Under the pieces are notes generated by a model. The model saw nothing but the letters and a program-made list of their open reading frames with translations. It was not told the origin of the DNA and ran no database searches. Below are positions 1-64,000 of a stretch of DNA of 64,000 nucleotides, one piece after another. The stretch's first letter is position 1; each line of letters begins with the position of its first letter. The stretch is from NCBI GenBank assembly GCA_029959365.1, contig JASCOA010000002.1:1-64000 (forward strand), written 5' to 3'. The translations under genes were made by a program, and so were the position numbers. The DNA is from Microbacteriaceae bacterium PS02343. Lineage in GTDB: Bacteria; Actinomycetota; Actinomycetes; Actinomycetales; Microbacteriaceae.

Positions 1-78
1 TTAATACGACAACCCCGGGTGCTCGTGGTCGCGGGGCGGGGGTCCCGCGGGGCCCGGGCGAGTGGTGGATTCGGCGGT
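1..78. other. Left-edge intergenic sequence
   Basis: This stretch lies downstream of the solute-binding lipoprotein gene. It is GC-rich, with a short GGGTCCC/GGGGCCC-like inverted stretch near 39-57. No start codon with a convincing ribosome binding site is visible. Permease genes of the transporter would be expected further left, outside the window. Confidence 0.4.
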
Positions 79-1380
79 TCAGCCGTTGGCGGCTTCGACG
101 AGCTCCATGAACTCCTGCCCGGAGATCTGCCCGGTCGCGAGGCTTCCCCCGTTGGTCTGGCTCACCGTGGTGGCCTCCGGGGTGAAGAAGGCCTCGAACC
201 ACAGCAGACCGGTGCCGGCTTCGGCGATGGTCTGCTGCACCGTGGCGGTGAGCTCCGGGACCTCGACGTCGCTCTCCGTCACGAAACCCGTCACCTGGCC
301 GCGCTCCTCGAGGGCGACGTCGCCGTAGTTCTCCGCGATGCACTGCAGCCAGGCCTCGCTCGACTCGTCGTAGCCGGCCTGCGAGAGCATCACCGGGATG
401 CCGACGTTCGCGGGCACGTCCATGACCGAGCCCGCACCGCCCTCGACCTCGGGGAACGGCAGGTATCCGATGTTGTCGGCGCCGATCTGGTTCAGCTCCT
501 CGTCGTTGAACGCGGCGAGGGCCCAGGAGCCCATGTAGTAGAAGGCGCCACCGCCGGTGAGGAACTGGTTCTCGGCGGTGGGTCCGTCGATCGATCCCGC
601 GGCCGGTCCGAAGTAGCCGGCGCTGCCGAGGTCCGAGACGGCCTGCGCGGCAGCGACGTACTCGGGGTCGGTGAGCGAGGCGTCGCCGTCGGCGACGGCC
701 CTCAGGGCGTCCGCGCCGAGGTCCCGGGCGATGTAGTTGCCGATGAGCCTCGTCACCGGCCAGCCGTCCTGCCCGGAGGCCACGAAGGGCTGCACGCCGG
801 CCGCATCGAGGGTCGCGGCGGCGTCGACGAGCTCGTCCCAGGTGGCGGGCGGCTCGACGCCGTTGTCGGCGAGCAGCTGCTCGTTGTACCAGAAGCCCTC
901 GATGTTCAGTTCGGTGGGCAAGGCGTACAGGGCGTCGCGTCCGTAGAGCGACTTGATCAGCGAATCGGCTGCGGGGAGCACACGATCGGCCACACCGAGG
1001 TCCTCGAGCGCCGCGGAGAGATCGACGACCTGACCGGCATCGATGAACTCGTTCATCAGCGCGGGGGTGCCGGCCGCCATCGAGATGTCGGAGAGCCCGC
1101 TCTGCCCGGCGAGCAGCTGCATCTGCTGGTCCCACTGCGTGCCGTCGACGGAATCGGTCGAGAGCGGGGACGCCTCCTCGGCGGTGGCGCACGCGCCGGC
1201 CCCGAGGTCCTCGAGGTTGCCGGCGATCGCCGTGTTCTGGGTCTGACCCAGGTAGCTGAAACTGCTGTCGTCCGAACCGCCGCCGCCGGCGCAACTGGTG
1301 AGAGCGAGCGCGCCGGCTCCGGCGAGAGCGATGAACGGGGTGACGCGGCGTGCCGCGCGAGTGCTGCGTGTGGTGCTCAC
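79..1380 (-). CDS. Sugar ABC transporter substrate-binding lipoprotein
   Basis: Extracytoplasmic binding protein of the family-1 (carbohydrate) type, predicted to deliver a sugar or oligosaccharide to an ABC permease that would lie left of the window. The 433-residue product starts at GTG 1380, four bases after a perfect AGGAGG (1385-1390). A longer reading frame upstream has no such site and would run through the operator. The N-terminus has a basic stretch, a hydrophobic core and a lipobox (LTSC, Cys30), followed by a Gly/Ser linker, so the protein should be lipid-anchored. The body carries the usual family features: Trp/Tyr-rich ligand loops, and a WYNEQLLADNGVEPPATWDEL segment typical of sugar-binding members. 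Its promoter and LacI-type operator match those of the neighbouring GH43-like gene, which suggests that they share a glycan substrate. The exact ligand cannot be read from sequence. Confidence 0.92.
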   Translation of the reverse strand: MSTTRSTRAARRVTPFIALAGAGALALTSCAGGGGSDDSSFSYLGQTQNTAIAGNLEDLGAGACATAEEASPLSTDSVDGTQWDQQMQLLAGQSGLSDISMAAGTPALMNEFIDAGQVVDLSAALEDLGVADRVLPAADSLIKSLYGRDALYALPTELNIEGFWYNEQLLADNGVEPPATWDELVDAAATLDAAGVQPFVASGQDGWPVTRLIGNYIARDLGADALRAVADGDASLTDPEYVAAAQAVSDLGSAGYFGPAAGSIDGPTAENQFLTGGGAFYYMGSWALAAFNDEELNQIGADNIGYLPFPEVEGGAGSVMDVPANVGIPVMLSQAGYDESSEAWLQCIAENYGDVALEERGQVTGFVTESDVEVPELTATVQQTIAEAGTGLLWFEAFFTPEATTVSQTNGGSLATGQISGQEFMELVEAANG

Positions 1381-1412
1381 AATTCCTCCTTGAAGTGCGA
1401 TGCGCGCTTCTT

Positions 1413-1458
1413 TGAAGCGCTTCATGTGCAAGATATTGTCCGCTCGGGACGGTGTCAA
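1413..1458 (-). promoter_or_regulatory. Sigma70-type promoter with LacI-type operator
   Basis: On the minus strand there is TTGACA (1458-1453), a 17-base spacer and TATCTT (1435-1430). The perfect 12-bp palindrome TGAAGCGCTTCA (1413-1424) follows at the expected transcription start. The layout is classic for repression by a LacI-family protein. The same palindrome stands at the same place in the next promoter (2582-2621). Confidence 0.8.
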
Positions 1459-1497
1459 CCGCAGGTTCGGATCTCGCGCCGCCGACCGGGCTCCGGC

Positions 1498-2544
1498 TCA
1501 CGCGTCTTCGTAGTCGTCGGGGCTCCACTCGTCGACCCAGTCGATCAACGGCATCCCGTCCTCGAAACGGAGCGGCAGCCAGACGTAGCCGGCTCGACGC
1601 GTATCCACGGCCGCGAGCTCCTCCATGCGCTCGTCACCGTCGCGACCTTCGGCGAAATGGCGCGTGAAGGCGTCGATGGCCCGATCGCTGCTCTCGAGGT
1701 AGTCGGGCAGCCACCGGTCCCCCAGCGCGATGTAGAGGTCCTTCTTGCCCGGATGCTTGAACACCGATGAGATCTGAGCGTGGAAGGAGGTCCGGCTCGG
1801 ATCACCGGGATGCGGATCGCCGAGCACCGTGAAGGGACCGTGGTAGCTGTCCGCGACAGCGACCTGCGAAGGGTTCGGATAGTAGCCGGTCGTTCCGCTG
1901 GTGAGCAGGTAATGCCGGCGGCCCCGCTGGAAGTACGCCGGGGCCTCGCGCACGAAGGGCGGCTGCGGCTGCGGGAAGTGCGTCGAGTAGTACCCCGTCA
2001 CGTCCGTGAGGTCCGAGGTGAGGTCCGCGCAGATCATCTCGGAATGGACCCGCTCGAAGTAGTAGTAGCCCTTGCCGTCGTGCGGGTCGACCACCAGATC
2101 GAAGTCGCCCGCGCTCATCCCGAGCGGGGCGAGCCAGCTGCGCTCGATCCGGTACGGCCCGAGGATGTCGTCGGCCACGAGCACCGTGGAGCGCTGGACG
2201 GAGCCCTTGGTCATCACCTTCACCCAGGCCACGAACCGACCGGTGGCCGCGTCGCGCACGATATGCGGCCGATCGAGCGCTTGATGAGGGTGCAGCGGCG
2301 AGCCCTCGTCCGCCTCGTCGGGTGGGATGATCAGGCCCCGATCGGTCCACTCGACCAGATCGGTCGAGGAGTAGCACCGCACCCCCCAGTGCCAGACGGG
2401 GCCGCCCGGCACGGTGCGCTCCTTGTTCTCGCCGTACCAGTAGAAGGTGCCGTCGACCTCGATGACCGAGCCGCCGTGCGCCTGGATCGGCACTCCGCTC
2501 GTGTCGAGCCAGATCTGACCAGGGCGGATGAGGGGGCGGACCAT
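1498..2544 (-). CDS. GH43-like glycoside hydrolase
   Basis: Five-bladed beta-propeller glycosidase of the GH43 superfamily, 348 residues, without signal peptide and so probably cytoplasmic. The start is ATG 2544, seven bases after AAGGAG; the reading frame extends further upstream but would run across the promoter. Family features are a first-blade AHGGS...WYGENKE segment, the SAGDFDLVVDPHDGKGYYYFE blade with the modulating Asp, and FVREAPAYF followed by YLLTSGTTGYYPN, where Glu is the likely general acid. The overall pattern resembles subfamilies acting on beta-1,3-galactan or related side chains, but specificity is not settled. It shares a LacI-type operator with the binding-protein gene downstream, so the enzyme likely acts on the imported oligosaccharide. 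Confidence 0.85.
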   Translation of the reverse strand: MVRPLIRPGQIWLDTSGVPIQAHGGSVIEVDGTFYWYGENKERTVPGGPVWHWGVRCYSSTDLVEWTDRGLIIPPDEADEGSPLHPHQALDRPHIVRDAATGRFVAWVKVMTKGSVQRSTVLVADDILGPYRIERSWLAPLGMSAGDFDLVVDPHDGKGYYYFERVHSEMICADLTSDLTDVTGYYSTHFPQPQPPFVREAPAYFQRGRRHYLLTSGTTGYYPNPSQVAVADSYHGPFTVLGDPHPGDPSRTSFHAQISSVFKHPGKKDLYIALGDRWLPDYLESSDRAIDAFTRHFAEGRDGDERMEELAAVDTRRAGYVWLPLRFEDGMPLIDWVDEWSPDDYEDA

Positions 2545-2581
2545 TGCTGTCTCCTTCGACGGCGAGTGAGCTCGATTTATT

Positions 2582-2621
2582 TGAAGCGCTTCATATAAGC
2601 AGGCGGCGAGGCGGGCGTCAA
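2582..2621 (-). promoter_or_regulatory. Promoter with second copy of the LacI-type operator
   Basis: Minus-strand TTGACG (2621-2616), a 17-base spacer and TTATAT (2598-2593; TATATG if the spacer is 18). TGAAGCGCTTCA (2582-2593) overlaps the downstream edge of the -10 box. Fifteen bases, TTTGAAGCGCTTCAT, are identical to the copy at 1411-1425. Confidence 0.8.
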
Positions 2622-2696
2622 GGATGGACCGCTGGCCTGACGAGCGCACTCGCGGCCGGTGCTCGCCCGCTACTCCCCCCACCTGACGCACTTCCC

Positions 2697-2740
2697 TTGC
2701 GATCATCGCAAGTCATCAATTAGAGTTGCGATCATGGCAA
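2697..2740 (+). promoter_or_regulatory. Leaderless promoter with paired inverted-repeat operators
   Basis: TTGCGATCATCGCAA (2697-2711) is a perfect inverted repeat around one central base. A second copy with one mismatch, TTGCGATCATGGCAA (2726-2740), covers the ATG start codon at 2734. TTGCGA (2697-2702) as -35, 18 bases, and TAGAGT (2721-2726) as -10 place the transcription start at about the A of the ATG. The mRNA would therefore be leaderless, and a protein bound to the two sites would block both the -35 region and the start. The likely binder is the winged-helix protein of the same operon. Confidence 0.7.
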
Positions 2741-3237
2741 ATGACTTCGGAGAGGACGCGGCCGACGCCGGTTCGCCGGCGATGACGCAGGCCGAGGCTC
2801 GAGCGGCGCTCGGGTCGCTCGACGCGGACGGCACGGCGCTCGCCGCCCGGATCGTCACGCCGTGGTGGTACCACCCCGCACTCGGTGTCATCACCGCGGT
2901 CTTCGCCGGGGCTCATGCGCTGCCCGGGGCGTGGCCGGTGATGGCGATCGCGATCGGCATCGTCGCGATCCCGGTGCTGACGACGACCTATTCGCGCAGG
3001 TACGGTGTCGCCGTCTCGAAGCCGGCGGGCCCGCGCGGTCGACGCCTCATGCTGGCCCTGCTCGCCGTGGTCGTCGCCGCGATGCTCTCGAGCCTCGCGT
3101 TCAAGCTCCTCGGCCTCGAACCGTGGTGGGCGTCGATCCCTGCGGCCATCACCTTCGCCGCCACCGTCGCCCTCGGGCGGCGGTACGACGCAGCGCTCCG
3201 CGACGAGATCGCGTCGCGGAGCGGCGCGCGGCCGTGA
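2734..3237 (+). CDS. Small integral membrane protein
   Basis: A 167-residue protein of unknown function. After a hydrophilic N-terminus of about 45 residues (acidic, then a short amphipathic stretch) there are four hydrophobic segments in two closely spaced pairs: about residues 48-66 and 68-80, then 103-121 and 126-144. A basic loop (YSRRYGVAVSKPAGPRGRR) separates the pairs. No ribosome binding site is present because the transcript seems leaderless. The stop codon overlaps the GTG start of a winged-helix regulator, the common arrangement of a membrane protein with its own repressor. No catalytic motif is seen. It could be a sensor or a small transporter. Confidence 0.8.
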   Translation: MANDFGEDAADAGSPAMTQAEARAALGSLDADGTALAARIVTPWWYHPALGVITAVFAGAHALPGAWPVMAIAIGIVAIPVLTTTYSRRYGVAVSKPAGPRGRRLMLALLAVVVAAMLSSLAFKLLGLEPWWASIPAAITFAATVALGRRYDAALRDEIASRSGARP

Positions 3238-3554
3238 CGGTCGCACCGGAGCCGTCCTTCAGCGAGGTCATCCACGCACCCCTCCGCCTCCGCATCTGCG
3301 GCCTGCTGCGGGCTGTCGACGAGCTCGACTTCGCCGTCATCCGCGATGCGCTGGCCATCGACGACGCCAAGCTGTCGAAGCACCTCAAGATCCTCTCGGA
3401 CGCGGGCTTCGTCGCGCTGCGCAAGGAGAGCTCGCCCCAACGGGTCGACGCTCGACGCCTCACCTGGGTCGCGCTCACCGCCGCCGGCTCCGCTGCGCTC
3501 GAGGCGCACCTCGCCGCCCTCGCCGACATCGCGAACGGCAGCCCTGCATCCTGA
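3234..3554 (+). CDS. Winged-helix transcriptional regulator (PF13601 type)
   Basis: A 106-residue DNA-binding protein made almost entirely of one winged helix. LRLRICGLLRAVDELDFAVIRDALAIDDAKLSKHLKILSDAGFVALRKE shows helices 1-3 and the recognition helix (DAKLSKHLKIL), with a basic wing after it (VDARRLTWVALT). The short single-domain form fits the MarR/ArsR-like HTH_34 family. The start is GTG 3234, whose GTGA overlaps the stop of the membrane-protein gene, so the two are translationally coupled. It probably represses its own operon at the TTGCGATCAT sites around 2697-2740. The signal sensed is unknown. Confidence 0.88.
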   Translation: MTVAPEPSFSEVIHAPLRLRICGLLRAVDELDFAVIRDALAIDDAKLSKHLKILSDAGFVALRKESSPQRVDARRLTWVALTAAGSAALEAHLAALADIANGSPAS

Positions 3555-3601
3555 GGGCGCGGGCCTTCGATTCGCACCGAGAGCCCGGCACCCGGCCGCG
3601 C

Positions 3602-3766
3602 TCAGTCGGCGGTGATCTCGCGCGTGCGCTCGGCGGCGGTCGCGTCTCGGTTCAGGCGCAGCATCGCGGCGAGCAGCACCGTCGCGAGCGTGCGCGGCCG
3701 AGCGGGCACGTGCCGCGCGTTCGGCGACGCCTCGCGGGGGCGTTCGCGGTCAGGCGTGCTGGTCAT
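3602..3766 (-). CDS. Small hypothetical protein
   Basis: A 54-residue open frame starting at ATG 3766 after GGAG with a seven-base spacer. The N-terminal half is polar and Arg/Pro-rich. The C-terminal half (TLATVLLAAMLRLNRDATAAERTREI) could form an amphipathic or weakly hydrophobic helix. No family is recognised. The ribosome binding site and the lack of another gene on either strand argue for a real gene; the short length and arginine-rich composition argue caution. Confidence 0.45.
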   Translation of the reverse strand: MTSTPDRERPREASPNARHVPARPRTLATVLLAAMLRLNRDATAAERTREITAD

Positions 3767-3806
3767 GAGCGTTCTCCGTTCTTCGCAGGCGCAGGGCTGG
3801 GGAGAG

Positions 3807-3921
3807 GACGCCCTCGCCGCACAGCCGGCACGGTGAGGGCGTCCCGCGCGGCACCCCTACCGCGCGGCGTGAACCCGGTCGGAACCGGTGTCACGACGGA
3901 GGATCGGACGCCGTCGTCCGA
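3807..3921. terminator. Two inverted repeats in the gap before the coupled small genes
   Basis: GACGCCCTC (3807-3815) is repeated inverted at 3835-3843 around a 19-base loop. TCGGACG-CCGT-CGTCCGA (3904-3921) is a tight 7-bp hairpin directly downstream of the stop at 3934 on the minus strand. The second is the better terminator candidate for the operon ending at 3934. Neither has a T-tract. Confidence 0.45.
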
Positions 3922-3933
3922 GCTCGTTCCGAC

Positions 3934-4284
3934 CTAGGCCGGGAGCTGGAGGCCGGCGCGCTCGAGCGCTCCCGGCGTCGAGCTCAGCTGCAGGCCGACG
4001 GCCGCGGTGAGGCGGCGCCGGTCGATCGGCACGATCGTGAAGCCGGAGTAGCGTTCGAGCACGGTGGGCTCGAGCACCGCGTCGACGACGCTCTTCGGCG
4101 CCGCATCCGTGGTGACGGCCGTGCGGGCCAGGAGGTTCTCGTGCACGTCGCGGATCTCGACCACCACGGTGCCGCCGCCCTTGGCCTCGAAGACGCTGAG
4201 CCGCCCGGCGGCCTCGGCATCGGCGCGGGTCAGCATCGCGATGGTGGGGACGCCCGTGGCACCGGCCGTGCGGTACGCGCTCAC
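3934..4284 (-). CDS. Hypothetical protein, 116 residues
   Basis: A soluble small protein of unknown function. Visible features are an alpha/beta-like run (GTVVVEIRDVHENLLARTAVTT), a Val/Leu-rich helix (SVVDAVLEPTVLERYSGFTIVPID) and a C-terminal stretch ending in LQLPA. The start is GTG 4284, overlapping the stop of the upstream gene by GTGA, which makes translational coupling likely. Another frame continues upstream, but it lies antisense-like over unrelated sequence and has arginine-rich composition. No catalytic or binding motif was recognised. Confidence 0.7.
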   Translation of the reverse strand: MSAYRTAGATGVPTIAMLTRADAEAAGRLSVFEAKGGGTVVVEIRDVHENLLARTAVTTDAAPKSVVDAVLEPTVLERYSGFTIVPIDRRRLTAAVGLQLSSTPGALERAGLQLPA

Positions 4285-4589
4285 AGGGTCACCATCGCAG
4301 CGATAGCGACCGTCCCCGCGGCCGCGATACCGGTGAAGAAGATCGCGAGCTGGATCATGCGGGCGTCCCGCTCGGAACGCGGGGCCTGAACCGCGGCGTC
4401 GGCTTCGAGAGCAGCCTGCGCGGCTGCCGCGGACCGGAACCGGCCGAGACGCCTGCCGAGACCCGAGGTCGCGGTGAAGCGGCCGTCGCGGGCCTCGATG
4501 GTGCCGGCGAAGTCTCCGCCCTCCTGCCCGACCAGCAGGTCGGGCTGCACGGCTCTCCAGGTCGTCCTCCGGTGAACGGCGATCGTCAT
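4281..4589 (-). CDS. Small protein with C-terminal membrane anchor
   Basis: A 102-residue protein beginning at ATG 4589 behind a strong AGGAGGGGAG. The first 60 residues have a repetitive beta pattern (LLVGQEGGDFAGTIEARDGRFTATSGLGRRLGRF), followed by an Ala-rich helix and one membrane segment at the very end (IQLAIFFTGIAAAGTVAIAAMVTL). The topology is that of a tail-anchored cytoplasmic domain. It is coupled to the 116-residue protein by a GTGA overlap, so the two probably act together. No family is recognised. Confidence 0.75.
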   Translation of the reverse strand: MTIAVHRRTTWRAVQPDLLVGQEGGDFAGTIEARDGRFTATSGLGRRLGRFRSAAAAQAALEADAAVQAPRSERDARMIQLAIFFTGIAAAGTVAIAAMVTL

Positions 4590-4738
4590 GGTCGTGCTCC
4601 CCTCCTGCTCGCAGATGCGTGAGAACACACGTTCCCATACATCTAGATTCTCTAGCAATACGGGAAACGATGAATGCGTTGCGCGGCTCCCCGGGCGCTC
4701 CAACCCCCGGCAGCAGCCGCGCTCCGCAGCAGTCGCGA

Positions 4739-6430
4739 TCAATCGGCGAGCACGCTCCGCACGGCCTCGTAGGCAGGCGTCGGCTCTCCGCCGTCGAACA
4801 GGAGGTCGTGGCCCTGCTGCAGGCCGCCGTCGTCGTCGATCCACCAGTCGTACCGGTCGTCGACGCCCCACGTCGTGTAGGAGACGCAGGCCTCGGAGCG
4901 GAGGCAGGCGGCGAGGATCGTGGCGTACTGCTCCGCTTGGACGTCCCGGCCCTCGCTCCGGGTGACGTCGTTCTCGGAGATGCGGGCGATGAGCCCTGCG
5001 CGCTCGACGTTGCCGAACGTCGTCGCGAGATCGTCGGCCGAGATGGCGTCGGTGTCGAGGTGGTAGACGTGCGCCTGGAGGCCCACGCCGTCGATGTGCC
5101 CGCCCCGCTCGTTCGTGTCGAGCGCGAACCGGAGCAGGGCGTCCTGACGCGGGCCCGGCACGTCGGCGCCGTTCTCGTTGATGAACTGCCGGATGTCCGG
5201 GTCCGCCTCATGCACCGCCTGCGAGACGGCCACCGGGTACGTCGGCCCGAAGACCCGGTGCCAGACGTTCTCCTGCAGGCTGGTGCCCTGATCGACGTCG
5301 AACGGTTCGTTGACCACATCGAGCGAATCGAGCCGACCCCGGAAGTGCGTGACGACGGTCGTCACGTAGTCGAGCAGGATCTCGGCGCTGGCTCGGCGCT
5401 CGTCGTCGGTGCCGCTGGGGAGCTCCTGCATCCAGCGAGGCATCGCCTCGGTGAAGGCGACGGTGTGGCCGTGCACGGCGATCCCCTTCCGTGCTGCGAG
5501 GTCGAGGAGCGCATCCGCCTCCTCGAAGGTGTACTCGCCTCGCCGCGGGGAGAGCGCCTGCGGCTTCATGGCGTTCTCGGGGGTGAGCGAGCCGAAGTTC
5601 CCCACGAAGTTCGTCGCGTACTGCGGGTCCGAGACGAGCGGGCCGAGTGCGACCGCCGCGCCGATCGGGAAGCCCGGGCGGGCGCGGGCGGCGAGAGCCT
5701 GCAGACCGTCCGGAGCCGGCTCCGCACCGGCTGCGGCCGGCCCTGCGACGGCCAGGGTCGCACCGGCCGGTGCGGCTGCGCTGAGCGCATCGACCGTGAA
5801 GGACCCCTGCTCGCTCGAGAGCCCCAGCCAGAGCTCGCCGGAGCCGAAGACGTCGCCGAGGCGCAGGGAGGACACCGTCTCGCCACCGCTGGCCACCTCG
5901 AGCCGGTCGCCCGATCGGCGCACGGTGAGCTCCGCCCCTGGGTCGTGGAGCGTGACCTGCTCCTCCTGCGCAGGCTCAGGGTCGGTCGCATCGGCGCCGT
6001 CGAGCAGAGCGATCCGGAGGTCGTCGCCGCGCAGCGTGAGCCGGAGCCCCGGGGGTTCGATGCGGAACTCGTCGGCGATCACCGGCGGGCTGCCGTAGAC
6101 GGCCAGGGTGGCGTCCGCGGTCACGTCGACGAACGAGGCGCTGAGCGCGAAGTCCCCCGCAGCCGACAGGTGCGCTCCGGCGAGGTTGACCGGAGGGTTC
6201 GGTCGGCCGCCTGCACCGTCCTGTTCGACGATACGGCTCCCGGTCGCAGCCACCCGCAGGCCATCGCCCTCGGCGACGATTCCAGCGACGCGCCGCCAGT
6301 CCTGGCGCAGCAGGTCGATGACGGTGCCGCGCTCCGATGGCGAGTCCGTCGAGCCGCAGCCGGTGAGGGCGAGGAGGCCGGCGGTCGCCGCGCTCACGAC
6401 ACGCCATCGCCGAGCGGTCAGGGCCGTCAC
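4739..6430 (-). CDS. GH10 endo-xylanase-like lipoprotein
   Basis: Secreted, lipid-anchored glycosidase of 563 residues. It has a signal peptide with lipobox (LTGC, Cys25), an N-terminal beta-rich region (about 35-225) resembling a concanavalin-like carbohydrate-binding sandwich, then a GH10 barrel (about 240-560). GH10 marks are TPENAMKPQ, HGHT, DVVNEP (acid/base Glu) and ISENDV, where Glu takes the nucleophile position of the usual ITELD. The HGHTLVWH block reads HGHTVAFT, so the conserved Trp and His are missing, which could change the substrate. The likely activity is hydrolysis of beta-1,4-xylan or a related glycan at the cell surface. The GTG start at 6430 has only a weak GGAAGG ten bases upstream. 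Confidence 0.85.
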   Translation of the reverse strand: MTALTARRWRVVSAATAGLLALTGCGSTDSPSERGTVIDLLRQDWRRVAGIVAEGDGLRVAATGSRIVEQDGAGGRPNPPVNLAGAHLSAAGDFALSASFVDVTADATLAVYGSPPVIADEFRIEPPGLRLTLRGDDLRIALLDGADATDPEPAQEEQVTLHDPGAELTVRRSGDRLEVASGGETVSSLRLGDVFGSGELWLGLSSEQGSFTVDALSAAAPAGATLAVAGPAAAGAEPAPDGLQALAARARPGFPIGAAVALGPLVSDPQYATNFVGNFGSLTPENAMKPQALSPRRGEYTFEEADALLDLAARKGIAVHGHTVAFTEAMPRWMQELPSGTDDERRASAEILLDYVTTVVTHFRGRLDSLDVVNEPFDVDQGTSLQENVWHRVFGPTYPVAVSQAVHEADPDIRQFINENGADVPGPRQDALLRFALDTNERGGHIDGVGLQAHVYHLDTDAISADDLATTFGNVERAGLIARISENDVTRSEGRDVQAEQYATILAACLRSEACVSYTTWGVDDRYDWWIDDDGGLQQGHDLLFDGGEPTPAYEAVRSVLAD

Positions 6431-6718
6431 GAGCGACGGCCTTCCAGCGAGGGACGGTCGGGCCCGCCGTCGAAGCGGTGCGCAGGACGATCGTCGCGAC
6501 CCGATCGAGCTCGGGCGGGGTTCCCGCCGGGCCCGGGTCCGCGCGTCAGGGCGGCGGCGTCGCCGCCGGTGCCGGATTCGTCGCGCTGCGTCACGCGGGA
6601 GACGCTATCCCGCGCTCGCGCGGCTCGCGCACATGCTGCGCACGGCGCGTCCCGCGGCCGACGAGGCAGGGCGCCGCGGTGGCGACGGCAGCCCACAGCG
6701 AACTCGAAGGGAATCGGC
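6431..6718. other. Intergenic region between GH10 and hsp20
   Basis: No convincing gene is seen here. A 55-codon minus-strand frame (6594-6427) ends in a GTGA overlap with the GH10 start but lacks a ribosome binding site and has low-complexity Gly/Arg/Pro composition. The promoter elements of hsp20 begin at 6719. Confidence 0.5.
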
Positions 6719-6748
6719 TTGGCACTCTCCGATGCCGAGTGCTAATTT
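6719..6748 (+). promoter_or_regulatory. CIRCE element over the hsp20 promoter
   Basis: TTGGCACTC (6719-6727), nine bases, GAGTGCTAA (6737-6745). This matches the HrcA operator consensus TTAGCACTC-N9-GAGTGCTAA with one substitution. The left arm supplies the -35 box TTGGCA, and TAATTT (6743-6748), 18 bases on, is the -10 box. HrcA binding would therefore cover the whole promoter. Confidence 0.9.
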
Positions 6749-6761
6749 TCTGCTCATCGAA

Positions 6762-6782
6762 CCTGAGTCACCGCGACTCAGG
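6762..6782 (+). promoter_or_regulatory. HAIR element (HspR site) downstream of hsp20 promoter
   Basis: CCTGAGT (6762-6768), seven bases, ACTCAGG (6776-6782). The HspR consensus is CTTGAGT-N7-ACTCAAG; spacing is exact and each arm differs by one compensating base. It lies just downstream of the predicted transcription start, a typical place for a roadblock or repressor site. Confidence 0.82.
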
Positions 6783-6805
6783 TCTAGTCGACGAGGAGGA
6801 TGACC

Positions 6806-7225
6806 ATGTCCCTGACCTACGACCCCTTCCGCGAGATGGAGCGGCTCTTCTCGACCGCCGTCGGCGCCCGCGGCCCGCAGCCGATGCCGATCGACCTCTT
6901 CCGCGACGGCGATCACTACGTGCTCAGCGCCGACCTGCCGGGCATCGACCCGGGCTCGGTCGACATCGACGTGGACGGCCAGCAGCTCACCATCCGCGCC
7001 GAGCGCAGCATCGCCGCCACCGAGGGCGTGAAGTGGCTCTCGCGCGAGCGCTCCGGCGGCAGCTTCCTGCGCCAGTTCACGCTCGGCCAGGGCCTCGACA
7101 CCGAGGCGATCGCCGCGACCTACAACGAGGGCGTGCTGACGATCACCATCCCGGTGAGCGAGAAGGCCAAGCCCCGCAAGATCGCCGTGACCAGCGAGGC
7201 GAACGCGCGGGCGATCGACGCCTGA
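6806..7225 (+). CDS. hsp20: Small heat-shock protein Hsp20
   Basis: ATP-independent holdase chaperone of 139 residues that keeps unfolding proteins soluble in the cytoplasm. The alpha-crystallin domain spans about residues 25-125: an IDLFRDGDHYVLSADLPGIDPGSVDIDVDG start, ERS..EGVKWLSRER loop, and the closing GVLTITIPVSEKAKPRKI with the I-x-I-like tail. ATG 6806 is preferred over ATG 6800 because GAGGAGG (6793-6799) then has a six-base spacer. The promoter has both CIRCE and HAIR operators, so HrcA and HspR are both expected to repress it outside heat stress. A strong hairpin follows the gene. Confidence 0.95.
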   Translation: MSLTYDPFREMERLFSTAVGARGPQPMPIDLFRDGDHYVLSADLPGIDPGSVDIDVDGQQLTIRAERSIAATEGVKWLSRERSGGSFLRQFTLGQGLDTEAIAATYNEGVLTITIPVSEKAKPRKIAVTSEANARAIDA

Positions 7226-7240
7226 TCGTCACCGACCGTC

Positions 7241-7277
7241 GACGAGGGCCCTGGAGCATCGCTCCAGGGCCCTCGTC
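7241..7277. terminator. Strong hairpin between convergent genes
   Basis: A 17-bp perfect stem with arms at 7241-7257 and 7261-7277 around the loop ATC. It lies between hsp20 and the convergent ABC operon, so it can serve both strands. Confidence 0.8.
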
Positions 7278-7315
7278 CGGCTGTCACCCGCGCGGATCGC
7301 CGGTCGGGCGTTCGA

Positions 7316-7954
7316 TCAGCGCAGCTCGCGGTCCCGGTAGAGCCGCGCAGCGACGACGGCTCCGGCGATGATGCCGATCAGCCCGATGGCGAACCCGATC
7401 GCCGCGAGGACCGGGATCGGCGCCGGGGGCGCCACGTTCGAGGTGATGAGGCCGGTCTCCTGGCCGATCCAGGCCAGACCGGCGATGACCAGCGCAGGGG
7501 CGTAGGCCATCAGCCGACCGCGGGAGTAGCCGATGCGGAAGAAGACGGGCAGCTGCAGGGCCACGGCCAGGCCGACGAGGGCGAAGGCGCCGGCGTTCAC
7601 GAGCAGGAGGATCTGCGGGTCGGGCGAGCCGCCTCGCGCGAGCGCGACGAGGAGCGTCGAGGCGTTCGCGACGATCACCGCGATCGCGTTCAGCGCGACG
7701 ATCGCGAGCGTGCGCCCGACGACGATGCTGGTGCGGGAGACCGGCAGGGTGCCGTAGAGGGTGTCGAGGCGCCCCCGCTCGTCGCCGAGGAACGGCGTCG
7801 GCACGAGCAGCATGGTCACGATGGCGGAGGCGGCGATCGCCATGCCCGGCACCGGGAGCACGACGCCGATCACCACGATGAAGGCGAGCGGCAGCAGGGT
7901 CTGGGTGCGGGGCAGCCACGACTGCAGGTCGAAGCGCGCGAAGACGAGGCTCAT
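7316..7954 (-). CDS. ABC-2 type transporter permease
   Basis: Membrane subunit of an ABC exporter, 212 residues with six hydrophobic segments. The PFLGDERGRLDTLYGTLPVSRTSIVVGR loop after the second segment is characteristic of the ABC-2 permeases found beside YtrA-type regulators (PF13346-like). The start ATG overlaps the stop of the ATPase gene (ATGA, 7951-7954). Together with the GntR gene it forms a three-gene cassette. Such systems commonly respond to cell-envelope stress or export peptides and lipids; the substrate here is unknown. Confidence 0.88.
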   Translation of the reverse strand: MSLVFARFDLQSWLPRTQTLLPLAFIVVIGVVLPVPGMAIAASAIVTMLLVPTPFLGDERGRLDTLYGTLPVSRTSIVVGRTLAIVALNAIAVIVANASTLLVALARGGSPDPQILLLVNAGAFALVGLAVALQLPVFFRIGYSRGRLMAYAPALVIAGLAWIGQETGLITSNVAPPAPIPVLAAIGFAIGLIGIIAGAVVAARLYRDRELR

Positions 7955-8826
7955 GCTGCGACCCCCTGGTGCTCGGCGCCGAGGTGGATGACGATGTCGT
8001 CGATGCTGGCGGTGTCGATCACGGTACCGGCGTCGAACACCGCCGAGTCCTCCATCCGCACGAGCGCGGTCCAGCCCGCGCCGCTGCGCTGCACGCCCAG
8101 GACGTGCTCGCGCGGCGGCGAGCCGGCGCCTCGGGCGATCGCGAAGGTCTCGGTCGCCTCGTGCAGCGGACCGCGGTAGGCCACGCGTCCGCCGACGAGC
8201 ACCAGCAGATCATCCGCCAGCGCGTCGAGGTCGGTGGTGATGTGCGTCGAGAAGAGCACGGCGTGGTCGGGGTCGATCATGAAGTCCCGGATGACGTCGC
8301 CGATCTGGCGCCGGGAGGCCGGGTCGAGGCCGCTGGACGGCTCGTCCAGGATGAGGAGCTCCGGACGCTGCGCGAGCGCGGCGGCGAGCGTCAGCTTCAC
8401 GCCCTGCCCTCGGGAGAGCTCGCCGACGCGCTGCGTCCGCGGCACGCCCAGCCGGTCGAGCATGTCGCGCAGGAGCGCGTCGTCCCACTCGGCGTAGAAG
8501 GGGGCGAGCCGGCGTCCGATGCTGTCGACGCGCCACTCCGGTGCCGCGGTCGGCTGATCGAGCACGATCCCGATGCGCGCGAGCGCCTCCGGCGACCCCG
8601 GCGCGCATCCGAAGGTGCGCACGGTGCCGGCGTCCGGTGCGACCAGGCCGAGCAGCGCCCGGATGGCCGTGGTCTTGCCGGCGCCGTTCGGGCCGACCAT
8701 GCCGACCACGCCGCCGCGGGGCACCGAGAAGGAGACGTCCGAGATCCGGAACCCCTCGCGCTGGATGCCGAGCGCTTCGACCCGCACGGGGTCGTGCGCA
8801 GCCGTTCGTATCGTGTCGTCAGTCAT
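7951..8826 (-). CDS. ABC transporter ATP-binding protein
   Basis: Nucleotide-binding subunit of 291 residues driving the neighbouring permease. Walker A GPNGAGKT (about 42-49), signature LSRGQGVKLTLAAAL, Walker B LLILDEPSSGLDP and the switch His in FSTHI are all intact. The last 80 residues form a small extra domain (EHVLGVQRSGAGWTALVRMEDS) usual in this exporter class. ATG 8826 follows GGAGG by four bases and overlaps the end of the GntR gene by eight bases, so the three genes are co-translated. Confidence 0.92.
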   Translation of the reverse strand: MTDDTIRTAAHDPVRVEALGIQREGFRISDVSFSVPRGGVVGMVGPNGAGKTTAIRALLGLVAPDAGTVRTFGCAPGSPEALARIGIVLDQPTAAPEWRVDSIGRRLAPFYAEWDDALLRDMLDRLGVPRTQRVGELSRGQGVKLTLAAALAQRPELLILDEPSSGLDPASRRQIGDVIRDFMIDPDHAVLFSTHITTDLDALADDLLVLVGGRVAYRGPLHEATETFAIARGAGSPPREHVLGVQRSGAGWTALVRMEDSAVFDAGTVIDTASIDDIVIHLGAEHQGVAA

Positions 8827-9196
8827 GAGCCCTCCAGGTCTCATCGATGCGGCGATGGATGTCGTCAGCGGTCAGTCCGGCGTGGCGCGCCGCCGTCAGC
8901 AGCACCTGCAGGGCCGCGTCGACCTGCCCCTCGAGGGCGGCCGCAGCGGTCACCGCGTCGACCTCGCGCACGACGAAGCCGCGCCCGTGCTCGTTGCGCA
9001 CGAGGCCTTCGGCCACGAGGTCGTTGTAGGCGCGGGTGACCGTGATGACGCTCACCCGGAGCTCGGCCGCCAGCTGCCGCAGGGACGGCAGCGTCGCGCC
9101 CGCCGGCGGTTCGCCGGACAGGATCGCCGAGCGCACCTGCGCCTTGATCTGCTGGTAGATCGGCGAGGCCGAATCCGACGAGATGACGAGGCGCAC
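8819..9196 (-). CDS. GntR-family regulator, YtrA subfamily
   Basis: A 125-residue repressor. The winged helix occupies residues 8-75 (SPIYQQIKAQVRSAILSGEPPAGATLPSLRQLAAELRVSVITVTRAYNDLVAEGLV). A short helical dimerisation tail replaces the large effector domain of other GntR proteins, which defines the YtrA group. GTG 9196 is six bases after GGAGT. It is the first gene of the ABC operon and probably represses it through the inverted repeat at 9205-9232. Ligand and inducer are unknown. Confidence 0.92.
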   Translation of the reverse strand: MRLVISSDSASPIYQQIKAQVRSAILSGEPPAGATLPSLRQLAAELRVSVITVTRAYNDLVAEGLVRNEHGRGFVVREVDAVTAAAALEGQVDAALQVLLTAARHAGLTADDIHRRIDETWRAHD

Positions 9197-9204
9197 CGCA
9201 ACTC

Positions 9205-9232
9205 CTACTGTTTATGTACACAAGAACAGTAG
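9205..9232 (-). promoter_or_regulatory. Inverted repeat, likely YtrA-type operator
   Basis: CTACTGTT (9205-9212) and AACAGTAG (9225-9232) are perfect inverted arms around 12 bases containing TATGTACACA. The site lies just upstream of the GTG start and ribosome binding site of the GntR gene, where autoregulation is expected. Confidence 0.7.
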
Positions 9233-9340
9233 CGCGATGAGCGCACGACGTCCAGCCCCGAGGCGCGGACTCGGCCTTGCGCCTTCCGCAACGTCATGTG
9301 GTGCAGTGGATGCATCCCACTCACCGAGAAAGGCCCGCCC

Positions 9341-10204
9341 ATGCTCTCGTCCTTCATCCCGCCGCGTCAGGTCAAGATCGGCGACGCGGCGGCGTTCGTC
9401 GGCACCACGCCGCGAGCGATCCGCCACTACCACCAGATCGGTCTGCTCCCGGAGTCCGAACGAGGCAGCGACGACCGCCGCCGCTACGGCTACGACGAGA
9501 TGATCCGGTTGCTGTGGATCCGCCGGATGGCCGACGCCGGCGTGCCCCTCGACGACGTGCGCGACGCCTTCGCGGACCCGGCCGGCACCGTCGACGGCGG
9601 CGATGTCGCGGGCGTCCTGGCCCGGCTCGAGGGGTCGCTCGCCGCCCGGCAGGCCGAACTCGAGCGGCAGGTGAGCGCCGTGCAGCGGATGCGGGCGCAG
9701 GGCAGCAGGCTCGGCCTGCTCTCCGATGCCGTGAGCGACCGCCTCGCGGATCTGCCCGAGGGCGCGCTGCGGCAGGACGACCTGGACACCCTGCTCGTGA
9801 CCGAGCGGATCTTCGGCTCGCTCGGCGCATCCGTCCAGGCGTCGCGGTTCATCGCTCTGGCCACCGACCCGCAGCTCCGGGAGGCCTCCGACCGGATCGA
9901 GGCCGCCGAGACGGCGCTCGACGACTCGGTCGCCGTCGACGACCCCCGCGTCGCGGAGGTGGCCGCCGAACGGGCCGCCTTCGAGGCCGCCCTCCACGCG
10001 GTCATCGAGAGCTCCGGCCTGGCGCAGGCCGACGACGACCGCTTCGACGCCTGGGAGGAGGCGCACCCCGGTTCCGCCGACGACGGCGCGACGTGCGGCT
10101 CGACGAGCCTCGCCGAGGCCGTCCGGATGATGCCCTACGACTTCTCCCCGGCTCGCGTGCGGTGCATGGAGCTGGCTCAGGAACTGGCTCTCGAGCTCCA
10201 CTGA
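9341..10204 (+). CDS. MerR-family transcriptional regulator
   Basis: A 287-residue regulator. The MerR winged helix is at residues 9-76 (VKIGDAAAFVGTTPRAIRHYHQIGLLPESERGSDDRRRYGYDEMIRLLWIRRMADAGVPL), followed by a coiled-coil-like helix (LARLEGSLAARQAELERQVSAVQRMRAQG). A large C-terminal helical domain (about 125-287) with no cysteine cluster suggests a bulky organic ligand rather than a metal. The ATG at 9341 has GAGAAAGG upstream. It is divergent from the YtrA operon and precedes a multidrug transporter gene by 120 bases, so it may control that pump, although this is only positional. Confidence 0.88.
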   Translation: MLSSFIPPRQVKIGDAAAFVGTTPRAIRHYHQIGLLPESERGSDDRRRYGYDEMIRLLWIRRMADAGVPLDDVRDAFADPAGTVDGGDVAGVLARLEGSLAARQAELERQVSAVQRMRAQGSRLGLLSDAVSDRLADLPEGALRQDDLDTLLVTERIFGSLGASVQASRFIALATDPQLREASDRIEAAETALDDSVAVDDPRVAEVAAERAAFEAALHAVIESSGLAQADDDRFDAWEEAHPGSADDGATCGSTSLAEAVRMMPYDFSPARVRCMELAQELALELH

Positions 10205-10327
10205 ACCGGCAGGGCCGGCTCGATCCTCGTCGGCGGCCGGGCCGCTGCCGCGGGCCGGTACCGTCGGGGCCTCCCTCGGAGTCCGCGCATCCGCTTCGAT
10301 GGGAGCATGCGGAGACGAAGGGATGCG

Positions 10328-11542
10328 ATGACGCTGCGACAGGACGAGCAGGCCGAGCAGGTGCCGACCGGTGCGGGGCTGGGCCGCTGGCTGCCCGTCG
10401 TGCTCGGCATGCTGACGATCTTCGGCCCCGTCTCGGTGGACCTCTACCTGCCGTCGCTGCCGCAGCTGCGCGACGACCTGCAGGTGGCGCCGTCGCTCGC
10501 GCAGATCACGCTCACCGCCTGCCTCATCGGGCTCGCGGCCGGGCAGCTGATCGTGGGGCCGATGTCCGACCGCTTCGGGCGTCGGCGGCCGCTGCTCATC
10601 GGGATCGGCGTCTACATCGTCGCGGCGGTGCTCTGCTCCGTGAGCTCGAGCATCGAGATGCTCATCGCGGCGCGCTTCGTGCAGGGGCTGGCCGGCGCGA
10701 CGGGCATGGTGATCGCGCAGGCCTCCGGACGGGACCGGCTGTCGGGCCCGCGCCTCACCCGCTACTACGGCAGCATCGCGGTGATCACGGGTTCGGCGGC
10801 CTTCGTCGGGCCGCTGCTCGGCGGGCAGCTGGCGGCGCTCATCGACTGGCGCGGCACCTTCTTCGTGCTCGCCGGGGTCGGCGCGGTCGTGTGGCTCACC
10901 TGCGCGCTGAGCTTCACGGAGTCGCTGCCGGCGGAGCGCCGCGTCAAGCACGGCCGCACCGTCGCCGGCGACCTCGGCAGCCTGCTGCGCGACCGCGGCT
11001 ACGCCGCGCCGATGCTGGTCGTCGGGCTCACGGCGGGCGCGCTCTTCGCCTACGTCAGCGGCGCGGCCTTCGTGCTGCAGGAGACCTTCGCGCTCTCCCC
11101 GCAGCAGTACTCCTACGTCATCGCCGCAGGCGCGGCGCTCCTCGTCGCGGGCGGCCTCGTCGGCGGGAGGGCCGGGGCGCGCTGGTCGCCCCTCGCGGTG
11201 CTGCCCTTCGGGCTCGCGATCGCCGGCACCGGCGCAGCGACCACGATCGTCGCCGGTCTGCTCGATCTCGGGCTGCCCGTCGTCATCGCGGCCATCCTGC
11301 TGCTGACGGCCGGCGGCGGCCTCATCGCCCCCTCCGCCACGGCGCTCGCGCTCCAGCGCCGCCCGGAGATCGCCGGCAGCGCCGCCGCCACGCTCGGCGT
11401 CACCCGCTACGGGCTCGGCGCACTCGCGGCGCCGCTCGTCGGCGCGGCCGGTTCACCGAGCACCGTGTCGCTCGGCATCGTCACGCTGACCTGCGTGGTC
11501 GGCGCCGCCATCGCCCGGCGCTGCATCCCGCGGACGGGCTGA
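10328..11542 (+). CDS. MFS drug-efflux transporter, Bcr/CflA type
   Basis: A 404-residue proton-driven efflux pump with 12 membrane segments. FGPVSVDLYLPSLPQLRDDLQ in the first segment, GPMSDRFGRRRPLLIG after the second and ARFVQGLAGATGMVIAQAS in the fourth are the marks of the Bcr/CflA drug-resistance group. ATG 10328 follows GAAGGG; an in-frame ATG at 10307 is possible. Substrates of the family are chloramphenicol, bicyclomycin and similar compounds; the substrate here cannot be predicted. Confidence 0.9.
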   Translation: MTLRQDEQAEQVPTGAGLGRWLPVVLGMLTIFGPVSVDLYLPSLPQLRDDLQVAPSLAQITLTACLIGLAAGQLIVGPMSDRFGRRRPLLIGIGVYIVAAVLCSVSSSIEMLIAARFVQGLAGATGMVIAQASGRDRLSGPRLTRYYGSIAVITGSAAFVGPLLGGQLAALIDWRGTFFVLAGVGAVVWLTCALSFTESLPAERRVKHGRTVAGDLGSLLRDRGYAAPMLVVGLTAGALFAYVSGAAFVLQETFALSPQQYSYVIAAGAALLVAGGLVGGRAGARWSPLAVLPFGLAIAGTGAATTIVAGLLDLGLPVVIAAILLLTAGGGLIAPSATALALQRRPEIAGSAAATLGVTRYGLGALAAPLVGAAGSPSTVSLGIVTLTCVVGAAIARRCIPRTG

Positions 11543-11544
11543 CG

Positions 11545-11566
11545 GCGACGCCCGGCGAGGCGTCGC
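11545..11566. terminator. Hairpin between convergent genes
   Basis: GCGACGCC (11545-11552) and GGCGTCGC (11559-11566) form an 8-bp stem with a six-base loop directly after the MFS stop and before the convergent amidohydrolase stop at 11574. Confidence 0.55.
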
Positions 11567-11573
11567 GGCCGCC

Positions 11574-12842
11574 TCAGCCGACGCGCCCGTCGAGGTCGAC
11601 GAGCACCCGCCCCGACTGCACGACCATGCGCACGGCCCCGTCGTCGGCGAGCCGATCGATCGCGTCGAGCGGATGCGCGTCCGTCACCACGAGATCGGCC
11701 AGCTTGCCGGTCTCCACCGAGCCGATCGAGGCGTCGAGCCCCAGCAGCTCCGCGCCGCCGAGCGTGCCGGCCCGGATCGCGGCGAGCGGGTCGAGGCCCG
11801 CCTCGACGAGCAGGCCGAGCTCGCGCAGGTTGCGGCCGTGCGGGTGCACGCCGGCGTCCGTGCCCACGGCAACCGGCACGCCGGCGGCGATCGCTCGACG
11901 CACCGAGTCGAGGCCGCGCTGCCGCAGCGCGGCGCGCTGCGCCCGCCGCGCTGGCGTCGCGGAGGCGGGCAGCTCGCGCAGCAGGGTGCTGAGCGTCGGC
12001 ACGAGCACGGTGCCGCGCTCGAGCATGAGCTCGATCGTCGCGTCGCTCAGGTCGTAGCCGTGCTCGATGCTCGCCGCGCCACCGAGGACGGCCGCGCGCA
12101 CGGCGGCGTCGGTGTGGGCGTGGGCGGTGATCGGGCGGCCGCCGCGCTCGGCGAGCAGCTCGGCGATCAGGCGCACGTGCCGCTCGGGCACGCCGACGTC
12201 GCCCGGGTCGTCGGTCGGCGAGCCGACCCCGCCCGAGGTCGCGACCTTGATCGCGTCGGCGCCCGTCCGCAGCAGCGCGCGCACCGTGCGGATCACGTCC
12301 TCGTCGGTGTCGACGAGGCCCGGCTCGGGCATGCCCGGGCGCACGGCCCAGGCGGGCAGCGAGCCGTTGGGCAGCTGCGGGTCGGCGTGGCCGCCGGTCG
12401 GCGAGAGCATGGCGATGGCGAGGTGCAGGCGCGGACCGACGGCGGTGCCGGCGGCGACCGCGTTGCGGTAGCCGGGCGTGAGCCCGTCGAGGTCGCGGGC
12501 CGTGGTCACACCGGCGTGCACCGTGGCGCGCAGCACCTCGGCGACCGCGAGCACGGCCTCCTCCGGGAACCAGGCGCGCTGCTCCTCCGGGGCGCCGGGC
12601 ACCATCGCGAGGTGCACGTGCGCATCGACGAAACCGGGCAGCAGGTGGGCTCCGTCGAGGTCGACGACCCGCGCATCCGCATCCGCATCGGCCCGTACCG
12701 GGCCCGCGTAGGCGATGACGCCGTCGCGCACGAGCACCTCGGCGGCGGGCAGCGGCGCTGCGCCGGTGCCGTCGACGAGGGTGGCGCCGAGGTAGCGGGT
12801 GGCGCCCTCGGCGACGGGCGTCAGGGGCAGGCGTGCGGGCAT
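11574..12842 (-). CDS. Metal-dependent amidohydrolase
   Basis: Amidohydrolase-superfamily enzyme (PF01979) of 422 residues that should hydrolyse a cyclic or linear amide with one or two zinc ions. Metal ligands look complete: HVH at 75-77, a Lys in DAIKVATSGG, His in ITAHAHTD, His in IEHGYDL and Asp in VGTDAGVHPHG. The domain order, a small beta-sandwich split between both ends around a TIM barrel, resembles imidazolonepropionase and Xaa-Pro-type dipeptidases. It is the last gene of the peptide-type transporter operon (41 bases after the ATPase gene), so its substrate is probably the imported compound. The start is ATG 12842. Confidence 0.9.
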   Translation of the reverse strand: MPARLPLTPVAEGATRYLGATLVDGTGAAPLPAAEVLVRDGVIAYAGPVRADADADARVVDLDGAHLLPGFVDAHVHLAMVPGAPEEQRAWFPEEAVLAVAEVLRATVHAGVTTARDLDGLTPGYRNAVAAGTAVGPRLHLAIAMLSPTGGHADPQLPNGSLPAWAVRPGMPEPGLVDTDEDVIRTVRALLRTGADAIKVATSGGVGSPTDDPGDVGVPERHVRLIAELLAERGGRPITAHAHTDAAVRAAVLGGAASIEHGYDLSDATIELMLERGTVLVPTLSTLLRELPASATPARRAQRAALRQRGLDSVRRAIAAGVPVAVGTDAGVHPHGRNLRELGLLVEAGLDPLAAIRAGTLGGAELLGLDASIGSVETGKLADLVVTDAHPLDAIDRLADDGAVRMVVQSGRVLVDLDGRVG

Positions 12843-12883
12843 CCGCTCTCCTCGGGTCGGTCGTGCTGCTGGCTGGGCGGTGC

Positions 12884-13657
12884 TCAGCCGGCCAGGCTGA
12901 AGCCGGCCGAACCGGGGTCGGCCTCGAGCAGCCGCCGGGTGTACCAGTGCTGCGGGTCGGCGTAGATGCGCTCCACCGGGCCGGACTCGACGACCTCGCC
13001 CTGGAAGAGCACGATCACCTCGTCGCTGACCCGCTGCACGACCGCGAGGTTGTGCGAGATGAACATCATGGTGAGCCCGAGCGAGGCCTTGATCTCGGCG
13101 AGCAGCTCGAGGATCTGGGCCTGCACCGAGACGTCGAGCGCCGACGTGATCTCGTCGGCGATGACGAAGTGCGGGTCGATGATGAGGCCGCGCGCGATCG
13201 CGATGCGCTGGCGCTGGCCGCCGGAGAACTCGTGCGGGTAGCGGTGCAGCATGTCGGCCTGCAGGCCGACGCGCTCGAGCCAGCCGCCGATGCGCTCCTC
13301 GTGCTCGGCCACGCGGGCGCGCACCGGGTCGACGGCCTCGGCGAGGGTCTGCCCGATCGTGCGCCGGGGCGAGAGCGAGGAGAACGGGTCCTGCGGGATC
13401 ATCTGGATGCGCCGGCGGTAGGTGCGCAGCGCCGCGCGGTCCGCGCTCGCCACGTCGACGCCGTCGACCTCGACGCTCCCGGACGCGATCGGCGCGGTGC
13501 CGACGAGCACCTTGGCCAGCGTCGACTTGCCCGAGCCGGACTCGCCGACGACGCCCACCGTGCGCCCGGCGGCGAGCTCGAACGAGACGTCGCGCAGCAC
13601 GTGCGCCGATCCGTACCGCACGTCGAGCCCCTCGACGCGCACCATCGACGCGCTCAT
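12884..13657 (-). CDS. Peptide-type ABC transporter ATPase (OppF/DppF-like)
   Basis: Second nucleotide-binding subunit of an importer, 257 residues. Walker [11 protein letters not shown]-loop MIPQDPFSSLSP, signature [15 protein letters not shown], Walker B FVIADEITSALDVS and H-loop FISHN are all present, with the C-terminal ADPQHWYTRRLLEADPG tail typical of OppF proteins. ATG 13657 overlaps the stop of the fused permease-ATPase gene (ATGA). With the fused partner it forms the ATPase dimer. Confidence 0.93.
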   Translation of the reverse strand: MSASMVRVEGLDVRYGSAHVLRDVSFELAAGRTVGVVGESGSGKSTLAKVLVGTAPIASGSVEVDGVDVASADRAALRTYRRRIQMIPQDPFSSLSPRRTIGQTLAEAVDPVRARVAEHEERIGGWLERVGLQADMLHRYPHEFSGGQRQRIAIARGLIIDPHFVIADEITSALDVSVQAQILELLAEIKASLGLTMMFISHNLAVVQRVSDEVIVLFQGEVVESGPVERIYADPQHWYTRRLLEADPGSAGFSLAG

Positions 13658-15369
13658 GCGGTCACCTCGTCCTGATCGGCCGCGACGGGCACGGAGACCA
13701 CCGGCGTCGCCGCGAGCAGCTGCTTCGTGTAGGGATGCGTCACGGTCTCCTGCGAGAGCGAGCGCACGTCGTCGATGCGCTCGACGATGCGGCCGTCCTT
13801 CATGACGAGCACGCGGTCGCACAGTGCCCGCACCACGCCGAGGTCGTGCGAGATGAAGAGCACCGCGGTGCCCGACTCCTCGTTGAGGCGCTTCAGCAGG
13901 GTGAGCACCTCGCGCTGCACCGTCACGTCGAGCGCGGTGGTCGGTTCGTCGGCGATGAGCAGCTCGGGCTTGACGCTCATGGCCGAGGCGATCATGGCCC
14001 GCTGCTTCATGCCGCCGGAGAGCTGGTGCGGGTACTGCCGCAGGCGCCCCTCGGGGTCGGTGAGCTTGACCGCGCGGAAGCCCGCGAGCAGGATGCCGAA
14101 GGCGCCGCGCCGGCTGTGCCGCAGGCGGATGCGCAGCACGTCGGAGAGCTGGATGCCCAGGATCAGCGCCGGGTTCAGCGCGGTGCCCGGGTCCTGGTAG
14201 ACGAAGGCCATCTTCTCGGCGAGGGTGCGCTCGGGCACGCGCCCGAGCAGGTCCGTGCCGCCGAGCTGCAGGCGGCGAGCGGATGCGCTGAGCCCCTCGC
14301 CCAGCAGCCGCCCGACCACCGAGGCGGTCACCGACTTGCCGGAGCCCGACTCGCCCACGATGCCGAGCACCTCGCCGCGGCGGATGCTGAACGACACGTC
14401 GTCGACGAGGGTGCGGCCGGTCACGCCGTGGCGCACCGTGATGCCATCGGCGACCAGCACCGCGTCCGCATCCTGCACGGCGGGCTCGCCCTCGATCCGC
14501 TCGAGGCGCGCGCGGGTCGTGTTCGAGCGCGGGTTCGCCGCCGCCGCGAGGCCGTCGCCGACGAGCAGCGCCGCGAGCGAGGTGAAGGTCAGCGCGACGG
14601 CCGGGCCGAGGATCACGACCGGGTTGACGGCGATCTTGCTGAGGCCGTCGTTGAGCAGCGTGCCCCAGTCGAAGGCGGGCGTCTGCGCGCCGAGGCCGAT
14701 GAAGGAGAGGCCCGAGATCTCGACGAGCGCGCCGGAGAACGCCCCGGCGATGAGGATGAGGGTCGGCTCGGCCATGTTCGGCAGCACGTGCCGCAGCGCG
14801 ATGCGGTGAGCGGGCACGCCCATCAGCCGGGCCGTGCTCACGTACTCGCTCGAGGCGATCTTCGCGGCGAGGTTGGCGGTGAGGCGCGCGAAGCCGGCGA
14901 TGTTGGCGACGGCGATCGCGATGACGACCTGCACGACGCCCTGGCCGAGGATGGCGGCCACGATGATGGCGACGAGCATGGTCGGGTAGCTGACCGCGAA
15001 CTCGATCGCGCGCAGACCGATTTCTCGGATGCGGCGGGGCGCGAGCCAGACGGCGACGCCGAAGGCGATGCCGGCCGCCGCCGACAGCCCGGTGGCGATC
15101 GCGGCCATGAGCACGGTCGACTGGGTGGCCACGAGGGTGCGGGCGAGCATGTCGCGGCCGAGCGTGTCGGTGCCCAGCGGGTGCTCGGGGGTGGAGCCGA
15201 GGTTGGGCGTGCCGCCGATCCCGGTGGCCTGACCTCCCATGGCGAGCGGGGCAGCGACGGCGACGATCGCGATGACGCCGAGCATGACGAGCCCGATGAC
15301 GAGCGCCGGGTTCCAGGCGAAGGTGCGCGGCCCGCCGGCGGCGCGGACGGCGGTGGTCGGATCAGCCAC
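13654..15369 (-). CDS. Peptide-type ABC transporter permease-ATPase fusion (DppC-DppD)
   Basis: A 571-residue two-function subunit. Residues 1-280 are a DppC-like permease with six membrane segments and the EAA-type loop (ARLMGVPAHRIALRHVLPNM). Residues 300-571 are a DppD-like ATPase with Walker A GESGSGKS, signature [15 protein letters not shown] and Walker B LLIADEPTTALDV. The linker (about 280-300) is short and charged. No internal stop or start separates the halves, so the fusion looks genuine; fusions of this kind are known in actinobacteria. The GTG start at 15369 overlaps the end of the first permease gene by eight bases. Confidence 0.92.
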   Translation of the reverse strand: MADPTTAVRAAGGPRTFAWNPALVIGLVMLGVIAIVAVAAPLAMGGQATGIGGTPNLGSTPEHPLGTDTLGRDMLARTLVATQSTVLMAAIATGLSAAAGIAFGVAVWLAPRRIREIGLRAIEFAVSYPTMLVAIIVAAILGQGVVQVVIAIAVANIAGFARLTANLAAKIASSEYVSTARLMGVPAHRIALRHVLPNMAEPTLILIAGAFSGALVEISGLSFIGLGAQTPAFDWGTLLNDGLSKIAVNPVVILGPAVALTFTSLAALLVGDGLAAAANPRSNTTRARLERIEGEPAVQDADAVLVADGITVRHGVTGRTLVDDVSFSIRRGEVLGIVGESGSGKSVTASVVGRLLGEGLSASARRLQLGGTDLLGRVPERTLAEKMAFVYQDPGTALNPALILGIQLSDVLRIRLRHSRRGAFGILLAGFRAVKLTDPEGRLRQYPHQLSGGMKQRAMIASAMSVKPELLIADEPTTALDVTVQREVLTLLKRLNEESGTAVLFISHDLGVVRALCDRVLVMKDGRIVERIDDVRSLSQETVTHPYTKQLLAATPVVSVPVAADQDEVTA

Positions 15370-16408
15370 GCTGCTCTCCCAGGGTGCGCGGGTCGAGGAG
15401 ACCCAGGACGATGTCGATGACGAGGGTGATCACGAGCGAGATCAGGCCGATGACGAAGACCGCGGCGCGGATGACCGGGTAGTCCTTGTCGATGGCGATG
15501 GCCTGCACGATCACGCCGCCGAGGCCGGGCCACGCGAAGACCGCCTCGGTGATGAGGGCCGAGCCCAGCAGGGCGGTGAGGATGATGCCGGCCAGCGTGA
15601 GCGCAGTGGTCAGCAGGTTCGGCAGCATGTGCTTCGCGTAGAGCGAGAGCGCCGGCAGCCGCCATCCGCGCGCCGTGCGCATGTAGTCCTGCTCGAGGAT
15701 GACCGCGGTCTCGCGCCGCACGATGCGGGCGACCGAGCACGCGCCGCCGATCGTGAGCGCGGCGATCGGCAGGATCGCGGCGGTGCCGAAGTCGTAGGCC
15801 GGCGAGTAGGCCGGCGGCAGGATGCGCAGGGTGACGGCGAAGACGACGACGAGGCCGGTGGCGAAGACGTAGGTGGGCACCGAGGAGATGACCCCGGTCG
15901 CGCCGGTGAAGGCGAGGTCGAGCCAGCGGCGGCGGTCGCCGCGGGTGGCGACGCCGACCGCCATGCCGAGGGCGATGCCGATGACGAGCAGCAGCACGAC
16001 CGAGACGACCGTGATGGTCATCGTGTACGGCACGGCCGCGCCGACGACGTCGAGCGACGGCACCCGGTAGCGGAACGAGTCGCCGAAGTCGCCCTGCACG
16101 ACACCGAGCAGGTACTGCCCGAGCTGCACGATCACCGGCTGGTCGAGGCCGAGCTGGGTGCGCACGAGCTCCACCTGGGCGAGGGTCGCGTTCTCGCCGG
16201 CGATGGCGGTGGCCGGGTCGCCCGGGATGAGCTGCACGATGAGGAAGGTCACCAGCACGAGCAGCGCCAGGTTGACCACGAGGCCGCCGGCGCGGCGGAG
16301 CAGGAACCTCCGCCAGGCTCCGGCCAGGGAGGCGGCGCGCGGTGCGCCGGGTTCCAGGGGTGCGCCCGGACCGGGCGCCGAGGGGGTCTCGGTGGAAGTG
16401 GTGCTCAT
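15362..16408 (-). CDS. Peptide-type ABC transporter permease (DppB-like)
   Basis: A 348-residue inner-membrane subunit. After an extended Pro/Ala-rich cytoplasmic N-terminus of about 35 residues there are six membrane segments. FLIVQLIPGDPATA, the periplasmic loop, the EAA motif (TARGWRLPALSLYAKHMLPN) and the closing LGLLDPRTLGEQRG are family hallmarks. ATG 16408 follows GAGAGGACC. An upstream in-frame extension crosses the binding-protein gene and is not real. It pairs with the permease half of the fusion protein. Confidence 0.92.
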   Translation of the reverse strand: MSTTSTETPSAPGPGAPLEPGAPRAASLAGAWRRFLLRRAGGLVVNLALLVLVTFLIVQLIPGDPATAIAGENATLAQVELVRTQLGLDQPVIVQLGQYLLGVVQGDFGDSFRYRVPSLDVVGAAVPYTMTITVVSVVLLLVIGIALGMAVGVATRGDRRRWLDLAFTGATGVISSVPTYVFATGLVVVFAVTLRILPPAYSPAYDFGTAAILPIAALTIGGACSVARIVRRETAVILEQDYMRTARGWRLPALSLYAKHMLPNLLTTALTLAGIILTALLGSALITEAVFAWPGLGGVIVQAIAIDKDYPVIRAAVFVIGLISLVITLVIDIVLGLLDPRTLGEQRG

Positions 16409-16452
16409 GAGGGTCCTCTCGGCGGTCCGGTCCGGGCGGTGCTGCGGGTCGG

Positions 16453-18024
16453 TCAGGCGGTGATGCGCATGGCCGAGATGTCCCAGTAGCCCGAGAACAC
16501 GTACGTGGCGAAGCCGTCGCGGGCCACGTAGCGGTGCGTGTCGGTGATCAGGGGCATCATGTCGACGCGCTCGAGGATGGTCTCCTGCGCCGCGAGGAAG
16601 TTCTCGCACTGCGTCTCGGCGTCGTCGGCCGCGACGGCCGCCTCGTAGAAGGCGACGCCCTCGGGGTTGTCGGCACGGGTCACGCTCGTGCCGCCGTCGG
16701 CGTAGCTCGCACCGAGGTACCGCGCGATCGAGAGGTTGATGAGGTTCGGGCCGGCGTTCTCGGCGGCGACCGCGATGTCCCAGGTCTCCGGCTGGGTGCG
16801 CATCTGCGTGGTCCAGTCGGCGGGGTCCGGGGCGGAGACGGTGACCTCGGCGCCGGCGGCGCGCAGCGACTCGGCGAGGTAGTCGGCGGCCGGGTCCCAG
16901 TTGCTCATGATGAGCAGGCGGATCGACTGGCCGGCCAGGGCGTCGGCAGCGGCCTCGGGGTCGTAGGGCTGCAGCAGCGACTCGTCCTCCAGCGCGCAGC
17001 TGTAGCTGGCGGCGTTGACCGTGTACTGCTTCACGCCGAGCCCGTCGAGGCCGGCCTGGTTGAAGCCCTCGGTGTCGATCGCCTGTGCGACCGCCTCGCG
17101 CAGCTCCTGGTCGCCCTCGAAGATCGAGCCCGAGCCGGCGGCCTGGTTGAAGACAAGGTTGTAGGCCGAGCTCGCGAAGGGCACGACGCTGTAGCCGTCC
17201 ATGCCCTCGAAGCGCAGCGCGTTGGAGTCGTAGAAGCGGGCCAGGTCGACGCCGCCCGACTCGAGCAGGTTGGCGCTGGTGTTGGAGTCGGACTGCACCG
17301 TGAGGTTGATGGTCGCGGCGGGCTCGCCCTCGACGCTCTCCCAGGCGGGCCAGGCGTCGTAGTCCTCGCGCAGCGAGTACTCGACGCCGACACCGGCGCT
17401 GTTGCCGGTCAGCGTGTACGGGCCCGACCAGGCGCCCTCGACGGTTCCCGCGGCGAGGCCCTCCGGGTCGGCGATGCCGGCGGGGCAGATGACGCCGGTG
17501 CCCGGGCGGGTCATGCCGCCGAGCAGCTGCGAGTAGGGGGTGTCGAGCGTGATGGTGACCGTGCCGGCGGCGTCGTCGGCGGCGAAGGCGGGCGTGCCCG
17601 ATCCGAACGCCTGGTTCTTCCAGGTCTGCGCGCCCGAGTCCTCGAGGCCCACGAGGTACTCGAACGAGTCGGTGACGACGGTGGGGGTGATCGCGGTGCC
17701 GTCGGCGCAGGTCGCGTCGTCGCGCAGGGTGAAGACGTACTCGCTGGCCGAGACGGTCTGCCACTCGGTGGCGAGGCCGCCGATGTAGCCCTCGGTCTCG
17801 CCCTGGCGCAGCAGGGTGTCGAAGCCGAGGCGCGCGACGGTGGTGTCGGCGTCGGCGGAGGCCTTCGCGGGGTCGAAGGTGGCGGGCGCGTACCAGAGCT
17901 CCGCGTTGATCGTGTCGGTCGCGGTGGTCTCCGCGTCACCGGCTGCGTTTCCGGCGCAGGCGGTGAGCGCGAGGCCGGCTGCTGCCGCCAGCGCGACGCC
18001 GGCGACGATGCTCTTCCTAGCCAT
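16453..18024 (-). CDS. Peptide-type ABC transporter binding lipoprotein
   Basis: Extracellular binding protein of family 5 (Opp/Dpp type), 523 residues, anchored by a lipobox (LTAC, about Cys28). ATG 18024 lies behind GGAGG. The family order is clear: FDPAKASADADTTVARLGFDTLL near the start, the YVFTLRDDATCADGTAITPTVVTDSFEYL block, ...GPYTLTGNSAG..., and a C-terminal half with PNLINLSIARYLG. Family members bind peptides, nickel, heme, glycosides or opine-like compounds. With amidohydrolases, amidase and amine oxidase nearby, an amide- or amine-bearing ligand is likely. It is the first gene of a five-gene operon headed by ATTGGATACAAT-like operators. Confidence 0.92.
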   Translation of the reverse strand: MARKSIVAGVALAAAAGLALTACAGNAAGDAETTATDTINAELWYAPATFDPAKASADADTTVARLGFDTLLRQGETEGYIGGLATEWQTVSASEYVFTLRDDATCADGTAITPTVVTDSFEYLVGLEDSGAQTWKNQAFGSGTPAFAADDAAGTVTITLDTPYSQLLGGMTRPGTGVICPAGIADPEGLAAGTVEGAWSGPYTLTGNSAGVGVEYSLREDYDAWPAWESVEGEPAATINLTVQSDSNTSANLLESGGVDLARFYDSNALRFEGMDGYSVVPFASSAYNLVFNQAAGSGSIFEGDQELREAVAQAIDTEGFNQAGLDGLGVKQYTVNAASYSCALEDESLLQPYDPEAAADALAGQSIRLLIMSNWDPAADYLAESLRAAGAEVTVSAPDPADWTTQMRTQPETWDIAVAAENAGPNLINLSIARYLGASYADGGTSVTRADNPEGVAFYEAAVAADDAETQCENFLAAQETILERVDMMPLITDTHRYVARDGFATYVFSGYWDISAMRITA

Positions 18025-18161
18025 GGTGCTGTCCTCCAGGGGATTCGGGTGGTGCTGCATGGGGATGTGGTGCGGGGTCCGGAGCGCCGGTGGGGCGAAG
18101 GCGTCCGGTGGTCCTGCGAGCCGCGCGCCCGGCGTGCCGGGACCGCGGCGAGCTCGCTCGA

Positions 18162-18198
18162 CTTGGATACAATTTATCCCCATCCGCATCCAATTATG
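18162..18198 (-). promoter_or_regulatory. GntR-regulon operators before the peptide-type transporter operon
   Basis: CTTGGATACAAT (18162-18173) differs by one base from the window consensus ATTGGATACAAT. Sixteen bases on, CGCATCCAATTA holds a second half-site, ATTGGATG read on the minus strand. Both lie about 140-170 bases upstream of the binding-protein start in the expected promoter zone. Confidence 0.65.
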
Positions 18199-18219
18199 TT
18201 TCCAGTGGATTACATCTGC

Positions 18220-19590
18220 TCAGGAATCGGCGGTCGCCCGGAACACCTCCCTGCCGCCCACGACCGTGCGCAGCACGCGCGCCGCCCGGAACTCCCCCGC
18301 CGAGCACTCGGCGGGATCGACGTCGACCAGCACCCAGTCGGCGAGCATCCCCGCACGCAGCTCGCCGCGCTCGCCCTCGGCCAGGCTCGCCCGCGCGGCG
18401 CCGCGCGTGTAGGCCTCGACGCCCTCGAGCACCGTGATCGCCTGGTCGGCGCCGACGGGCTCGGCCACGCCGCGCATCCGCCGGTCCGCCGCCATGGCCA
18501 CGAGGTGGCGCGGGTCGAAGGGGAAGTAGGGGGCGTCGGAGCCCAGCGCGACCGTGGCGCCGGCGTCCAGCCAGGCGCGCACCGGGCCGACCTGCTCCAT
18601 CCGCTCGCCCAGCCGCACGGCCAGGCCGGCGGCGTTGCTCCAGACGATCGAGGGCTGCAGCGAGGCGATCACGCCGAGCCGGGCGGCGCGCGCCATGCTC
18701 TCGGCGCTCGGCTCGAGGTAGGCGTGGATCAGCTGGCAGCGCAGCGGCTCTACTTCGGCCGGCGACCCGGCGGCCTCGAAGGCGTCGAGCACCTCGGCCA
18801 CCGCGCGGCTGCCGACGGCGTGCACGCCGAGCCCCCAGCCCGAGCGGATGCACGCGGCCGCCAGCCTCGCGAACTCGGCCGCCGAGACGCGCTGCACCCC
18901 GTGGTCGTCGCCCGCCCAGGGCCGCTCGAGCAGCGCCTGCCCCTTCATGCCCTCGCCGTCGTAGTAGACCTTGATCGGCCCGAGCCGCAGCAGGTCGTCG
19001 CCGTCGCCGGTCGCCCCGTCGATGCCCGCGAGCAGCGCGAGCGCCGCGTCGACGTCGGGCGTGCGCTCGGTGCCGAGCTCGGGGTACGGCATGGCCACGA
19101 CGCGCATCGAGAGCGCACCGAGCCGGTGCGCCTCGCGGTAGCCGTCGAGCTCCTCGAGCGTGACGGCGGGGTCGACGACGCCCGTGAAGCCCAGCTCGTG
19201 CAGCAGCGGCTGCACCCGGCGGATCGCGGCCACCCGGTCGTCGATCGTCGGCGGCTCGTCGCCGAGCCAGTCCGGCGCATCCGGGTCGGCGTCGCCGTCG
19301 GCGAGCATCGCGGCGAGGAAGCCCTCGGCGTCGGCGCCCGGCTCGGTGAGCTGCAGCGCCTTGAGGCCCGCGCGCTGCGCGTGCGCGTGCGCGTCGATGA
19401 AGCCGGGCAGCACGACGCCCTCCAGGCGCTCCTCGTGCGTGCCGGCGGGTGCGGCGGCGCGCACCGCGTCGAGCGGGCCGACGGCGGCGATGCGGTCGCC
19501 GACCACGAGCATCGCCTCGGCCAGCGGATGCGCCGGGTCCATGGTGCGGATCGTCGCGATCACGAGACGCGCGGCGGCCTGCTCAGGCAC
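18220..19590 (-). CDS. Amidohydrolase family 3 (YtcJ-like)
   Basis: A 456-residue metal-dependent hydrolase of the PF07969 group. It has HAH in GFIDAHAHAQ, the barrel segment PIKVYYDGEGMKGQALLERPW, His residues in LGVHAVGSRAV and LIHAYLEPS, and the final Asp in ALGSDAPYFPF. These match the pattern for N-substituted formamide deformylase and other YtcJ-type enzymes that cleave formamides or carbamates. The GTG start at 19590 overlaps the isochorismatase-like gene by eight bases, so the two enzymes are probably sequential in one pathway. Confidence 0.9.
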   Translation of the reverse strand: MPEQAAARLVIATIRTMDPAHPLAEAMLVVGDRIAAVGPLDAVRAAAPAGTHEERLEGVVLPGFIDAHAHAQRAGLKALQLTEPGADAEGFLAAMLADGDADPDAPDWLGDEPPTIDDRVAAIRRVQPLLHELGFTGVVDPAVTLEELDGYREAHRLGALSMRVVAMPYPELGTERTPDVDAALALLAGIDGATGDGDDLLRLGPIKVYYDGEGMKGQALLERPWAGDDHGVQRVSAAEFARLAAACIRSGWGLGVHAVGSRAVAEVLDAFEAAGSPAEVEPLRCQLIHAYLEPSAESMARAARLGVIASLQPSIVWSNAAGLAVRLGERMEQVGPVRAWLDAGATVALGSDAPYFPFDPRHLVAMAADRRMRGVAEPVGADQAITVLEGVEAYTRGAARASLAEGERGELRAGMLADWVLVDVDPAECSAGEFRAARVLRTVVGGREVFRATADS

Positions 19591-20239
19591 GGGCGCCCAT
19601 CCGCTCGTCGCTCGATGCCTCGACGCGCTCGGCGGCGCCCGCCGCCTCGACCCGCGCGTCGATCCAGGCGTGCACGTCGGCGGCCGTGACGAGCGCGTCG
19701 CGCTGCAGGTACTCGATCGCCTCGAGCGAGGCGTCGTGCGCACGCCGGCTGGAGCCGGCCACGCAGTCGGTGAGCACGCGCACGGCGTAGTCGTGCTGGT
19801 GGGCGTCGGCCGCGGTGAGGTGGATGCAGACGTCGGTGAGCCCGCCGACCAGCAGCACGGTCCCGGCCCGGTAGGCCTTGAGCACGATCTCGAGCTCGGT
19901 GCCGAAGAAGGCCGAGTAGCGGCGCTTGCGGATGACGAACTCCTCGGGGCGCGGATCGATCCACGAGGCCAGCTCGGTCGCGTCGTCGCCCTCGATGCAG
20001 TGCGGGCCCTCGGCGCCGTCGAGCTCGCGCCCGATGTCGACCAGGCTCGGCTTGTGCACCTCCTGGATGAAGACGACGGGCACGCCGCCCTCACGGCACT
20101 TCGCGATGAGGTCGCGCACCCGCGGCGCGCGCTCCGCGCGGCCCGGCATGACGGGGATGCCCGGCGTCGGCAGCCCGGCGCCCTGGCCGCCCTGGATGTC
20201 GACGACGATGAGCACGGGATTGCCGGTGACGGCGAGCAT
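19583..20239 (-). CDS. Isochorismatase-like cysteine hydrolase
   Basis: A 218-residue hydrolase of the isochorismatase fold. The catalytic triad is visible: Asp14 (LIVVDIQGG), Lys in EEFVIRKRRYSAFFGTELE, and Cys in GGLTDVCIHLTAADAHQHDY. In this fold the Asp-Lys-Cys set usually cleaves amides or ureido groups, as in nicotinamidase, N-carbamoylsarcosine amidase and ureidoacrylate hydrolase. ATG 20239 has GGAAGG upstream with a nine-base spacer. It is coupled to the family-3 amidohydrolase. The exact substrate is open. Confidence 0.9.
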   Translation of the reverse strand: MLAVTGNPVLIVVDIQGGQGAGLPTPGIPVMPGRAERAPRVRDLIAKCREGGVPVVFIQEVHKPSLVDIGRELDGAEGPHCIEGDDATELASWIDPRPEEFVIRKRRYSAFFGTELEIVLKAYRAGTVLLVGGLTDVCIHLTAADAHQHDYAVRVLTDCVAGSSRRAHDASLEAIEYLQRDALVTAADVHAWIDARVEAAGAAERVEASSDERMGARA

Positions 20240-20275
20240 GCGGTGGATCCTTCCGGGGCGGTCGTGAGCGAGGTG

Positions 20276-20294
20276 GTGCGCTGGTGCAGCGCAC
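20276..20294 (-). terminator. Hairpin between two catabolic operons
   Basis: GTGCGCTG (20276-20283) and CAGCGCAC (20287-20294) form a perfect 8-bp stem with a three-base loop. It lies 68 bases downstream of the deaminase-like gene on the minus strand and upstream of the isochorismatase-like gene. Confidence 0.5.
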
Positions 20295-20361
20295 GAGCCG
20301 TCCGTGCCGTCAGTCTGGGCGCGGACTGTTTCGGGGCGGGGCGCCCGGTGTTTCGGGTGGG

Positions 20362-20814
20362 TTAAGCGTTGAACGCGCGCGCCGCGCGACGACGGCGGAA
20401 GGGCAGCAGTCCGGGCACGCCGACCGCGTCGAACCCCTCGCCGGCCGCGACCCAGACGCGCGCATCGGGCGCGTGGTCGCCGAGCAGCTCGGCGCACACG
20501 CCGCAGGGCTCGATGAGGTGCAGGGTGCCGGAGGGCCGGCGCAGCACGCCCACGACCGCGACGACCGGCGAGCCCGCGATGACCGCGGCGCTGAGCGCGG
20601 CGGACTCGGCGCACACCGAGGCGCGTCCGGCGCTCGCCTCGACGTGCAGGCCGGTCACGATGCGACCGTCCTCGAGGCGCAGCGCCGCCGCGACCTCGTG
20701 CACGCCGGCGGTGTAGCGCTCGTCGAGGATCACCTCGGCGACCGCCAGCAGCTCGCGGTCGCCCGCGTCCATCCCCGCCGGCGGGCCGTCGAGCAGCGGC
20801 CGGTCGGCGCTCAC
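20362..20814 (-). CDS. Cytidine-deaminase-like zinc protein
   Basis: A 150-residue member of the cytidine deaminase fold. The zinc site is complete: Cys68-Ala-Glu70 and Pro103-Cys104-x-x-Cys107. The size and the C-A-E/PCGVC pattern match tetrameric cytidine and blasticidin-S deaminases, but residues around the base pocket (GLHVEASAGRASV) are not the usual nucleoside-binding NVE set, so another amino- or guanidino-bearing substrate is possible. The GTG start at 20814 overlaps the stop of the amidohydrolase gene (GTGA). Its surroundings point to catabolism rather than nucleotide salvage. Confidence 0.82.
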   Translation of the reverse strand: MSADRPLLDGPPAGMDAGDRELLAVAEVILDERYTAGVHEVAAALRLEDGRIVTGLHVEASAGRASVCAESAALSAAVIAGSPVVAVVGVLRRPSGTLHLIEPCGVCAELLGDHAPDARVWVAAGEGFDAVGVPGLLPFRRRRAARAFNA

Positions 20815-21572
20815 GACCAGCCCAGGATGCGGGCCATGTTGCCGCCCTCGATCAGCGCGCGATCGGCCTCGTCCGGGATCGCCTTGGCGATCTTCATCCG
20901 CTCGAGGTCGAAGTCGCTGCCCGGCCACTCGGAGCCCATCAGGATCTTCTCGGCGCCGAGGCGCGCGTAGGCCCGCTTGACGTCGCTCATGAGCGTGGCC
21001 GAGGTCTCGAGGTAGATGTGCGGGTTGCGCTCGGCGACGATGATCGCCTCGGGCACGTTCCAGACGGCGCCCATGTGGGCGATGATCGTCGGCACCGTCG
21101 GCCAGTGCTTCGCGATCTCCTCGATCGAGAACGGGGCGCAGAAGGCGTCGTCGAGGGCGTTGATGAGCACCGGCAGCCCGAGCTCGGCGCAGACCTCGAA
21201 GAGCGGGTCGAGCAGGCCGTGGTCGGCCACGTGGTAGCCGTGCATGCTCGGGTGCAGCTTGAGGCCGACGAGGCCGCCCTCGGCGAAGCGGCGGATCTCG
21301 TCGGTCGCGTTCTCCCACTGCGGCATGACCTGGCCGAAGCCGAACAGGCGGTCGGGGTGCTTGCCGACGAGGTCGATGAGGAAGTCGTTCTCGATGCCCT
21401 GGGCCAGCGAGCAGACCATGGCCTTGTCGACGCCGGCGGCGTCCATGCGGTCGAGGATGCGCTGCGGGTCGAACGGCGTGTACGGCGGCAGCGGCTCGCC
21501 GGGCTTGACGCCGCTGAGGTAGTCGCTGCGGCCGCGGCGGTCCTGGGTGGTGTTGTAGGCGTCGATGATCAT
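20811..21572 (-). CDS. Amidohydrolase-related protein (PF04909) without HxH
   Basis: A 253-residue TIM-barrel protein of the amidohydrolase 2 family, to which decarboxylases and lactonases belong. LKLHPSMHGYHV, IIAHMGAVWNVPEAI and ILMGSEWPGSDF are conserved blocks. Two things are unusual: the N-terminal HxH metal motif is absent (IIDAYNTTQD where D-x-H-x-H is expected), and the last Asp is Glu (GSEWP for GSDxP). It may use one metal or none, or act in binding only. ATG 21572 is the head of a two-gene operon behind a perfect ATTGGATACAAT operator. Confidence 0.85.
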   Translation of the reverse strand: MIIDAYNTTQDRRGRSDYLSGVKPGEPLPPYTPFDPQRILDRMDAAGVDKAMVCSLAQGIENDFLIDLVGKHPDRLFGFGQVMPQWENATDEIRRFAEGGLVGLKLHPSMHGYHVADHGLLDPLFEVCAELGLPVLINALDDAFCAPFSIEEIAKHWPTVPTIIAHMGAVWNVPEAIIVAERNPHIYLETSATLMSDVKRAYARLGAEKILMGSEWPGSDFDLERMKIAKAIPDEADRALIEGGNMARILGWS

Positions 21573-21639
21573 GCGGCGTTCCTCTCGCGGCGGGGGACGA
21601 CGCGATGCGCGCCGAGCGGGATTTCATCCCATCTCACCA

Positions 21640-21655
21640 CAATTGGATACAATTG
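21640..21655 (-). promoter_or_regulatory. GntR-regulon operator, perfect copy
   Basis: CAATTGGATACAATTG with inverted arms CAATTG and CAATTG around GATA. It lies about 70 bases upstream of the amidohydrolase start at 21572. Confidence 0.75.
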
Positions 21656-21689
21656 CGCCACTGTTGAGCCGGATCGCTCGATCGGGCGC

Positions 21690-22199
21690 TCAGGCCAGGG
21701 CCATGCCGCCCATCGCGAGCAGCGCCGCGGCCGAGGCGGCGCGGCGCAGCCGCTCCCGGCGCGGCGTCGCGCGGCCGCGGATGCCCGCCGTCGCCGCGAC
21801 CGCGTAGGCCGCCAGGGCCGCGAGCAGCGGCGCCTGCAGCCCGAGGCCGCCGTGGGCGTGGGCGCCGGGGCCCGTCGCGATCGAGGAGGTCGCCCCCGCG
21901 GCGATGAAGCCGGCGGCGATGAGCATGCCGACCGTGTGCAGGCGGTCGGCGTGCCGGGCTCCGACGACGCGGCGGCGCATCCGCTCGACGAGCGCGGTGC
22001 CGAGGGCGCAGAGGGCGAGCAGCGCCGACCAGAGCAGCGGCGGCGCTAGGCCGAGCGCCGGCAGGTGCGTGTCGAGCATCGCGAGCAGCATGACCAGCTC
22101 GCCGAGCAGCGGCAGGGTCGCGAGGCGGCGTCGGCCGGCGCCGAGCAGCAGCAGCGAGGCCGTCGCGGCGAGCAGCATCAGGGTGACGAGCGCGATCAT
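21690..22199 (-). CDS. Integral membrane protein of unknown function
   Basis: A 169-residue protein with five or six hydrophobic segments (about residues 3-22, 27-45, 50-70, 88-108, 118-138 and 150-168) linked by short Arg-rich loops. A His-containing loop (GPGAHAHGGLG) is the only notable polar feature. ATG 22199 lacks a strong ribosome binding site. The gene lies between two copies of the GntR-type operator and diverges from the regulator, so it may belong to the same regulon. No family is recognised. Confidence 0.65.
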   Translation of the reverse strand: MIALVTLMLLAATASLLLLGAGRRRLATLPLLGELVMLLAMLDTHLPALGLAPPLLWSALLALCALGTALVERMRRRVVGARHADRLHTVGMLIAAGFIAAGATSSIATGPGAHAHGGLGLQAPLLAALAAYAVAATAGIRGRATPRRERLRRAASAAALLAMGGMALA

Positions 22200-22246
22200 G
22201 CGGGGTCCCGCGGGCGTGCTGCGCGCATCCGCTGTCCCTTCGCTCC

Positions 22247-22264
22247 TTGATTGGATACAATCAA
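22247..22264. promoter_or_regulatory. GntR-regulon operator in the regulator's own upstream region
   Basis: TTGATTGGATACAATCAA is an 18-base site with perfect 7-bp inverted arms (TTGATTG/CAATCAA) around GATA, the most symmetric copy in the window. A weaker partial copy, ATTGGATACCGA, follows at 22339-22350, 37 bases before the GTG. The region serves both the regulator and the divergent membrane-protein gene. Confidence 0.8.
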
Positions 22265-22386
22265 TAGCAGAACGGATGCAGATCCGCGAGCGCCGGCCTC
22301 AGCGCGGCGCTGCACGATGGGATCCCGACCCTGGCACCATTGGATACCGACGGCCCTCCCGGAGCCGTGAGCAGAGGAGATCGCCC

Positions 22387-23079
22387 GTGACCACGACCGA
22401 CGGCAACGCCCTCGTCGACGATCTCGCCGCGCGCATCCGCGCCATGATCATGTCGGGCGAGATCCCCATCGGCGCCCCGCTGCGCCAGGCCGAGCTCGCG
22501 ACCCAGTTCGGCATCAGCCGTACCCCGGTGCGCGAGGCGCTGCGCCAGCTGCAGACCGGCGGGCTCATCGAGGTCGTGCCCAACCGCGGCGCCGTCGTGC
22601 GCGTGCCCGTGCCCTGGGAGGTGCGCGAGGCCTACGAGGTGCGCGCCGAGCTCGAGGCCCTCGCGGCCCGCCGCGCGGTCGACCGCCTCGACGACGCCTC
22701 GATCGCCGAGCTGCGCGCCGTCAACACCGCCATGTACGAGCGCTCGATCAGGATCGCCGCGGGCGAGCAGGTCGAGACCGGCGGCGTCGACAACGACCAG
22801 TTCCACACCCTCATCTACCGCGCCGCGGGCAACACCCGCCTCGGCCGCCTGCTCACCGAGCTCAACGACGCGTTCCCGCGCAACGTGTCCGCGCTCGTGC
22901 TGCGCGACAACTCGCGGCACCGCGAGGAGAACTTCCGCGAGCACGAGGAGCTCATCGAGGCCTTCGTCGCGGGCGAGCACGACCGCGCCGCCGAGCTCAT
23001 GCGCCAGCACGTCAGCAGCGCCGGCGAGCACCTGGCGCACTGGTACGAGCGCCGCTCCTCCACCGTCTTCACGGGCTGA
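22387..23079 (+). CDS. GntR-family regulator with FCD domain
   Basis: A 230-residue transcription factor. The winged helix spans residues 8-72 (LVDDLAARIRAMIMSGEIPIGAPLRQAELATQFGISRTPVREALRQLQTGGLI). The FCD effector domain (about 80-220) carries the metal-binding pattern: Asp and His in VDNDQFHTLIYRAAGN, His in REHEELIEAF, and His in MRQHVSSAGEHL. FCD proteins normally bind small carboxylic acids and lose DNA affinity. GTG 22387 follows AGAGGAGA by six bases. The ATTGGATACAAT palindromes upstream of this gene and four neighbouring operons make it the best candidate for a local regulon master. Confidence 0.93.
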   Translation: MTTTDGNALVDDLAARIRAMIMSGEIPIGAPLRQAELATQFGISRTPVREALRQLQTGGLIEVVPNRGAVVRVPVPWEVREAYEVRAELEALAARRAVDRLDDASIAELRAVNTAMYERSIRIAAGEQVETGGVDNDQFHTLIYRAAGNTRLGRLLTELNDAFPRNVSALVLRDNSRHREENFREHEELIEAFVAGEHDRAAELMRQHVSSAGEHLAHWYERRSSTVFTG

Positions 23080-23120
23080 CCGCTCCGCTCGCCCACTCAC
23101 CCGCACGCGCACGAGTCGCA

Positions 23121-23187
23121 CGTCCGTGCCGCTTCACGAGATCCCGAAGCGGCACCGACGCGCAACTCGGCCGTGCCGGCACGGACG
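23121..23187. terminator. Overlapping hairpins between convergent genes
   Basis: GTGCCGCTTC (23126-23135) pairs with GAAGCGGCAC (23146-23155). An alternative outer pairing joins CGTCCGTGCC (23121-23130) with GGCACGGACG (23178-23187). It lies between the GntR gene and the convergent amidase gene. There is no T-tract. Confidence 0.6.
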
Positions 23188-23195
23188 AACCGTGC

Positions 23196-24599
23196 TCAGA
23201 AGCTCGGCGCGCGGGCGACCCAGCCGGTGGCCTCCTCGATGGCGCGGGTCGCGGCCAGCAGCTGCTGCTCGCGGCCGAGGCGGCCGACGACCTGCACGCC
23301 GACCGGCAGCCCGCCCGCGGTGAAGCCGGCGGCCGTCACGACGACCGGATGCGCGGCGAGCGTCAGCCGGTTGGCCAGCATCTGCCAGGTGAAGTAGCGC
23401 TCGAAGCGGTGCCCGTCGACCTCGTCGACCCACTCGACATCGGCCGGCGGCGCGGCCACCGGGGTGGCCGGCAGCACGAGCACGTCGTAGCGCTCGAGCA
23501 GCTCGGCGGTGTCGCGGTAGGCGCGGGTGCGGCGCTCGTAGGCATCGGCCAGCTGCGTCGCCGTGGTGGCGCGCCCCTGCTCGACGTTGCGCACGTAGTC
23601 GGGGCGGAAGCCGGTCGCGCCCGCGTCGACGGCGTGGCGGCCGCCGAGGAAGAACTCGAAGGTCTCGATGGTCTCCCAGGCCTCGTCGGCGCCGTCGAAG
23701 TCGGGCTCGTCCGGCTCGATCACGGCGCCGAGGCCGGCGAGCTGCTCGGCGAAGGCCGCGTGCACCGCGGCGACCTCGGGGTCGATGGGCAGGCCGCCCG
23801 CATCCGAGCTCCACCCGATGCGCAGCCCCTCGAGGGCGACCGGCGCCGCGGTGTCGCGCTCCATCGACGACATCGGCCAGACCGCGCGCTTGTCGGTCGA
23901 CAGGGCGTCGAGGAACAGCGCCGCGTCGGCGGAGTCGCGGGCCATCGGGCCCGTCACGCCGTGCGGGGTCCAGGCGTTGCCCGTGCGGCCGCTGGCCACG
24001 CGGCCCGCGCTCGGGCGCACGCCGACGACGTTGCAGAACGCCGCGGGGTAGCGCAGGCTGCCGCCGCTGTCGCTGCCGTCGGCGATGGGCAGCATGCGAG
24101 CCGCGAGCGCCGCCGCCGCTCCGCCGCTCGATCCGCCGGCGTGCCGGGTCGTGTCCCAGGGGTTCACGGTGGTGCCGAAGACCGGGTTGAAGCTCAGCAC
24201 GCCCTGGCCCATCTCGGGCGTGTTCGTCTTGCCGATGATGATCGCGCCCGACTCGCGCAGCAGCGTGGCGAGCACGCTGTCGTACTGCGCGGGCGCGGCG
24301 TCGGCGAAGGCCGCGGAGCCGTTCGTGGTGGGGAAGCCGGCCACGTCCATGAGGTCCTTCACGGCGGTGGGCAGGCCGTGCAGCGGGGCGAGCTCCTCGC
24401 CGGACGCACGACGCCGATCGGCGTCCTCGGCCTGCGCGAGCGAGACCGAGTCGGGCTGCTGCGAGACGACGGCGCGGATGCTCGGATTGCGCTCCTCGAT
24501 GCGCTCCAGGTGGGCCCGCATCACCTCCACGGCCGAGAACTCGCCGGAGCGGATGCCCGCAGCCAGGTCGACGGCGGAGCGGTCGGCCAGGTGCCCCAT
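23196..24599 (-). CDS. Amidase (amidase-signature family)
   Basis: A 467-residue hydrolase of carboxylic amides with the Ser-cisSer-Lys triad: Lys81 (TAVKDLMDV), the GGSSGG cis-Ser at 157-158, and nucleophile Ser181 in DSGGSLRYPA. The C-terminal LVLPATPVAAP and LPVGVQVVG blocks are standard. No signal peptide is present, so it is cytoplasmic. ATG 24599 overlaps the amine-oxidase stop (ATGA). It is the last of five genes starting at 30528, so it may cleave an amide produced or imported by the pathway. Confidence 0.92.
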   Translation of the reverse strand: MGHLADRSAVDLAAGIRSGEFSAVEVMRAHLERIEERNPSIRAVVSQQPDSVSLAQAEDADRRRASGEELAPLHGLPTAVKDLMDVAGFPTTNGSAAFADAAPAQYDSVLATLLRESGAIIIGKTNTPEMGQGVLSFNPVFGTTVNPWDTTRHAGGSSGGAAAALAARMLPIADGSDSGGSLRYPAAFCNVVGVRPSAGRVASGRTGNAWTPHGVTGPMARDSADAALFLDALSTDKRAVWPMSSMERDTAAPVALEGLRIGWSSDAGGLPIDPEVAAVHAAFAEQLAGLGAVIEPDEPDFDGADEAWETIETFEFFLGGRHAVDAGATGFRPDYVRNVEQGRATTATQLADAYERRTRAYRDTAELLERYDVLVLPATPVAAPPADVEWVDEVDGHRFERYFTWQMLANRLTLAAHPVVVTAAGFTAGGLPVGVQVVGRLGREQQLLAATRAIEEATGWVARAPSF

Positions 24600-26638
24600 C
24601 AGCGGCCTCCCTCGTGGCCGTGCTGCTGCTCGGCGTGCTCGTGGCCGGCGTGCGCGCCGTGCGCCGCGCGGCCGTGGGCGCCGTGGTCGTGCGCGGCGTG
24701 GTCGTGGTGGCCGTGCGCGCCGTGGTCGTGCCCGCCCGCGGTGGGCGCCGCGCAGTGGTCCGACTCCGCGGCCGGCACGTCGAGCGAGGGGTTGCGGTCG
24801 AAGAAGCCGTCGGGCTCGAGGCGCATGCTGATCGTGTCGACCGGCATGATCGGCCACTGCTCGGGGCGCGGGAAGTGGTGCACGCCGAGCACGGGCCACA
24901 GCACGAGCCGCTCGTTCTCGAGCGAGCGGTCGGCGCGCTGCCAGACGTGCACGCCGTCGTCGCCGAGCTCGCCCTGGTTCGGGTACTCGCCGGCGATGAA
25001 GCGCTGCTCGGGGTCGAAGGCGCTCGCCCAGAGGTGCCGCCCCACGAAGGGCGCCTTGCGCTCGACCACCGCGCCGGGCTTGGCGTAGAGCTGGGCGGTG
25101 TTCTCGATCGCCAGGCGGTAGGCGGTGCTCTCGCCGTAGCGGTTCGTGGCGCTCTCGCTCTCGACGCGCCAGTGCAGCGCGCGGGCCGGGTCGGCGCGAC
25201 GGGCGCCGAGCGCTTCCGAGGCGATGGGGGTCTCGACCGCGATGACGGCGTTGCCGTAGGGGTTGAGCTCCTCATCCGGCTCCACCTCGGCGTGCACCTC
25301 GACGAGCCGGTTCAGGGGGCCGTCGATGGCGGTGTCGAGGCGCACCGCGAAGTAGTGCTGGTGCGTCGGGGCCTGCACGTTCGGCGCGACCAGGCGGCCG
25401 AAGCGCGGCTGCTCGCCGTCGGCGATGCCCGAGACCGACATGAGGCCGGTGAGCTTGATCTCGAGCTCGATCGAGCCGTCCTGATGCAGCGACCAGTAGA
25501 AGCCGTAGTCGTAGTTGGCGACCGTCGCGAAGCTCGAGATGACGAGCTTGCGGCTGCGGCGCACCTCGGCGCTGCCGGTGCGGGTGTTCACGTGCTTCCA
25601 GAGGATCGAGTCGTCCTCCTCGTGCAGGCAGATGCCGTTGGCGATGGTCTGCGCCTCGCCGTGGCCGTCGAGGTACTCCACGTCGAAGTAGCGGATCTCG
25701 CCGAGGCAGTCGCAGCCGAGCTCGAGGCTGGCCGTGAGCGGGCCGGCGCCGTACTCGCCCCAGTCGAAGAAGTTCTTGCGGTACGCGGTCGGGTCGCTGT
25801 CGAGGTACGGCACGTACATCTCGTTCACGGCGGCGCGCGCCAGCACGGGGCGCACGGCGTCGCCGTCGCGGTACGACACGTCGTGCAGCACGAGGCCCTC
25901 GCGATGGCTGAAGCCCACGCGGAAGGTCCAGTTCTGCCAGGTGACCAGGTGCCCGTCGATGGCGAAGCCGGGTCCATCGGCCTGCACGATGTCGAGCTTC
26001 GAGACCTCGCGGTCGGGGCCCCAGGTCCCGGCCGTGTAGACGCCGGTCTCGCTCGCCATCGGGATCACGCCGTGGTCCTCGATGCGGATCACCTCGAGGG
26101 TGTCGAGGTCGAGGATCGGCACGAGCCCGGCGACGGGGCGGGCGTAGCCGTTGTCCTCGGGGAACTCGCGGTACCAGACGGTGCCCCAGCTGAGGCGGCG
26201 GTCGGCGAGGTCCTCGGGCACGAAGCCGGTGATCGACTCGGGGTCGACCCAGACGAGCGAGGTGTCGGTGATACCGCGCAGGGCGAGCGCCTCCTTGAGG
26301 AGCGGGCTCTCGCGGGCCGCGCGGGCGATGAGGCGGGCCTCGTCGCTGGAGACGCCGGGGCGGCGGTGGTCCACATCCGACCACACCTCGACGACGGCCT
26401 CGCTGGCGGGGCCCGCGGTCCAGCCGCGCACCTCCCACGCGGCGTGCGCGTCGGGGTTCATCACGACGAGGCGCACCGGGCGGGGGCCGCCGGCCTGGGC
26501 GCCGCGCGCCTTCTCCTCGTCGAGCGCGATGCCCCAGAAGCGGGCGCGCTCGCCGATGCGGTCGCTCGCGCGCACGGCGGCGACGAAGGAGGCGATCTCG
26601 GCGGAGGTCAGCGGGTCGAGGGCGTGGGTGGTGCTCAT
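24599..26638 (-). CDS. Copper amine oxidase with His-rich tail
   Basis: A 679-residue quinoenzyme that oxidises a primary amine to aldehyde, ammonia and hydrogen peroxide. The precursor Tyr of topaquinone is Tyr376 (VANYDYG), the catalytic base is Asp292 (FFDWGEYGAG), and copper ligands are His426/His428 (THQHYFAVRLD) and a His at 587-588 (GVHHFPRPEQWPIMP). Length and layout match bacterial phenethylamine/histamine oxidases; no signal peptide is seen. Residues 637-675 are exceptional, with 15 His in 39 residues in HDHG/HAGHEH-like repeats after the normal C-terminus. This may store or deliver copper. The aldehyde made could go to the aldehyde dehydrogenase at 32.5-33.9 kb. Confidence 0.95.
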   Translation of the reverse strand: MSTTHALDPLTSAEIASFVAAVRASDRIGERARFWGIALDEEKARGAQAGGPRPVRLVVMNPDAHAAWEVRGWTAGPASEAVVEVWSDVDHRRPGVSSDEARLIARAARESPLLKEALALRGITDTSLVWVDPESITGFVPEDLADRRLSWGTVWYREFPEDNGYARPVAGLVPILDLDTLEVIRIEDHGVIPMASETGVYTAGTWGPDREVSKLDIVQADGPGFAIDGHLVTWQNWTFRVGFSHREGLVLHDVSYRDGDAVRPVLARAAVNEMYVPYLDSDPTAYRKNFFDWGEYGAGPLTASLELGCDCLGEIRYFDVEYLDGHGEAQTIANGICLHEEDDSILWKHVNTRTGSAEVRRSRKLVISSFATVANYDYGFYWSLHQDGSIELEIKLTGLMSVSGIADGEQPRFGRLVAPNVQAPTHQHYFAVRLDTAIDGPLNRLVEVHAEVEPDEELNPYGNAVIAVETPIASEALGARRADPARALHWRVESESATNRYGESTAYRLAIENTAQLYAKPGAVVERKAPFVGRHLWASAFDPEQRFIAGEYPNQGELGDDGVHVWQRADRSLENERLVLWPVLGVHHFPRPEQWPIMPVDTISMRLEPDGFFDRNPSLDVPAAESDHCAAPTAGGHDHGAHGHHDHAAHDHGAHGRAAHGAHAGHEHAEQQHGHEGGR

Positions 26639-26681
26639 GGTGCTCCTACGGGGTGACGGAGGGATGCGGTCGGTGGTCTGG

Positions 26682-28196
26682 TCAGGATGCGGCGAGCACG
26701 GCGGCGCGGCCGTCGGCGCGGGGATCGCTGGCCGCGTCGAGGCGGCCGTCGGCGTGCAGGCGCACGGTCTGCACGTGCCCGGCGTCGTCGATGAGGCCCT
26801 CGGCGAGCGCGACGGGCAGTCCGAGCGCGGTCGCCGCGGCGACCGCGGCCTCGGTACCGGGCTCGGCGACGAGGGTCATGACCGGGTGGCCGAGGTCGCG
26901 GGCGCCCACGACGAAGCGGGGCCGGCCGAGCGCGGTCTGCGGGTCGGCGTCGGCGTCGAGCAGCTCCGCGGCCAGCTGGGCGAGGATCCAGGGCTGGGCG
27001 CTGCCGCCCTGGCAGCCCAGGCCGAGCACGAGCGCGTCGGTCTCGGCGATGACGGGCAGCAGCGTGTGCGGCGGCCGCAGGCCGGGGCCGATGCGGGCCG
27101 GGTGGGCCGGGTCGGTGCTGAACGCCGAGCCGCGGTTGTGCAGCACGACGCCGGTGCCGGGGTCGAGGATGCCGGAGCCGAAGAGCTGGTAGACGCTCTG
27201 GATGAGCACCACGACCGTGCCGTCGTCGCCCGCCGCGGTGACCGCGACGGTGTCGCCGAGCGCCCGGCCGGCGCGCGGCAGCTGGCCGTCGGCGCGGCGG
27301 CCGCGCGGGTCGAGCATCGCGTCGACGTCGATGGCGCCGCCGCGGGGGTCGCCGAGCTGCGCCTGCCGGGTGAGCGCGGCCTCGTGCATGGCGGCGACGA
27401 GCTCGGCCGGGTCGCCGTCGAGCGCTTCGGGCAGGATGCCGAGCAGCACCACGCCCTGGGTGGGCGGGGGTGCCACCCAGAGCCGCAGGCCGTCGCGCTC
27501 GGCCACCATGGGCTCCACCCGCTCGGCGACGTGCGCGGCGAAGTCGGCCTCGGTGTGGCTGCCGCCCAGCTCGCGCAGGCGGGCGCTGATCGAGGCGGGG
27601 ATGCGTCCGGCGTACATGGCGCCCGGGTCTGCGGCGAGCTCGGCGAGCGTCTCGGCGAGCGCGGGCTGCACGATGCGGTCGCCCTCGCCCTTGAGGCCTC
27701 CGGCGCCGTCGCCGAAGACGCCCCGCATGCCCTCGTCGGCCTGCAGCTCCTGCTCGCGGATCGCGATGGCGCGGGCGAGGCCGGCCGTGACGGGGTAGCC
27801 TTCGGCGGCCAAGCGCGAGGCGCGCTCGAGCGGTGCGGCGAGCCCGAGCACGCCGCCGAGCTCGGCGATGGCGCGCCAACCGGCCACCGCGCCGGGGACG
27901 GTGACGGTCTGCGGGCCCTGCTTGGGCATCCGCTCCTCCCCCACCAGCGCCGCGACGTCGACGCCCGCGGGCGCCGCGCCGGCCGACACGATGGCGGTGA
28001 CGCCCCGCCCCGGCCGCTTGACCAGCGCGATGAGGTCGCCGCCGAGCCCGCACTGGTGCGGGTAGACGACGGTGAGCGCGGCCGCCGCGGCGAGGGCGGC
28101 GTCGATCGCGTCGCCGCCGGCGGCCACGGCCTCGGAGGCGGCGTCGACGGCGGCCGGATGCGGGGCGGCGACGGCGATGCGGGCGGTGCGGGTCAT
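26682..28196 (-). CDS. Gamma-glutamyltransferase-family protein
   Basis: A 504-residue Ntn-type hydrolase that should form or cleave gamma-glutamyl amides. Family features are NH2-terminal HPAAVDAASEAVAAGGDAIDAALAAAAALTVVYPHQCGLGGD, the TVPGAVAGW block and C-terminal LGLGCQGGSAQPW. Thr316 in LGDTVAVTAADDG-like context is the likely nucleophile released by self-cleavage; the usual T-T-H-x-S motif is relaxed here, so activity is not certain. No signal peptide is seen, whereas most bacterial homologues are exported, so this may be a cytoplasmic variant acting on gamma-glutamylated amines. ATG 28196 overlaps the flavoprotein stop. Confidence 0.88.
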   Translation of the reverse strand: MTRTARIAVAAPHPAAVDAASEAVAAGGDAIDAALAAAAALTVVYPHQCGLGGDLIALVKRPGRGVTAIVSAGAAPAGVDVAALVGEERMPKQGPQTVTVPGAVAGWRAIAELGGVLGLAAPLERASRLAAEGYPVTAGLARAIAIREQELQADEGMRGVFGDGAGGLKGEGDRIVQPALAETLAELAADPGAMYAGRIPASISARLRELGGSHTEADFAAHVAERVEPMVAERDGLRLWVAPPPTQGVVLLGILPEALDGDPAELVAAMHEAALTRQAQLGDPRGGAIDVDAMLDPRGRRADGQLPRAGRALGDTVAVTAAGDDGTVVVLIQSVYQLFGSGILDPGTGVVLHNRGSAFSTDPAHPARIGPGLRPPHTLLPVIAETDALVLGLGCQGGSAQPWILAQLAAELLDADADPQTALGRPRFVVGARDLGHPVMTLVAEPGTEAAVAAATALGLPVALAEGLIDDAGHVQTVRLHADGRLDAASDPRADGRAAVLAAS

Positions 28197-29290
28197 GCGG
28201 TGCGCTCCAGGATGCGGCTCGGGCTGAGGAAGGCGAGGTCGGGCCGCTCGACGCCGGTCACCAGATCGGCGACCGCCTCGCCGATGGCGGGGCCGAACTT
28301 GAAGCCGTGCCCGGAGCAGGCCGAGGCCGCGATGACCTCGGGAGCGCCGGGCAGGGCGCCGACGACGAAGCGCTTGTCGGGCGTCATCGTGTACAGGCAC
28401 GCGACGGCCTCGCCGCCCGCCGTGTCGATGCCGGGCACGAAGCGGCGCAGCAGCGCGGCGAGCGCCTCGGCCTCCTCGGCGGTGGGCGGGGCGACCGGCG
28501 TCTCCGGGTCCCAGACCGGCCCCGCGTCGATGCCGATCTTCGCGCCCGATCCGGCGGCCTCGGGCAGGCCGAAGACGAGCCCCTCGGGCAGGTCGGCCGA
28601 GAAGCAGCCGAGCGAGTCGGGCTGCGCGATCGCCTGGCCGGCGGGGGCGGTGAAGGTGAGGATGCGCCAGACCTCGAAGAAGCCCTCGGCGCCGGGCAGC
28701 AGGCGCGACGCCCAGGGCCCGCCGGCCAGCACGAGCCGACGCGCGCGCACCTCGCCGCGGTCGGTGCGCAGGGTGACGACGCCGTCGGCGACGGACCAGT
28801 CGAGCACGGTCTCCTCGAAGCGCAGCTCGGCGCCGGCCCGGGCCGCCGCGCGCTGCGCGAAGGCCAGCGCCCGTGAGGCCTCGAGCACGCCGGCGTCGGG
28901 GTCGTGCACGGCGCCGTAGCCCTCGGGCAGGCGCAGCGACGGGGCGATGGAGGCCTGCTCGACGGCGGAGGCCTCGGCGCTGCGGCCGCCCTGCATGGTG
29001 CCGTCGCCGCGGTGGCCGTAGAGCCCGCCGGTCGGGTGCAGGAACGGCGCGCCGTCGGCGGCGCCCCAGCGCTCCCATCCTGCGTAGGCGCGCTCGACGA
29101 GCGGGTTCCAGACGGGGTTCGGGTAGGCGCGGCGGATCATGCGGGTGGCTCCGTGCGAGGAGCCGCGGGCGTGGCCGGCCGCGAAGCGCTCGACGCCCAC
29201 GACGTCGAGGCCGCGGGTCGCCAGCTCGTACACCGCGGCCGAGCCGTGCACACCGAGCCCGAGCACGACGGCGTCGTGCACGGCGCTCAT
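28193..29290 (-). CDS. FAD-dependent oxidase, monomeric sarcosine oxidase-like
   Basis: A 365-residue flavoprotein. Residues 6-35 form the dinucleotide fold (AVVLGLGVHGSAAVYELATRGLDVVGVER), SSHGATRMIRRAY (44-56) is the conserved active-site arm, Cys298 in CLYTMTPDKRFV is the residue that holds FAD covalently in sarcosine and N-methyltryptophan oxidases, and SGHGFKFGPAIGE closes the fold. It should oxidise a secondary amine or N-methyl amino acid, giving hydrogen peroxide. ATG 29290 overlaps the PLP-enzyme stop (ATGA). Confidence 0.92.
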   Translation of the reverse strand: MSAVHDAVVLGLGVHGSAAVYELATRGLDVVGVERFAAGHARGSSHGATRMIRRAYPNPVWNPLVERAYAGWERWGAADGAPFLHPTGGLYGHRGDGTMQGGRSAEASAVEQASIAPSLRLPEGYGAVHDPDAGVLEASRALAFAQRAAARAGAELRFEETVLDWSVADGVVTLRTDRGEVRARRLVLAGGPWASRLLPGAEGFFEVWRILTFTAPAGQAIAQPDSLGCFSADLPEGLVFGLPEAAGSGAKIGIDAGPVWDPETPVAPPTAEEAEALAALLRRFVPGIDTAGGEAVACLYTMTPDKRFVVGALPGAPEVIAASACSGHGFKFGPAIGEAVADLVTGVERPDLAFLSPSRILERTA

Positions 29291-30528
29291 CGGCGGGCCT
29301 CCGCGGCGAGCTCCTCGACGCGCGCGATCAGCGCGGCCTCGTCGGAGTCGTCGTTGTAGACGTGCGGCGAGACGCGCACGACGCTCGGGAGGCCGCGCTC
29401 GCCGAGGTCCCACTGCGCGTGGCTGGCCGGGATGGCGATGGTGTCGATGCGGGCGGCGCGCAGCCCGGCCGAGAACTCGCGGCCGACCGCGCCCTCCACC
29501 GAGAAGGTGACGATGCCGGAGGCGGATGCGGGCGGGTCGGCGATCGTCACGCCGGCGATGCCGGCGAGCCGCTCGCGCAGCCGCGCGGCGAGTCCGACGA
29601 GGTGCGCCTCCGTCTCCGCGAGGCCGCGGTCGACGGCCTCGCGCAGCGCCACGCCGAGGCCCAGGCGCGCGGCGACCGAGCTCTCCCACGTCTCGAGCTG
29701 GCGGGCTCCGCCGTCCATGGTCCACTCCTCCGGGCCGGTCCACACCGAGCCTCGCACGTCCGGCGCCCAGGCGCCGATGCCGTCGAGCGCGCCGCGGCGC
29801 AGGTAGGCGAAGCCGGTGCCTCGGGGGCCGCGCAGGAACTTGCGGCCGGTGGTCACGAGGGCGTCGCAGGCGATGGCCCGCACGTCGACGTCGATCTGCC
29901 CGATCGACTGGGTGGCGTCGAGCACGCTCAGCGCTCCGTGCGCGCGGGCCAGCCGGCCGATCGCGGCGACGGGCTCGACGAGTCCCGACGAGGTGGGCAC
30001 GTGCACCGAGCTGACCACGACCCGACCGCTCGCCGTCGCGAGCGCCCGCTCCAGGGCGTCGAGGTCAATCGCCCCGCTGGCGTCGTTCGGCACGACCACG
30101 AGGTTCACGCCGTCGTGCCGCTGCAGGGCGAGCAGGCGCAGCGCCTGGCTCACGTAGCTCGAGCGCGGGGCGATCACGGTGTCGCCCTCGCCGAGGCGCA
30201 GGGCGTCGAAGAGGCCGCGCAGACCGCTCGTGGCGCTGTCGAAGAGGGCGATCTCGTCCGCATCCGCTCCGACGACCGCGGCGGCGGCCTCGTAGACGCC
30301 CGTGATCTCGTCGACGACCGCGTTGGCGGCCTCGTAGCCGCCCGAGCGCTGCTCCAGGCGGAGGTGGTCGATCATGCGGGCCACGACCGCGTCGCTCATG
30401 AGCCCGGCGCCGGCGGCGTTGAAGTAGTGCCGTGCGGAGGCGCCGAGGGTGCGGGCGCGCTCGGCGGCCACGTCGATCGACGTCGCGGCGGGGGCGGTCG
30501 GCGGGGCGCCGTCGAGGCCGATCGTCAT
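29287..30528 (-). CDS. Class V PLP enzyme (cysteine desulfurase/lyase-like)
   Basis: A 413-residue PLP-dependent enzyme of the class V aminotransferase fold. The cofactor Lys is in VTTGRKFLRGPRGTGFAYLRRG, the Asp contacting the pyridine nitrogen in LSVLDATQSIGQIDVD, and the His stacking on PLP in VVVSSVHVPTSSGLV. The HYFNAAGAGLMSD start and GRKFLRGPRGTGF block are closest to hercynylcysteine sulfoxide lyase and isopenicillin-N-epimerase-like proteins. It is the first gene of the five-gene amine operon. Transaminase, lyase or epimerase activity are all possible. Confidence 0.88.
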   Translation of the reverse strand: MTIGLDGAPPTAPAATSIDVAAERARTLGASARHYFNAAGAGLMSDAVVARMIDHLRLEQRSGGYEAANAVVDEITGVYEAAAAVVGADADEIALFDSATSGLRGLFDALRLGEGDTVIAPRSSYVSQALRLLALQRHDGVNLVVVPNDASGAIDLDALERALATASGRVVVSSVHVPTSSGLVEPVAAIGRLARAHGALSVLDATQSIGQIDVDVRAIACDALVTTGRKFLRGPRGTGFAYLRRGALDGIGAWAPDVRGSVWTGPEEWTMDGGARQLETWESSVAARLGLGVALREAVDRGLAETEAHLVGLAARLRERLAGIAGVTIADPPASASGIVTFSVEGAVGREFSAGLRAARIDTIAIPASHAQWDLGERGLPSVVRVSPHVYNDDSDEAALIARVEELAAEARR

Positions 30529-30590
30529 GTGGCGGTGCCCTCCATCGGGGAGCGGCGAGCGCTCCGGTTAATGCATCCGATCCTAACTGA

Positions 30591-30602
30591 GTTGTATCCA
30601 AT
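30591..30602. promoter_or_regulatory. GntR-regulon operator in the divergent amine-operon/RidA gap
   Basis: GTTGTATCCAAT, which is ATTGGATACAAC on the minus strand and matches the consensus in 11 of 12 positions. It lies 63 bases from the PLP-enzyme start and 85 from the RidA start, able to control both directions. A weaker CTTGGATGCAG-like copy lies near 30638. Confidence 0.7.
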
Positions 30603-30686
30603 TTGGCCACCATCGCATTCATTACGCCCTCCGCATGCTTGGATGCAGAGGCACCGCGAATGGATGCACGCACGAGAGAGGCCCCC

Positions 30687-31193
30687 ATGACCCACTCCGC
30701 CGAGGCCCGCGCCCGAGAGCTCGGGCTGGTCATCCCCGACTACGCGAACCCGCCCTACGGAGGCCGCTACGGCTCGTCACTCAAGGCCTTCCACCGCACG
30801 GGCGACCTGCTCGAGCTCAGCGGGCTCACGCCCGAGGGTCGCGACGGCGTGCTGCTGCACCCCGGCGCCGTCGGCACCGACGTCACCCTCGAGCAGGCGC
30901 AGGAGGCCGCGCGCTTCACCGCCGTCAACGCCCTCGGCATGATCCGGTACGCCCTCGGCTCGCTCGACGAGGTCGTCGCGCTCTCGCGCGGGCTCTGCTT
31001 CGTGCTCTGCGCGCCCGGCTTCGAGCGCCTCAACGAGGTCTCCAACGCGGCGAGCGACCTCTTCCTCGACGTCTTCGGGCCGGATGCGGGCCGGATGGGA
31101 CGCGCCTCCATCGGCGCCACCGCCCTCTCGCGCAGCGCCTGCTTCGAGCTGTGGCTCAGCCTGGAGTGCCGGCCGGCCCGAGCCGCGGAGTGA
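30687..31193 (+). CDS. RidA/YjgF-family protein
   Basis: A 168-residue member of the Rid family, longer than the usual ~130. Rid proteins hydrolyse reactive enamine/imine intermediates made by PLP enzymes and amine oxidases, and so release ammonia. The family fold is visible in LLELSGLTPEGRDGV, the QAQEAARFTAVNALGMIRYALGSLDEVVAL helix-strand and the closing GRASIGATALSRSACFELWLSLE. ATG 30687 follows AGAGAGG. The gene faces the amine operon across a shared operator, a setting where imine scavenging makes sense. Confidence 0.88.
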   Translation: MTHSAEARARELGLVIPDYANPPYGGRYGSSLKAFHRTGDLLELSGLTPEGRDGVLLHPGAVGTDVTLEQAQEAARFTAVNALGMIRYALGSLDEVVALSRGLCFVLCAPGFERLNEVSNAASDLFLDVFGPDAGRMGRASIGATALSRSACFELWLSLECRPARAAE

Positions 31194-32443
31194 GACCGCT
31201 CGCCGACGCCGGCACCCGCGGCGCGGCGTTCTGGCTCATCGTCGCCGGCTCCACCGCCGGGCACGTCGTCAACGCGGGCACCGCGCCCGCCGTCGCCCGG
31301 CTCGCGCAGGGACCGCTCGGCGGCGACGCCGCGCTGGCCGGCCTGCTGGTGTCGCTCGCCGCCATCGCCTCGATCGCGGCCATGCCGATCGCCGGAGCGC
31401 TGGCCGACCGGCTGGGGGCGCGGCGCGTGCTGCTCGCCGCCGGGCTGCTCAGCGCGATCGGGCTCGTGGCGGTGCTGCTCGCGGCGGGCGCCGCGCGCCC
31501 TCCGTCGAGTTCCGGCACCGTCGAGGCGCCCGTGCTCGCACTGGCCGCCGGTCGCATCGTCTTCGGGGCCGGCAACGCGGCCGTGGCCACGGCCCTCACC
31601 GCCTGGGTCGTCGCCGAGGCGCCGCGTCGCGAACGCGGCCGCGCGCTCGGGCTCTTCGGCCTCAGCGTGTGGGTCGGCCTCGCGCTGGGGCCGGTGCTCG
31701 GCGAGAACCTCGAGCAGGTCGCCGGGTCGAGCGGCATCTGGTCCGGCGCCATCGCGCTGCAGCTGCTCGGCGTCGCGGCCGCGTCCTTCGCGCGCGACGG
31801 GCGCGCGTCGGCGCACCCGCCCGCGTCGCGCATCCGCTCGCAGCGCACCCCCTTCGCCCGCCACCTCGCCCGCCCCGGAGCCGTCGGCTTCACCGCCTGG
31901 GCGGCGGAGGGCTTCATGATCGCCTTCCTGATCCAGCACCTCGTGCGGCAGGGCCTCGACGCGCAGGGCCTGCTCGGCGCCGCCAACGTCTTCACCGTCT
32001 TCGCGGGCAGCGTCATCGCCGTGCGCCTGCTGCTCGGCGGCCTGCCCGACCGGCTCGGACCGGTCGTCACGGCCCGCATCGCGCTCGTGGTGCTGGCGCT
32101 CGGGCTCGCGGTGCTGGCGATCGCCGACGGCTTCGCGCTCGCCGCGCTCGGCGCCGCGCTCATCGGCGCCGGCTACTCGCCGCTCTTCCCGGCGCTCACC
32201 CTGCTCGCCACCGGGGAGCTGCCGGCGCACCGCCGCTCGGCGGGCGTCGGGGTCTTCTCGGCGCTCACCAGCGCGGGCTACGCCGCGGGCTCGCTGCTGG
32301 GCGGCCTGCTCGTGGCGGCCGCCGACGAGACGGCCGCGCTGCTCGTGCTCGCCGCCGCCCAGCTGCTGGTGCTGCCGCTGCTGCGCCGCACGCGCGGCGG
32401 CGGCGTGCCGGAGGCTCCGACGACCGAGCCGCCGCCCCTCTGA
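31190..32443 (+). CDS. MFS transporter
   Basis: A 417-residue major-facilitator protein with 12 membrane segments. The motif-A loop is GALADRLGARRVLLAAG, repeated in weaker form as GGLPDRLGPVVTARI in the second half. A loop of about 35 residues rich in Arg, Ser and Pro joins the halves. GTG 31190 overlaps the RidA stop (GTGA), so both are made together. It may import the pathway substrate or export a toxic intermediate; nothing in sequence decides this. Confidence 0.88.
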   Translation: MRPLADAGTRGAAFWLIVAGSTAGHVVNAGTAPAVARLAQGPLGGDAALAGLLVSLAAIASIAAMPIAGALADRLGARRVLLAAGLLSAIGLVAVLLAAGAARPPSSSGTVEAPVLALAAGRIVFGAGNAAVATALTAWVVAEAPRRERGRALGLFGLSVWVGLALGPVLGENLEQVAGSSGIWSGAIALQLLGVAAASFARDGRASAHPPASRIRSQRTPFARHLARPGAVGFTAWAAEGFMIAFLIQHLVRQGLDAQGLLGAANVFTVFAGSVIAVRLLLGGLPDRLGPVVTARIALVVLALGLAVLAIADGFALAALGAALIGAGYSPLFPALTLLATGELPAHRRSAGVGVFSALTSAGYAAGSLLGGLLVAAADETAALLVLAAAQLLVLPLLRRTRGGGVPEAPTTEPPPL

Positions 32444-32458
32444 GCCGGGCGTCCGACC

Positions 32459-33913
32459 TCAGAGCGCGATGACCACGCTCTTCGGCTCGCAGAACGCCCG
32501 CAGCGCCTCCTCGCCGAGGTCGCGACCCAGGCCCGACTCCCCCACGCCGCCGAAGCTGAGCGCGGGGTCGAAGACGTTGTACGTGTTCACCCAGACGGTG
32601 CCGGCGCGCAGGCGCTGCCCCATCCGGTGGGCGCGGGCGAGGTCCTTGGTCCAGACGCCGGCGGCCAAGCCGTAGCGCTGGTCGTTGGCGATGGCGACCG
32701 CCTCGTCCTCGTCGCCGAAGGGGATGATGCCCACGACCGGCCCGAAGATCTCCTCGCGCGCGATCGTCATGTCGTTGGTCACCCCGGTGAACAGCGTCGG
32801 CTCCACGTAGTAGCCGGGGCGGTCGGGCACGCCGCCGCCGACGAGCACCGTGGCGCCCTCGGCCTGCCCGGCGGCGATCCAGCCGAGCACCTGCCCGCGC
32901 TGCTCCTCCGAGACGAGCGGTCCGACGGTCACGCCGCCGGCGAGGCCGTCGCCGAGCGCGACCTTGCGCACGGCCTCGGCGAGCCGCTCGGTGGCCTGCT
33001 CGAGGATCGAGCGCTGCACGAGCAGGCGGCTGCCCGCGGTGCACATCTGACCCGAGTGGCCGAAGCTGGCGCGCATCGCGGTGAGCACCACGGCGTCGAG
33101 GTCCGCGTCCTCGAACACGATGTTGGGGCTCTTGCCGCCGAGCTCGAGGGTGAGCCGCTTGAAGTCGCCGCTGGCCGCGGTCATGACCTTGCGACCCACG
33201 TCGGTGCTGCCGGTGAAGGAGACCTTGGCCACATCCGGATGCGCGGTGAGCGCGGCGCCGACGCGCCCGTCGCCGGTCAGCACGTTCACGACGCCGGCGG
33301 GCACGCCGGCCTCCTCGCAGATCGCGGCGACGCGCAGCATGGTGAGCGGGGTCTGCTCGGCCGGCTTGACGACGACGGCGCAGCCCGCGGCGAGCGCCGG
33401 CGCGAGCTTGAAGGCGCCGGTCATGATTGGGAAGTTCCAGGGCAGGATCAGCGCGGCCACGCCGACCGGCTCGAGCGTCGTGTACACGTGGTGCTGCCCG
33501 CCGTCGATCGGCACGACGGTGCCGGTCAGCCGCGACGGCGCCCCGGCGTAGTACCGGAACACCCGCGCCGCAGTGGCGGTGTCGGCGCGGGAGCGTTCGA
33601 TGGGCTTGCCGTTGTCACGGGTCTCGAGCACGGCCAGCTCCTCGAGGCGCTCCTCGATGAGGTCGGCCACGCGGTGCAGCACGCGCGAGCGGTCGTGCGG
33701 GCTCATGCCGCTCCAGCGCCGATCGTCGTGCGCGCGCTTCGCCGCGGCGACGGCGGCATCGATCTCGGCGGCGCCGGCCTGCGGCACCCGCGTGATCAGC
33801 CGCTCGGTGGCGGGGTCGATCACGTCGAGCAGCTCGGCGCCCTCCGGCGCGAGCCACACGCCGTCGACGAGGTAGGGCTCGAGGTCGGCGAGCGGGGCGA
33901 GCTGATCTCTCAC
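32459..33913 (-). CDS. NAD(P)-dependent aldehyde dehydrogenase
   Basis: A 484-residue enzyme that oxidises an aldehyde to the acid. Active-site residues are Asn160 (LPWNFP), Glu257 (LTLELGGKSPN) and nucleophile Cys291 (GHSGQMCTAGSR). The NAD-binding GxTxxG is FTGSTDVG. GTG 33913 follows GGAGG by five bases; the frame runs on upstream without a better start. Overall it is closest to betaine- and gamma-aminobutyraldehyde-type dehydrogenases. It is downstream of the phosphotriesterase-like gene in one operon and is the natural consumer of aldehyde from the copper amine oxidase. Confidence 0.93.
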   Translation of the reverse strand: MRDQLAPLADLEPYLVDGVWLAPEGAELLDVIDPATERLITRVPQAGAAEIDAAVAAAKRAHDDRRWSGMSPHDRSRVLHRVADLIEERLEELAVLETRDNGKPIERSRADTATAARVFRYYAGAPSRLTGTVVPIDGGQHHVYTTLEPVGVAALILPWNFPIMTGAFKLAPALAAGCAVVVKPAEQTPLTMLRVAAICEEAGVPAGVVNVLTGDGRVGAALTAHPDVAKVSFTGSTDVGRKVMTAASGDFKRLTLELGGKSPNIVFEDADLDAVVLTAMRASFGHSGQMCTAGSRLLVQRSILEQATERLAEAVRKVALGDGLAGGVTVGPLVSEEQRGQVLGWIAAGQAEGATVLVGGGVPDRPGYYVEPTLFTGVTNDMTIAREEIFGPVVGIIPFGDEDEAVAIANDQRYGLAAGVWTKDLARAHRMGQRLRAGTVWVNTYNVFDPALSFGGVGESGLGRDLGEEALRAFCEPKSVVIAL

Positions 33914-33963
33914 GGGGTTCCTCCGGTTGGTACGAGAACGGTGCGAAGCGGATGCGGTCGCCG

Positions 33964-35004
33964 TCAAGCGGCGGACGGCGCGGATTCAGGCCGGTCGAGC
34001 AGGCGAGCCGGCTCGGCGACGGTCATGCGGTGCAGCACGTCGTCGGCGACGCCGAGCGCGCGCAGCCCGGGCAGCACCCGCGCGGGCACGTGCTCGAAGC
34101 CGTGGCCGCCGAAGCGCCGCAGCTGCCCCTTGGTCCAGGTCGAGTGGCCGAGCACCCAGCGGATGCCGGGGTCGCCGCCGAGCAGCTCGAGCAGCGCGTC
34201 GAGACGCTGCGGGTCGCTGGCGTTGCGGATGCGGCCCACGTGCGAGCCCTCGTTGCCGAAGCACATCTCGAGCACGGCGCCGGCCTGGCCGAGATCGCGC
34301 AGGTAGGGCAGGTCGAGGAACTCGTCGACGGTCGAGAACACCACCCGGTCGGGCGCGACGCCTTCGGCGAGCACGTGCTCGAGCACCGCGACGCCGTTGC
34401 GCGCATCGGCGGCGAGGCGCACGGTGATCGCGCTGCCGGTGCGCGCGGCGGCGCGGGCCGCGGCCGTCAGGCTGATCCGCTCCTGCTCGCCGTCCGGGGT
34501 CGAGAACGCGCCGGTGGTGCCCATGAGGCCGAGCAGTCCGGCGCGGTACGCGGTGCCGGGGATCGCCTCGGTGAGCGAGCGGATGAAGAGCTCCGTGCGC
34601 CCGTCGACGTCGAGCTCCAGGAACCAGGCCGGCAGCAGTCGCGGCAGGTAGGCGCCGTAGCCGGCGACGAGGTGCACCCCGGCGGCGCGGGCGAGCTCGG
34701 GCAGCCGCGCGTGGTCGGGTCCGAAGCCGTGCGAGCTGAGGTCGACGGCCGCGCCGAGGCCGGCGCCGGCGGCGAGGAGCAGCTCCTCGGCGAGCAGCTC
34801 GGGGTCGTCGAGCCGCAGGTTGTCGGCGAGGGCGAGCTGGCTCCAGCGCAGGGCCGCGGCGAGCTCGGAGGTCACGGGCGCCTCGGCGTCGAGCGCCTCG
34901 ACGCCGGGCCGCTGCAGCGCGCTGGCGTCGGTGAGCAGGTGCTCGTGCATGCTGACGACGCCCAGCTCGCTCGGCTCGATGGGGCCGAGCACGGTCTCGA
35001 TCAT
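33964..35004 (-). CDS. Phosphotriesterase-like protein with degenerate metal site
   Basis: A 346-residue TIM-barrel protein of the PTE/lactonase family by its N-terminal ETVLGPIEPSELGVVSMHEHLLTD (HEH at 20-22), its VDLSSHGFGPDHARLPELARAAGVHLVAGYGAYLP block and the C-terminal STWTKGQLRRFGGHGFEHV. Other ligands seem lost: no Lys or Glu in AGLLGLMGTTG, Arg for the His after the fifth strand (ITVRLAAD), and FSTVDE for the usual GHxD. It may have another chemistry or be a non-catalytic relative. ATG 35004 follows GGAGAGG. It heads an operon with the aldehyde dehydrogenase behind an operator of the GntR type. Confidence 0.85.
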   Translation of the reverse strand: MIETVLGPIEPSELGVVSMHEHLLTDASALQRPGVEALDAEAPVTSELAAALRWSQLALADNLRLDDPELLAEELLLAAGAGLGAAVDLSSHGFGPDHARLPELARAAGVHLVAGYGAYLPRLLPAWFLELDVDGRTELFIRSLTEAIPGTAYRAGLLGLMGTTGAFSTPDGEQERISLTAAARAAARTGSAITVRLAADARNGVAVLEHVLAEGVAPDRVVFSTVDEFLDLPYLRDLGQAGAVLEMCFGNEGSHVGRIRNASDPQRLDALLELLGGDPGIRWVLGHSTWTKGQLRRFGGHGFEHVPARVLPGLRALGVADDVLHRMTVAEPARLLDRPESAPSAA

Positions 35005-35043
35005 GCGTCGGCCGCCTCTCCGCGGGCGCACCGCGCATCCGCA

Positions 35044-35076
35044 ATTGGATGCAATCTAAGCACACTTGGATGCATG
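35044..35076 (-). promoter_or_regulatory. Two GntR-regulon-like sites before the PTE/ALDH operon
   Basis: ATTGGATGCAAT (35044-35055) matches the consensus in 11 of 12 positions, and CTTGGATGCATG (35065-35076) is a weaker copy 21 bases on, two helix turns away. Both lie 40-72 bases upstream of the start at 35004. Confidence 0.68.
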
Positions 35077-35131
35077 CGGTGGAGGAGCGAGCGGATGCGC
35101 TGGGCGGCACCGCCCATCCGCTCGCCCTCGC

Positions 35132-36403
35132 TCACACCGCCGTGAAACCCAGCTTCCCTGCCCCGCGCGCGATCCACGGGTGCTGCGAGAACGCATCCCA
35201 CACCAGCGTCGATCCCATCGCGGCCGCACCGAGGATCGCCGTGGCCCCCTTGTTGAGCCCGTAGCGCGACGCCGCGTACCAGGGCTCCTCGCCCTCGAGG
35301 TTGACGCCGTCCGTCGCGCCCCACTCGTTCCAGGCGCCCGGGTGCTCGTCGCGCAGCACCCGCAGGGCCGGCGCCACCTCCTCCGGCGCGAGCGGCAGCG
35401 CCCCGAAGAGCGAGACCGGCGGCACGGTGCCGTCGGCGTGCGGCTCGATGATCGCAGGGCGCGCGCCGTTGACGACGTAGCCGTTCGGGCCGAGCCCGGC
35501 GGCCGGGCCCCAGAGCCCGCCGGCGAAGGTGCGCCAGGTGCCGGCCTGGTCGGCGCACCAGGCCTTCGAGGCCAGCGAGGCCTCGCGCGCGTTGGCCCAC
35601 CAGTCCACACCGTCGACGTCGCGCACCCGTTGGAACGGGTAGAAGGCGAGCGGGAAGTGGTAGGTGAAGAGCGTGCCGGCGGGCTCGTGGATGCACTGGT
35701 GGCCGCCGTACGAGCCGACGGGCTTGTCGAAGCCGCGCCACAGCTCGAGCGCGCGCTCCGCGGGCACCGCGTCGTGGCCGGCGGCCAGCAGGTACATCGG
35801 CAGCTGCTCGGCGGTCATCGACCAGGCGCTCACGAAGCCGTCCGCATCCGCTCCGTCCGCGTAGTCGTCCTCGCGGTCGGCGACCCAGGCCATGCGCAGC
35901 ACCGTGCGGCCGTCGATCTCGTCCGTCAGCCAGTTCCAGTCGATGCGCTGCAGCAGTCGGTCGACCGCTGCGGCGAGCGCCGCGTCCTCGGCGTAGTACG
36001 CGGCCGCGACGATCGCGCCGCAGAGCGCGAGGGCGGTGTCGATCGTCGAGTACTCGCTGCGCCCCATCCGCTCGCCCGTCGCCGCGTCGACGAAGTGGGC
36101 CAGGAAGCCGTTGCGGTGCGGCACCGAGTGCTCGAGCGTGCGCAGCGTGGCGCGCACCCGGTCGTGCACGGCGTCGCGCTCGAGCACCCCGCGCTCGCCG
36201 CCGATGCACCAGGCGGCGAGCGCGAAGCCCGTCGCGGCCACCGTGGCGGTGCCGGGCAGGTCGTCGCGGTCGAGCACGAGGCCGCAGCCGGGGCTGTCGA
36301 GCTCGGCCGTGGCGTGCTGCCAGAGCCAGCGGATGGAGGCGCTCACCTCGTGGTCCGTGAGCTCCAGGATGTCGACGGGCAGTTCGGGCGAAGTCCAGGT
36401 CAT
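35132..36403 (-). CDS. Glucoamylase-like (alpha/alpha)6 enzyme, PF10091/GH144 type
   Basis: A 423-residue protein without signal peptide whose repeated helical hairpins and aromatic acid motifs fit the (alpha/alpha)6 barrel of PF10091 enzymes, among which GH144 endo-beta-1,2-glucanases are known. Notable blocks are EYSTIDTALALCGAIVAAAYY, SYGGHQCIHEPAGTLFTYHFPLAFYPF with candidate acids, GGLWGPAAGLGPNGYVVNGARPAIIEPHADGTVPP, and GATDGVNLEGEEPWYAASRYGLNKGATAILGAA. Cytoplasmic placement and its location as last gene of an importer operon (ATGA overlap with the ATPase gene) suggest that it degrades an imported oligosaccharide. Specificity is inferred, not shown. Confidence 0.78.
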   Translation of the reverse strand: MTWTSPELPVDILELTDHEVSASIRWLWQHATAELDSPGCGLVLDRDDLPGTATVAATGFALAAWCIGGERGVLERDAVHDRVRATLRTLEHSVPHRNGFLAHFVDAATGERMGRSEYSTIDTALALCGAIVAAAYYAEDAALAAAVDRLLQRIDWNWLTDEIDGRTVLRMAWVADREDDYADGADADGFVSAWSMTAEQLPMYLLAAGHDAVPAERALELWRGFDKPVGSYGGHQCIHEPAGTLFTYHFPLAFYPFQRVRDVDGVDWWANAREASLASKAWCADQAGTWRTFAGGLWGPAAGLGPNGYVVNGARPAIIEPHADGTVPPVSLFGALPLAPEEVAPALRVLRDEHPGAWNEWGATDGVNLEGEEPWYAASRYGLNKGATAILGAAAMGSTLVWDAFSQHPWIARGAGKLGFTAV

Positions 36404-38112
36404 GCGGCGCTCCTCCTCTGGAACGGGTTCGGGATGGCGTCGAGCAGCTGGCGCGTGTACTCGGCCTTGGGGTCGTCGATCACCTCGGCGGCCGTGCCGG
36501 CCTCGATGATGCGGCCGTTCTGCAGCACGATGGCGTGGTTGGCCAGGCTCTTCGCCGAGAGCAGGTCGTGGGTGATGTAGAGCATGCCCACGCCGTGGTC
36601 GGAGACCAGCGACTGCAGCACCTCGAGGATCTCGGCGCGGATCGACACGTCGAGGCTCGCGATCGGCTCATCCGCCACGATGAGCCGCGGCTCGGCGGCC
36701 AGCGCCCGGGCGATGACGACGCGCTGGCGCTGCCCGCCCGACAGCTCGTGGGGCAGCCGGCCGAGGTAGCGGCCCGACGGGGTCAGCCCCACCTGCTCGA
36801 GCAGGTGCGCGGCGTGCTCCACCGCCTCCTTCGGCTTGACGTGCAGGAAGTTGCGCAGCGGCCGCGACAGCGCGTAGCCGACAGTGAGCGTCGGGTTGAG
36901 CGCCGCGTAGGGGTCCTGGAACACGTACTGCAGACCGCGCCGGTACTCGCGGGCGAGCTTCGGCGGCAGCGAGGCGAGCGGATGCGGGCTGCCGTCGGCC
37001 TTCGCGTGGTAGCTCACGGTGCCCGAGGTGGGCAGGTCGAGCCGGGTGAGGATGCGCGCGATCGTCGACTTGCCCGAGCCGGACTGGCCGACCAGGGCCG
37101 TCACCTCGCCCTCGCGCAGCGTGAAGGAGACGTCCTGCACCGCGTCGACGTGCTCCACCTGGAAGCCGTGCCGCTTGGTGAAGCGGCGGTGCAGCCCCTC
37201 GACCGTGAGCACCGGGGCGTGCTCGACGGGGGCCTCCTGCGAGACCTCCGCGGGCTCGTCCAGCTCGGCACCCTGGTAGCCGGCCACCTCCTCGCCGAGC
37301 AGCTCGGCGTAGCTGCCGACGAGGTGCACCGAGTAGGGGTGCTTCGGTCCGCTCGTCACCGCCTCGCCAGCGTCGATGTCCTCGACGATCTCGCCCTCGT
37401 ACATGACGGCCACGCGGTCGGCGACGTCGAGCAGGGTGCCCATGTCGTGGGTGATGAGGATCGCGCCGAAGCGCTCGCGCTCCTGCAGCTCGCGGATCTT
37501 GTCGAGGATCGACTTCTGCACCACGACGTCGAGTCCGGTGGTCGGCTCGTCGAACAGCACGAGCTGCGGCTGCAGCGCCAGGGCGAGGGCGAGGTTGACG
37601 CGCTGCTTCATGCCGCCGGAGAGCTCGTGCGGGTACATGTCGAGGAACTTCGCGTCGACGCTGACGAGGTCGAAGAGCTCCTCGGCCCGCTCGCGCGCCT
37701 GCGCGGTGCTCGCGCCGCGGTGCTCGCCGAGGATGTCCTCGAACATCTTGCGCACGCGCACCACGGGGTTGAGCGAGTTCATGCTCGACTGGAACACGGT
37801 CGAGACGTACGACCAGCGCAGCGGGCGCAGTGCGTCCTCGCCGAGCGTCGTCACGTCGGTCCCACCCCAGCGCACCGTGCCGCTCGAGATGCGGCCGGGA
37901 CTGCGCAGCAGGCGCAGCACGCCCTGCGCGAAGGTGGTCTTGCCCGAGCCGGACTCGCCGGCCAGGCCGACGAACTCCCCGGGCGCGATGGCGAGCGAGG
38001 CGTGCTTGACGGCGTGCACCGCCGGGCCGAGCTTCGGCGTGTAGGTGACGGAGAGGTCCTCGACGGTGAGAACGGGACCGTGGACGGGACCGCGGACGGG
38101 CTGCTCGTGCAT
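36400..38112 (-). CDS. Tandem ABC transporter ATPase (DppD-DppF fusion)
   Basis: A 570-residue protein with two complete peptide-type ATPase domains. The first (about 10-270) has Walker [10 protein letters not shown], signature [15 protein letters not shown] and Walker [14 protein letters not shown]. The second (about 300-560) has [24 protein letters not shown] and [14 protein letters not shown]. Each ends with the family tail ([14 protein letters not shown] and [14 protein letters not shown]). One polypeptide therefore supplies the whole ATPase pair. ATG 38112 lies three bases from the permease stop. Homologous importers take up peptides or, in several bacteria, beta-glucan oligosaccharides. 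Confidence 0.93.
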
Positions 38113-38115
38113 GGC

Positions 38116-39093
38116 TTACTTCTCCTCTTCGCGCAGGTGCGGGTTGCTGAGCATGTCGACGCCGAAGTTCACGAAGGTCAGCGAGGTCATGAGCAGGGCG
38201 AGCATGACGCCCGGCACCGCGAGCCAGAGCCAGAGCCCCTGCACGAGCGCGCCGTTCGCGTTCGCCTGGGCCAGCATCTGGCCCCAGCTCACGACGTTCG
38301 GGTCGCCGAAGCCCATGAAGGAGAGTCCGGCCTCGGCCGCGATGGCCGCGGTCGCCGCCCCGATGAAGCCCGAGACGACCAGGCTCGACATGTTGGGCAT
38401 GATCTCCCGGAACACGATGCGCAGCATGCCGTCGCCGCCGAAGCGCGCCGCCGAGACGTACTCGCGGTTGCGCATCGAGACGATGAGCGCGCGCATCTCG
38501 CGGCTGGCGCCGGCCCAGCTGGTGATCGCGATGACGAAGACGAGCAGCAGCAGGCCGCGGGTCTCGCTGTAGGCGACGATCACCATCATGAGCGGCAGCA
38601 CCGGGATCACGAGGGCGAGGTTCGTGAAGAAGGAGAGCACGTCGTCGAGCGGGCTGCCCTCCTTGTACCCGGCGAGCAGGCCGATCACGATCGCGATGAC
38701 GATCGTGGCGAGGCCGCCGAGCACGCCGATCGCGAAGGAGAGACGGGTGCCGTGCACGATCTGGGTCCAGATGTCGTAGCCGAGCGTGTTGGTGCCCAGC
38801 CAGTGAGCGGCGCTCGGGTCCTGCACGGGCTGGAAGCTCGCATCCGTCGGGCTGTACGGGGTGAGCAGATCGGCGAAGATCGCGACCAGCGCGAACACGG
38901 TCAGCATGACGATGCCGATGCGGGCCTTGCGGCTCGACCAGATCACCGCGTACCAGCGCGGGGGCCGCACGATCGCAACGACCTCCTTCTCGCTCGCGTC
39001 GTCCGCTGCGATGCTGCGCCGGAAGGTGCGCGTGGGTCGGGTACGCGACGGCTCTGTTCGCGATGCCCGCGGCGTGGAGTTGTTCTCGGACAT
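38116..39093 (-). CDS. Peptide-type ABC transporter permease (DppC-like)
   Basis: A 325-residue membrane subunit. It has an unusually long charged N-terminal extension of about 60 residues rich in Arg, Thr and Ser, then six membrane segments. The EAA loop (SAARFGGDGMLRIVFREIMPNM) and GLSFMGFGDPNVVSWGQML are family marks. ATG 39093 follows GAGGAG. Stop is TAA, rare in this window. It partners with the DppB-like permease upstream. Confidence 0.92.
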   Translation of the reverse strand: MSENNSTPRASRTEPSRTRPTRTFRRSIAADDASEKEVVAIVRPPRWYAVIWSSRKARIGIVMLTVFALVAIFADLLTPYSPTDASFQPVQDPSAAHWLGTNTLGYDIWTQIVHGTRLSFAIGVLGGLATIVIAIVIGLLAGYKEGSPLDDVLSFFTNLALVIPVLPLMMVIVAYSETRGLLLLVFVIAITSWAGASREMRALIVSMRNREYVSAARFGGDGMLRIVFREIMPNMSSLVVSGFIGAATAAIAAEAGLSFMGFGDPNVVSWGQMLAQANANGALVQGLWLWLAVPGVMLALLMTSLTFVNFGVDMLSNPHLREEEK

Positions 39094-39104
39094 GACGGCT
39101 CCTC

Positions 39105-40088
39105 TCAGGCCGCGCTCTTGCGGGCGCGCGGGTCGATGAGCGGGTAGATGAGGTCGACGATGAAGTTCGCCGTGAGCACGATCACGATCGTGGCCAGCAG
39201 GATCGCCTGCATGAGCGGGAAGTCGCGGTTGGCGGTGGCCTCGCCGAGCAGGCGCCCCATGCCGGGGTAGTCGAAGACGGTCTCGATGAGGATCGAGCCG
39301 CCCATGAGCACGCCGAGCGAGAGCGCGAAGCCCGTCACGACCGGCAGCATGGCGTTGCGCGCCGCGTAGCCGAGGGCCAGGGTGCGGTCCTTCAGACCGG
39401 CGGCTCCGGCGAGGCGGATGTAGTCCTCGCCGAGCACCTGCACCATCGTGTTGCGCATCGACAGGATGAAGCCGATCGGCGCCGTGACCATGAGCGTGAA
39501 CGCCGGCAGGAAGCCGTGCGAGACCACGTCGAGCACGTGCAGCGGCGTGCCCGGGTCGGTGTAGCCGTAGCCGCCGGATGCGGGGAACCAGCCCAGCGTG
39601 TAGGCGAAGAGGAACAGCACGAGCAGGCCGATCCACACCGACTGCAGGTTGCCGAGGAAGGTCGAGCCGATCGAGATGGTGGTGTCGAAGCGGCTGTTGC
39701 GACGCCAGGCCGCGAAGGCGCCGAGCAGGGTGCCGAGCACGAAGGAGAGCACCTGGGTGAGCCCGACGAGCACGAGGGTCCACGGCAGCGCCTGCCCGAT
39801 CACGTCGACCACCGGGAAGGGGAAGTACGTGAACGAGATGCCCAGGTCGCCGCTGGCGAGCTGCTGCAGGTACTGCCAGTAGGCGACGAACACGTTCTCG
39901 TCGCCGTAGCCGAGCATCGTGCGGATCGCCGCGACCTGGGCCGGGTCGACCTCGCCGCGACCGGTGAGCTGGCGCACCATGATCTCGGCGGGGTCGCCCG
40001 GCTGCAGGCGAGGGATGATGAAGTTCAGCGTGATCGCCGCCCAGAGGGTGAGCAGGAAGTACGCCGTCTTGCGCAGGTAGTACCGCAC
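39105..40088 (-). CDS. Peptide-type ABC transporter permease (DppB-like)
   Basis: A 327-residue membrane subunit with six segments. LNFIIPRLQPGDPAEIM near the start, the periplasmic loop with a GDLGISFTYFPFPV block, the EAA loop (LAGAAGLKDRTLALGYAARNAMLPV) and the closing LIYPLIDPRARKSAA are typical. The LQPGDPAEIM and YFPFPVVDVI variants are those seen in transporters annotated for oligosaccharides rather than peptides. The start is GTG 40088, three bases after the binding-protein stop. Confidence 0.92.
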   Translation of the reverse strand: MRYYLRKTAYFLLTLWAAITLNFIIPRLQPGDPAEIMVRQLTGRGEVDPAQVAAIRTMLGYGDENVFVAYWQYLQQLASGDLGISFTYFPFPVVDVIGQALPWTLVLVGLTQVLSFVLGTLLGAFAAWRRNSRFDTTISIGSTFLGNLQSVWIGLLVLFLFAYTLGWFPASGGYGYTDPGTPLHVLDVVSHGFLPAFTLMVTAPIGFILSMRNTMVQVLGEDYIRLAGAAGLKDRTLALGYAARNAMLPVVTGFALSLGVLMGGSILIETVFDYPGMGRLLGEATANRDFPLMQAILLATIVIVLTANFIVDLIYPLIDPRARKSAA

Positions 40089-40091
40089 GGC

Positions 40092-41774
40092 TCAGTCCTC
40101 CTCGTCCGACCCGGGCGGGCGCAGCTCGGGCGCGATGCGGATCAGCTGATCGATCGGGTACGGGTTCTCCTCGCTCGGCCACCCCACCGCGTTCTCGGTG
40201 CGGTAGATGAGCCGGCTGGGCGCGTACATGAGGGCGATGTAGGGGAACTCGGTCATGAACACGTCGATGACCTCGCCCTCCATCTCCTTCGCGCGCGCCT
40301 CGTCGACCTCGGTGCCCCACTCGGCGACGAGCTCGTCGACCGCGGGGTCGGCGTAGCGGGCCCGGTTGAGCAGCAGCTCGTCGCCGCTCGAGATCTGCGA
40401 GGTGATCAGCCGCGAGCCCAGGTCGCGGGCCCGCTGGCAGCCGCCGCCGACGAAGTCGACGACCATGTCGAAGTCGCCCGAGCGCTGCATGCCGTCGACC
40501 GCGTTCGGGTCGGTGGTGACCATGCGCACCTGCACGCCCACGTCGCGCGCGTTGCGCACGACGACGTCGGCCATCGCGATGATGTCCATGAAGCCGGCCT
40601 GCACGCTGAAGACGAAGGAGAGCGGATCGCCGTTCTCATCCACGCGCATCCCGTCGGCGCCGCGCTCGTAGCCCGCCTCGTCGAGCATCCGGTTCGCCGC
40701 GTCGGGGTCGTAGGGGATGTACTCCTCGCCCCGCCACCGCTCGGGCACGTCGTCCTGCTGCACCGGCAGCAGGAGCATGGTCTGGCTGGCCGGCTCCATG
40801 ATGCCGAAGCTCGAGCGCTCGGTGAGCGCCTCGCGGTCGAGCGCGTAGGCGAAGGCCTCGCGGAACGCCGGGTCGTTCAGCACGGGTCGCTCGTTGTTGA
40901 GGGCGAGCACCGTCGTGGCGTCCGGCGGGTAGTAGAAGTGCGCGTTCTCGGGGTCGGGGTCGACCACCGAGCGGTTGGGGTTCGGGATGTCGCCGCGGTA
41001 GAGATCGAGCGCGCCGCCGCGGATCTTGAGGGCGCCGGAGTTCGCGTCGTACTGGCCCTCGAGCGAGAGCTGCTGGATCTTCACCTCGTCGGCGTTCCAG
41101 TAGTTCGGGTTGCGCTCGAGCACCAGCCGGCGGCCGTTGTAGGACGAGGGCATGAACGGGCCGGTGGCCACGCCCTGCTCGTCGATGAAGAGGGTCGGGT
41201 CGCCCTGGTCGCCGTAGATGTGCTCGGGCAGCATCTTGAAGGTCTGCAGCAGGTCGTCGGTCTTCGGCACGGCCGGGCCGGCGAACTGGAACTCGACGGT
41301 GTGCTCGTCGAGCGCGGTGACGGTCTCGAGGGGCGCGCCGTAGAGGTCGCCCCAGATGCCGCCGCGGTCGGAGGCCGGGAACTCCTTCGCAGCGTTGAAG
41401 GTGTAGAGCACGTCGTCGGCGTCGAAGGCCTCGCCGTCGCTCCACTGCACGCCCTCGCGCAGCTCGAGCACCATGCGGTCGTTGCCGTCCCACTCGTAGC
41501 CGGTGGCGAGCCACGGCACCGCCTCGCAGCTGAAGCGGTCGCGGATCATGAGCGGCTCGAAGAGCCAGGTCGTCACGCTCGCGTTCGGCGAGAGCCAGTT
41601 GTAGTTGAGCAGGCCCTGCGTCGCGCCGTTCGCCTCGGACGGCATGCGCAGCTCGGCGATCATGCCGGGCTCCGCCGCGGGCGGCGGCTCCAGGCCGATG
41701 TTCGCGCAGGCCGTGGTCGCCAGCAGCGCGGTCAGCCCGACGGCGCCGGCCGCCGCTCTGGTGCGGTTCCTCAT
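40092..41774 (-). CDS. Peptide-type ABC transporter binding lipoprotein, probably for oligosaccharide
   Basis: A 560-residue family-5 binding protein with lipobox (TTAC, about Cys23). ATG 41774 follows GAGGAGG by five bases. The domain order is standard: LLNYNWLSPNASVTTWLFEPLMIRD, the MVLELREGVQWSDGEAFDADDVLYTF block, ATGPFMPSSYNGRRLVLERNPNYWN, and AYALDREALTERSSFG. Aromatic-rich loops (YNWLSP, HFYYPP, NPNYWN) and the neighbouring glucanase-like enzyme, LacI regulator and SMP-30 lactonase favour a carbohydrate ligand. It follows the LacI gene by 26 bases in the same operon. Confidence 0.92.
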   Translation of the reverse strand: MRNRTRAAAGAVGLTALLATTACANIGLEPPPAAEPGMIAELRMPSEANGATQGLLNYNWLSPNASVTTWLFEPLMIRDRFSCEAVPWLATGYEWDGNDRMVLELREGVQWSDGEAFDADDVLYTFNAAKEFPASDRGGIWGDLYGAPLETVTALDEHTVEFQFAGPAVPKTDDLLQTFKMLPEHIYGDQGDPTLFIDEQGVATGPFMPSSYNGRRLVLERNPNYWNADEVKIQQLSLEGQYDANSGALKIRGGALDLYRGDIPNPNRSVVDPDPENAHFYYPPDATTVLALNNERPVLNDPAFREAFAYALDREALTERSSFGIMEPASQTMLLLPVQQDDVPERWRGEEYIPYDPDAANRMLDEAGYERGADGMRVDENGDPLSFVFSVQAGFMDIIAMADVVVRNARDVGVQVRMVTTDPNAVDGMQRSGDFDMVVDFVGGGCQRARDLGSRLITSQISSGDELLLNRARYADPAVDELVAEWGTEVDEARAKEMEGEVIDVFMTEFPYIALMYAPSRLIYRTENAVGWPSEENPYPIDQLIRIAPELRPPGSDEED

Positions 41775-41800
41775 CAGGACCTCCTCGTCCTCCGGGTGGA

Positions 41801-42805
41801 TCAGGTGGGCGGATCCGCCTCCTCGGCGCATCCGCAGGACTCCCGCACGACCAGCTCGGTCGGCAGGGTGGTCAGGTCGTCGATCGGCTCGCCGAGCGCG
41901 CCGGCGGCGGCGCGGGCTCCGAGCTCGGCGATGGGCTGGTGCACGGTGGTGAGCCGTGGCGAGGCGATCTCGGCGAGCGCATGGTCGTCGAAACCGGTGA
42001 CGGCCACATCGGCGGGGATCCGGTAGCCGAGCCCCGGCAGCGTGGCGAGCATGCCGATGGCCAGCTCGTCGTTGGCGCAGACGAGCGCCTCGGGCAGCTC
42101 GCCGTGCGCGTGCAGCTCGCGCGCCGCGACGGCGCCGCTGCGCACGTCGAGCCCGAGCCGCAGCGGCTCGCCGGCCTCCTCGATGCCGCGCTCGGCGAGC
42201 GCCGCGCGGAAGCCCTCGTAGCGCCAGGCGGTGTCGGGCGAGCCGTGCGGCTCGCCGATGAAGCGCAGCCGACGGTAGCCGTGATGGTCGATGAGGTGCA
42301 GGGTCAGCGCGGATGCGGCCGCCCGCCCGTCCGTGACGATCGCGGGCACCCCCTCCGCCTCCCCCGCGACGAGGATGACGCGGCCGGCCTTCGCGAGGCT
42401 GACGACCTCCTCATCGGGCAGCGTGCCGCCGGCGACGATGAGCCCGTCGGTGCGCTCGGCGAGCTGCCGTACCGCGTCGACGGCGTCGGGCCGCAGGTGC
42501 GTGCCGACGACGTTGATCACCACCCCGCGCTCCACCGCCACGGTCTCGGCGCCCTCGATGAGCTGGGCGAAGTACGGCCCGCCGAGGCCCGGCAGCACGA
42601 TGCCGAGCGTGCTCGTGCGCTGCAGCGAGAGGGCCCGCCCGATCGCGCTGGGCCGGTAGCCGAGCCGGTCGATGGCCTCCTGCACGCGCTGCTTCGTCGG
42701 CTCGACGACGCGGGGGTCGTCGTGGGTGACGCGGCTGACGGTGGCGACGGAGACGCCGGCTTCGCGGGCGATGTCGCGGATCGTGGGGCGCGCGCTGGGC
42801 GTCAT
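41801..42805 (-). CDS. LacI-family transcriptional regulator
   Basis: A 334-residue repressor. The HTH and hinge helix span residues 6-60 (PTIRDIAREAGVSVATVSRVTHDDPRVVEPTKQRVQEAIDRLGYRPSAIGRALS). The sugar-binding core follows, with HGSPDTAWRYEGFRAAL, VCANDELAIGMLATL and VTGFDDHALAEIASPRLTTVHQPIAELG. Its far C-terminus ends in SCGCAEEADPPT. ATG 42805 is chosen because GAGGTGG then has a six-base spacer. It is the first gene of its operon and is expected to control it through ATGTAACCGGTTACAT at 42874-42889. Confidence 0.93.
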   Translation of the reverse strand: MTPSARPTIRDIAREAGVSVATVSRVTHDDPRVVEPTKQRVQEAIDRLGYRPSAIGRALSLQRTSTLGIVLPGLGGPYFAQLIEGAETVAVERGVVINVVGTHLRPDAVDAVRQLAERTDGLIVAGGTLPDEEVVSLAKAGRVILVAGEAEGVPAIVTDGRAAASALTLHLIDHHGYRRLRFIGEPHGSPDTAWRYEGFRAALAERGIEEAGEPLRLGLDVRSGAVAARELHAHGELPEALVCANDELAIGMLATLPGLGYRIPADVAVTGFDDHALAEIASPRLTTVHQPIAELGARAAAGALGEPIDDLTTLPTELVVRESCGCAEEADPPT

Positions 42806-42863
42806 GCTCATCCACCTCGCTCCGTCGCGTCGATGCAGGTCCACCGTGACCCGTTCGAGGGAT

Positions 42864-42892
42864 ACGCTAGGTCATGTAACCGGTTACATCAA
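42864..42892 (-). promoter_or_regulatory. Promoter with LacI operator in the spacer
   Basis: Minus-strand TTGATG (42892-42887), a 17-base spacer and TAGCGT (42869-42864). The spacer and -35 edge hold the perfect 16-bp palindrome ATGTAACCGGTTACAT (42874-42889), so a bound repressor would exclude RNA polymerase. The divergent SMP-30 gene starts 77 bases away and may be controlled by the same site. Confidence 0.82.
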
Positions 42893-42965
42893 GCACGAAG
42901 CGCGTTGGCGGACAGGTGCGGGACATCCAGGATCGATGCATCCGCATCGGCGTAGGGTCGCGACC

Positions 42966-43811
42966 ATGCGCACCGACATCGTCACCGGACTCCGCTTCCC
43001 CGAGGGCAACCGCTGGCGGCAGGGGCGGCTCTGGTTCGCCGACATGCACACCGGCGAGGTGCTCTCGATCAACCCCGATGCCGAGACCGAGCCGCGCCTC
43101 GAGACGACGCTGCCCGGCCAGGCCTCGGGCCTCGGCTGGCTGCCCGACGGCCGGCTCATCGTCAGCTCCATGGCCGAGCGGGCCATCCGCGTCGTCGAGT
43201 CCGACGGCTCGAACAGCGTCTGGGCCGACCTCTCCGACGCCGAGCCGTCGCACCTCAACGACATGATCAGCGACGAGGCCACCGGGCGCACCTACGTGGG
43301 CGCCTTCGGCTACGACCTCTACGGCGGCGAGGCGCTGCGACCCGGCCCGCTCCACGTCGTCGAGCCCGACGGCTCCTCGCGGCTCGCGGCCGACGGCCTC
43401 GTGTTCCCGAACAGCGCGAACATCCTGCCGGGCACCCGCACGCTCGTGATCGGCGAGACCTGGGGCGGCGTCCTGACCGCCTTCGACATCGAGCGCGACG
43501 GGTCGCTGACCGGCCGCCGCACCTGGGCGACGCTGCCCGAGGGCGTGACGCCGGACGGCAGCACCGTCGACGCCGAGGGTGCGATCTGGGTCTGCTCGGT
43601 CGACACCGGCGAGTTCCTGCGCGTGCTCGAGGGCGGCGAGATCACCGACCGCATCGCGTTCGAGGGCCGCTGCGCGATCGACTGCGCGCTGGGCGGAGCG
43701 GATGGGCGCACCCTCTACCTCTCCACCGCCGACAGCTACGATCCCGCCGTCACCGCGACGACCCGGGCCGGCACGATCACCGCGGTGCGGGTCGCGGTAC
43801 CGCGGGCCTGA
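42966..43811 (+). CDS. SMP-30/gluconolactonase family protein
   Basis: A 281-residue six-bladed beta-propeller that should hydrolyse a sugar lactone with a divalent metal. The blade with the first metal Glu is [25 protein letters not shown], Asn and Asp ligands are in [19 protein letters not shown] and in [23 protein letters not shown], and the last Asp is in [16 protein letters not shown]. It is divergent from the LacI-transporter operon and shares its operator region, consistent with lactone cleavage after sugar oxidation by the nearby reductases. Confidence 0.9.
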
Positions 43812-43814
43812 GGC

Positions 43815-44288
43815 TCACTCCCCCGGCCGCACCCAGTCGCCGGAGCGCCCGCCCGACTTCGCGACGATGCGCACGTCCTCGATCACGACGGCCTTGTCCA
43901 TGCCCTTGACCATGTCGACGATGGCGAGCGCCGCGACCGAGACGCTCGTGAGCGCCTCCATCTCCACGCCCGTGCGATCGGCCGTGCCGACGGTCGCCTC
44001 GATCGCCACCCCGTCGTCGCGGATCTCGAGCTCGACGCCGGCGCGGTGCACGCCGATCACGTGCGCGAGCGGCAGCAGCGTCGGCGTGGCCTTGGCCGCC
44101 TGGATGCCCGCGATGCGCGCCACCGCGAGCACGTCGCCCTTGGGCGCGGTGCCGTCGCGCAGGGCGGCGACGATCTCGGGGCCGCAGCGCACGAAGCCGC
44201 GAGCGGTGGCGCTGCGCACGGTCGGCTGCTTGGCGGTGACGTCGACCATGCGGGCGTGACCGGAGGCGTCGAGGTGCGTGAAGCTCAT
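43815..44288 (-). CDS. moaC: Cyclic pyranopterin monophosphate synthase
   Basis: Second step of molybdenum-cofactor synthesis: conversion of 3',8-cyclo-GTP into cyclic pyranopterin monophosphate. The 157-residue length is normal, and the signatures [50 protein letters not shown] and [26 protein letters not shown], with the catalytic Lys residues, are complete. No other moa or moe gene is near. It is convergent with the SMP-30 gene at a three-base gap and divergent from the aldo/keto reductase gene. ATG 44288 is the only good start. Confidence 0.96.
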
Positions 44289-44365
44289 GCGCCCATGCTC
44301 GCACCCCTTGCGCCATCGCCGTCGGCCTCGACAGGCTGGAGGCCTCACCGATGAGAGGACCGCCG

Positions 44366-45298
44366 ATGACGCACGCTCCCGAGAACTGGATGCGCCCCCT
44401 GGGCTCGACAGGACGATCCGTGAGCGCGGTGACCCTCGGCACCTCGCCGCTCGGCACGCTCGCGCCCGAGACCGCGACCGAGCTCGTCGCCACCGCGCTG
44501 GCCAGCGACATCCGCACCATCGACACCTCGAACGGCTACTCCGACAGCCGCAGCGAGCCGGTGCTCGGCGCGGCCGTCGCCGCCGCTGGCGGGCTGCCGG
44601 CGGACGCGCTCATCATCACGAAGACCGACGCCTCCGGCCGCGACTACTCGGGCGACCGGGTGCGCGCCTCGGTGCGGGAGAGCCTCGAGCGCCTGCAGCT
44701 CGACCACCTGCCGCTCGTGCACCTGCACGACCCCGAGCAGTTCGAGTGGGACGAGATCGCCCAGCCCGGCGGCGCCGTCGACGCGCTCGTCGCGCTGCGC
44801 GAGCAGGGCCTGGTCGGCTCGATCGGCGTCGCGGGCGGCGACGTGCGCGTCATCCGCCGCTACGTCGAGCTCGGCGTCTTCGACGCGCTGCTCGTGCACA
44901 ACCGGCTCACCCTCGTCGACCACAGCGCCGACGCGCTCGTGAACGACGCGATCGACCGCGGTATGAGCGTGTTCAACGCCGCGATCTTCGGCGCCGGCAT
45001 CCTCGCGGCGCCGCGATCGGGCATCACCTCCTACGGCTACCGGCCGGCGAACGAGGCGGTGCTCTCGGCGGTCGCCGCGCTGGCCGACCTCGCTGACGAG
45101 TACGGCACCGACCTCGCCACCGTCGCGCTGCAGACGTCCCTGCGCGACGCCAGGATCACCTCGACCGTGGTCGGCCTGAGCAAGCCCGAGCGGATCGCGA
45201 CGACCCTCGCATCCGCTCGCCGCCCGCTGCCCGACGAGCTGTTCGAGCGCGCCGCCGCCCTGCTGCCGCCGGCCTCCGCGTGGCTCGACGCCTCGTGA
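44366..45298 (+). CDS. Aldo/keto reductase
   Basis: A 310-residue NAD(P)-dependent oxidoreductase on a TIM barrel. Active-site residues are Asp and Tyr in IRTIDTSNGYSDSRSE, Lys in LIITKTDASG and His in LPLVHLHDPE. The pattern resembles L-fucose or D-threo-aldose dehydrogenases, which oxidise aldoses to lactones. ATG 44366 follows GAGAGG by seven bases and is preferred to the in-frame ATG at 44351. Coupled by GTGA to the Gfo/Idh/MocA gene and close to an SMP-30 lactonase, it probably belongs to a sugar oxidation route. Confidence 0.9.
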   Translation: MTHAPENWMRPLGSTGRSVSAVTLGTSPLGTLAPETATELVATALASDIRTIDTSNGYSDSRSEPVLGAAVAAAGGLPADALIITKTDASGRDYSGDRVRASVRESLERLQLDHLPLVHLHDPEQFEWDEIAQPGGAVDALVALREQGLVGSIGVAGGDVRVIRRYVELGVFDALLVHNRLTLVDHSADALVNDAIDRGMSVFNAAIFGAGILAAPRSGITSYGYRPANEAVLSAVAALADLADEYGTDLATVALQTSLRDARITSTVVGLSKPERIATTLASARRPLPDELFERAAALLPPASAWLDAS

Positions 45299-46383
45299 CC
45301 GCGCCCTACCGCTTCGCCGTCGTCGGCACCGGCTGGCGCACCGGCTTCTTCCACGCCGTGCGGCGAGCGCTGCCCGAGCGCCTGCAGCTGAGCGGCGTCG
45401 TCGCGCGCAGCGACGCCTCCGCAGCGCGCGCCGCGGCCGAGCACGACGCACCCGTGCACCGCTCCATCGCCGAGCTGCTCGCCGGCGAGCGCCCCGACTT
45501 CGTCGTGGTCAGCGTGCCGCGCGAGGCCGCGCCCGACGCCGTCGCCGAGCTCGTCGCCGCGGGTGTGCCGGTGCTCACCGAGACCCCGCCGGCCGCCGAC
45601 CTCGAGGGGCTGCGCGCACTGTGGCGCGAGGTCGGGCCGAGCGGTCTCGTGCAGGTCGCCGAGCAGTACCCCCGCTACCCCGGCCACGTCGCCCGCAAGG
45701 CGGTCGTCGACTCCGGCGCGATCGGCCGGGCGACCTCGGTGCACGTCTCCTCGACGCACGACTACCACGCGTTCGCGCTCATCCGCGGCCTGCTCGGCGC
45801 CGGCTTCGCACCCGTGCAGGTGCGAGCGGATGCGTTCGAGAGCCCGCTCGTCGATCCGCTCGTCCGCGACGCCTGGACCGACGACGATGCCGAGAAGCCG
45901 GCGACGACGATCCTGGCGACGATGGACTTCGGCGACGGCCGCTCGGGCCTCTACGACTTCACGAGCAATCAGTGGCACAACCAGCTGCGCCACCGCCGCC
46001 TGCTCGTGCGCGGCACCCGCGGCGAGCTCGCCGACGACGCCGTCATCCGCCTCACCGGACCGCGCACCATCGTCGAGTCGTCGATCGTGCGCCGGCAGAT
46101 CGGCTACGACCTCGACCTCGACGGCTTCGCCACCGAGCACCTGACCTTCGAGGGCGAGGTGGTCTGGCGCAACGCCTTCCCGGGCACGCGGCTCTCGGAC
46201 GAGGAGCTCGCGCTCGCCGACCTGCTGCTCGCGACCGGGGCCTGGGCGCGCGACGGCGGCGACGCCCCGTATCCGCTCGCCGAGGCCAGCCAGGACCACG
46301 CGATCACGCTGGCGATGCAGCGGGCGCTGGCGAGCGGCGGCCGGGAGTCGGTGGGCGCGGAGCCCTGGTCGGCCTCGAGCTGA
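45295..46383 (+). CDS. Gfo/Idh/MocA family oxidoreductase
   Basis: A 362-residue NAD(P)-dependent sugar oxidoreductase. It has an N-terminal Rossmann fold (FAVVGTGWRTGFFHAVRRAL, with GxGxxxxF-like glycine turn), VLTETPPAADLEGLR replacing the usual EKP motif with ETP, and a C-terminal alpha/beta substrate domain with HDYHAFALIRGLLG. The Lys of EKP is catalytic in most relatives, so its change to Thr-Pro is notable and may alter chemistry. GTG 45295 overlaps the aldo/keto reductase stop (GTGA). Substrate is unknown. Confidence 0.88.
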   Translation: MTAPYRFAVVGTGWRTGFFHAVRRALPERLQLSGVVARSDASAARAAAEHDAPVHRSIAELLAGERPDFVVVSVPREAAPDAVAELVAAGVPVLTETPPAADLEGLRALWREVGPSGLVQVAEQYPRYPGHVARKAVVDSGAIGRATSVHVSSTHDYHAFALIRGLLGAGFAPVQVRADAFESPLVDPLVRDAWTDDDAEKPATTILATMDFGDGRSGLYDFTSNQWHNQLRHRRLLVRGTRGELADDAVIRLTGPRTIVESSIVRRQIGYDLDLDGFATEHLTFEGEVVWRNAFPGTRLSDEELALADLLLATGAWARDGGDAPYPLAEASQDHAITLAMQRALASGGRESVGAEPWSASS

Positions 46384-46456
46384 GGCGATCCCCCTCCGGT
46401 CCCGGGCCGACGTCGCGCGGCGGCGACCCGGGCCTCGGCGGAATAGCGTCGAGCGG

Positions 46457-47359
46457 ATGCCCGTTCGCCTCCTCATGACCGTCGAACCCGCTGCGCTGGA
46501 GGACGTGCTCGCTGCGCTGGAGGTGCGCCTCGGCCGCACCGCCCGCACCGACCTCGCCCCGGGCGCCCTGCTGCCCCTCGCGAACGGCGCCGTGACGCTC
46601 GTCTACGTGGTCGACGGCGAGATCACGGGCGAGGCGGAGCCGGACTCCGCCTGCACCCTCGACGCGCCCGCCGGAGCGGCCGCACCGGCCGGCGGCCGGC
46701 GCACCCTGCTGGCCGGCGACGCGTTCCTGACGATGGGACGGAGCGGCACGGGGCTCGAGTCGGTGTCGGGCGCACGGCTCGTCACGGTCGAGCTCGAGCT
46801 CGTGGCGGCTCCCGCCACCCGTGCCGTGCCCGACGTCGTCTTCGTCACCGGATTCGCCGCGCTCGAGCCGGCGGGGGCCGCGCTCGCCGCCAACCTCGCG
46901 CCGCTCGCCGGCGCACCCCGTTCCGGCGACCCGCTGATCTGCCGCATGATGATCACCACCGTGCTGCTCTCGGTGATCCGCGCCTGGGCCCAGCTCGGCT
47001 GCGCGCCCGCCGGTTGGCCGGCCGCCGCCGACCCCTTCCTGCAGCGCGTCGTCGCGGCGATCCACGACGAGCCCGGCCGCGACTGGTCGCTCGACCGCCT
47101 CGCGAGCATCGGCGCCATGTCGCGCACCGTGCTCGCCGAGCGCTTCCGCGCCGAGCTCGGCAGCACCCCGGCCACCTACGTCGCCGAGGTGCGCATGGAG
47201 CTGGCGAAGCGGCTGCTCGACGACGGCCGTCCGGTCTCGGAGGTCTCGCGCGAGCTCGGCTACCACTCCGACGAGGGCTTCAGCCGCGCCTTCCGCCGGC
47301 GCACCGGCGTGGTGCCGTCGGCCTGGCGCACGGGCGATCGGCTGGCCCGCACCGCCTGA
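46457..47359 (+). CDS. AraC-family transcriptional regulator
   Basis: A 300-residue regulator with a cupin-like N-terminal effector region (about 1-170; LLPLANGAVTLVYVVDGEI, AGDAFLTMGRSG) and a double HTH at the C-terminus (about 200-295). The second HTH has the family signature VSEVSRELGYHSDEGFSRAFRRRTGVVPSAWR. The layout matches the AraC-like proteins with PF12852 cupins that regulate neighbouring MFS pumps. It is convergent with such a pump across a large hairpin. Confidence 0.9.
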   Translation: MPVRLLMTVEPAALEDVLAALEVRLGRTARTDLAPGALLPLANGAVTLVYVVDGEITGEAEPDSACTLDAPAGAAAPAGGRRTLLAGDAFLTMGRSGTGLESVSGARLVTVELELVAAPATRAVPDVVFVTGFAALEPAGAALAANLAPLAGAPRSGDPLICRMMITTVLLSVIRAWAQLGCAPAGWPAAADPFLQRVVAAIHDEPGRDWSLDRLASIGAMSRTVLAERFRAELGSTPATYVAEVRMELAKRLLDDGRPVSEVSRELGYHSDEGFSRAFRRRTGVVPSAWRTGDRLARTA

Positions 47360-47396
47360 GCGATACGTGCGTTCAGCTCCACCGCAGCACCTGAGC

Positions 47397-47453
47397 GAGC
47401 GGATGGCGACGGGCCGCCGACCTGCGCGGTCGACGGCCCGTGCGCATCCGCTC
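47397..47453. terminator. Long inverted repeat between AraC and MFS genes
   Basis: Outer arms GAGCGGATG (47397-47405) and CATCCGCTC (47445-47453), inner arms ACGGGCCG and CGGCCCGT, form a long imperfect hairpin between convergent genes. Its right end touches the MFS stop codon. Confidence 0.6.
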
Positions 47454-48648
47454 AGCCGCGCTCGATGCGGTTCGACGCCCCGAAGAGCGCCGCGCCCACG
47501 AGCAGCAGCAGCGCGCCGAGCAGGTCGGCGGCCACGACCCCGAGGCCGTCGACGATGAGCCCGCCGACGCCTGCTGCGAGCGCGATGCCGCCCTGGAAGC
47601 CGGTGACGACGAGCGCCCCGCCCGCCTCGAGCCGGTCGGGCATGCGGTGGCCGACCCAGGTGTTCGCCACGATCAGCCACGAGGCGAAGAAGAAGCCCCA
47701 GACGAGCACCGCCGCGCCGAGCGCGACGATCGAGCCCGGCAGCAGCACGACCGCGCCGACCATGACGGCGATCGAGACGGGCGCGACCACCGAGAACAGC
47801 GCGAAGGTGCGGTCGACGATCAGCCCGATGACGAGGTTGCCGAGCAGCCCGCCGACGCCGAACAGGGCCAGCAGCGCGACGATCGCGCCGGGCTCGGCAT
47901 CCGGCATGCGCTCGAGGGCGAGTCGGATGTAGGTGTAGGCCGTGAAGTGCCCGAGCACGACGAGCACGTGGCCGGCCAGGCCGAGCCCCACGCCGGGCCG
48001 GCGCACGGTGTCGACGAGGATGCGGATGCTCGAGGCCTTGGCCGCCGGCACCGACGGCAGCAGCGCCCGCAGCGGGATCGCGAGCACCGCCGTGAGCAAC
48101 CCCACCAGCACAAAGACGGCGCGCCAGTCGAGCACCTCGCTGAGCATGACGCCGATCGGCACCCCGGCGACGGTCGCGAGCGAGACGCCGGCCGAGGTGA
48201 ACATGACCGCGCGGCCGATGCGCTCGGGCCCGACGATGCGCTCGGCGACCGTGATCGACATCGCCCAGAAGGCGCTGATCGCCGCGCCGAGCAGGAACCG
48301 CGAGACGAGCACCAGGGCGAGATTCGGCGCGAGCCCGGCGAGCACCCCGGAGACGCCGGCGGCCACGGCCATCACGACGAGCAGCGTGCGCCGGTCGAGC
48401 CGCGGGAAGATCAGCCCGATGGTCGGCGCCGCGATGAAGCCGACCAGCGCCGTCACCGTCACCGTCTGTCCGGCCTGCCCCGGCGTGACGCCGAGGCTCT
48501 CGGCCATCTCGGTGAGCACCCCGTTGGGCAGGAACTCGGCCGTCACCAGCAGGAAGCTCAGCAGCATCACCGCCACGAGCGCGCCGTAGCGCAGGGGGCC
48601 CGCGGCGGTCGCGGGAGGGATGACGGGGACGGATGCGGTGGTGCTCAT
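47452..48648 (-). CDS. MFS transporter (AraJ/DHA1-like)
   Basis: A 398-residue proton-driven transporter with 12 membrane segments. VTAEFLPNGVLTEMAESLGVTPGQAGQTVTVTALVGFIAAP near the start, FLLGAAISAFWAMSITVAERIVGPERIGRAVM in the fourth-fifth segment and GVSLATVAGVPIGVMLSEVLDWRAVFVLVG are the marks of the arabinose-efflux/drug-H+ antiporter group. ATG 48648 is the only likely start. The probable role is export of sugars or drugs under control of the convergent AraC gene. Confidence 0.9.
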   Translation of the reverse strand: MSTTASVPVIPPATAAGPLRYGALVAVMLLSFLLVTAEFLPNGVLTEMAESLGVTPGQAGQTVTVTALVGFIAAPTIGLIFPRLDRRTLLVVMAVAAGVSGVLAGLAPNLALVLVSRFLLGAAISAFWAMSITVAERIVGPERIGRAVMFTSAGVSLATVAGVPIGVMLSEVLDWRAVFVLVGLLTAVLAIPLRALLPSVPAAKASSIRILVDTVRRPGVGLGLAGHVLVVLGHFTAYTYIRLALERMPDAEPGAIVALLALFGVGGLLGNLVIGLIVDRTFALFSVVAPVSIAVMVGAVVLLPGSIVALGAAVLVWGFFFASWLIVANTWVGHRMPDRLEAGGALVVTGFQGGIALAAGVGGLIVDGLGVVAADLLGALLLLVGAALFGASNRIERG

Positions 48649-48754
48649 GCTCCGACGATCCCAGCCGGACGGCTCGCGCGCCCGACCGAGCGTCCACGGC
48701 GTCCGACCGTTCGTCCGCCTCCCTGTTCATCCGCGCTGCGATCCGTCCACGCAT

Positions 48755-48786
48755 CCGCTCGTCCGCTCGTCCGCTCGTCCGCTCGT
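48755..48786. repeat. Four tandem copies of CCGCTCGT
   Basis: CCGCTCGT is repeated four times without gaps in the divergent gap between the MFS gene and the DUF218 gene. A neighbouring run of CCGTTCGTCCGCC/GTCCG-like sequence suggests slippage-prone simple sequence. Confidence 0.8.
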
Positions 48787-48837
48787 GCGGTCCGTACCGT
48801 CGGCGCCGCCTCAGCCGCCGCCGATATCGTCGAGCCC

Positions 48838-49854
48838 GTGCTCCTCCTCGGCATCGCCGCCCTCCTGCTGCTCGCGTACGCGATCTTCCGCCGACGCGAC
48901 CCCCGCATGCTCCGCAACGGCGTGCTGCTCACGGGCGCGCTCGCCTTCGGGGCGCTCGGCGCCCTCTCGCTCGCCGCGGAGGTGAACCCGATCGCCTCGT
49001 TCGCGCTGCTGCTGCTCGCCGTCGCGCTTCCGGTGAGCGTCGTGGTCTTCGGCGTCGCGCTGATCGCCAACGGGGTGACCATGCTGCGCCGCGAGGGCCG
49101 CAGCCTCGGCAACCGGCTCTCGCTCATCGCCGGCGTGCTCGTCTTCGCGCTGCCGATCGCCGCGGTGCTCATCGCCCTCGTGTTCGGCACCGCGGGCGTC
49201 GCCATCGCTGCCCTGCTGGCGCTCGCGTCGCTCTACGCGAGCGCGGCGTTCACGTCCTTCGCCGTCTACTCGGTCGTCTACGGGCGGATGCGCCACCGCC
49301 TCGCCCCTGCGGCGATCGTCGTGCACGGCTCCGGCCTGCGCAAGGACGGAACCCTCACGGCCCTGCTGCGCGGCCGCGTCGATCGCGGGCTCGCGGTCTA
49401 CCGCGCGGAGCGGGCCCGCGGCCGCAGCCCGCTGCTCATCCCCTCCGGCGGTCGCGGATCGGACGAGGCCCGTTCCGAGGCCTCGGCCATGACCGAGTAC
49501 CTCGCCGCACAGGGCGTGCCCTCCGACGACCTGCTGCCGGAGGACCGCTCCACTACGACGCGCGAGAACATCGAGTACTCGACCGCGCTGCTGCGCGACG
49601 CCGCGCGCCCCGGCCCGCTGCTGCTCGTCACGAGCGACTACCACGTGCTGCGCACGGCCTCGCTCGCCCGCAAGCTGGGTGTCGACGCCCAGGTGGTCGG
49701 TGCGCGGACGGCCCGCTACTACGTGCCGAGCGCGTTCCTGCGCGAGTTCGCGGCGCTGCTCGTCGAGAACAAGTGGGTCTCGGTGATCGCCCTCGCGCCG
49801 CTGCTCGTGCTCGCGGTCGGCATCCTGATCGGCGGCCTGCTCGGCTCGTTCTGA
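48838..49854 (+). CDS. DUF218/YdcF-like membrane protein
   Basis: A 338-residue protein with four or five membrane segments in the first 145 residues, a cytoplasm- or exterior-facing DUF218 (SanA/ElyC/YdcF) domain (about 155-300) and a final membrane segment. DUF218 marks are AIVVHGSGLRKDGTLTALLRGRVDRGL, IPSGGRGSDEARSEASAMTEYL, EDRSTTTRENIEYS and LLVTSDYHVLRTASLARKLG. Relatives influence cell-envelope polymer turnover, though their chemistry is undefined. GTG 48838 is the best start as the first codon before the hydrophobic segment, but its ribosome binding site is weak. Confidence 0.85.
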   Translation: MLLLGIAALLLLAYAIFRRRDPRMLRNGVLLTGALAFGALGALSLAAEVNPIASFALLLLAVALPVSVVVFGVALIANGVTMLRREGRSLGNRLSLIAGVLVFALPIAAVLIALVFGTAGVAIAALLALASLYASAAFTSFAVYSVVYGRMRHRLAPAAIVVHGSGLRKDGTLTALLRGRVDRGLAVYRAERARGRSPLLIPSGGRGSDEARSEASAMTEYLAAQGVPSDDLLPEDRSTTTRENIEYSTALLRDAARPGPLLLVTSDYHVLRTASLARKLGVDAQVVGARTARYYVPSAFLREFAALLVENKWVSVIALAPLLVLAVGILIGGLLGSF

Positions 49855-49869
49855 GCGGCGCCGCTACGG

Positions 49870-49941
49870 TGCCCCTGGAGGGACTCGAACCCCCAACCCT
49901 TTCCTTAGGACGGAACTGCTCTTCCATTGAGCTACAGAGGC
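49870..49941 (-). tRNA. tRNA-Arg (anticodon CCT)
   Basis: A 72-nt cloverleaf on the minus strand: acceptor GCCTCTG/CAGGGGC, D-stem GCTC/GAGC, anticodon loop GTCCTAA with U33 and anticodon CCT reading AGG, and T-loop TTCGAGT. The anticodon stem has one end mismatch (G27-A43). The 3' CCA is not encoded. No integrase or duplicated tRNA end is seen nearby. Confidence 0.93.
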
Positions 49942-49985
49942 TGATGCCCTCCCAGCCTAGCGGGGCACGCCCCTACGCTCGAGGC

Positions 49986-52004
49986 ATGAGCGACAACCCC
50001 TTCCTCGCGCCCAGCACGCTGCCGTACCAGCTGCCGGACTTCGCCTCCATCCGCTTCGAGCACCTGGCGCCGGCGTTCGAGGCGGGGCTCGCCGAGCAGC
50101 GCGCCGAGGTGGCGGCGATCGTCGCCGACCCGGCGCCGGCGACCTTCGCGAACACGATCGAGGCGCTCGAGCGCAGCGGGCAGGTGCTCGGTCGGGTGAG
50201 CCGCGTCTTCTTCAACGCCTCCAGCGCGGATGCGACCCCCGAGACGGATGCGCTGGAGGCCGAGCTCGCGCCCCGGCTGGCCGCGCACGACGACGCGATC
50301 CGGCTGGACTCGGCGCTGTACGAGCGCATCCGCTCGGTGCCGGCCGAGGGCCTGGATGCGGAGCAGGCGTACCTGCTCGAGCGCTGGACCACGCGGCTGC
50401 GCATCGCCGGCGCCGAGCTCGACGAGACCGCCAAGGCCCGGCTGCGCGAGCTCAACGGCGCGCTCGCCGAGCTGACCACGCGCTTCGAGAAGCAGCTGCT
50501 GGCCGACACGAACGAGCTCGCGGTCGTCTTCGACACCGCCGAGGAGCTCGACGGCCTCTCCCCCGCGGAGCTGGGCGCCGCGGCGAGCGCCGCGAGCGAC
50601 CGGGGTCTCGACGGCAAGTGGCTCGTCGCCCTCGTGCTCTTCACCGGGCACCCGTTCCTCGCCTCGCTGACGAACCGCGAGTCGCGCCGTCGCATCATGG
50701 AGGCGTCCCGCGCCCGCGGCAGCCGCGGCGGGGCCCACGACAACCGCGCCACCGTGCTCGAGATCGTGCGGCTGCGGGCCGAGCGCGCCGAGCTGCTCGG
50801 CTACCCCAGCCACGCGGCGTGGGTCACCGCCGACCGCACGGCGGGCAGCCCCGAGGCGGTCGACGCCATGCTGCGCCGTCTCGCCCCGGCCGCCGCGGCC
50901 AACGCCGCCGCCGAGCACGCCGAGCTCGAGGCCATCGCCGGGCACCCCGTCGAGGCGCACGACTGGAAGCTCTATGCCGAACGGGTGCGGGCCGAGCGCT
51001 TCCAGGCCGACGCCGCTGCGCTGCGGCCGTACTTCGAGGCCGAGCGGGTGCTGCAGGAGGGCGTCTTCAGGGCCGCCCACCTGCTCTACGGCCTGGACTT
51101 CGCCGAGCGGACGGACCTGGTCGGCTACCGCCCCGAGGTGCGCGTCTTCGAGGTGACCGAGCGCGGCGGCGATCCCGTGGGCCTCTTCCTGCTCGACCTC
51201 TACACGCGCGACAGCAAGCGCGGCGGCGCCTGGATGAACTCCCTCGCCCGCTGGAACCGCCTGCTCGACGAGCCGGTCGTCGTCACCAACAACCTCAACG
51301 TGCCGCGCCCGCCCGCGGGCAGCCCCACGCTGCTGACCTACGACGAGCTCACGACCCTCTTCCACGAGTTCGGCCACGCCCTGCACGGCCTGCTCGCCCG
51401 GGTGACCTACCCGAGCGCGGCCGGCACGAGCGTGCACCGCGACTTCGTGGAGTTCCCCAGCCAGGTCAACGAGATGTGGGCCCTCGAGCCCGCCGTCCTC
51501 GAGGCCTACGCGGTGCACCACGAGACGGGCGAGCGGATGCCCGCCGAGCTCGTCGAGCGCCTGCGGGCCGCCGAGCGCTACGGCCAGGGCTTCGCCACGA
51601 GCGAGTACCTCGCCGCCGCCATCCTCGATCAGGCCTGGCACCGGCTGAGCCGGGACGAAGCGGATGCGGTCGCCGACGTCGCCGCCTTCGAGGCGGCGGC
51701 GCTCGAGGCGGCCGGCCTCGCGCATCCGTCCGTGCCGACGCGGTACTCGAGCACCTACTTCGCGCACACCTTCTCAGGCGGTTACGACGCCGGCTACTAC
51801 GGCTACATCTGGAGCGAGGTGCTCGACGCCGACACCGTGGAGTGGTTCGCCGAGCACGGCGGGCTCACCCGCGAGAACGGCGACCGGTTCCGGGCGCGGC
51901 TGCTCGGCGTGGGCGGGTCGAAGGACCCGCTCGAGGCGTACCGCGACTTCCGCGGCCGCGACGCCCGCATCGAGCCGCTGCTCGAGCGCCGCGGCCTCGC
52001 GTGA
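49986..52004 (+). CDS. dcp: M3-family peptidyl-dipeptidase
   Basis: A 672-residue cytoplasmic zinc metallopeptidase that removes dipeptides from peptide C-termini. The zinc motif is HEFGHALH with His460, Glu461 and His464; the third ligand Glu lies in FPSQVNEMWALEP. The N-terminal helical domain (NPFLAPSTLPYQLPDFASIRFEHLAPAFEAGL) and the C-terminal FSGGYDAGYYGYIWSEVLDADTVEWF block match Dcp. It is convergent with the HNH gene at a four-base gap. Likely role: turnover of peptides, including imported ones. Confidence 0.95.
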   Translation: MSDNPFLAPSTLPYQLPDFASIRFEHLAPAFEAGLAEQRAEVAAIVADPAPATFANTIEALERSGQVLGRVSRVFFNASSADATPETDALEAELAPRLAAHDDAIRLDSALYERIRSVPAEGLDAEQAYLLERWTTRLRIAGAELDETAKARLRELNGALAELTTRFEKQLLADTNELAVVFDTAEELDGLSPAELGAAASAASDRGLDGKWLVALVLFTGHPFLASLTNRESRRRIMEASRARGSRGGAHDNRATVLEIVRLRAERAELLGYPSHAAWVTADRTAGSPEAVDAMLRRLAPAAAANAAAEHAELEAIAGHPVEAHDWKLYAERVRAERFQADAAALRPYFEAERVLQEGVFRAAHLLYGLDFAERTDLVGYRPEVRVFEVTERGGDPVGLFLLDLYTRDSKRGGAWMNSLARWNRLLDEPVVVTNNLNVPRPPAGSPTLLTYDELTTLFHEFGHALHGLLARVTYPSAAGTSVHRDFVEFPSQVNEMWALEPAVLEAYAVHHETGERMPAELVERLRAAERYGQGFATSEYLAAAILDQAWHRLSRDEADAVADVAAFEAAALEAAGLAHPSVPTRYSSTYFAHTFSGGYDAGYYGYIWSEVLDADTVEWFAEHGGLTRENGDRFRARLLGVGGSKDPLEAYRDFRGRDARIEPLLERRGLA

Positions 52005-52008
52005 GCCG

Positions 52009-52506
52009 CTACGCCGCAGGCGCCAGGTAGCCGTCCCACTCCGGCTCGACCCGCTCGGCGCCGCGCACCGTCCAGGTGCCGCCGCGCGGCTGCGAGGGCG
52101 TGACGCGAAGGCGCCAGCCCATCTCGGCCGGGTTGCGGTCGCTCTTGAGGTTGTTGCACTTGAGGCAGCAGGCCACCAGGTTCTCCCACGTGTCCTTGCC
52201 GCCTCGGGAGCGGGGCTGGATGTGGTCGATGGTCGTCGCGTGCGCGCCGCAGTAGCCGCAGCGGTGCTCGTCGCGGCGCAGCACGCCCCGGCGGCTGACC
52301 GGCACGGCGCGACTGCTCGCGATGCGCACGTAGCGGCTCAGCAGGATCACCGACGGACGGTCGAAGGCGCCTCGCGTGCCGAAGACGGGATGCTCGCCAT
52401 CCCGTTCCAGCACGGTCGCCTTGCGGTTCATCACGAGGATCAGTGCTCGTTTGTAGGAGACCACGGCCAGGGGCTCGTAGCCGGCGTTCAGTACCAGGGT
52501 GCGCAT
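52009..52506 (-). CDS. HNH endonuclease-family protein
   Basis: A 165-residue protein whose N-terminal beta-rich region (TLVLNAGYEPLAVVSYKRALILVMNRKATVLE) precedes an HNH domain (about 78-128). The DHIQPRSRGGKDTWENLVACCLKCNNLKSD segment contains the metal-binding His, Asn and His/Asn, and CGYC plus CLKC form a zinc knuckle. This form is almost universal in actinobacteria as a single chromosomal gene; its biological role is unclear. ATG 52506 is used. Confidence 0.9.
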   Translation of the reverse strand: MRTLVLNAGYEPLAVVSYKRALILVMNRKATVLERDGEHPVFGTRGAFDRPSVILLSRYVRIASSRAVPVSRRGVLRRDEHRCGYCGAHATTIDHIQPRSRGGKDTWENLVACCLKCNNLKSDRNPAEMGWRLRVTPSQPRGGTWTVRGAERVEPEWDGYLAPAA

Positions 52507-52586
52507 CCGCGTCCTCTCGACAGTGCCCGGACGGCTTCCGGGACCACGACTCCTCAGATCAGCGCTCGAACCCGTGCAGACAACAG

Positions 52587-52750
52587 AAAAGGCACCGTCG
52601 ATGACTCGACGATGCCTGACTGATCCCGCGCGTGACAGAGCACGCTCGGTTGACTGCTGTTCCGTATCCGGAAGAGCGCACGCGCATCCATGGCATGGAT
52701 GCGGTTCACTCCGGACATGGGAACTCCCGTTCTCGCGATGGACGCTGAGG
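52587..52750 (-). ncRNA. Possible structured small RNA
   Basis: Reading leftward, the gap between the kinase and HNH genes holds three hairpins: CGCATCCAT/ATGGATGCG with a three-base loop (52703-52683), GCGTG/CACGC with a six-base loop (52645-52630), and GGCATCGTCGA/TCGACGGTGCC with one mismatch (52616-52591) followed directly by TTTT (52590-52587). The last is a good intrinsic terminator with no annotated gene in front of it. A weak -10 (TATCCT) lies right after the kinase terminator. A 55-codon frame (ATG near 52719) runs through the terminator and is less convincing. The 5' end is a guess. Confidence 0.4.
52591..52616 (-). terminator. Intrinsic terminator with T-tract
   Basis: Stem of 11 bp with one mismatch and a four-base loop, followed on the minus strand by TTTT then CTGTT. 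It lies 85 bases upstream of the HNH start, so HNH needs its own promoter below it. Confidence 0.6.
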
Positions 52751-52766
52751 ACGCCAGGATAACCCG

Positions 52767-52788
52767 GTCACCCGCGCAGACGGGTGAC
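52767..52788 (-). terminator. Hairpin after the kinase gene
   Basis: GTCACCCG (52767-52774) and CGGGTGAC (52781-52788) form a perfect 8-bp stem with six-base loop, seven bases downstream of the kinase stop. Confidence 0.6.
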
Positions 52789-52795
52789 GATCTCG

Positions 52796-53821
52796 TTAAC
52801 TCCCGAACGGGGCGGAGGAGAGCGCGAAGGCGGCCGCCAGGCTCACGACGGCGAGGCCGAGCAGCACGAGGGCCGCGGCCCGACCTCCGCGGTGGTTGGA
52901 CCGGTCGTCGCTCCGGGCGCGACGGGCCGACGCGCGACCGGCGTGCCGGGAGTGGCTCGTGTCGCGCAGCCACAGCTCGCGCAGCGTCACCGCGACGTCG
53001 TGCGCGGTGGGCCGCTGGTCGGACTCGCGCGCGGTCATCGAGCGCAGCAGCTCGTCCCAGCCCTCGGGCAGCCCATCGGGCACGACGGGCGGGCGGTGCA
53101 GTCGTGCGAGCGCGGCCTCGACCGGCGTGCCGTGGTACTGCCGCTCGCCGCTGAAGGCCTCGATGAGCACGAGGCCGAGCGAGAAGACGTCGCTGGCGGT
53201 GCCGACGGGCTCGCCGAGCACCTGCTCGGGGCTGAGGTAGGCAGCGGTGCCGAACACGGGCCCGTCGTCCTCGCGGTGCATCGTGTGCACCGAGCGGGCG
53301 ATGCCGAAGTCGGCGAGCTTGACGAGGTTGCGGAACCCGAAGGCCGGCGTCTCGGCCACCAGGATGTTGCCGGGCGTCACGTCGCGGTGCACGATGCCGC
53401 GCGAGTGCACGTAGGCGAGCGCATCGGCAACCTGGCAGCCGATCTCGGCGACCTGACGTGCGGCGACGCCGCTGCTCTCGGTGAGCACGCCCCGGAAGCT
53501 CGGGGTGTCGATCAGCTCCATGACGAGGTAGTCCCGCTCGACGCCCTCGACGCGCACGGTGCCCGCGTCGAACACCTCGATGAGGCCGGGGTGGCGCAGC
53601 TCGGCGAGCAGGCGCAGCTCGCGGTCGGCCTGCTCGCTCTCGACCGGGTTCGCGGCGACGTTGCGGTAGAGCTTGACCGCGACCTCGCGGCCGAGGCGCT
53701 CGTCCCAGGCGCTGAAGACGTCGGCCATGCCGCCGCTGCCGAGGTGCTCGCGCAGCGCGTAGCGCTCGGCGATCACACTGCTCGGATCGGGCTGGGCGAG
53801 CGGATGCAGCGTTTCGGTCAT
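52796..53821 (-). CDS. Ser/Thr protein kinase, PknB-like, single membrane segment
   Basis: A 341-residue receptor-type kinase. The Gly loop is LGSGGMADVF (about 28-37), the ATP Lys is in EVAVKLY, the catalytic loop VHRDVTPGN, the magnesium motif LADFGIA and the activation end FGTAAYLSPEQ. A basic juxtamembrane stretch and one membrane segment (about 315-335) end the protein with only a few residues outside, so it has no PASTA or other sensor. The HRDVTPGN loop has Val-Thr for the usual Leu/Val-Lys; the Lys after HRD is missing, which may lower activity. Substrates may include the FHA and Thr-motif proteins encoded 1-3 kb upstream. Confidence 0.93.
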   Translation of the reverse strand: MTETLHPLAQPDPSSVIAERYALREHLGSGGMADVFSAWDERLGREVAVKLYRNVAANPVESEQADRELRLLAELRHPGLIEVFDAGTVRVEGVERDYLVMELIDTPSFRGVLTESSGVAARQVAEIGCQVADALAYVHSRGIVHRDVTPGNILVAETPAFGFRNLVKLADFGIARSVHTMHREDDGPVFGTAAYLSPEQVLGEPVGTASDVFSLGLVLIEAFSGERQYHGTPVEAALARLHRPPVVPDGLPEGWDELLRSMTARESDQRPTAHDVAVTLRELWLRDTSHSRHAGRASARRARSDDRSNHRGGRAAALVLLGLAVVSLAAAFALSSAPFGS

Positions 53822-53970
53822 CGCCCGCCTCCTCGTGGTCGAGACCCTCGCACCGATGGCGCGACGGGTTCCGAAAAGACTAGACGTTCTAGGGATATCA
53901 GACCAGGGGATGCGCGGTGCGCGGATGACGGGAGCGCATCCGCTCGGTCCGCTCCCAGCCTGGCCGTTGG

Positions 53971-54495
53971 TCAGTGACCGGCGGCGTCGTCCATGTCGAC
54001 GTGGTCGACCGCGTCGCTCATCCGGTCGAGGAACCCGGCGATCACCGCGGCGTCGCCCGGCGGCAGCGACTCGGCGATCTCCAGCATGCGGCTGTGCATG
54101 CGGCCGAGCGTCGCGCGCACCTCTTCATCGGAGCTGAGCGTCGGCACGATCACCAGCGCGCGGCGGTCGGTCGGGTGCGGCTCGCGCTCGACGTGCCCGC
54201 TCTTGACGAGGCGGTCGATGAGGATCGTGGTGGAGGCCGACGAGATGCCGAGCTCGGCGGCGAGGTCCTTGGGGCTCACCTGGCGGCCCGCGCGGCGCGA
54301 CTGCAGCAGGAACTGCACCGCCAGCAGGTCGGTCTCGCCCATGCCCATGGCGCTGCGCGTGCGGCGACGCATGGCGGCCTCAGCGGAACGGTATCGACGC
54401 ATGGAGTTGAGCACCGCGATCGCTCTGCGGGTGCGCTCCTCCTCGCCATACCAGTAGCCGCCCGGGTCCACCGTGGCACTGCTCTGGCTGGTCAT
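53971..54495 (-). CDS. MarR-family transcriptional regulator
   Basis: A 174-residue winged-helix regulator. The core (about 55-135) has TDLLAVQFLLQSRRAGRQVSPKDLAAELGISSASTTILIDRLVKSGHVEREPHPTDRRALVIVPT with a complete recognition helix and the DRR wing. N- and C-terminal helices form the dimer. Its upstream region has two GTTAGG elements in direct orientation (near 54510 and 54530) that may be part of its operator. It stands alone between the kinase and phosphatase operons, so its targets are not evident. Confidence 0.9.
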   Translation of the reverse strand: MTSQSSATVDPGGYWYGEEERTRRAIAVLNSMRRYRSAEAAMRRRTRSAMGMGETDLLAVQFLLQSRRAGRQVSPKDLAAELGISSASTTILIDRLVKSGHVEREPHPTDRRALVIVPTLSSDEEVRATLGRMHSRMLEIAESLPPGDAAVIAGFLDRMSDAVDHVDMDDAAGH

Positions 54496-54562
54496 CTGCT
54501 CAGCCTAACCGTCCTCATCGCTAGAGCACCTAACGATTGCCTGCGATTGCCCTCCGTACCGC

Positions 54563-55243
54563 TCATCCCGCCAGCAGCAGCGGGATCACGATGGCGAGCC
54601 CGCCGATCGAGACGACCAGCGCCGCCGAGGCCGAGACCAGCGAGATGACGGCGCCCCGGCGGGCGCGGCGTCGCACCGAAGGCAGCGCTGGCTGCGGGTC
54701 GCGGGTGGCCTCCGCCGCCTGCGGGATGGGCGCCGTCGGCGGCGCGGGAGCGACGACCCGACGGGTGGTGTAGCGCGAGGTGGCGCCGGCGCCCTGGCCG
54801 AGCACCGCGCGGCGTCCACCGGTCGGCGGGGCGAAGGGGTTCGTGCGCGCAGCCGGCGCGTGACCGAGGCCGGCGAGCGGACCGGAGAAGCCCTGGGCGG
54901 GGGCGCCGCTCACCCGCACGGTGCCCTCCGGGAGCCACCCGGCGCGCTCGGCGGCGACGGTGTCCGCATCGACGAGCGGATGCCCGGCGGCGCGGTCGAC
55001 CACGGCCGTCGCCTCGTCGATCTCGTCGTGCTGCGGCAGGATCGTGGCGCTCGAGACCGGCGGCTCGCGGTCGACGGCGACGGTGCTCTCGTCGAGACCC
55101 GCCGATCGCTCCACGACCACGGTCTCGTCGAGATCGACGGCGGGCCCGCTCGGAGCCGCCTGCGCGGACGACGGCTCGGCGTGCATCCCGAGCGCGTCGG
55201 GCTGCTGCGGCCCGGCGTCGCGGGCGCGGCGCCGCTCGCTCAT
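54563..55243 (-). CDS. Single-pass protein with repeated D-E-T-V-V motifs
   Basis: A 226-residue protein of unknown function. The first half has four spaced short motifs of similar form: LDETVVVER, LDESTVAVDR, IDEATAVVDR and VDADTVAAER. A Pro/Ala-rich linker and one membrane segment at the very C-terminus (VISLVSASAALVVSIGGLAIVIPLLL) complete it. The acidic-Thr motifs look like kinase/FHA phospho-Thr sites, and VGATIVVDRK in the FHA protein two genes upstream is related. ATG 55243 overlaps the PP2C stop (ATGA). A role as phospho-scaffold of the kinase-phosphatase pair is inferred. Confidence 0.75.
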   Translation of the reverse strand: MSERRRARDAGPQQPDALGMHAEPSSAQAAPSGPAVDLDETVVVERSAGLDESTVAVDREPPVSSATILPQHDEIDEATAVVDRAAGHPLVDADTVAAERAGWLPEGTVRVSGAPAQGFSGPLAGLGHAPAARTNPFAPPTGGRRAVLGQGAGATSRYTTRRVVAPAPPTAPIPQAAEATRDPQPALPSVRRRARRGAVISLVSASAALVVSIGGLAIVIPLLLAG

Positions 55244-56082
55244 CGCGTGCGCACGGGGATCGTGTCGTCGACGAGCTCGGTGTCGTGCGCGTCGAGCGAG
55301 GCGGAGCGCAGCAGCGAGTTGGTGGTCTCGTCGCTCGACAGGTCCGCGCCGCCGCCGAGCACGTCGACGATGACCACGGTGATGTTGTCGCGGCCGCCGT
55401 TCGCTTTCGCGCGCTCGACCAGCGCCTGCGCTGCCGACTCCGGGCGTCCGCTCATCGTCAGCGTCATGCGGATGCCCTCATCGGCCACCTCGCCGGTGAG
55501 CCCGTCGCTGCAGATGAGCATCCGCTCGCCGTTGATGACCGGCAGCAGCCACGAGTCGGCGGTGCTGTCGGCGGCGCCGATGGCGCGGGTGATCACGTTG
55601 CGGCGCGCGAAGGTGGCGAGGTCCTCCTTGCGCAGCGCGCCCTGCTCGATGAGCTCCTGGCCGAGCGAGTGGTCGACCGTCACCTGGTCGAGATCGCTGC
55701 CGTGGTGGCGGTAGACCCGGGAGTCGCCGATGTTGAGCACCAGCCAGTGCGGGGCGCCGTCGTGCTCGACGAGCACGATGCCGCTGAGGGTGCTGCCGGC
55801 GCCGCGCGCGTGCCCGGCGGCGATCGCGGCGACATCGGCGTTCGCGGCGATGACCGCGTCGCGCACGTGCTGCAGGGTCGGCAGCGCCGGACCCGACGCG
55901 TACCGGCGGAAGGCGTCGACCACGGCCGCGCTCGCGACCTCGCCGGCCTCGTAGCCGCCCATGCCGTCGGCGACGATGAAGACCGGCGACTCCGCCAGGA
56001 AGGAGTCCTCGTTGTTGGCGCGCTGGAGTCCCGTGTCGGTCAGCGCACCGACGGCGAGACGTACCGAGCCGACCGCGGACAT
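55240..56082 (-). CDS. PP2C-family Ser/Thr protein phosphatase
   Basis: A 280-residue metal-dependent phosphatase. PP2C motifs are present in order: TDTGLQRANNEDSFLAE, FIVADGMGGYEAGEVAS, LNIGDSRVYRHH, LLICSDGLTGEVADE and GGRDNITVVIVDVLG, with all metal Asp residues. No membrane segment is seen. It should reverse the action of the nearby PknB-like kinase. ATG 56082 lies two bases after the FHA stop; the gene continues into the Thr-motif protein by ATGA overlap. Confidence 0.95.
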   Translation of the reverse strand: MSAVGSVRLAVGALTDTGLQRANNEDSFLAESPVFIVADGMGGYEAGEVASAAVVDAFRRYASGPALPTLQHVRDAVIAANADVAAIAAGHARGAGSTLSGIVLVEHDGAPHWLVLNIGDSRVYRHHGSDLDQVTVDHSLGQELIEQGALRKEDLATFARRNVITRAIGAADSTADSWLLPVINGERMLICSDGLTGEVADEGIRMTLTMSGRPESAAQALVERAKANGGRDNITVVIVDVLGGGADLSSDETTNSLLRSASLDAHDTELVDDTIPVRTR

Positions 56083-56084
56083 GC

Positions 56085-57401
56085 TCAGGCGCCGACCTTG
56101 ACGAGGCGCAGCTCGACCTTGCCCAGCACGAAGCGATCGAGCACCTCGGCCGAGGCGCCCTCGTCGAGCAGGTCCTCGGTGCCGTCTGCGCGCACGACGA
56201 TCACGCCGTTGGTCGAGTTGAGGTCGGTCACGATCCAGCGGCCCTGGAGGAGCTCGAGCTTGGCGTGGGTCTTCGACAGCGTGCGGGTCGTGTCGGGCAC
56301 CGAGAGGCTCTGCGCGCCGGAGCCCTCGATCGGCTTGCGGCCGAGCACCACGATGTCGTCGGTGACGGGCAGCACGCCGCCGTCGGCGAGCACCAGGTTC
56401 CAGAGCGCGCGCGGCTTGCGGTCGACCACGATCGTGGCGCCGACCTCGTCGTCATCGTCGTCGTCGACCTCGATGGGCGCGACGAAGGCCGGTGCGGGCG
56501 GGGCGCTCGGCGCCGGCGGCGCGGAGGGCGTCCACGACGGCGCCGCAGCGGGAGCGGGAGGGGCCGGCGGTGCGGGCGGGGCCGCGGGCGCGACGCCCGG
56601 GATCGGCGCGATGCCGGGCGGCGGCGCGATCAGCCCGGTCGCCGGCGGCGCGCTCGGGGGCGCGTACGGGTTCGCGGCCGGAGCGGGCGGTGCGGTGTAC
56701 GGCTCCGGCGCGGACGGGAAGGCGGGCGGGGCCGGCTGGGCGGGCGCGCCGAACGAGGGCGGCGGCGGCGGCGGCGCGTCGAAGGCGCGAGCGTCCGGAG
56801 CGGGCGGCGGCGGGGTCGCACCGGCGAAGCCCGGCTGCGAGGAGGGCTGGCCGAATCCGGGGCCCGGGGCCTGGTCCGCTGCGGGCGGGGGCGGAGGCGC
56901 GGTGCTGCCGTAGCCGCCGCTGACGGGCGGCGGCACCGCTCCCGGCGCGACGACGCCCGGTGCGAAGCGACCGCCCTGCTGGTCGAGCGAGGCGCCCGTG
57001 GTCCCGCCGACGACCTGAGCGCCCTTGGCGCCGAGCAGCAGCGCCCAGACGAAGGGCAGCAGCACGCCGAGCACGGTGAAGCCGGTGCCCTTGCCGAAGC
57101 GGGCGTTGATGCGATGGACCGCGATGAGCCGGAAGTAGTACTGGTAGGCCAGGTTGGCCACCGGGATGAACGCGAGCACCAGCGTCCAGAGCGGCTGGCC
57201 CCCCAGCTTGAGCAGGGTGAGCTCGTTCAGGACGGGCACCCAGCCCTTCCACGCCGGCTCCCCCAGCTTGGTGAAGACCTTCGAGAGCCCCAGTGCGTAG
57301 AGCACGTAGACGACGATGCCGACGAGGAAGAGGCTCCCGTAGACGATGCCGAGGATGGCGAGGACGCTCTGGTCCCCGGTCGTGCTGTACTCGACGTTCA
57401 C
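56085..57401 (-). CDS. DUF5684 membrane protein with C-terminal FHA domain
   Basis: A 438-residue phospho-Thr-reading membrane protein. Residues 10-130 contain three or four membrane segments with the DUF5684 block (AWKGWVPVLNELTLLKLGGQPLW). Residues 140-320 are an Ala/Pro/Gly linker. An acidic patch (VDDDDDDEVGATIVVDRK) precedes the FHA domain (about 345-425; VVLGRKPI, SLSVPDTTRTLSKTHAKLEL and VTDLNSTNGVIV with the phosphate-binding Arg, Ser, His and Asn). The Thr in GATIVVDRK may be a phosphorylation switch as in GarA-type proteins. GTG 57401 overlaps the upstream stop (GTGA). Confidence 0.9.
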   Translation of the reverse strand: MNVEYSTTGDQSVLAILGIVYGSLFLVGIVVYVLYALGLSKVFTKLGEPAWKGWVPVLNELTLLKLGGQPLWTLVLAFIPVANLAYQYYFRLIAVHRINARFGKGTGFTVLGVLLPFVWALLLGAKGAQVVGGTTGASLDQQGGRFAPGVVAPGAVPPPVSGGYGSTAPPPPPAADQAPGPGFGQPSSQPGFAGATPPPPAPDARAFDAPPPPPPSFGAPAQPAPPAFPSAPEPYTAPPAPAANPYAPPSAPPATGLIAPPPGIAPIPGVAPAAPPAPPAPPAPAAAPSWTPSAPPAPSAPPAPAFVAPIEVDDDDDDEVGATIVVDRKPRALWNLVLADGGVLPVTDDIVVLGRKPIEGSGAQSLSVPDTTRTLSKTHAKLELLQGRWIVTDLNSTNGVIVVRADGTEDLLDEGASAEVLDRFVLGKVELRLVKVGA

Positions 57402-59887
57402 GAGAGTGCTTCCTTTCGACGGGCCGTAGGCCATCCTGCCGTGGATCCGGTGCCGGAATCGAGTCTCCGCAGGAACGAGGCCGGACTGAGGGCGTGCCGC
57501 AGCACCGCGCGGGCGCCGCCCTGACCCAGCACCTCGGAGCGCTCGGCGTCGAGCAGCGACCATGCGGCGTGCGCCTGCTCGGGCCCCGGCGGGTGCTCGC
57601 CGAAGACGGCGACGTCGACGGCCTGGGCGAGCTGCACGGCGCGGGGGCGGCCCAGCTCGGCGGCGATCTGCAGTCGGGTGCCGTCGCGGGGCACGGCGAT
57701 CCGCGCATCCGTGTAGGTGTCGATCAGCTCCTCCCAGGCGCCGACGATCGACACCTCGGGCGAGACGGCCGCGCGGCGGCCCCGCCGGCGCAGCAGCTTG
57801 CCGACGGCCAGCACGATCACCGGCAGCAGCACGAGCGCGACGACGGCGAGGACGAGCGCCACGAGGCGCAGGGCGGCGAAGGCCTGCGCGAGGCGGGCCT
57901 GCTCCTCCTGCTCGTCGGTCAGCGGCGCCGACTCGGCGTCCTCGCTGAGCGCCTCGGGCGGATCGATGGGGTCGCTCGACTCCTGCTGCGGCACGGTCGG
58001 GTTCTGCGGCAGCTCCTCGCCCTCGGCGATGACCGACGGCGGCATCGCGAACTGCGGGGTCGATGCCAGGGCCGCCCAGTCGCCGCTCGCGGAGCGCACC
58101 TCGGCCCACGCCGTGACGTTCTCGCCCGTGCAGACGTCGGCGCAGGCGGGCACGCCCGCCGGGGCGGTCTCGCCGAGCCGCACGCCGATCGCCACCCGCG
58201 ACTCGAAGCCGAGGTAGCGGGCCACCAGGGCCGCGGCCGTGGCGAACTGCTCGTCGTCGCCGGGCGCCGCGACGAGCGCCTCCGGCGGGGCGTCCTCGCC
58301 CGCGCGCTGCTGCTGGTCGCTCAAGCTGGCGAAGAGCTCCTCGGTGCGCGCGGCCGAGTGGCCGGAGTAGCTCGACTCGAAGGCGTAACCGGTCTGCTCG
58401 GTCAGTCGGGCCACCCAGGTGAGCGCCTGCGCGTCCTCGCTCACCGAGTGGGTCAGGTAGCCGCGCTCGACGAGCCGACCGACGAGCTCGACGACGTCGG
58501 CGGCGGTGCGTCCCACCTGCTGCTGCTCCACCCACGCGGCGAGGGCCGGGTGGGTCTCCGGGTCGACGAGCGACTCGCCGCCGCTGCCGGAGAGCTCGGC
58601 CGCGCCCGCACCCGCCGGCGCCCAGACGCTGTAGCGGTCGCCGGCGACCAGGCCGTCGCCGGCCGCATCCGTCACCGTCACGGCCGTAGCGCGGTCGGCG
58701 CTCACGTAGAAGGAGTCGGCGAGCAGCTCGGCGCGCGGACCGGCGAAGGCGGGCGAGGAGCGCAGGCCCTCCGGCACCGGGGTCCAGACGCCCTCGAGGC
58801 CGTCGCCGACCGTGATCTCGAGCTGCGCATCCGCCCCGTCCACCCTGCCGTTCGTCGGCAGGCGGTCGAAACGGCCCGCCGCGCCGTCGGCGGCGACATG
58901 GAACTCGTGGCCGTCGTAATCGTCGAGCGTGGCCAGGCGCAGGCGGCCCACGGTCTCGGTGTCGCCGGAGACGGTGAAGAGCTCCGACTCGATGGCGTCG
59001 GCCGTGAACCACGAGCGGTAGGCGGCGAGCGGGCTAGCCTGCCGCTGCACGACGAGGCTCGGGTCGACCTGGTCGCGCCAGGCGGTTCGGTCGGCGAGGC
59101 CGGAGGCGGCGGGCGCGACGAGCAGGCCCGCTGCCAGCGCGATCACGACGATCGCCCCGCCGAGCACGTTGCGACGAGCCGCGGCGGCGAAGGACTCGCG
59201 GCGCTGCTGCACGGCGCCGGTGCGCGCGCGGGCGAGGCGCAGGGCGCGGGCCCGGTCGAGTCGGCCCCGGCCCACGAGCCAGACGATCGAGAGCAGCAGC
59301 AGGCCGAGGCCGACGGCGAGCTCGCGCGGCGCGGGAACGGGCACGGGGCCGAGCTGCAGCGGCTCGCTCGTAGCGCTCGCGCCGAAGACGGGGCCGAAGG
59401 CCGCCATGAGCACGGCGATGGGCGCCGCGACGGCGGCCGCCCGGCCACCGCGCACGATGAGCGCCGAGGCGATGACCGCACCGGCGTAGACCACGGCGAA
59501 GAAGGGCACCAGCACGGCCTGGTAGTCGCCCAGGGGCAGCTCGAGGGTGAGGATCTGCTTCCAGCCGACGACGAGCCCGACCACGGCGTCGCCGGCGCCG
59601 CCGAGCGCCGCCAGCGGCCCGGTCAGCGCACTCGGCACGGCCAGCCCGACCGCGGCCAGCAGGTAGAGCACGACGGCGACGATCGTGGTCTGCCACCAGC
59701 GCCAGCGCAGGTAGCGGCCGGCCAGGATCGCGCCCGGGCCGAGCACAGCGGCCGCGGCGCCCAGCAGGGCGAGGCGCTCGGTCTGGTAGATCGGCCAGGC
59801 GCCCACCGTCGCCAGCGCGACGACGAGCACGACGTAGACCAGACCCCACCACGCGGTGGAGTCGATGCGCACGGGCTCGCGCCTCAT
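57398..59887 (-). CDS. Transglutaminase-like membrane protein with lost catalytic Cys
   Basis: An 829-residue protein of the TgpA type: six or more membrane segments in the first 230 residues, a large external part with a transglutaminase-like domain (about 470-610), one more membrane segment near 665-690 and a cytoplasmic DUF4129-like tail. The domain block is APGDDEQFATAAALVARYLGFESRVAIGVRLGE, where Asp545 takes the Cys of the active GDCxQFA pattern. TAWAEV has Thr for the catalytic His. It should therefore bind rather than cross-link. ATG 59887 overlaps the DUF58 stop. The cluster partners suggest a role in the cell envelope. Confidence 0.9.
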   Translation of the reverse strand: MRREPVRIDSTAWWGLVYVVLVVALATVGAWPIYQTERLALLGAAAAVLGPGAILAGRYLRWRWWQTTIVAVVLYLLAAVGLAVPSALTGPLAALGGAGDAVVGLVVGWKQILTLELPLGDYQAVLVPFFAVVYAGAVIASALIVRGGRAAAVAAPIAVLMAAFGPVFGASATSEPLQLGPVPVPAPRELAVGLGLLLLSIVWLVGRGRLDRARALRLARARTGAVQQRRESFAAAARRNVLGGAIVVIALAAGLLVAPAASGLADRTAWRDQVDPSLVVQRQASPLAAYRSWFTADAIESELFTVSGDTETVGRLRLATLDDYDGHEFHVAADGAAGRFDRLPTNGRVDGADAQLEITVGDGLEGVWTPVPEGLRSSPAFAGPRAELLADSFYVSADRATAVTVTDAAGDGLVAGDRYSVWAPAGAGAAELSGSGGESLVDPETHPALAAWVEQQQVGRTAADVVELVGRLVERGYLTHSVSEDAQALTWVARLTEQTGYAFESSYSGHSAARTEELFASLSDQQQRAGEDAPPEALVAAPGDDEQFATAAALVARYLGFESRVAIGVRLGETAPAGVPACADVCTGENVTAWAEVRSASGDWAALASTPQFAMPPSVIAEGEELPQNPTVPQQESSDPIDPPEALSEDAESAPLTDEQEEQARLAQAFAALRLVALVLAVVALVLLPVIVLAVGKLLRRRGRRAAVSPEVSIVGAWEELIDTYTDARIAVPRDGTRLQIAAELGRPRAVQLAQAVDVAVFGEHPPGPEQAHAAWSLLDAERSEVLGQGGARAVLRHALSPASFLRRLDSGTGSTAGWPTARRKEALS

Positions 59888-61257
59888 CGACCGGCGCCCC
59901 GAGCGAGCATGCGGGTGAGGTCGTGCAGCGCGCCGATGGTCAGCACGCTCAGCTCGGGGGTGGTGCGCAGGGTCGGCTCGGCGCCCGGCACGCAGCGCAC
60001 GGCGACGACGGCGACGTCGGGCGGGAAGGAGATGGCGATCTGGCGCAGGCGCGGCAGCGGCAGCAGCGATCCGGTCACCACGAGCGCGATCGAGAGCTCG
60101 GGGTAGGTCTGCACGGTGAGCTTGGCGACGTCGCCGAGCGGCATCGCCGTGGGCGAGCCCTCGACGCCGCTCATCGCATCCAGCAGCCCCTTCGCGGTGA
60201 GCGTCGGCAGGGTGCGGATGGCCTTCACCGAGTCCTTCTCGTACTCCGAGATCTCGGCGCTCATCGACACCAGCACGTCGCGGCCGTCGCGCACGCCCTG
60301 CGCGGCGAGGCTCGCGCTCGCGCTCACCGCCATCTCGAACTCGTCCTCGGTGGCGTGCTCGTCGTCGTGGCGCAGCCCCAGCAGCACGGCGATGCGCGAG
60401 CGGCGCGACTCCTCGTACTGGCGCACCATCAGCTGCCCGGTCTTCGCCGTCGACTTCCAGTGGATGTGCCGTTGCGAGTCGCCGGGCGCGTACGAGCGGA
60501 TGGCGTGGAACGACAGGTCGGCGTCGACGATGTCGCTGGTGGGCTGGCCCTCGAGGTCGCGGATGAGGCCCTGGCTCGTCGAGGGCACCGGCACCGTGAC
60601 CGGGTGCACGAAGATCTGCTGCTCCTCGGGCCAGGTGATCTCGCGCCGCAGGAAGCCGACCGGGTCGCCGCGGCCGATCGTGAGGGGACCGACCGTGATC
60701 ACGCCGCGGCGGTGCGCCGCGATCGCGAGCGGTTCGCGGTGCTGGCCGCCCGCGCGCAGCAGGGGCACGTGCGCCTCGACCAGCCCTTCGCCGACGGGCA
60801 CGTCGACGACGCCGGGCAGGGCGACCCGACGGGCGCGGTTGACGATGTCGATGCGGCCGGCCACCTCCGACCCGGCGACGACGCGGTCGCGCTCGAGGTG
60901 CAGGCTGACGCCGTAGTCGTGGCCGCCGATGAGGAAGGGCGCGCTCGCGAGCAGCAGCAGCGCCGCGACGAGGGCCACCGACCAGGCCTCGACCCAGCCG
61001 AGGGTGGCGCCGAGCACGATGCCGACCAGCAGCAGGCCCGCCAGCAGCCAGCCCGCGGGCATGACCGTGTCGCGCAGGAAGCGGCCGGTGCGCCGCGCCA
61101 CGCGGGCGCCGCGACGGGCCGCGCGCCGGCTCCAGGCCACACCGCTGCCGACCACGCCGCTGCGGGTGGTCGTGTACCGCGTGACGGTCACCGCACGCGT
61201 GTGCGTGCGGGTGCTCGTCGCGGTGCGGTGGGTCCTGGAGTCGGTCTCGTCGTTCAC
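59884..61257 (-). CDS. DUF58 domain protein
   Basis: A 457-residue protein with a basic Thr/Arg-rich N-terminus, two close membrane segments (about 65-110) and the DUF58 domain. SFHAIRSYAPGDSQRHIHWKSTAKTGQLMVRQYEESRRSRIAVLLGLRHDD is the core signature, followed by a von Willebrand A-like fold. DUF58 proteins almost always accompany MoxR ATPases and are thought to be their clients or adaptors in envelope or metal-insertion functions. The GTG start at 61257 overlaps the MoxR stop (GTGA). Confidence 0.93.
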   Translation of the reverse strand: MNDETDSRTHRTATSTRTHTRAVTVTRYTTTRSGVVGSGVAWSRRAARRGARVARRTGRFLRDTVMPAGWLLAGLLLVGIVLGATLGWVEAWSVALVAALLLLASAPFLIGGHDYGVSLHLERDRVVAGSEVAGRIDIVNRARRVALPGVVDVPVGEGLVEAHVPLLRAGGQHREPLAIAAHRRGVITVGPLTIGRGDPVGFLRREITWPEEQQIFVHPVTVPVPSTSQGLIRDLEGQPTSDIVDADLSFHAIRSYAPGDSQRHIHWKSTAKTGQLMVRQYEESRRSRIAVLLGLRHDDEHATEDEFEMAVSASASLAAQGVRDGRDVLVSMSAEISEYEKDSVKAIRTLPTLTAKGLLDAMSGVEGSPTAMPLGDVAKLTVQTYPELSIALVVTGSLLPLPRLRQIAISFPPDVAVVAVRCVPGAEPTLRTTPELSVLTIGALHDLTRMLARGAGR

Positions 61258-62219
61258 GCCGCGCCGTTCTCCGCGGGCGGGGCGACGTCGAGCAGCACCT
61301 TGCCGATCACGGCCTCGGCCGTGACGCCGTCGAACTCGGCCTCCGGCTCGAGGATGAGGCGGTGCGCCAGGGCCGGGATGGCCAGCTCGCGCACGTCGTC
61401 GGGGGTCGCGTAGGTGCGACCGCGTGCGGCGGCCAAGGTCATGACGATGCGGCTCAGCGCGATGGCGCCGCGCACGCTGACGCCGAGCTTGACCTCGGTC
61501 GCCCGGCGCGTGGCGCCGACGATGCGCATGACGTAGTCGTGCACGAGCGGGTTCACGTAGACGCCGCGGGCCAGCTCAGCCATCTGCACGATGGTCTGCG
61601 GCGTGATGATGGCCTGCAGCTCGGCCTTCGCCTGCGCGGTGCCCTGCAGGATGCGCATGGTCGCGGCGTCGTCGGGGTAGCCGATGGAGGTCTTGATCAT
61701 GAAGCGGTCGAGCTGCGCCTCGGGCAGGCGGTAGGTGCCGGCCTGCTCGACGGGGTTCTGGGTGGCGATGACCATGAACGGCGAGCCGACGGGGCGGGTG
61801 ACGCCGTCGACCGTGACGTTGCCCTCTTCCATCACCTCGAGCAGCGCGGACTGCGTCTTCGGCGAGGCGCGGTTGATCTCGTCGGCCAGCACGATGTTGG
61901 CGAAGATCGGGCCCGCGTGGAACTCGAACTCGCCCTTCTTCTGGTCGTACACCGTGATGCCGGTCACGTCGCCGGGCAGCAGGTCGGGCGTGAACTGCAC
62001 GCGCGAGTTCGTGCCGTCGACGGTCTGCGCCAGTGCGCGGGCGAGCGCGGTCTTGCCCGTGCCCGGGTAGTCCTCGAGCAGCACGTGGCCCTCGCTGACC
62101 GCGGTCGCGAGCACGAGCTCGATCACCTTGCGCTTGCCGAGGATGTTCTGGCCGATGTTGTCGGCGAGCAGCGAGAAGGTCTCGGCGAACCAGGTGGCCT
62201 GCTCCTGGGCGATCGTCAT
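61254..62219 (-). CDS. MoxR-family AAA+ ATPase
   Basis: A 321-residue chaperone-like ATPase. Walker A LLEDYPGTGKTAL (about 47-59), Walker B IVLADEINRASPKTQSALLE, sensor 1 ATQNPVEQAGTYRLPEAQLDRF, and the lid VSVRGAIALSRIVMTLAAARGRTYATPDDV are all intact. MoxR proteins remodel or activate partner complexes, here most likely the DUF58 and transglutaminase-like proteins encoded next. ATG 62219 follows AGGA. Confidence 0.95.
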   Translation of the reverse strand: MTIAQEQATWFAETFSLLADNIGQNILGKRKVIELVLATAVSEGHVLLEDYPGTGKTALARALAQTVDGTNSRVQFTPDLLPGDVTGITVYDQKKGEFEFHAGPIFANIVLADEINRASPKTQSALLEVMEEGNVTVDGVTRPVGSPFMVIATQNPVEQAGTYRLPEAQLDRFMIKTSIGYPDDAATMRILQGTAQAKAELQAIITPQTIVQMAELARGVYVNPLVHDYVMRIVGATRRATEVKLGVSVRGAIALSRIVMTLAAARGRTYATPDDVRELAIPALAHRLILEPEAEFDGVTAEAVIGKVLLDVAPPAENGAA

Positions 62220-62260
62220 GCGGGGTGTCCTTTCGGGGACGGATGCTGGTGCTGGGCTGG

Positions 62261-64000
62261 TCAGGGGGTCGCCGGGGCGGATGGGGACGGGGACGGCTGC
62301 TCGGTCGGCGGTTCGGTCGGCGGCTCGTACGGCCGGGTGAACTGCACGGGCTCGAGGCCGGCGTAGTCGCCGAGCCATTGGGCCGTGTAGATCACGCTGC
62401 TGCCCGAGACCTGCGCGGTCACGGAGATCCGCGGGTTGCCGCTGATGCTGGCGTTGTTGAGCTGGATGCGGTCGTACTGGTAATCGACCGGCCCCCCGAA
62501 CGTCCCCGTCGGAACGGCGTCCTGCGGGAACACGAGCTGCATCGGCGCCGGGGCGCTGCCCGGGGCCGGCTCGATGCTGGCCGGCGTTCCGCAGCTCGAC
62601 TCGAATCCGAGGAAGGTCAGGCACTGCTCCGTCGTGATGGAGCCGTACTCGCGCCCGAACGGGATCCCGAAGTCCTGCGTCCGATTGCCGCCGTCGAACC
62701 GGTAGAAGACGCGGAAGTTGTTCTCGGCGGTGGGGTTCGGGGTCGACGCGAGCCGGTACTCGAACACATTGGCCGCGGTGCCGCCGGCTCGGGTGCTGCT
62801 GACGCTGTACTCGAGATCGCCGGCCGGTGCCTCCGCGCCGCCTCCCCAGGTGACGACCGTGCGCGTGGGCCCCTGCACCGCTCCGTAGCCGTTCGACGCG
62901 CACGCCATGACGTTGTAGACGGCGTTGCGATCGAGGCCCGACACGGTCGCGACCTGGTTCGGCGCGACCTCGCCGGAGGCCTGCCCGCCGCTGATGCTGA
63001 TCCGGCCGCCCGACATGCCGCAGCTCGGCGTCTGCCCGTTCCGCCAGACCACGATCCGCTGCGTGCTGGGCAGCGCGGACGAGTTCGTGTTGAGCGAAGC
63101 CGATGCGATCGAGATCGACTCGCCGGTCGAGGTCGGTTCCGACACCGAGTTGTACGAGGGAGCACCTGCCGCGGCGACGTCGCGCTGCGTCGGACCGCCG
63201 TTGCGCGACCCGGCCGTCGGCGGTTCGAACTGGCTGATCGGCACGACGGAGACCTGCCGCACCCCCGGGCTCACGTCGAGCTGGAACCTCGTCGTATCGC
63301 CGGAGCGCGGCTGCGTCGAGACGCGGCGGCCGTCGACGGACACCTCGTAGCTGGTGGCGTCCTGCGCGGCGCTCACCGTCACCTCGACCACCGCGTTGCC
63401 CTGGGTGGTGCGACCCTGCGCGTAGACCGGCTCGACCGACAGCGACCGCACCGACGGTGCCGCGTAGGCGTTCGTCGACACCGCGGAGCTGTCGAGCGAC
63501 TCCCCCACGCTGTTGACGGCGCGGGCCGTGTACTGGTGCCGCTCGCCGTTGACGAGCCCGCCGATCGTGCACCGGTACTCGCCGCCGGTGGGCGAGCAGC
63601 TCTGGTTGCCGACGCGGTTGCCGTTCTCGTAGATCACGACGCCGTTGAGCGACGGATGCGCGAGCGCAGCCTCGCCGAGCGTCACGGCCAGGGTCACGCT
63701 GTCGCCGCCGTAGTCGACCGTGCGCACCGACGACGGCCGCTGCGGGTAGCCCAGCACGTCGATCGTCAGCTGCCCGGTGCCGGTGCGGTTCTGCGCATCC
63801 TGCACGGTGAACGGCACGACGCACTCGCCGCCGGCGGGGCGCTCGCCGGCCGGCCAGGTCGCGGTCACCTGCGAGGGGCTCGTGCCCGTGACCGTGGCGA
63901 CGGCGCAGCGCACCGAGCCGTTGCCGACCTGCGCGAGGCGCAGGCCCGAGCCGCTGTTGCCGGCGAAGGGGTCGTACTCGCCGCCCACGCCCGTGACGGT
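62261..64000 (-). CDS. Ig/Fn3-like extracellular protein, start outside window
   Basis: The C-terminal 579 residues of a larger secreted protein; the frame is open to the right edge. It contains several tandem beta-sandwich modules. One has GVVIYENGNRVGNQSCSPTGGEYRCTIGGLVNGERHQYTARAVNSVGES, a fibronectin type III-like strand order; similar patterns follow near YEVSVDGRRV and LDRNAVYNVMACASNGYGAVQGP. The end is a Pro/Thr/Ser tail (PPTEPPTEQPSPSPSAPATP) without sorting signal or membrane segment. Pairs of Cys suggest disulfides outside the cell. Large Ig-like proteins commonly precede the MoxR-DUF58 cluster in Microbacteriaceae; an adhesive or envelope role is inferred. Confidence 0.85.
   Translation of the reverse strand, partial: TVTGVGGEYDPFAGNSGSGLRLAQVGNGSVRCAVATVTGTSPSQVTATWPAGERPAGGECVVPFTVQDAQNRTGTGQLTIDVLGYPQRPSSVRTVDYGGDSVTLAVTLGEAALAHPSLNGVVIYENGNRVGNQSCSPTGGEYRCTIGGLVNGERHQYTARAVNSVGESLDSSAVSTNAYAAPSVRSLSVEPVYAQGRTTQGNAVVEVTVSAAQDATSYEVSVDGRRVSTQPRSGDTTRFQLDVSPGVRQVSVVPISQFEPPTAGSRNGGPTQRDVAAAGAPSYNSVSEPTSTGESISIASASLNTNSSALPSTQRIVVWRNGQTPSCGMSGGRISISGGQASGEVAPNQVATVSGLDRNAVYNVMACASNGYGAVQGPTRTVVTWGGGAEAPAGDLEYSVSSTRAGGTAANVFEYRLASTPNPTAENNFRVFYRFDGGNRTQDFGIPFGREYGSITTEQCLTFLGFESSCGTPASIEPAPGSAPAPMQLVFPQDAVPTGTFGGPVDYQYDRIQLNNASISGNPRISVTAQVSGSSVIYTAQWLGDYAGLEPVQFTRPYEPPTEPPTEQPSPSPSAPATP

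Follow-up and report, generated by a model that had tools for sequence, protein, structure and literature searches.

Tandem CIRCE and HAIR operators before hsp20 in Microbacteriaceae bacterium PS02343: a conserved family trait and a predicted dual control by HrcA and HspR

The window, i.e. the whole stretch of 64,000 nucleotides that was analysed, contains one small heat-shock gene, hsp20. This gene gives the only Hsp20 match found in the PS02343 genome. No hsp20 match was obtained for G001, the sole other genome of the genus in the search for relatives. ATG 6806 is the best start codon and is located behind a GAGGAGG sequence, with an alternative in-frame ATG at position 6800. The proteins of relatives align with the gene product from residue 1 on. 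The gene stands alone between genes of the opposite strand; a glycosyl hydrolase of the GH10 family and an ABC transporter pair are its neighbours (4739–6430 and 7316–8844, both minus strand). The features assigned to the gene and its upstream region are the following.

6698..6703, plus strand: lone half GCGAAC, near the position of the full ClgR-like box of many relatives; no recognisable ClgR-like box
6719..6745, plus strand: CIRCE operator (predicted HrcA site), one mismatch to the consensus, kept upstream of hsp20 in relatives
6719..6724, plus strand: putative -35 hexamer TTGGCA at the left end of CIRCE, from comparison, with an 18-nucleotide spacer to TAAnnT
6743..6748, plus strand: putative -10 hexamer TAATTT, made up of the right end of CIRCE and three further bases, from comparison across relatives
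6755..6757, plus strand: predicted transcription start, about A6756, from the distance to the -10 hexamer and the A before HAIR in relatives
6762..6782, plus strand: HAIR operator (predicted HspR site), about +7 to +27, with perfect 7-bp arms around N7, kept in relatives
6793..6799, plus strand: ribosome-binding sequence GAGGAGG, read directly
6806..7225, plus strand: hsp20, small heat-shock protein of 139 amino acids (PF00011, E 1.2e-23)

The CIRCE operator of hsp20 reads TTGGCACTC-TCCGATGCC-GAGTGCTAA. The consensus used here is the inverted repeat TTAGCACTC-N9-GAGTGCTAA, from which the operator deviates at a single position. With up to three mismatches allowed, it is the only match in the 64-kb window, and none is expected by chance (0.00; shuffled sequences give no match). 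The near-perfect CIRCE reported by the first-pass annotation is thus confirmed. The same threshold applied to the whole genome (3.42 Mb in 239 contigs) yields two places only, hsp20 and groEL.

The HAIR operator has the letters CCTGAGT-CACCGCG-ACTCAGG. Compared to CTTGAGT-N7-ACTCAAG there are two mismatches, which compensate each other, and all seven arm positions pair. The exact seven-base spacing that had been described for this element is correct, and its arms are perfectly complementary. Matches with up to three mismatches are expected 0.52 times per 64 kb, and a HAIR taken by itself is therefore weak evidence. The hsp20 HAIR is significant because of its position and its conservation. At most two mismatches are found at only four places in the genome, among them clpB (perfect) and hsp20.

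The reading of these sites as targets of two repressors had been made dependent on the presence of hspR in the genome. hspR is present (NF047375, 137 bits with a cut-off of 105) in the last position of a dnaK-grpE-dnaJ-hspR cluster or operon, and hrcA is encoded as well (PF01628; TIGR00331, 279 bits). clpB is preceded by the perfect HAIR, dnaK by a HAIR with three mismatches and groEL by the other CIRCE (within three mismatches). The HrcA and HspR regulons of PS02343 correspond to those usual in actinobacteria. Of the sites identified in the genome, CIRCE and HAIR coincide at hsp20 only, where the two regulons meet. Both regulators are found in every tandem-bearing genome of a 58-genome test. 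Their presence is not discriminating, since nearly all tested relatives have hspR and hrcA, including those with one or neither operator. Two adjacent CIRCE-like repeats are observed before groEL of PS02343 (L019, C183, positions 1501–1570).

The pair of CIRCE and HAIR before hsp20 is a genuine, widespread and conserved trait of the family with a typical spacing. A flexible tandem pattern (CIRCE core, gap of 6–30 bases, HAIR core) is present in 117 of 400 Microbacteriaceae genomes and 38 of 85 genera, counts that are not independent because relatives share ancestry. The reversed pattern, which served as control, is present in none of the 400 genomes. All 30 loci fetched from this search are located upstream of hsp20. 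Genera with the pair include Microbacterium, Agromyces, Leucobacter, Microcella and Subtercola, and it is also present in Brachybacterium and one Arthrobacter. An order-wide search adds five genomes of two other families, again with the pair before hsp20, and a sample of the phylum adds a match in one distant genome only, before groES (identified by eye). Furthermore, 106 hsp20 promoters were chosen independently of the tandem pattern; 66 of them have both operators, 18 have HAIR only, 18 have CIRCE only and four have neither. The nearest matches in control stretches of equal length behind hsp20 have five mismatches to CIRCE and three to HAIR.

Some related arrangements were observed as well. 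One genome (G098, L185 and L186) has two hsp20 copies with the same tandem operators on each. The opposite order is present at hsp20 of Bowdeniella nasicola (L129), with HAIR 43 bp upstream of CIRCE. In a genome of the same phylum outside the class (G611, L164, about positions 1500–1600), the groES/groEL promoter has two CIRCEs and an adjacent HAIR-like TGAGC-N7-GCTCA, possibly an independent dual arrangement.

The distance from the start of CIRCE to the start of HAIR is 37 bp in 59 of 89 distinct promoters and 43 bp in PS02343. Because this spacing is unusual, a strict tandem pattern with exactly 43 bp matches the PS02343 window only. The gap between the two operators amounts to 16 bp compared to the usual 10 bp. 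The earlier statement that dual control is rarely this compact does not hold, as the arrangement is common in Microbacteriaceae and the gap in PS02343 is wider than usual. Start spacings of 34, 36–39, 41–43 and 48 bp all occur across the promoters; a strict helical phasing between CIRCE and HAIR is not supported.

The HAIR of PS02343 might be a remnant, now in decay, of the arrangement found in the family, with CIRCE as the only functional operator. Its location 6 bp further off than usual would fit this explanation, as would its two consensus mismatches, of which the change in column 2 is nearly unique in the set of 89 promoters. However, the two changes compensate each other and leave the 7-bp arms perfect, and the TGAG/CTCA core is unaltered. 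Two further tandem genomes (G186 and G428) also have CCTGAGT with the same N7, and spacings of 41–43 bp are found in several genera. A remnant is thus unlikely, and a HAIR that acts together with CIRCE is preferred.

According to the first-pass annotation, CIRCE covers the -35 and -10 boxes and HAIR lies just past the expected start. Comparison across relatives supports this placement. Among 84 hsp20 promoters chosen independently of the tandem pattern, CIRCE column 3 is G in 54, columns 25–26 are TA (T in 83, A in all 84) and the third base past CIRCE is T in 71. The groEL CIRCEs of PS02343, read in gene direction, have C at the column-3 position. The asymmetry of the left and right ends of CIRCE and the conserved T fit a promoter that is built into the operator. 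Probably, CIRCE doubles as the core promoter of hsp20 (TTGGCA-18-TAAnnT). This reading is based on comparison, since a strict sigma-70 scan calls no promoter upstream of hsp20 in PS02343. In 71 of the 89 promoters an A directly precedes HAIR, and this A is likely the transcription start. The comparison suggests that HAIR is located at or just after the start.

Heat control might also be exerted mainly by an alternative sigma factor such as SigH, with HrcA and HspR in a minor role. Heat-shock genes of Corynebacterium glutamicum are under SigH together with HspR, HrcA and ClgR (PMC3489674), and GGGAAT at 6709–6714 resembles a SigH -35 element. Inspection by eye revealed no suitable -10 partner at the right distance, and GGGAAT is not conserved in the aligned upstream columns, whereas the TAAnnT -10 hexamer is. 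SigH as the main control is therefore very unlikely. The least probable explanation is an RNA hairpin in the 5' leader (an RNA thermometer or stability element) in place of a DNA operator: the palindrome at 6762–6782 would be transcribed and form a stable stem (-12.4 kcal/mol), but this stem leaves the ribosome-binding site at 6793–6799 uncovered, the motif is also found before clpB and dnaK, and letters are kept beyond pairing, with T at HAIR columns 2 and 3 in 87 and 88 of the 89 promoters, respectively, a set in which the TGAG/CTCA core belonged to the selection for many rows.

Upstream of CIRCE, many relatives have an additional element. The palindrome TTCGC-N5-GCGAA (up to one mismatch) is located 18–37 bp before CIRCE in 52 of the 108 hsp20 promoters that have CIRCE (e.g. 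L032, L094 and L155), compared to 0.65 expected from shuffled sequences. It closely resembles the published ClgR motif TNCGCT-N3-GGCGNAA (PMC9004370), the printed right half of which is one base longer. Binding of ClgR to this palindrome in relatives may be regarded as a lead. The hsp20 promoter of PS02343 has no ClgR-like box and shows three mismatches to TTCGC-N5-GCGAA. In the whole PS02343 genome, irrespective of position, the pattern has 58 matches at one mismatch versus 13 for a control.

The operators, their conservation and the putative promoter argue for a two-repressor control of hsp20, which is very probable: HrcA would act on the core promoter and HspR at the start, linked to GroEL and DnaK, respectively. 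The activity of HrcA depends on GroEL in other bacteria. For actinobacteria, HspR with DnaK as co-repressor is reported (PMC8223512). In unstressed cells both repressors would be seated on the hsp20 promoter. HrcA bound to CIRCE, which overlaps the putative -35 and -10 hexamers, would shut out RNA polymerase, and HspR bound to HAIR at the transcription start would prevent initiation at the same promoter or its early clearance. With HrcA over the core promoter and HspR over the start, either repressor would thus obstruct the same polymerase. Misfolded protein would draw off GroEL and DnaK, HrcA and HspR would leave the promoter and the small chaperone would be made. Two versions of this logic are conceivable. 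Either one repressor alone is enough, and hsp20 would be switched on only once both are gone, or full repression requires the two together, which is what has been reported for Campylobacter.

In Helicobacter and Campylobacter, HspR and HrcA are established as joint regulators of the groESL and hrcA promoters. HspR is bound upstream there and HrcA at the core promoter, and the two proteins bind cooperatively in Campylobacter and independently in Helicobacter (PMC7464140). The predicted arrangement in PS02343 resembles Pgro and Phrc of Helicobacter pylori and Campylobacter jejuni in that a single chaperone promoter is the target of both repressors, with HrcA on the core (PMC7464140). The targets differ, being groESL and hrcA-grpE-dnaK in these two species and hsp20 in PS02343. 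Furthermore, the HspR site of Campylobacter Pgro is located upstream of the core promoter, whereas HAIR of PS02343 follows 16 bp downstream of CIRCE, i.e. the order is reversed. The arrangements differ in layout but are of the same kind.

As predicted for PS02343, small heat-shock genes belong to the HspR regulon in Mycobacterium tuberculosis (acr2, of the Hsp20 family; PMC2687793) and Deinococcus radiodurans (hsp20; PMC8223512), and the passages concerned mention no HrcA site. The hsp20 relatives fetched from Mycobacterium/Mycolicibacterium have CIRCE without HAIR. Streptomyces and Bifidobacterium are comparable to PS02343 with respect to CIRCE on groE genes, HAIR on dnaK and clpB, and the presence of both regulators. 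In these genera, however, the HrcA and HspR regulons are separate, with no reported overlap at hsp20. The hsp20 gene of B. breve is without a known motif and hsp18 of Streptomyces albus is controlled by RheA (the source text misnames the species).

The open-access literature searched yielded no description of an hsp20 promoter in which HAIR lies downstream of a CIRCE embedded in the promoter. The tandem is apparently a little-described version of the known dual HspR/HrcA switch and is ordinary within Microbacteriaceae. The present analysis adds the conservation of the tandem across the family together with its typical spacing, the probable second role of CIRCE as the promoter and the presence of a ClgR-like box in many relatives.

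The hsp20 promoter provides a simple, conserved test case from non-model actinobacteria for the way in which two distinct chaperone sensors are combined at a single promoter. Natural variants are available with CIRCE only, with HAIR only, with both operators and with both plus a ClgR-like box, at spacings from 34 to 48 bp. A broader view, held tentatively and with somewhat less than even confidence, is that hsp20 of Microbacteriaceae and of some neighbouring families may be the meeting point of three circuits of protein quality control, namely HrcA (state of GroEL), HspR (state of DnaK) and, in about half of the promoters, the Clp activator ClgR, all acting on a compact promoter the core of which is CIRCE. 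If this is true, hsp20 would report the joint failure of several chaperone systems and not that of a single one.
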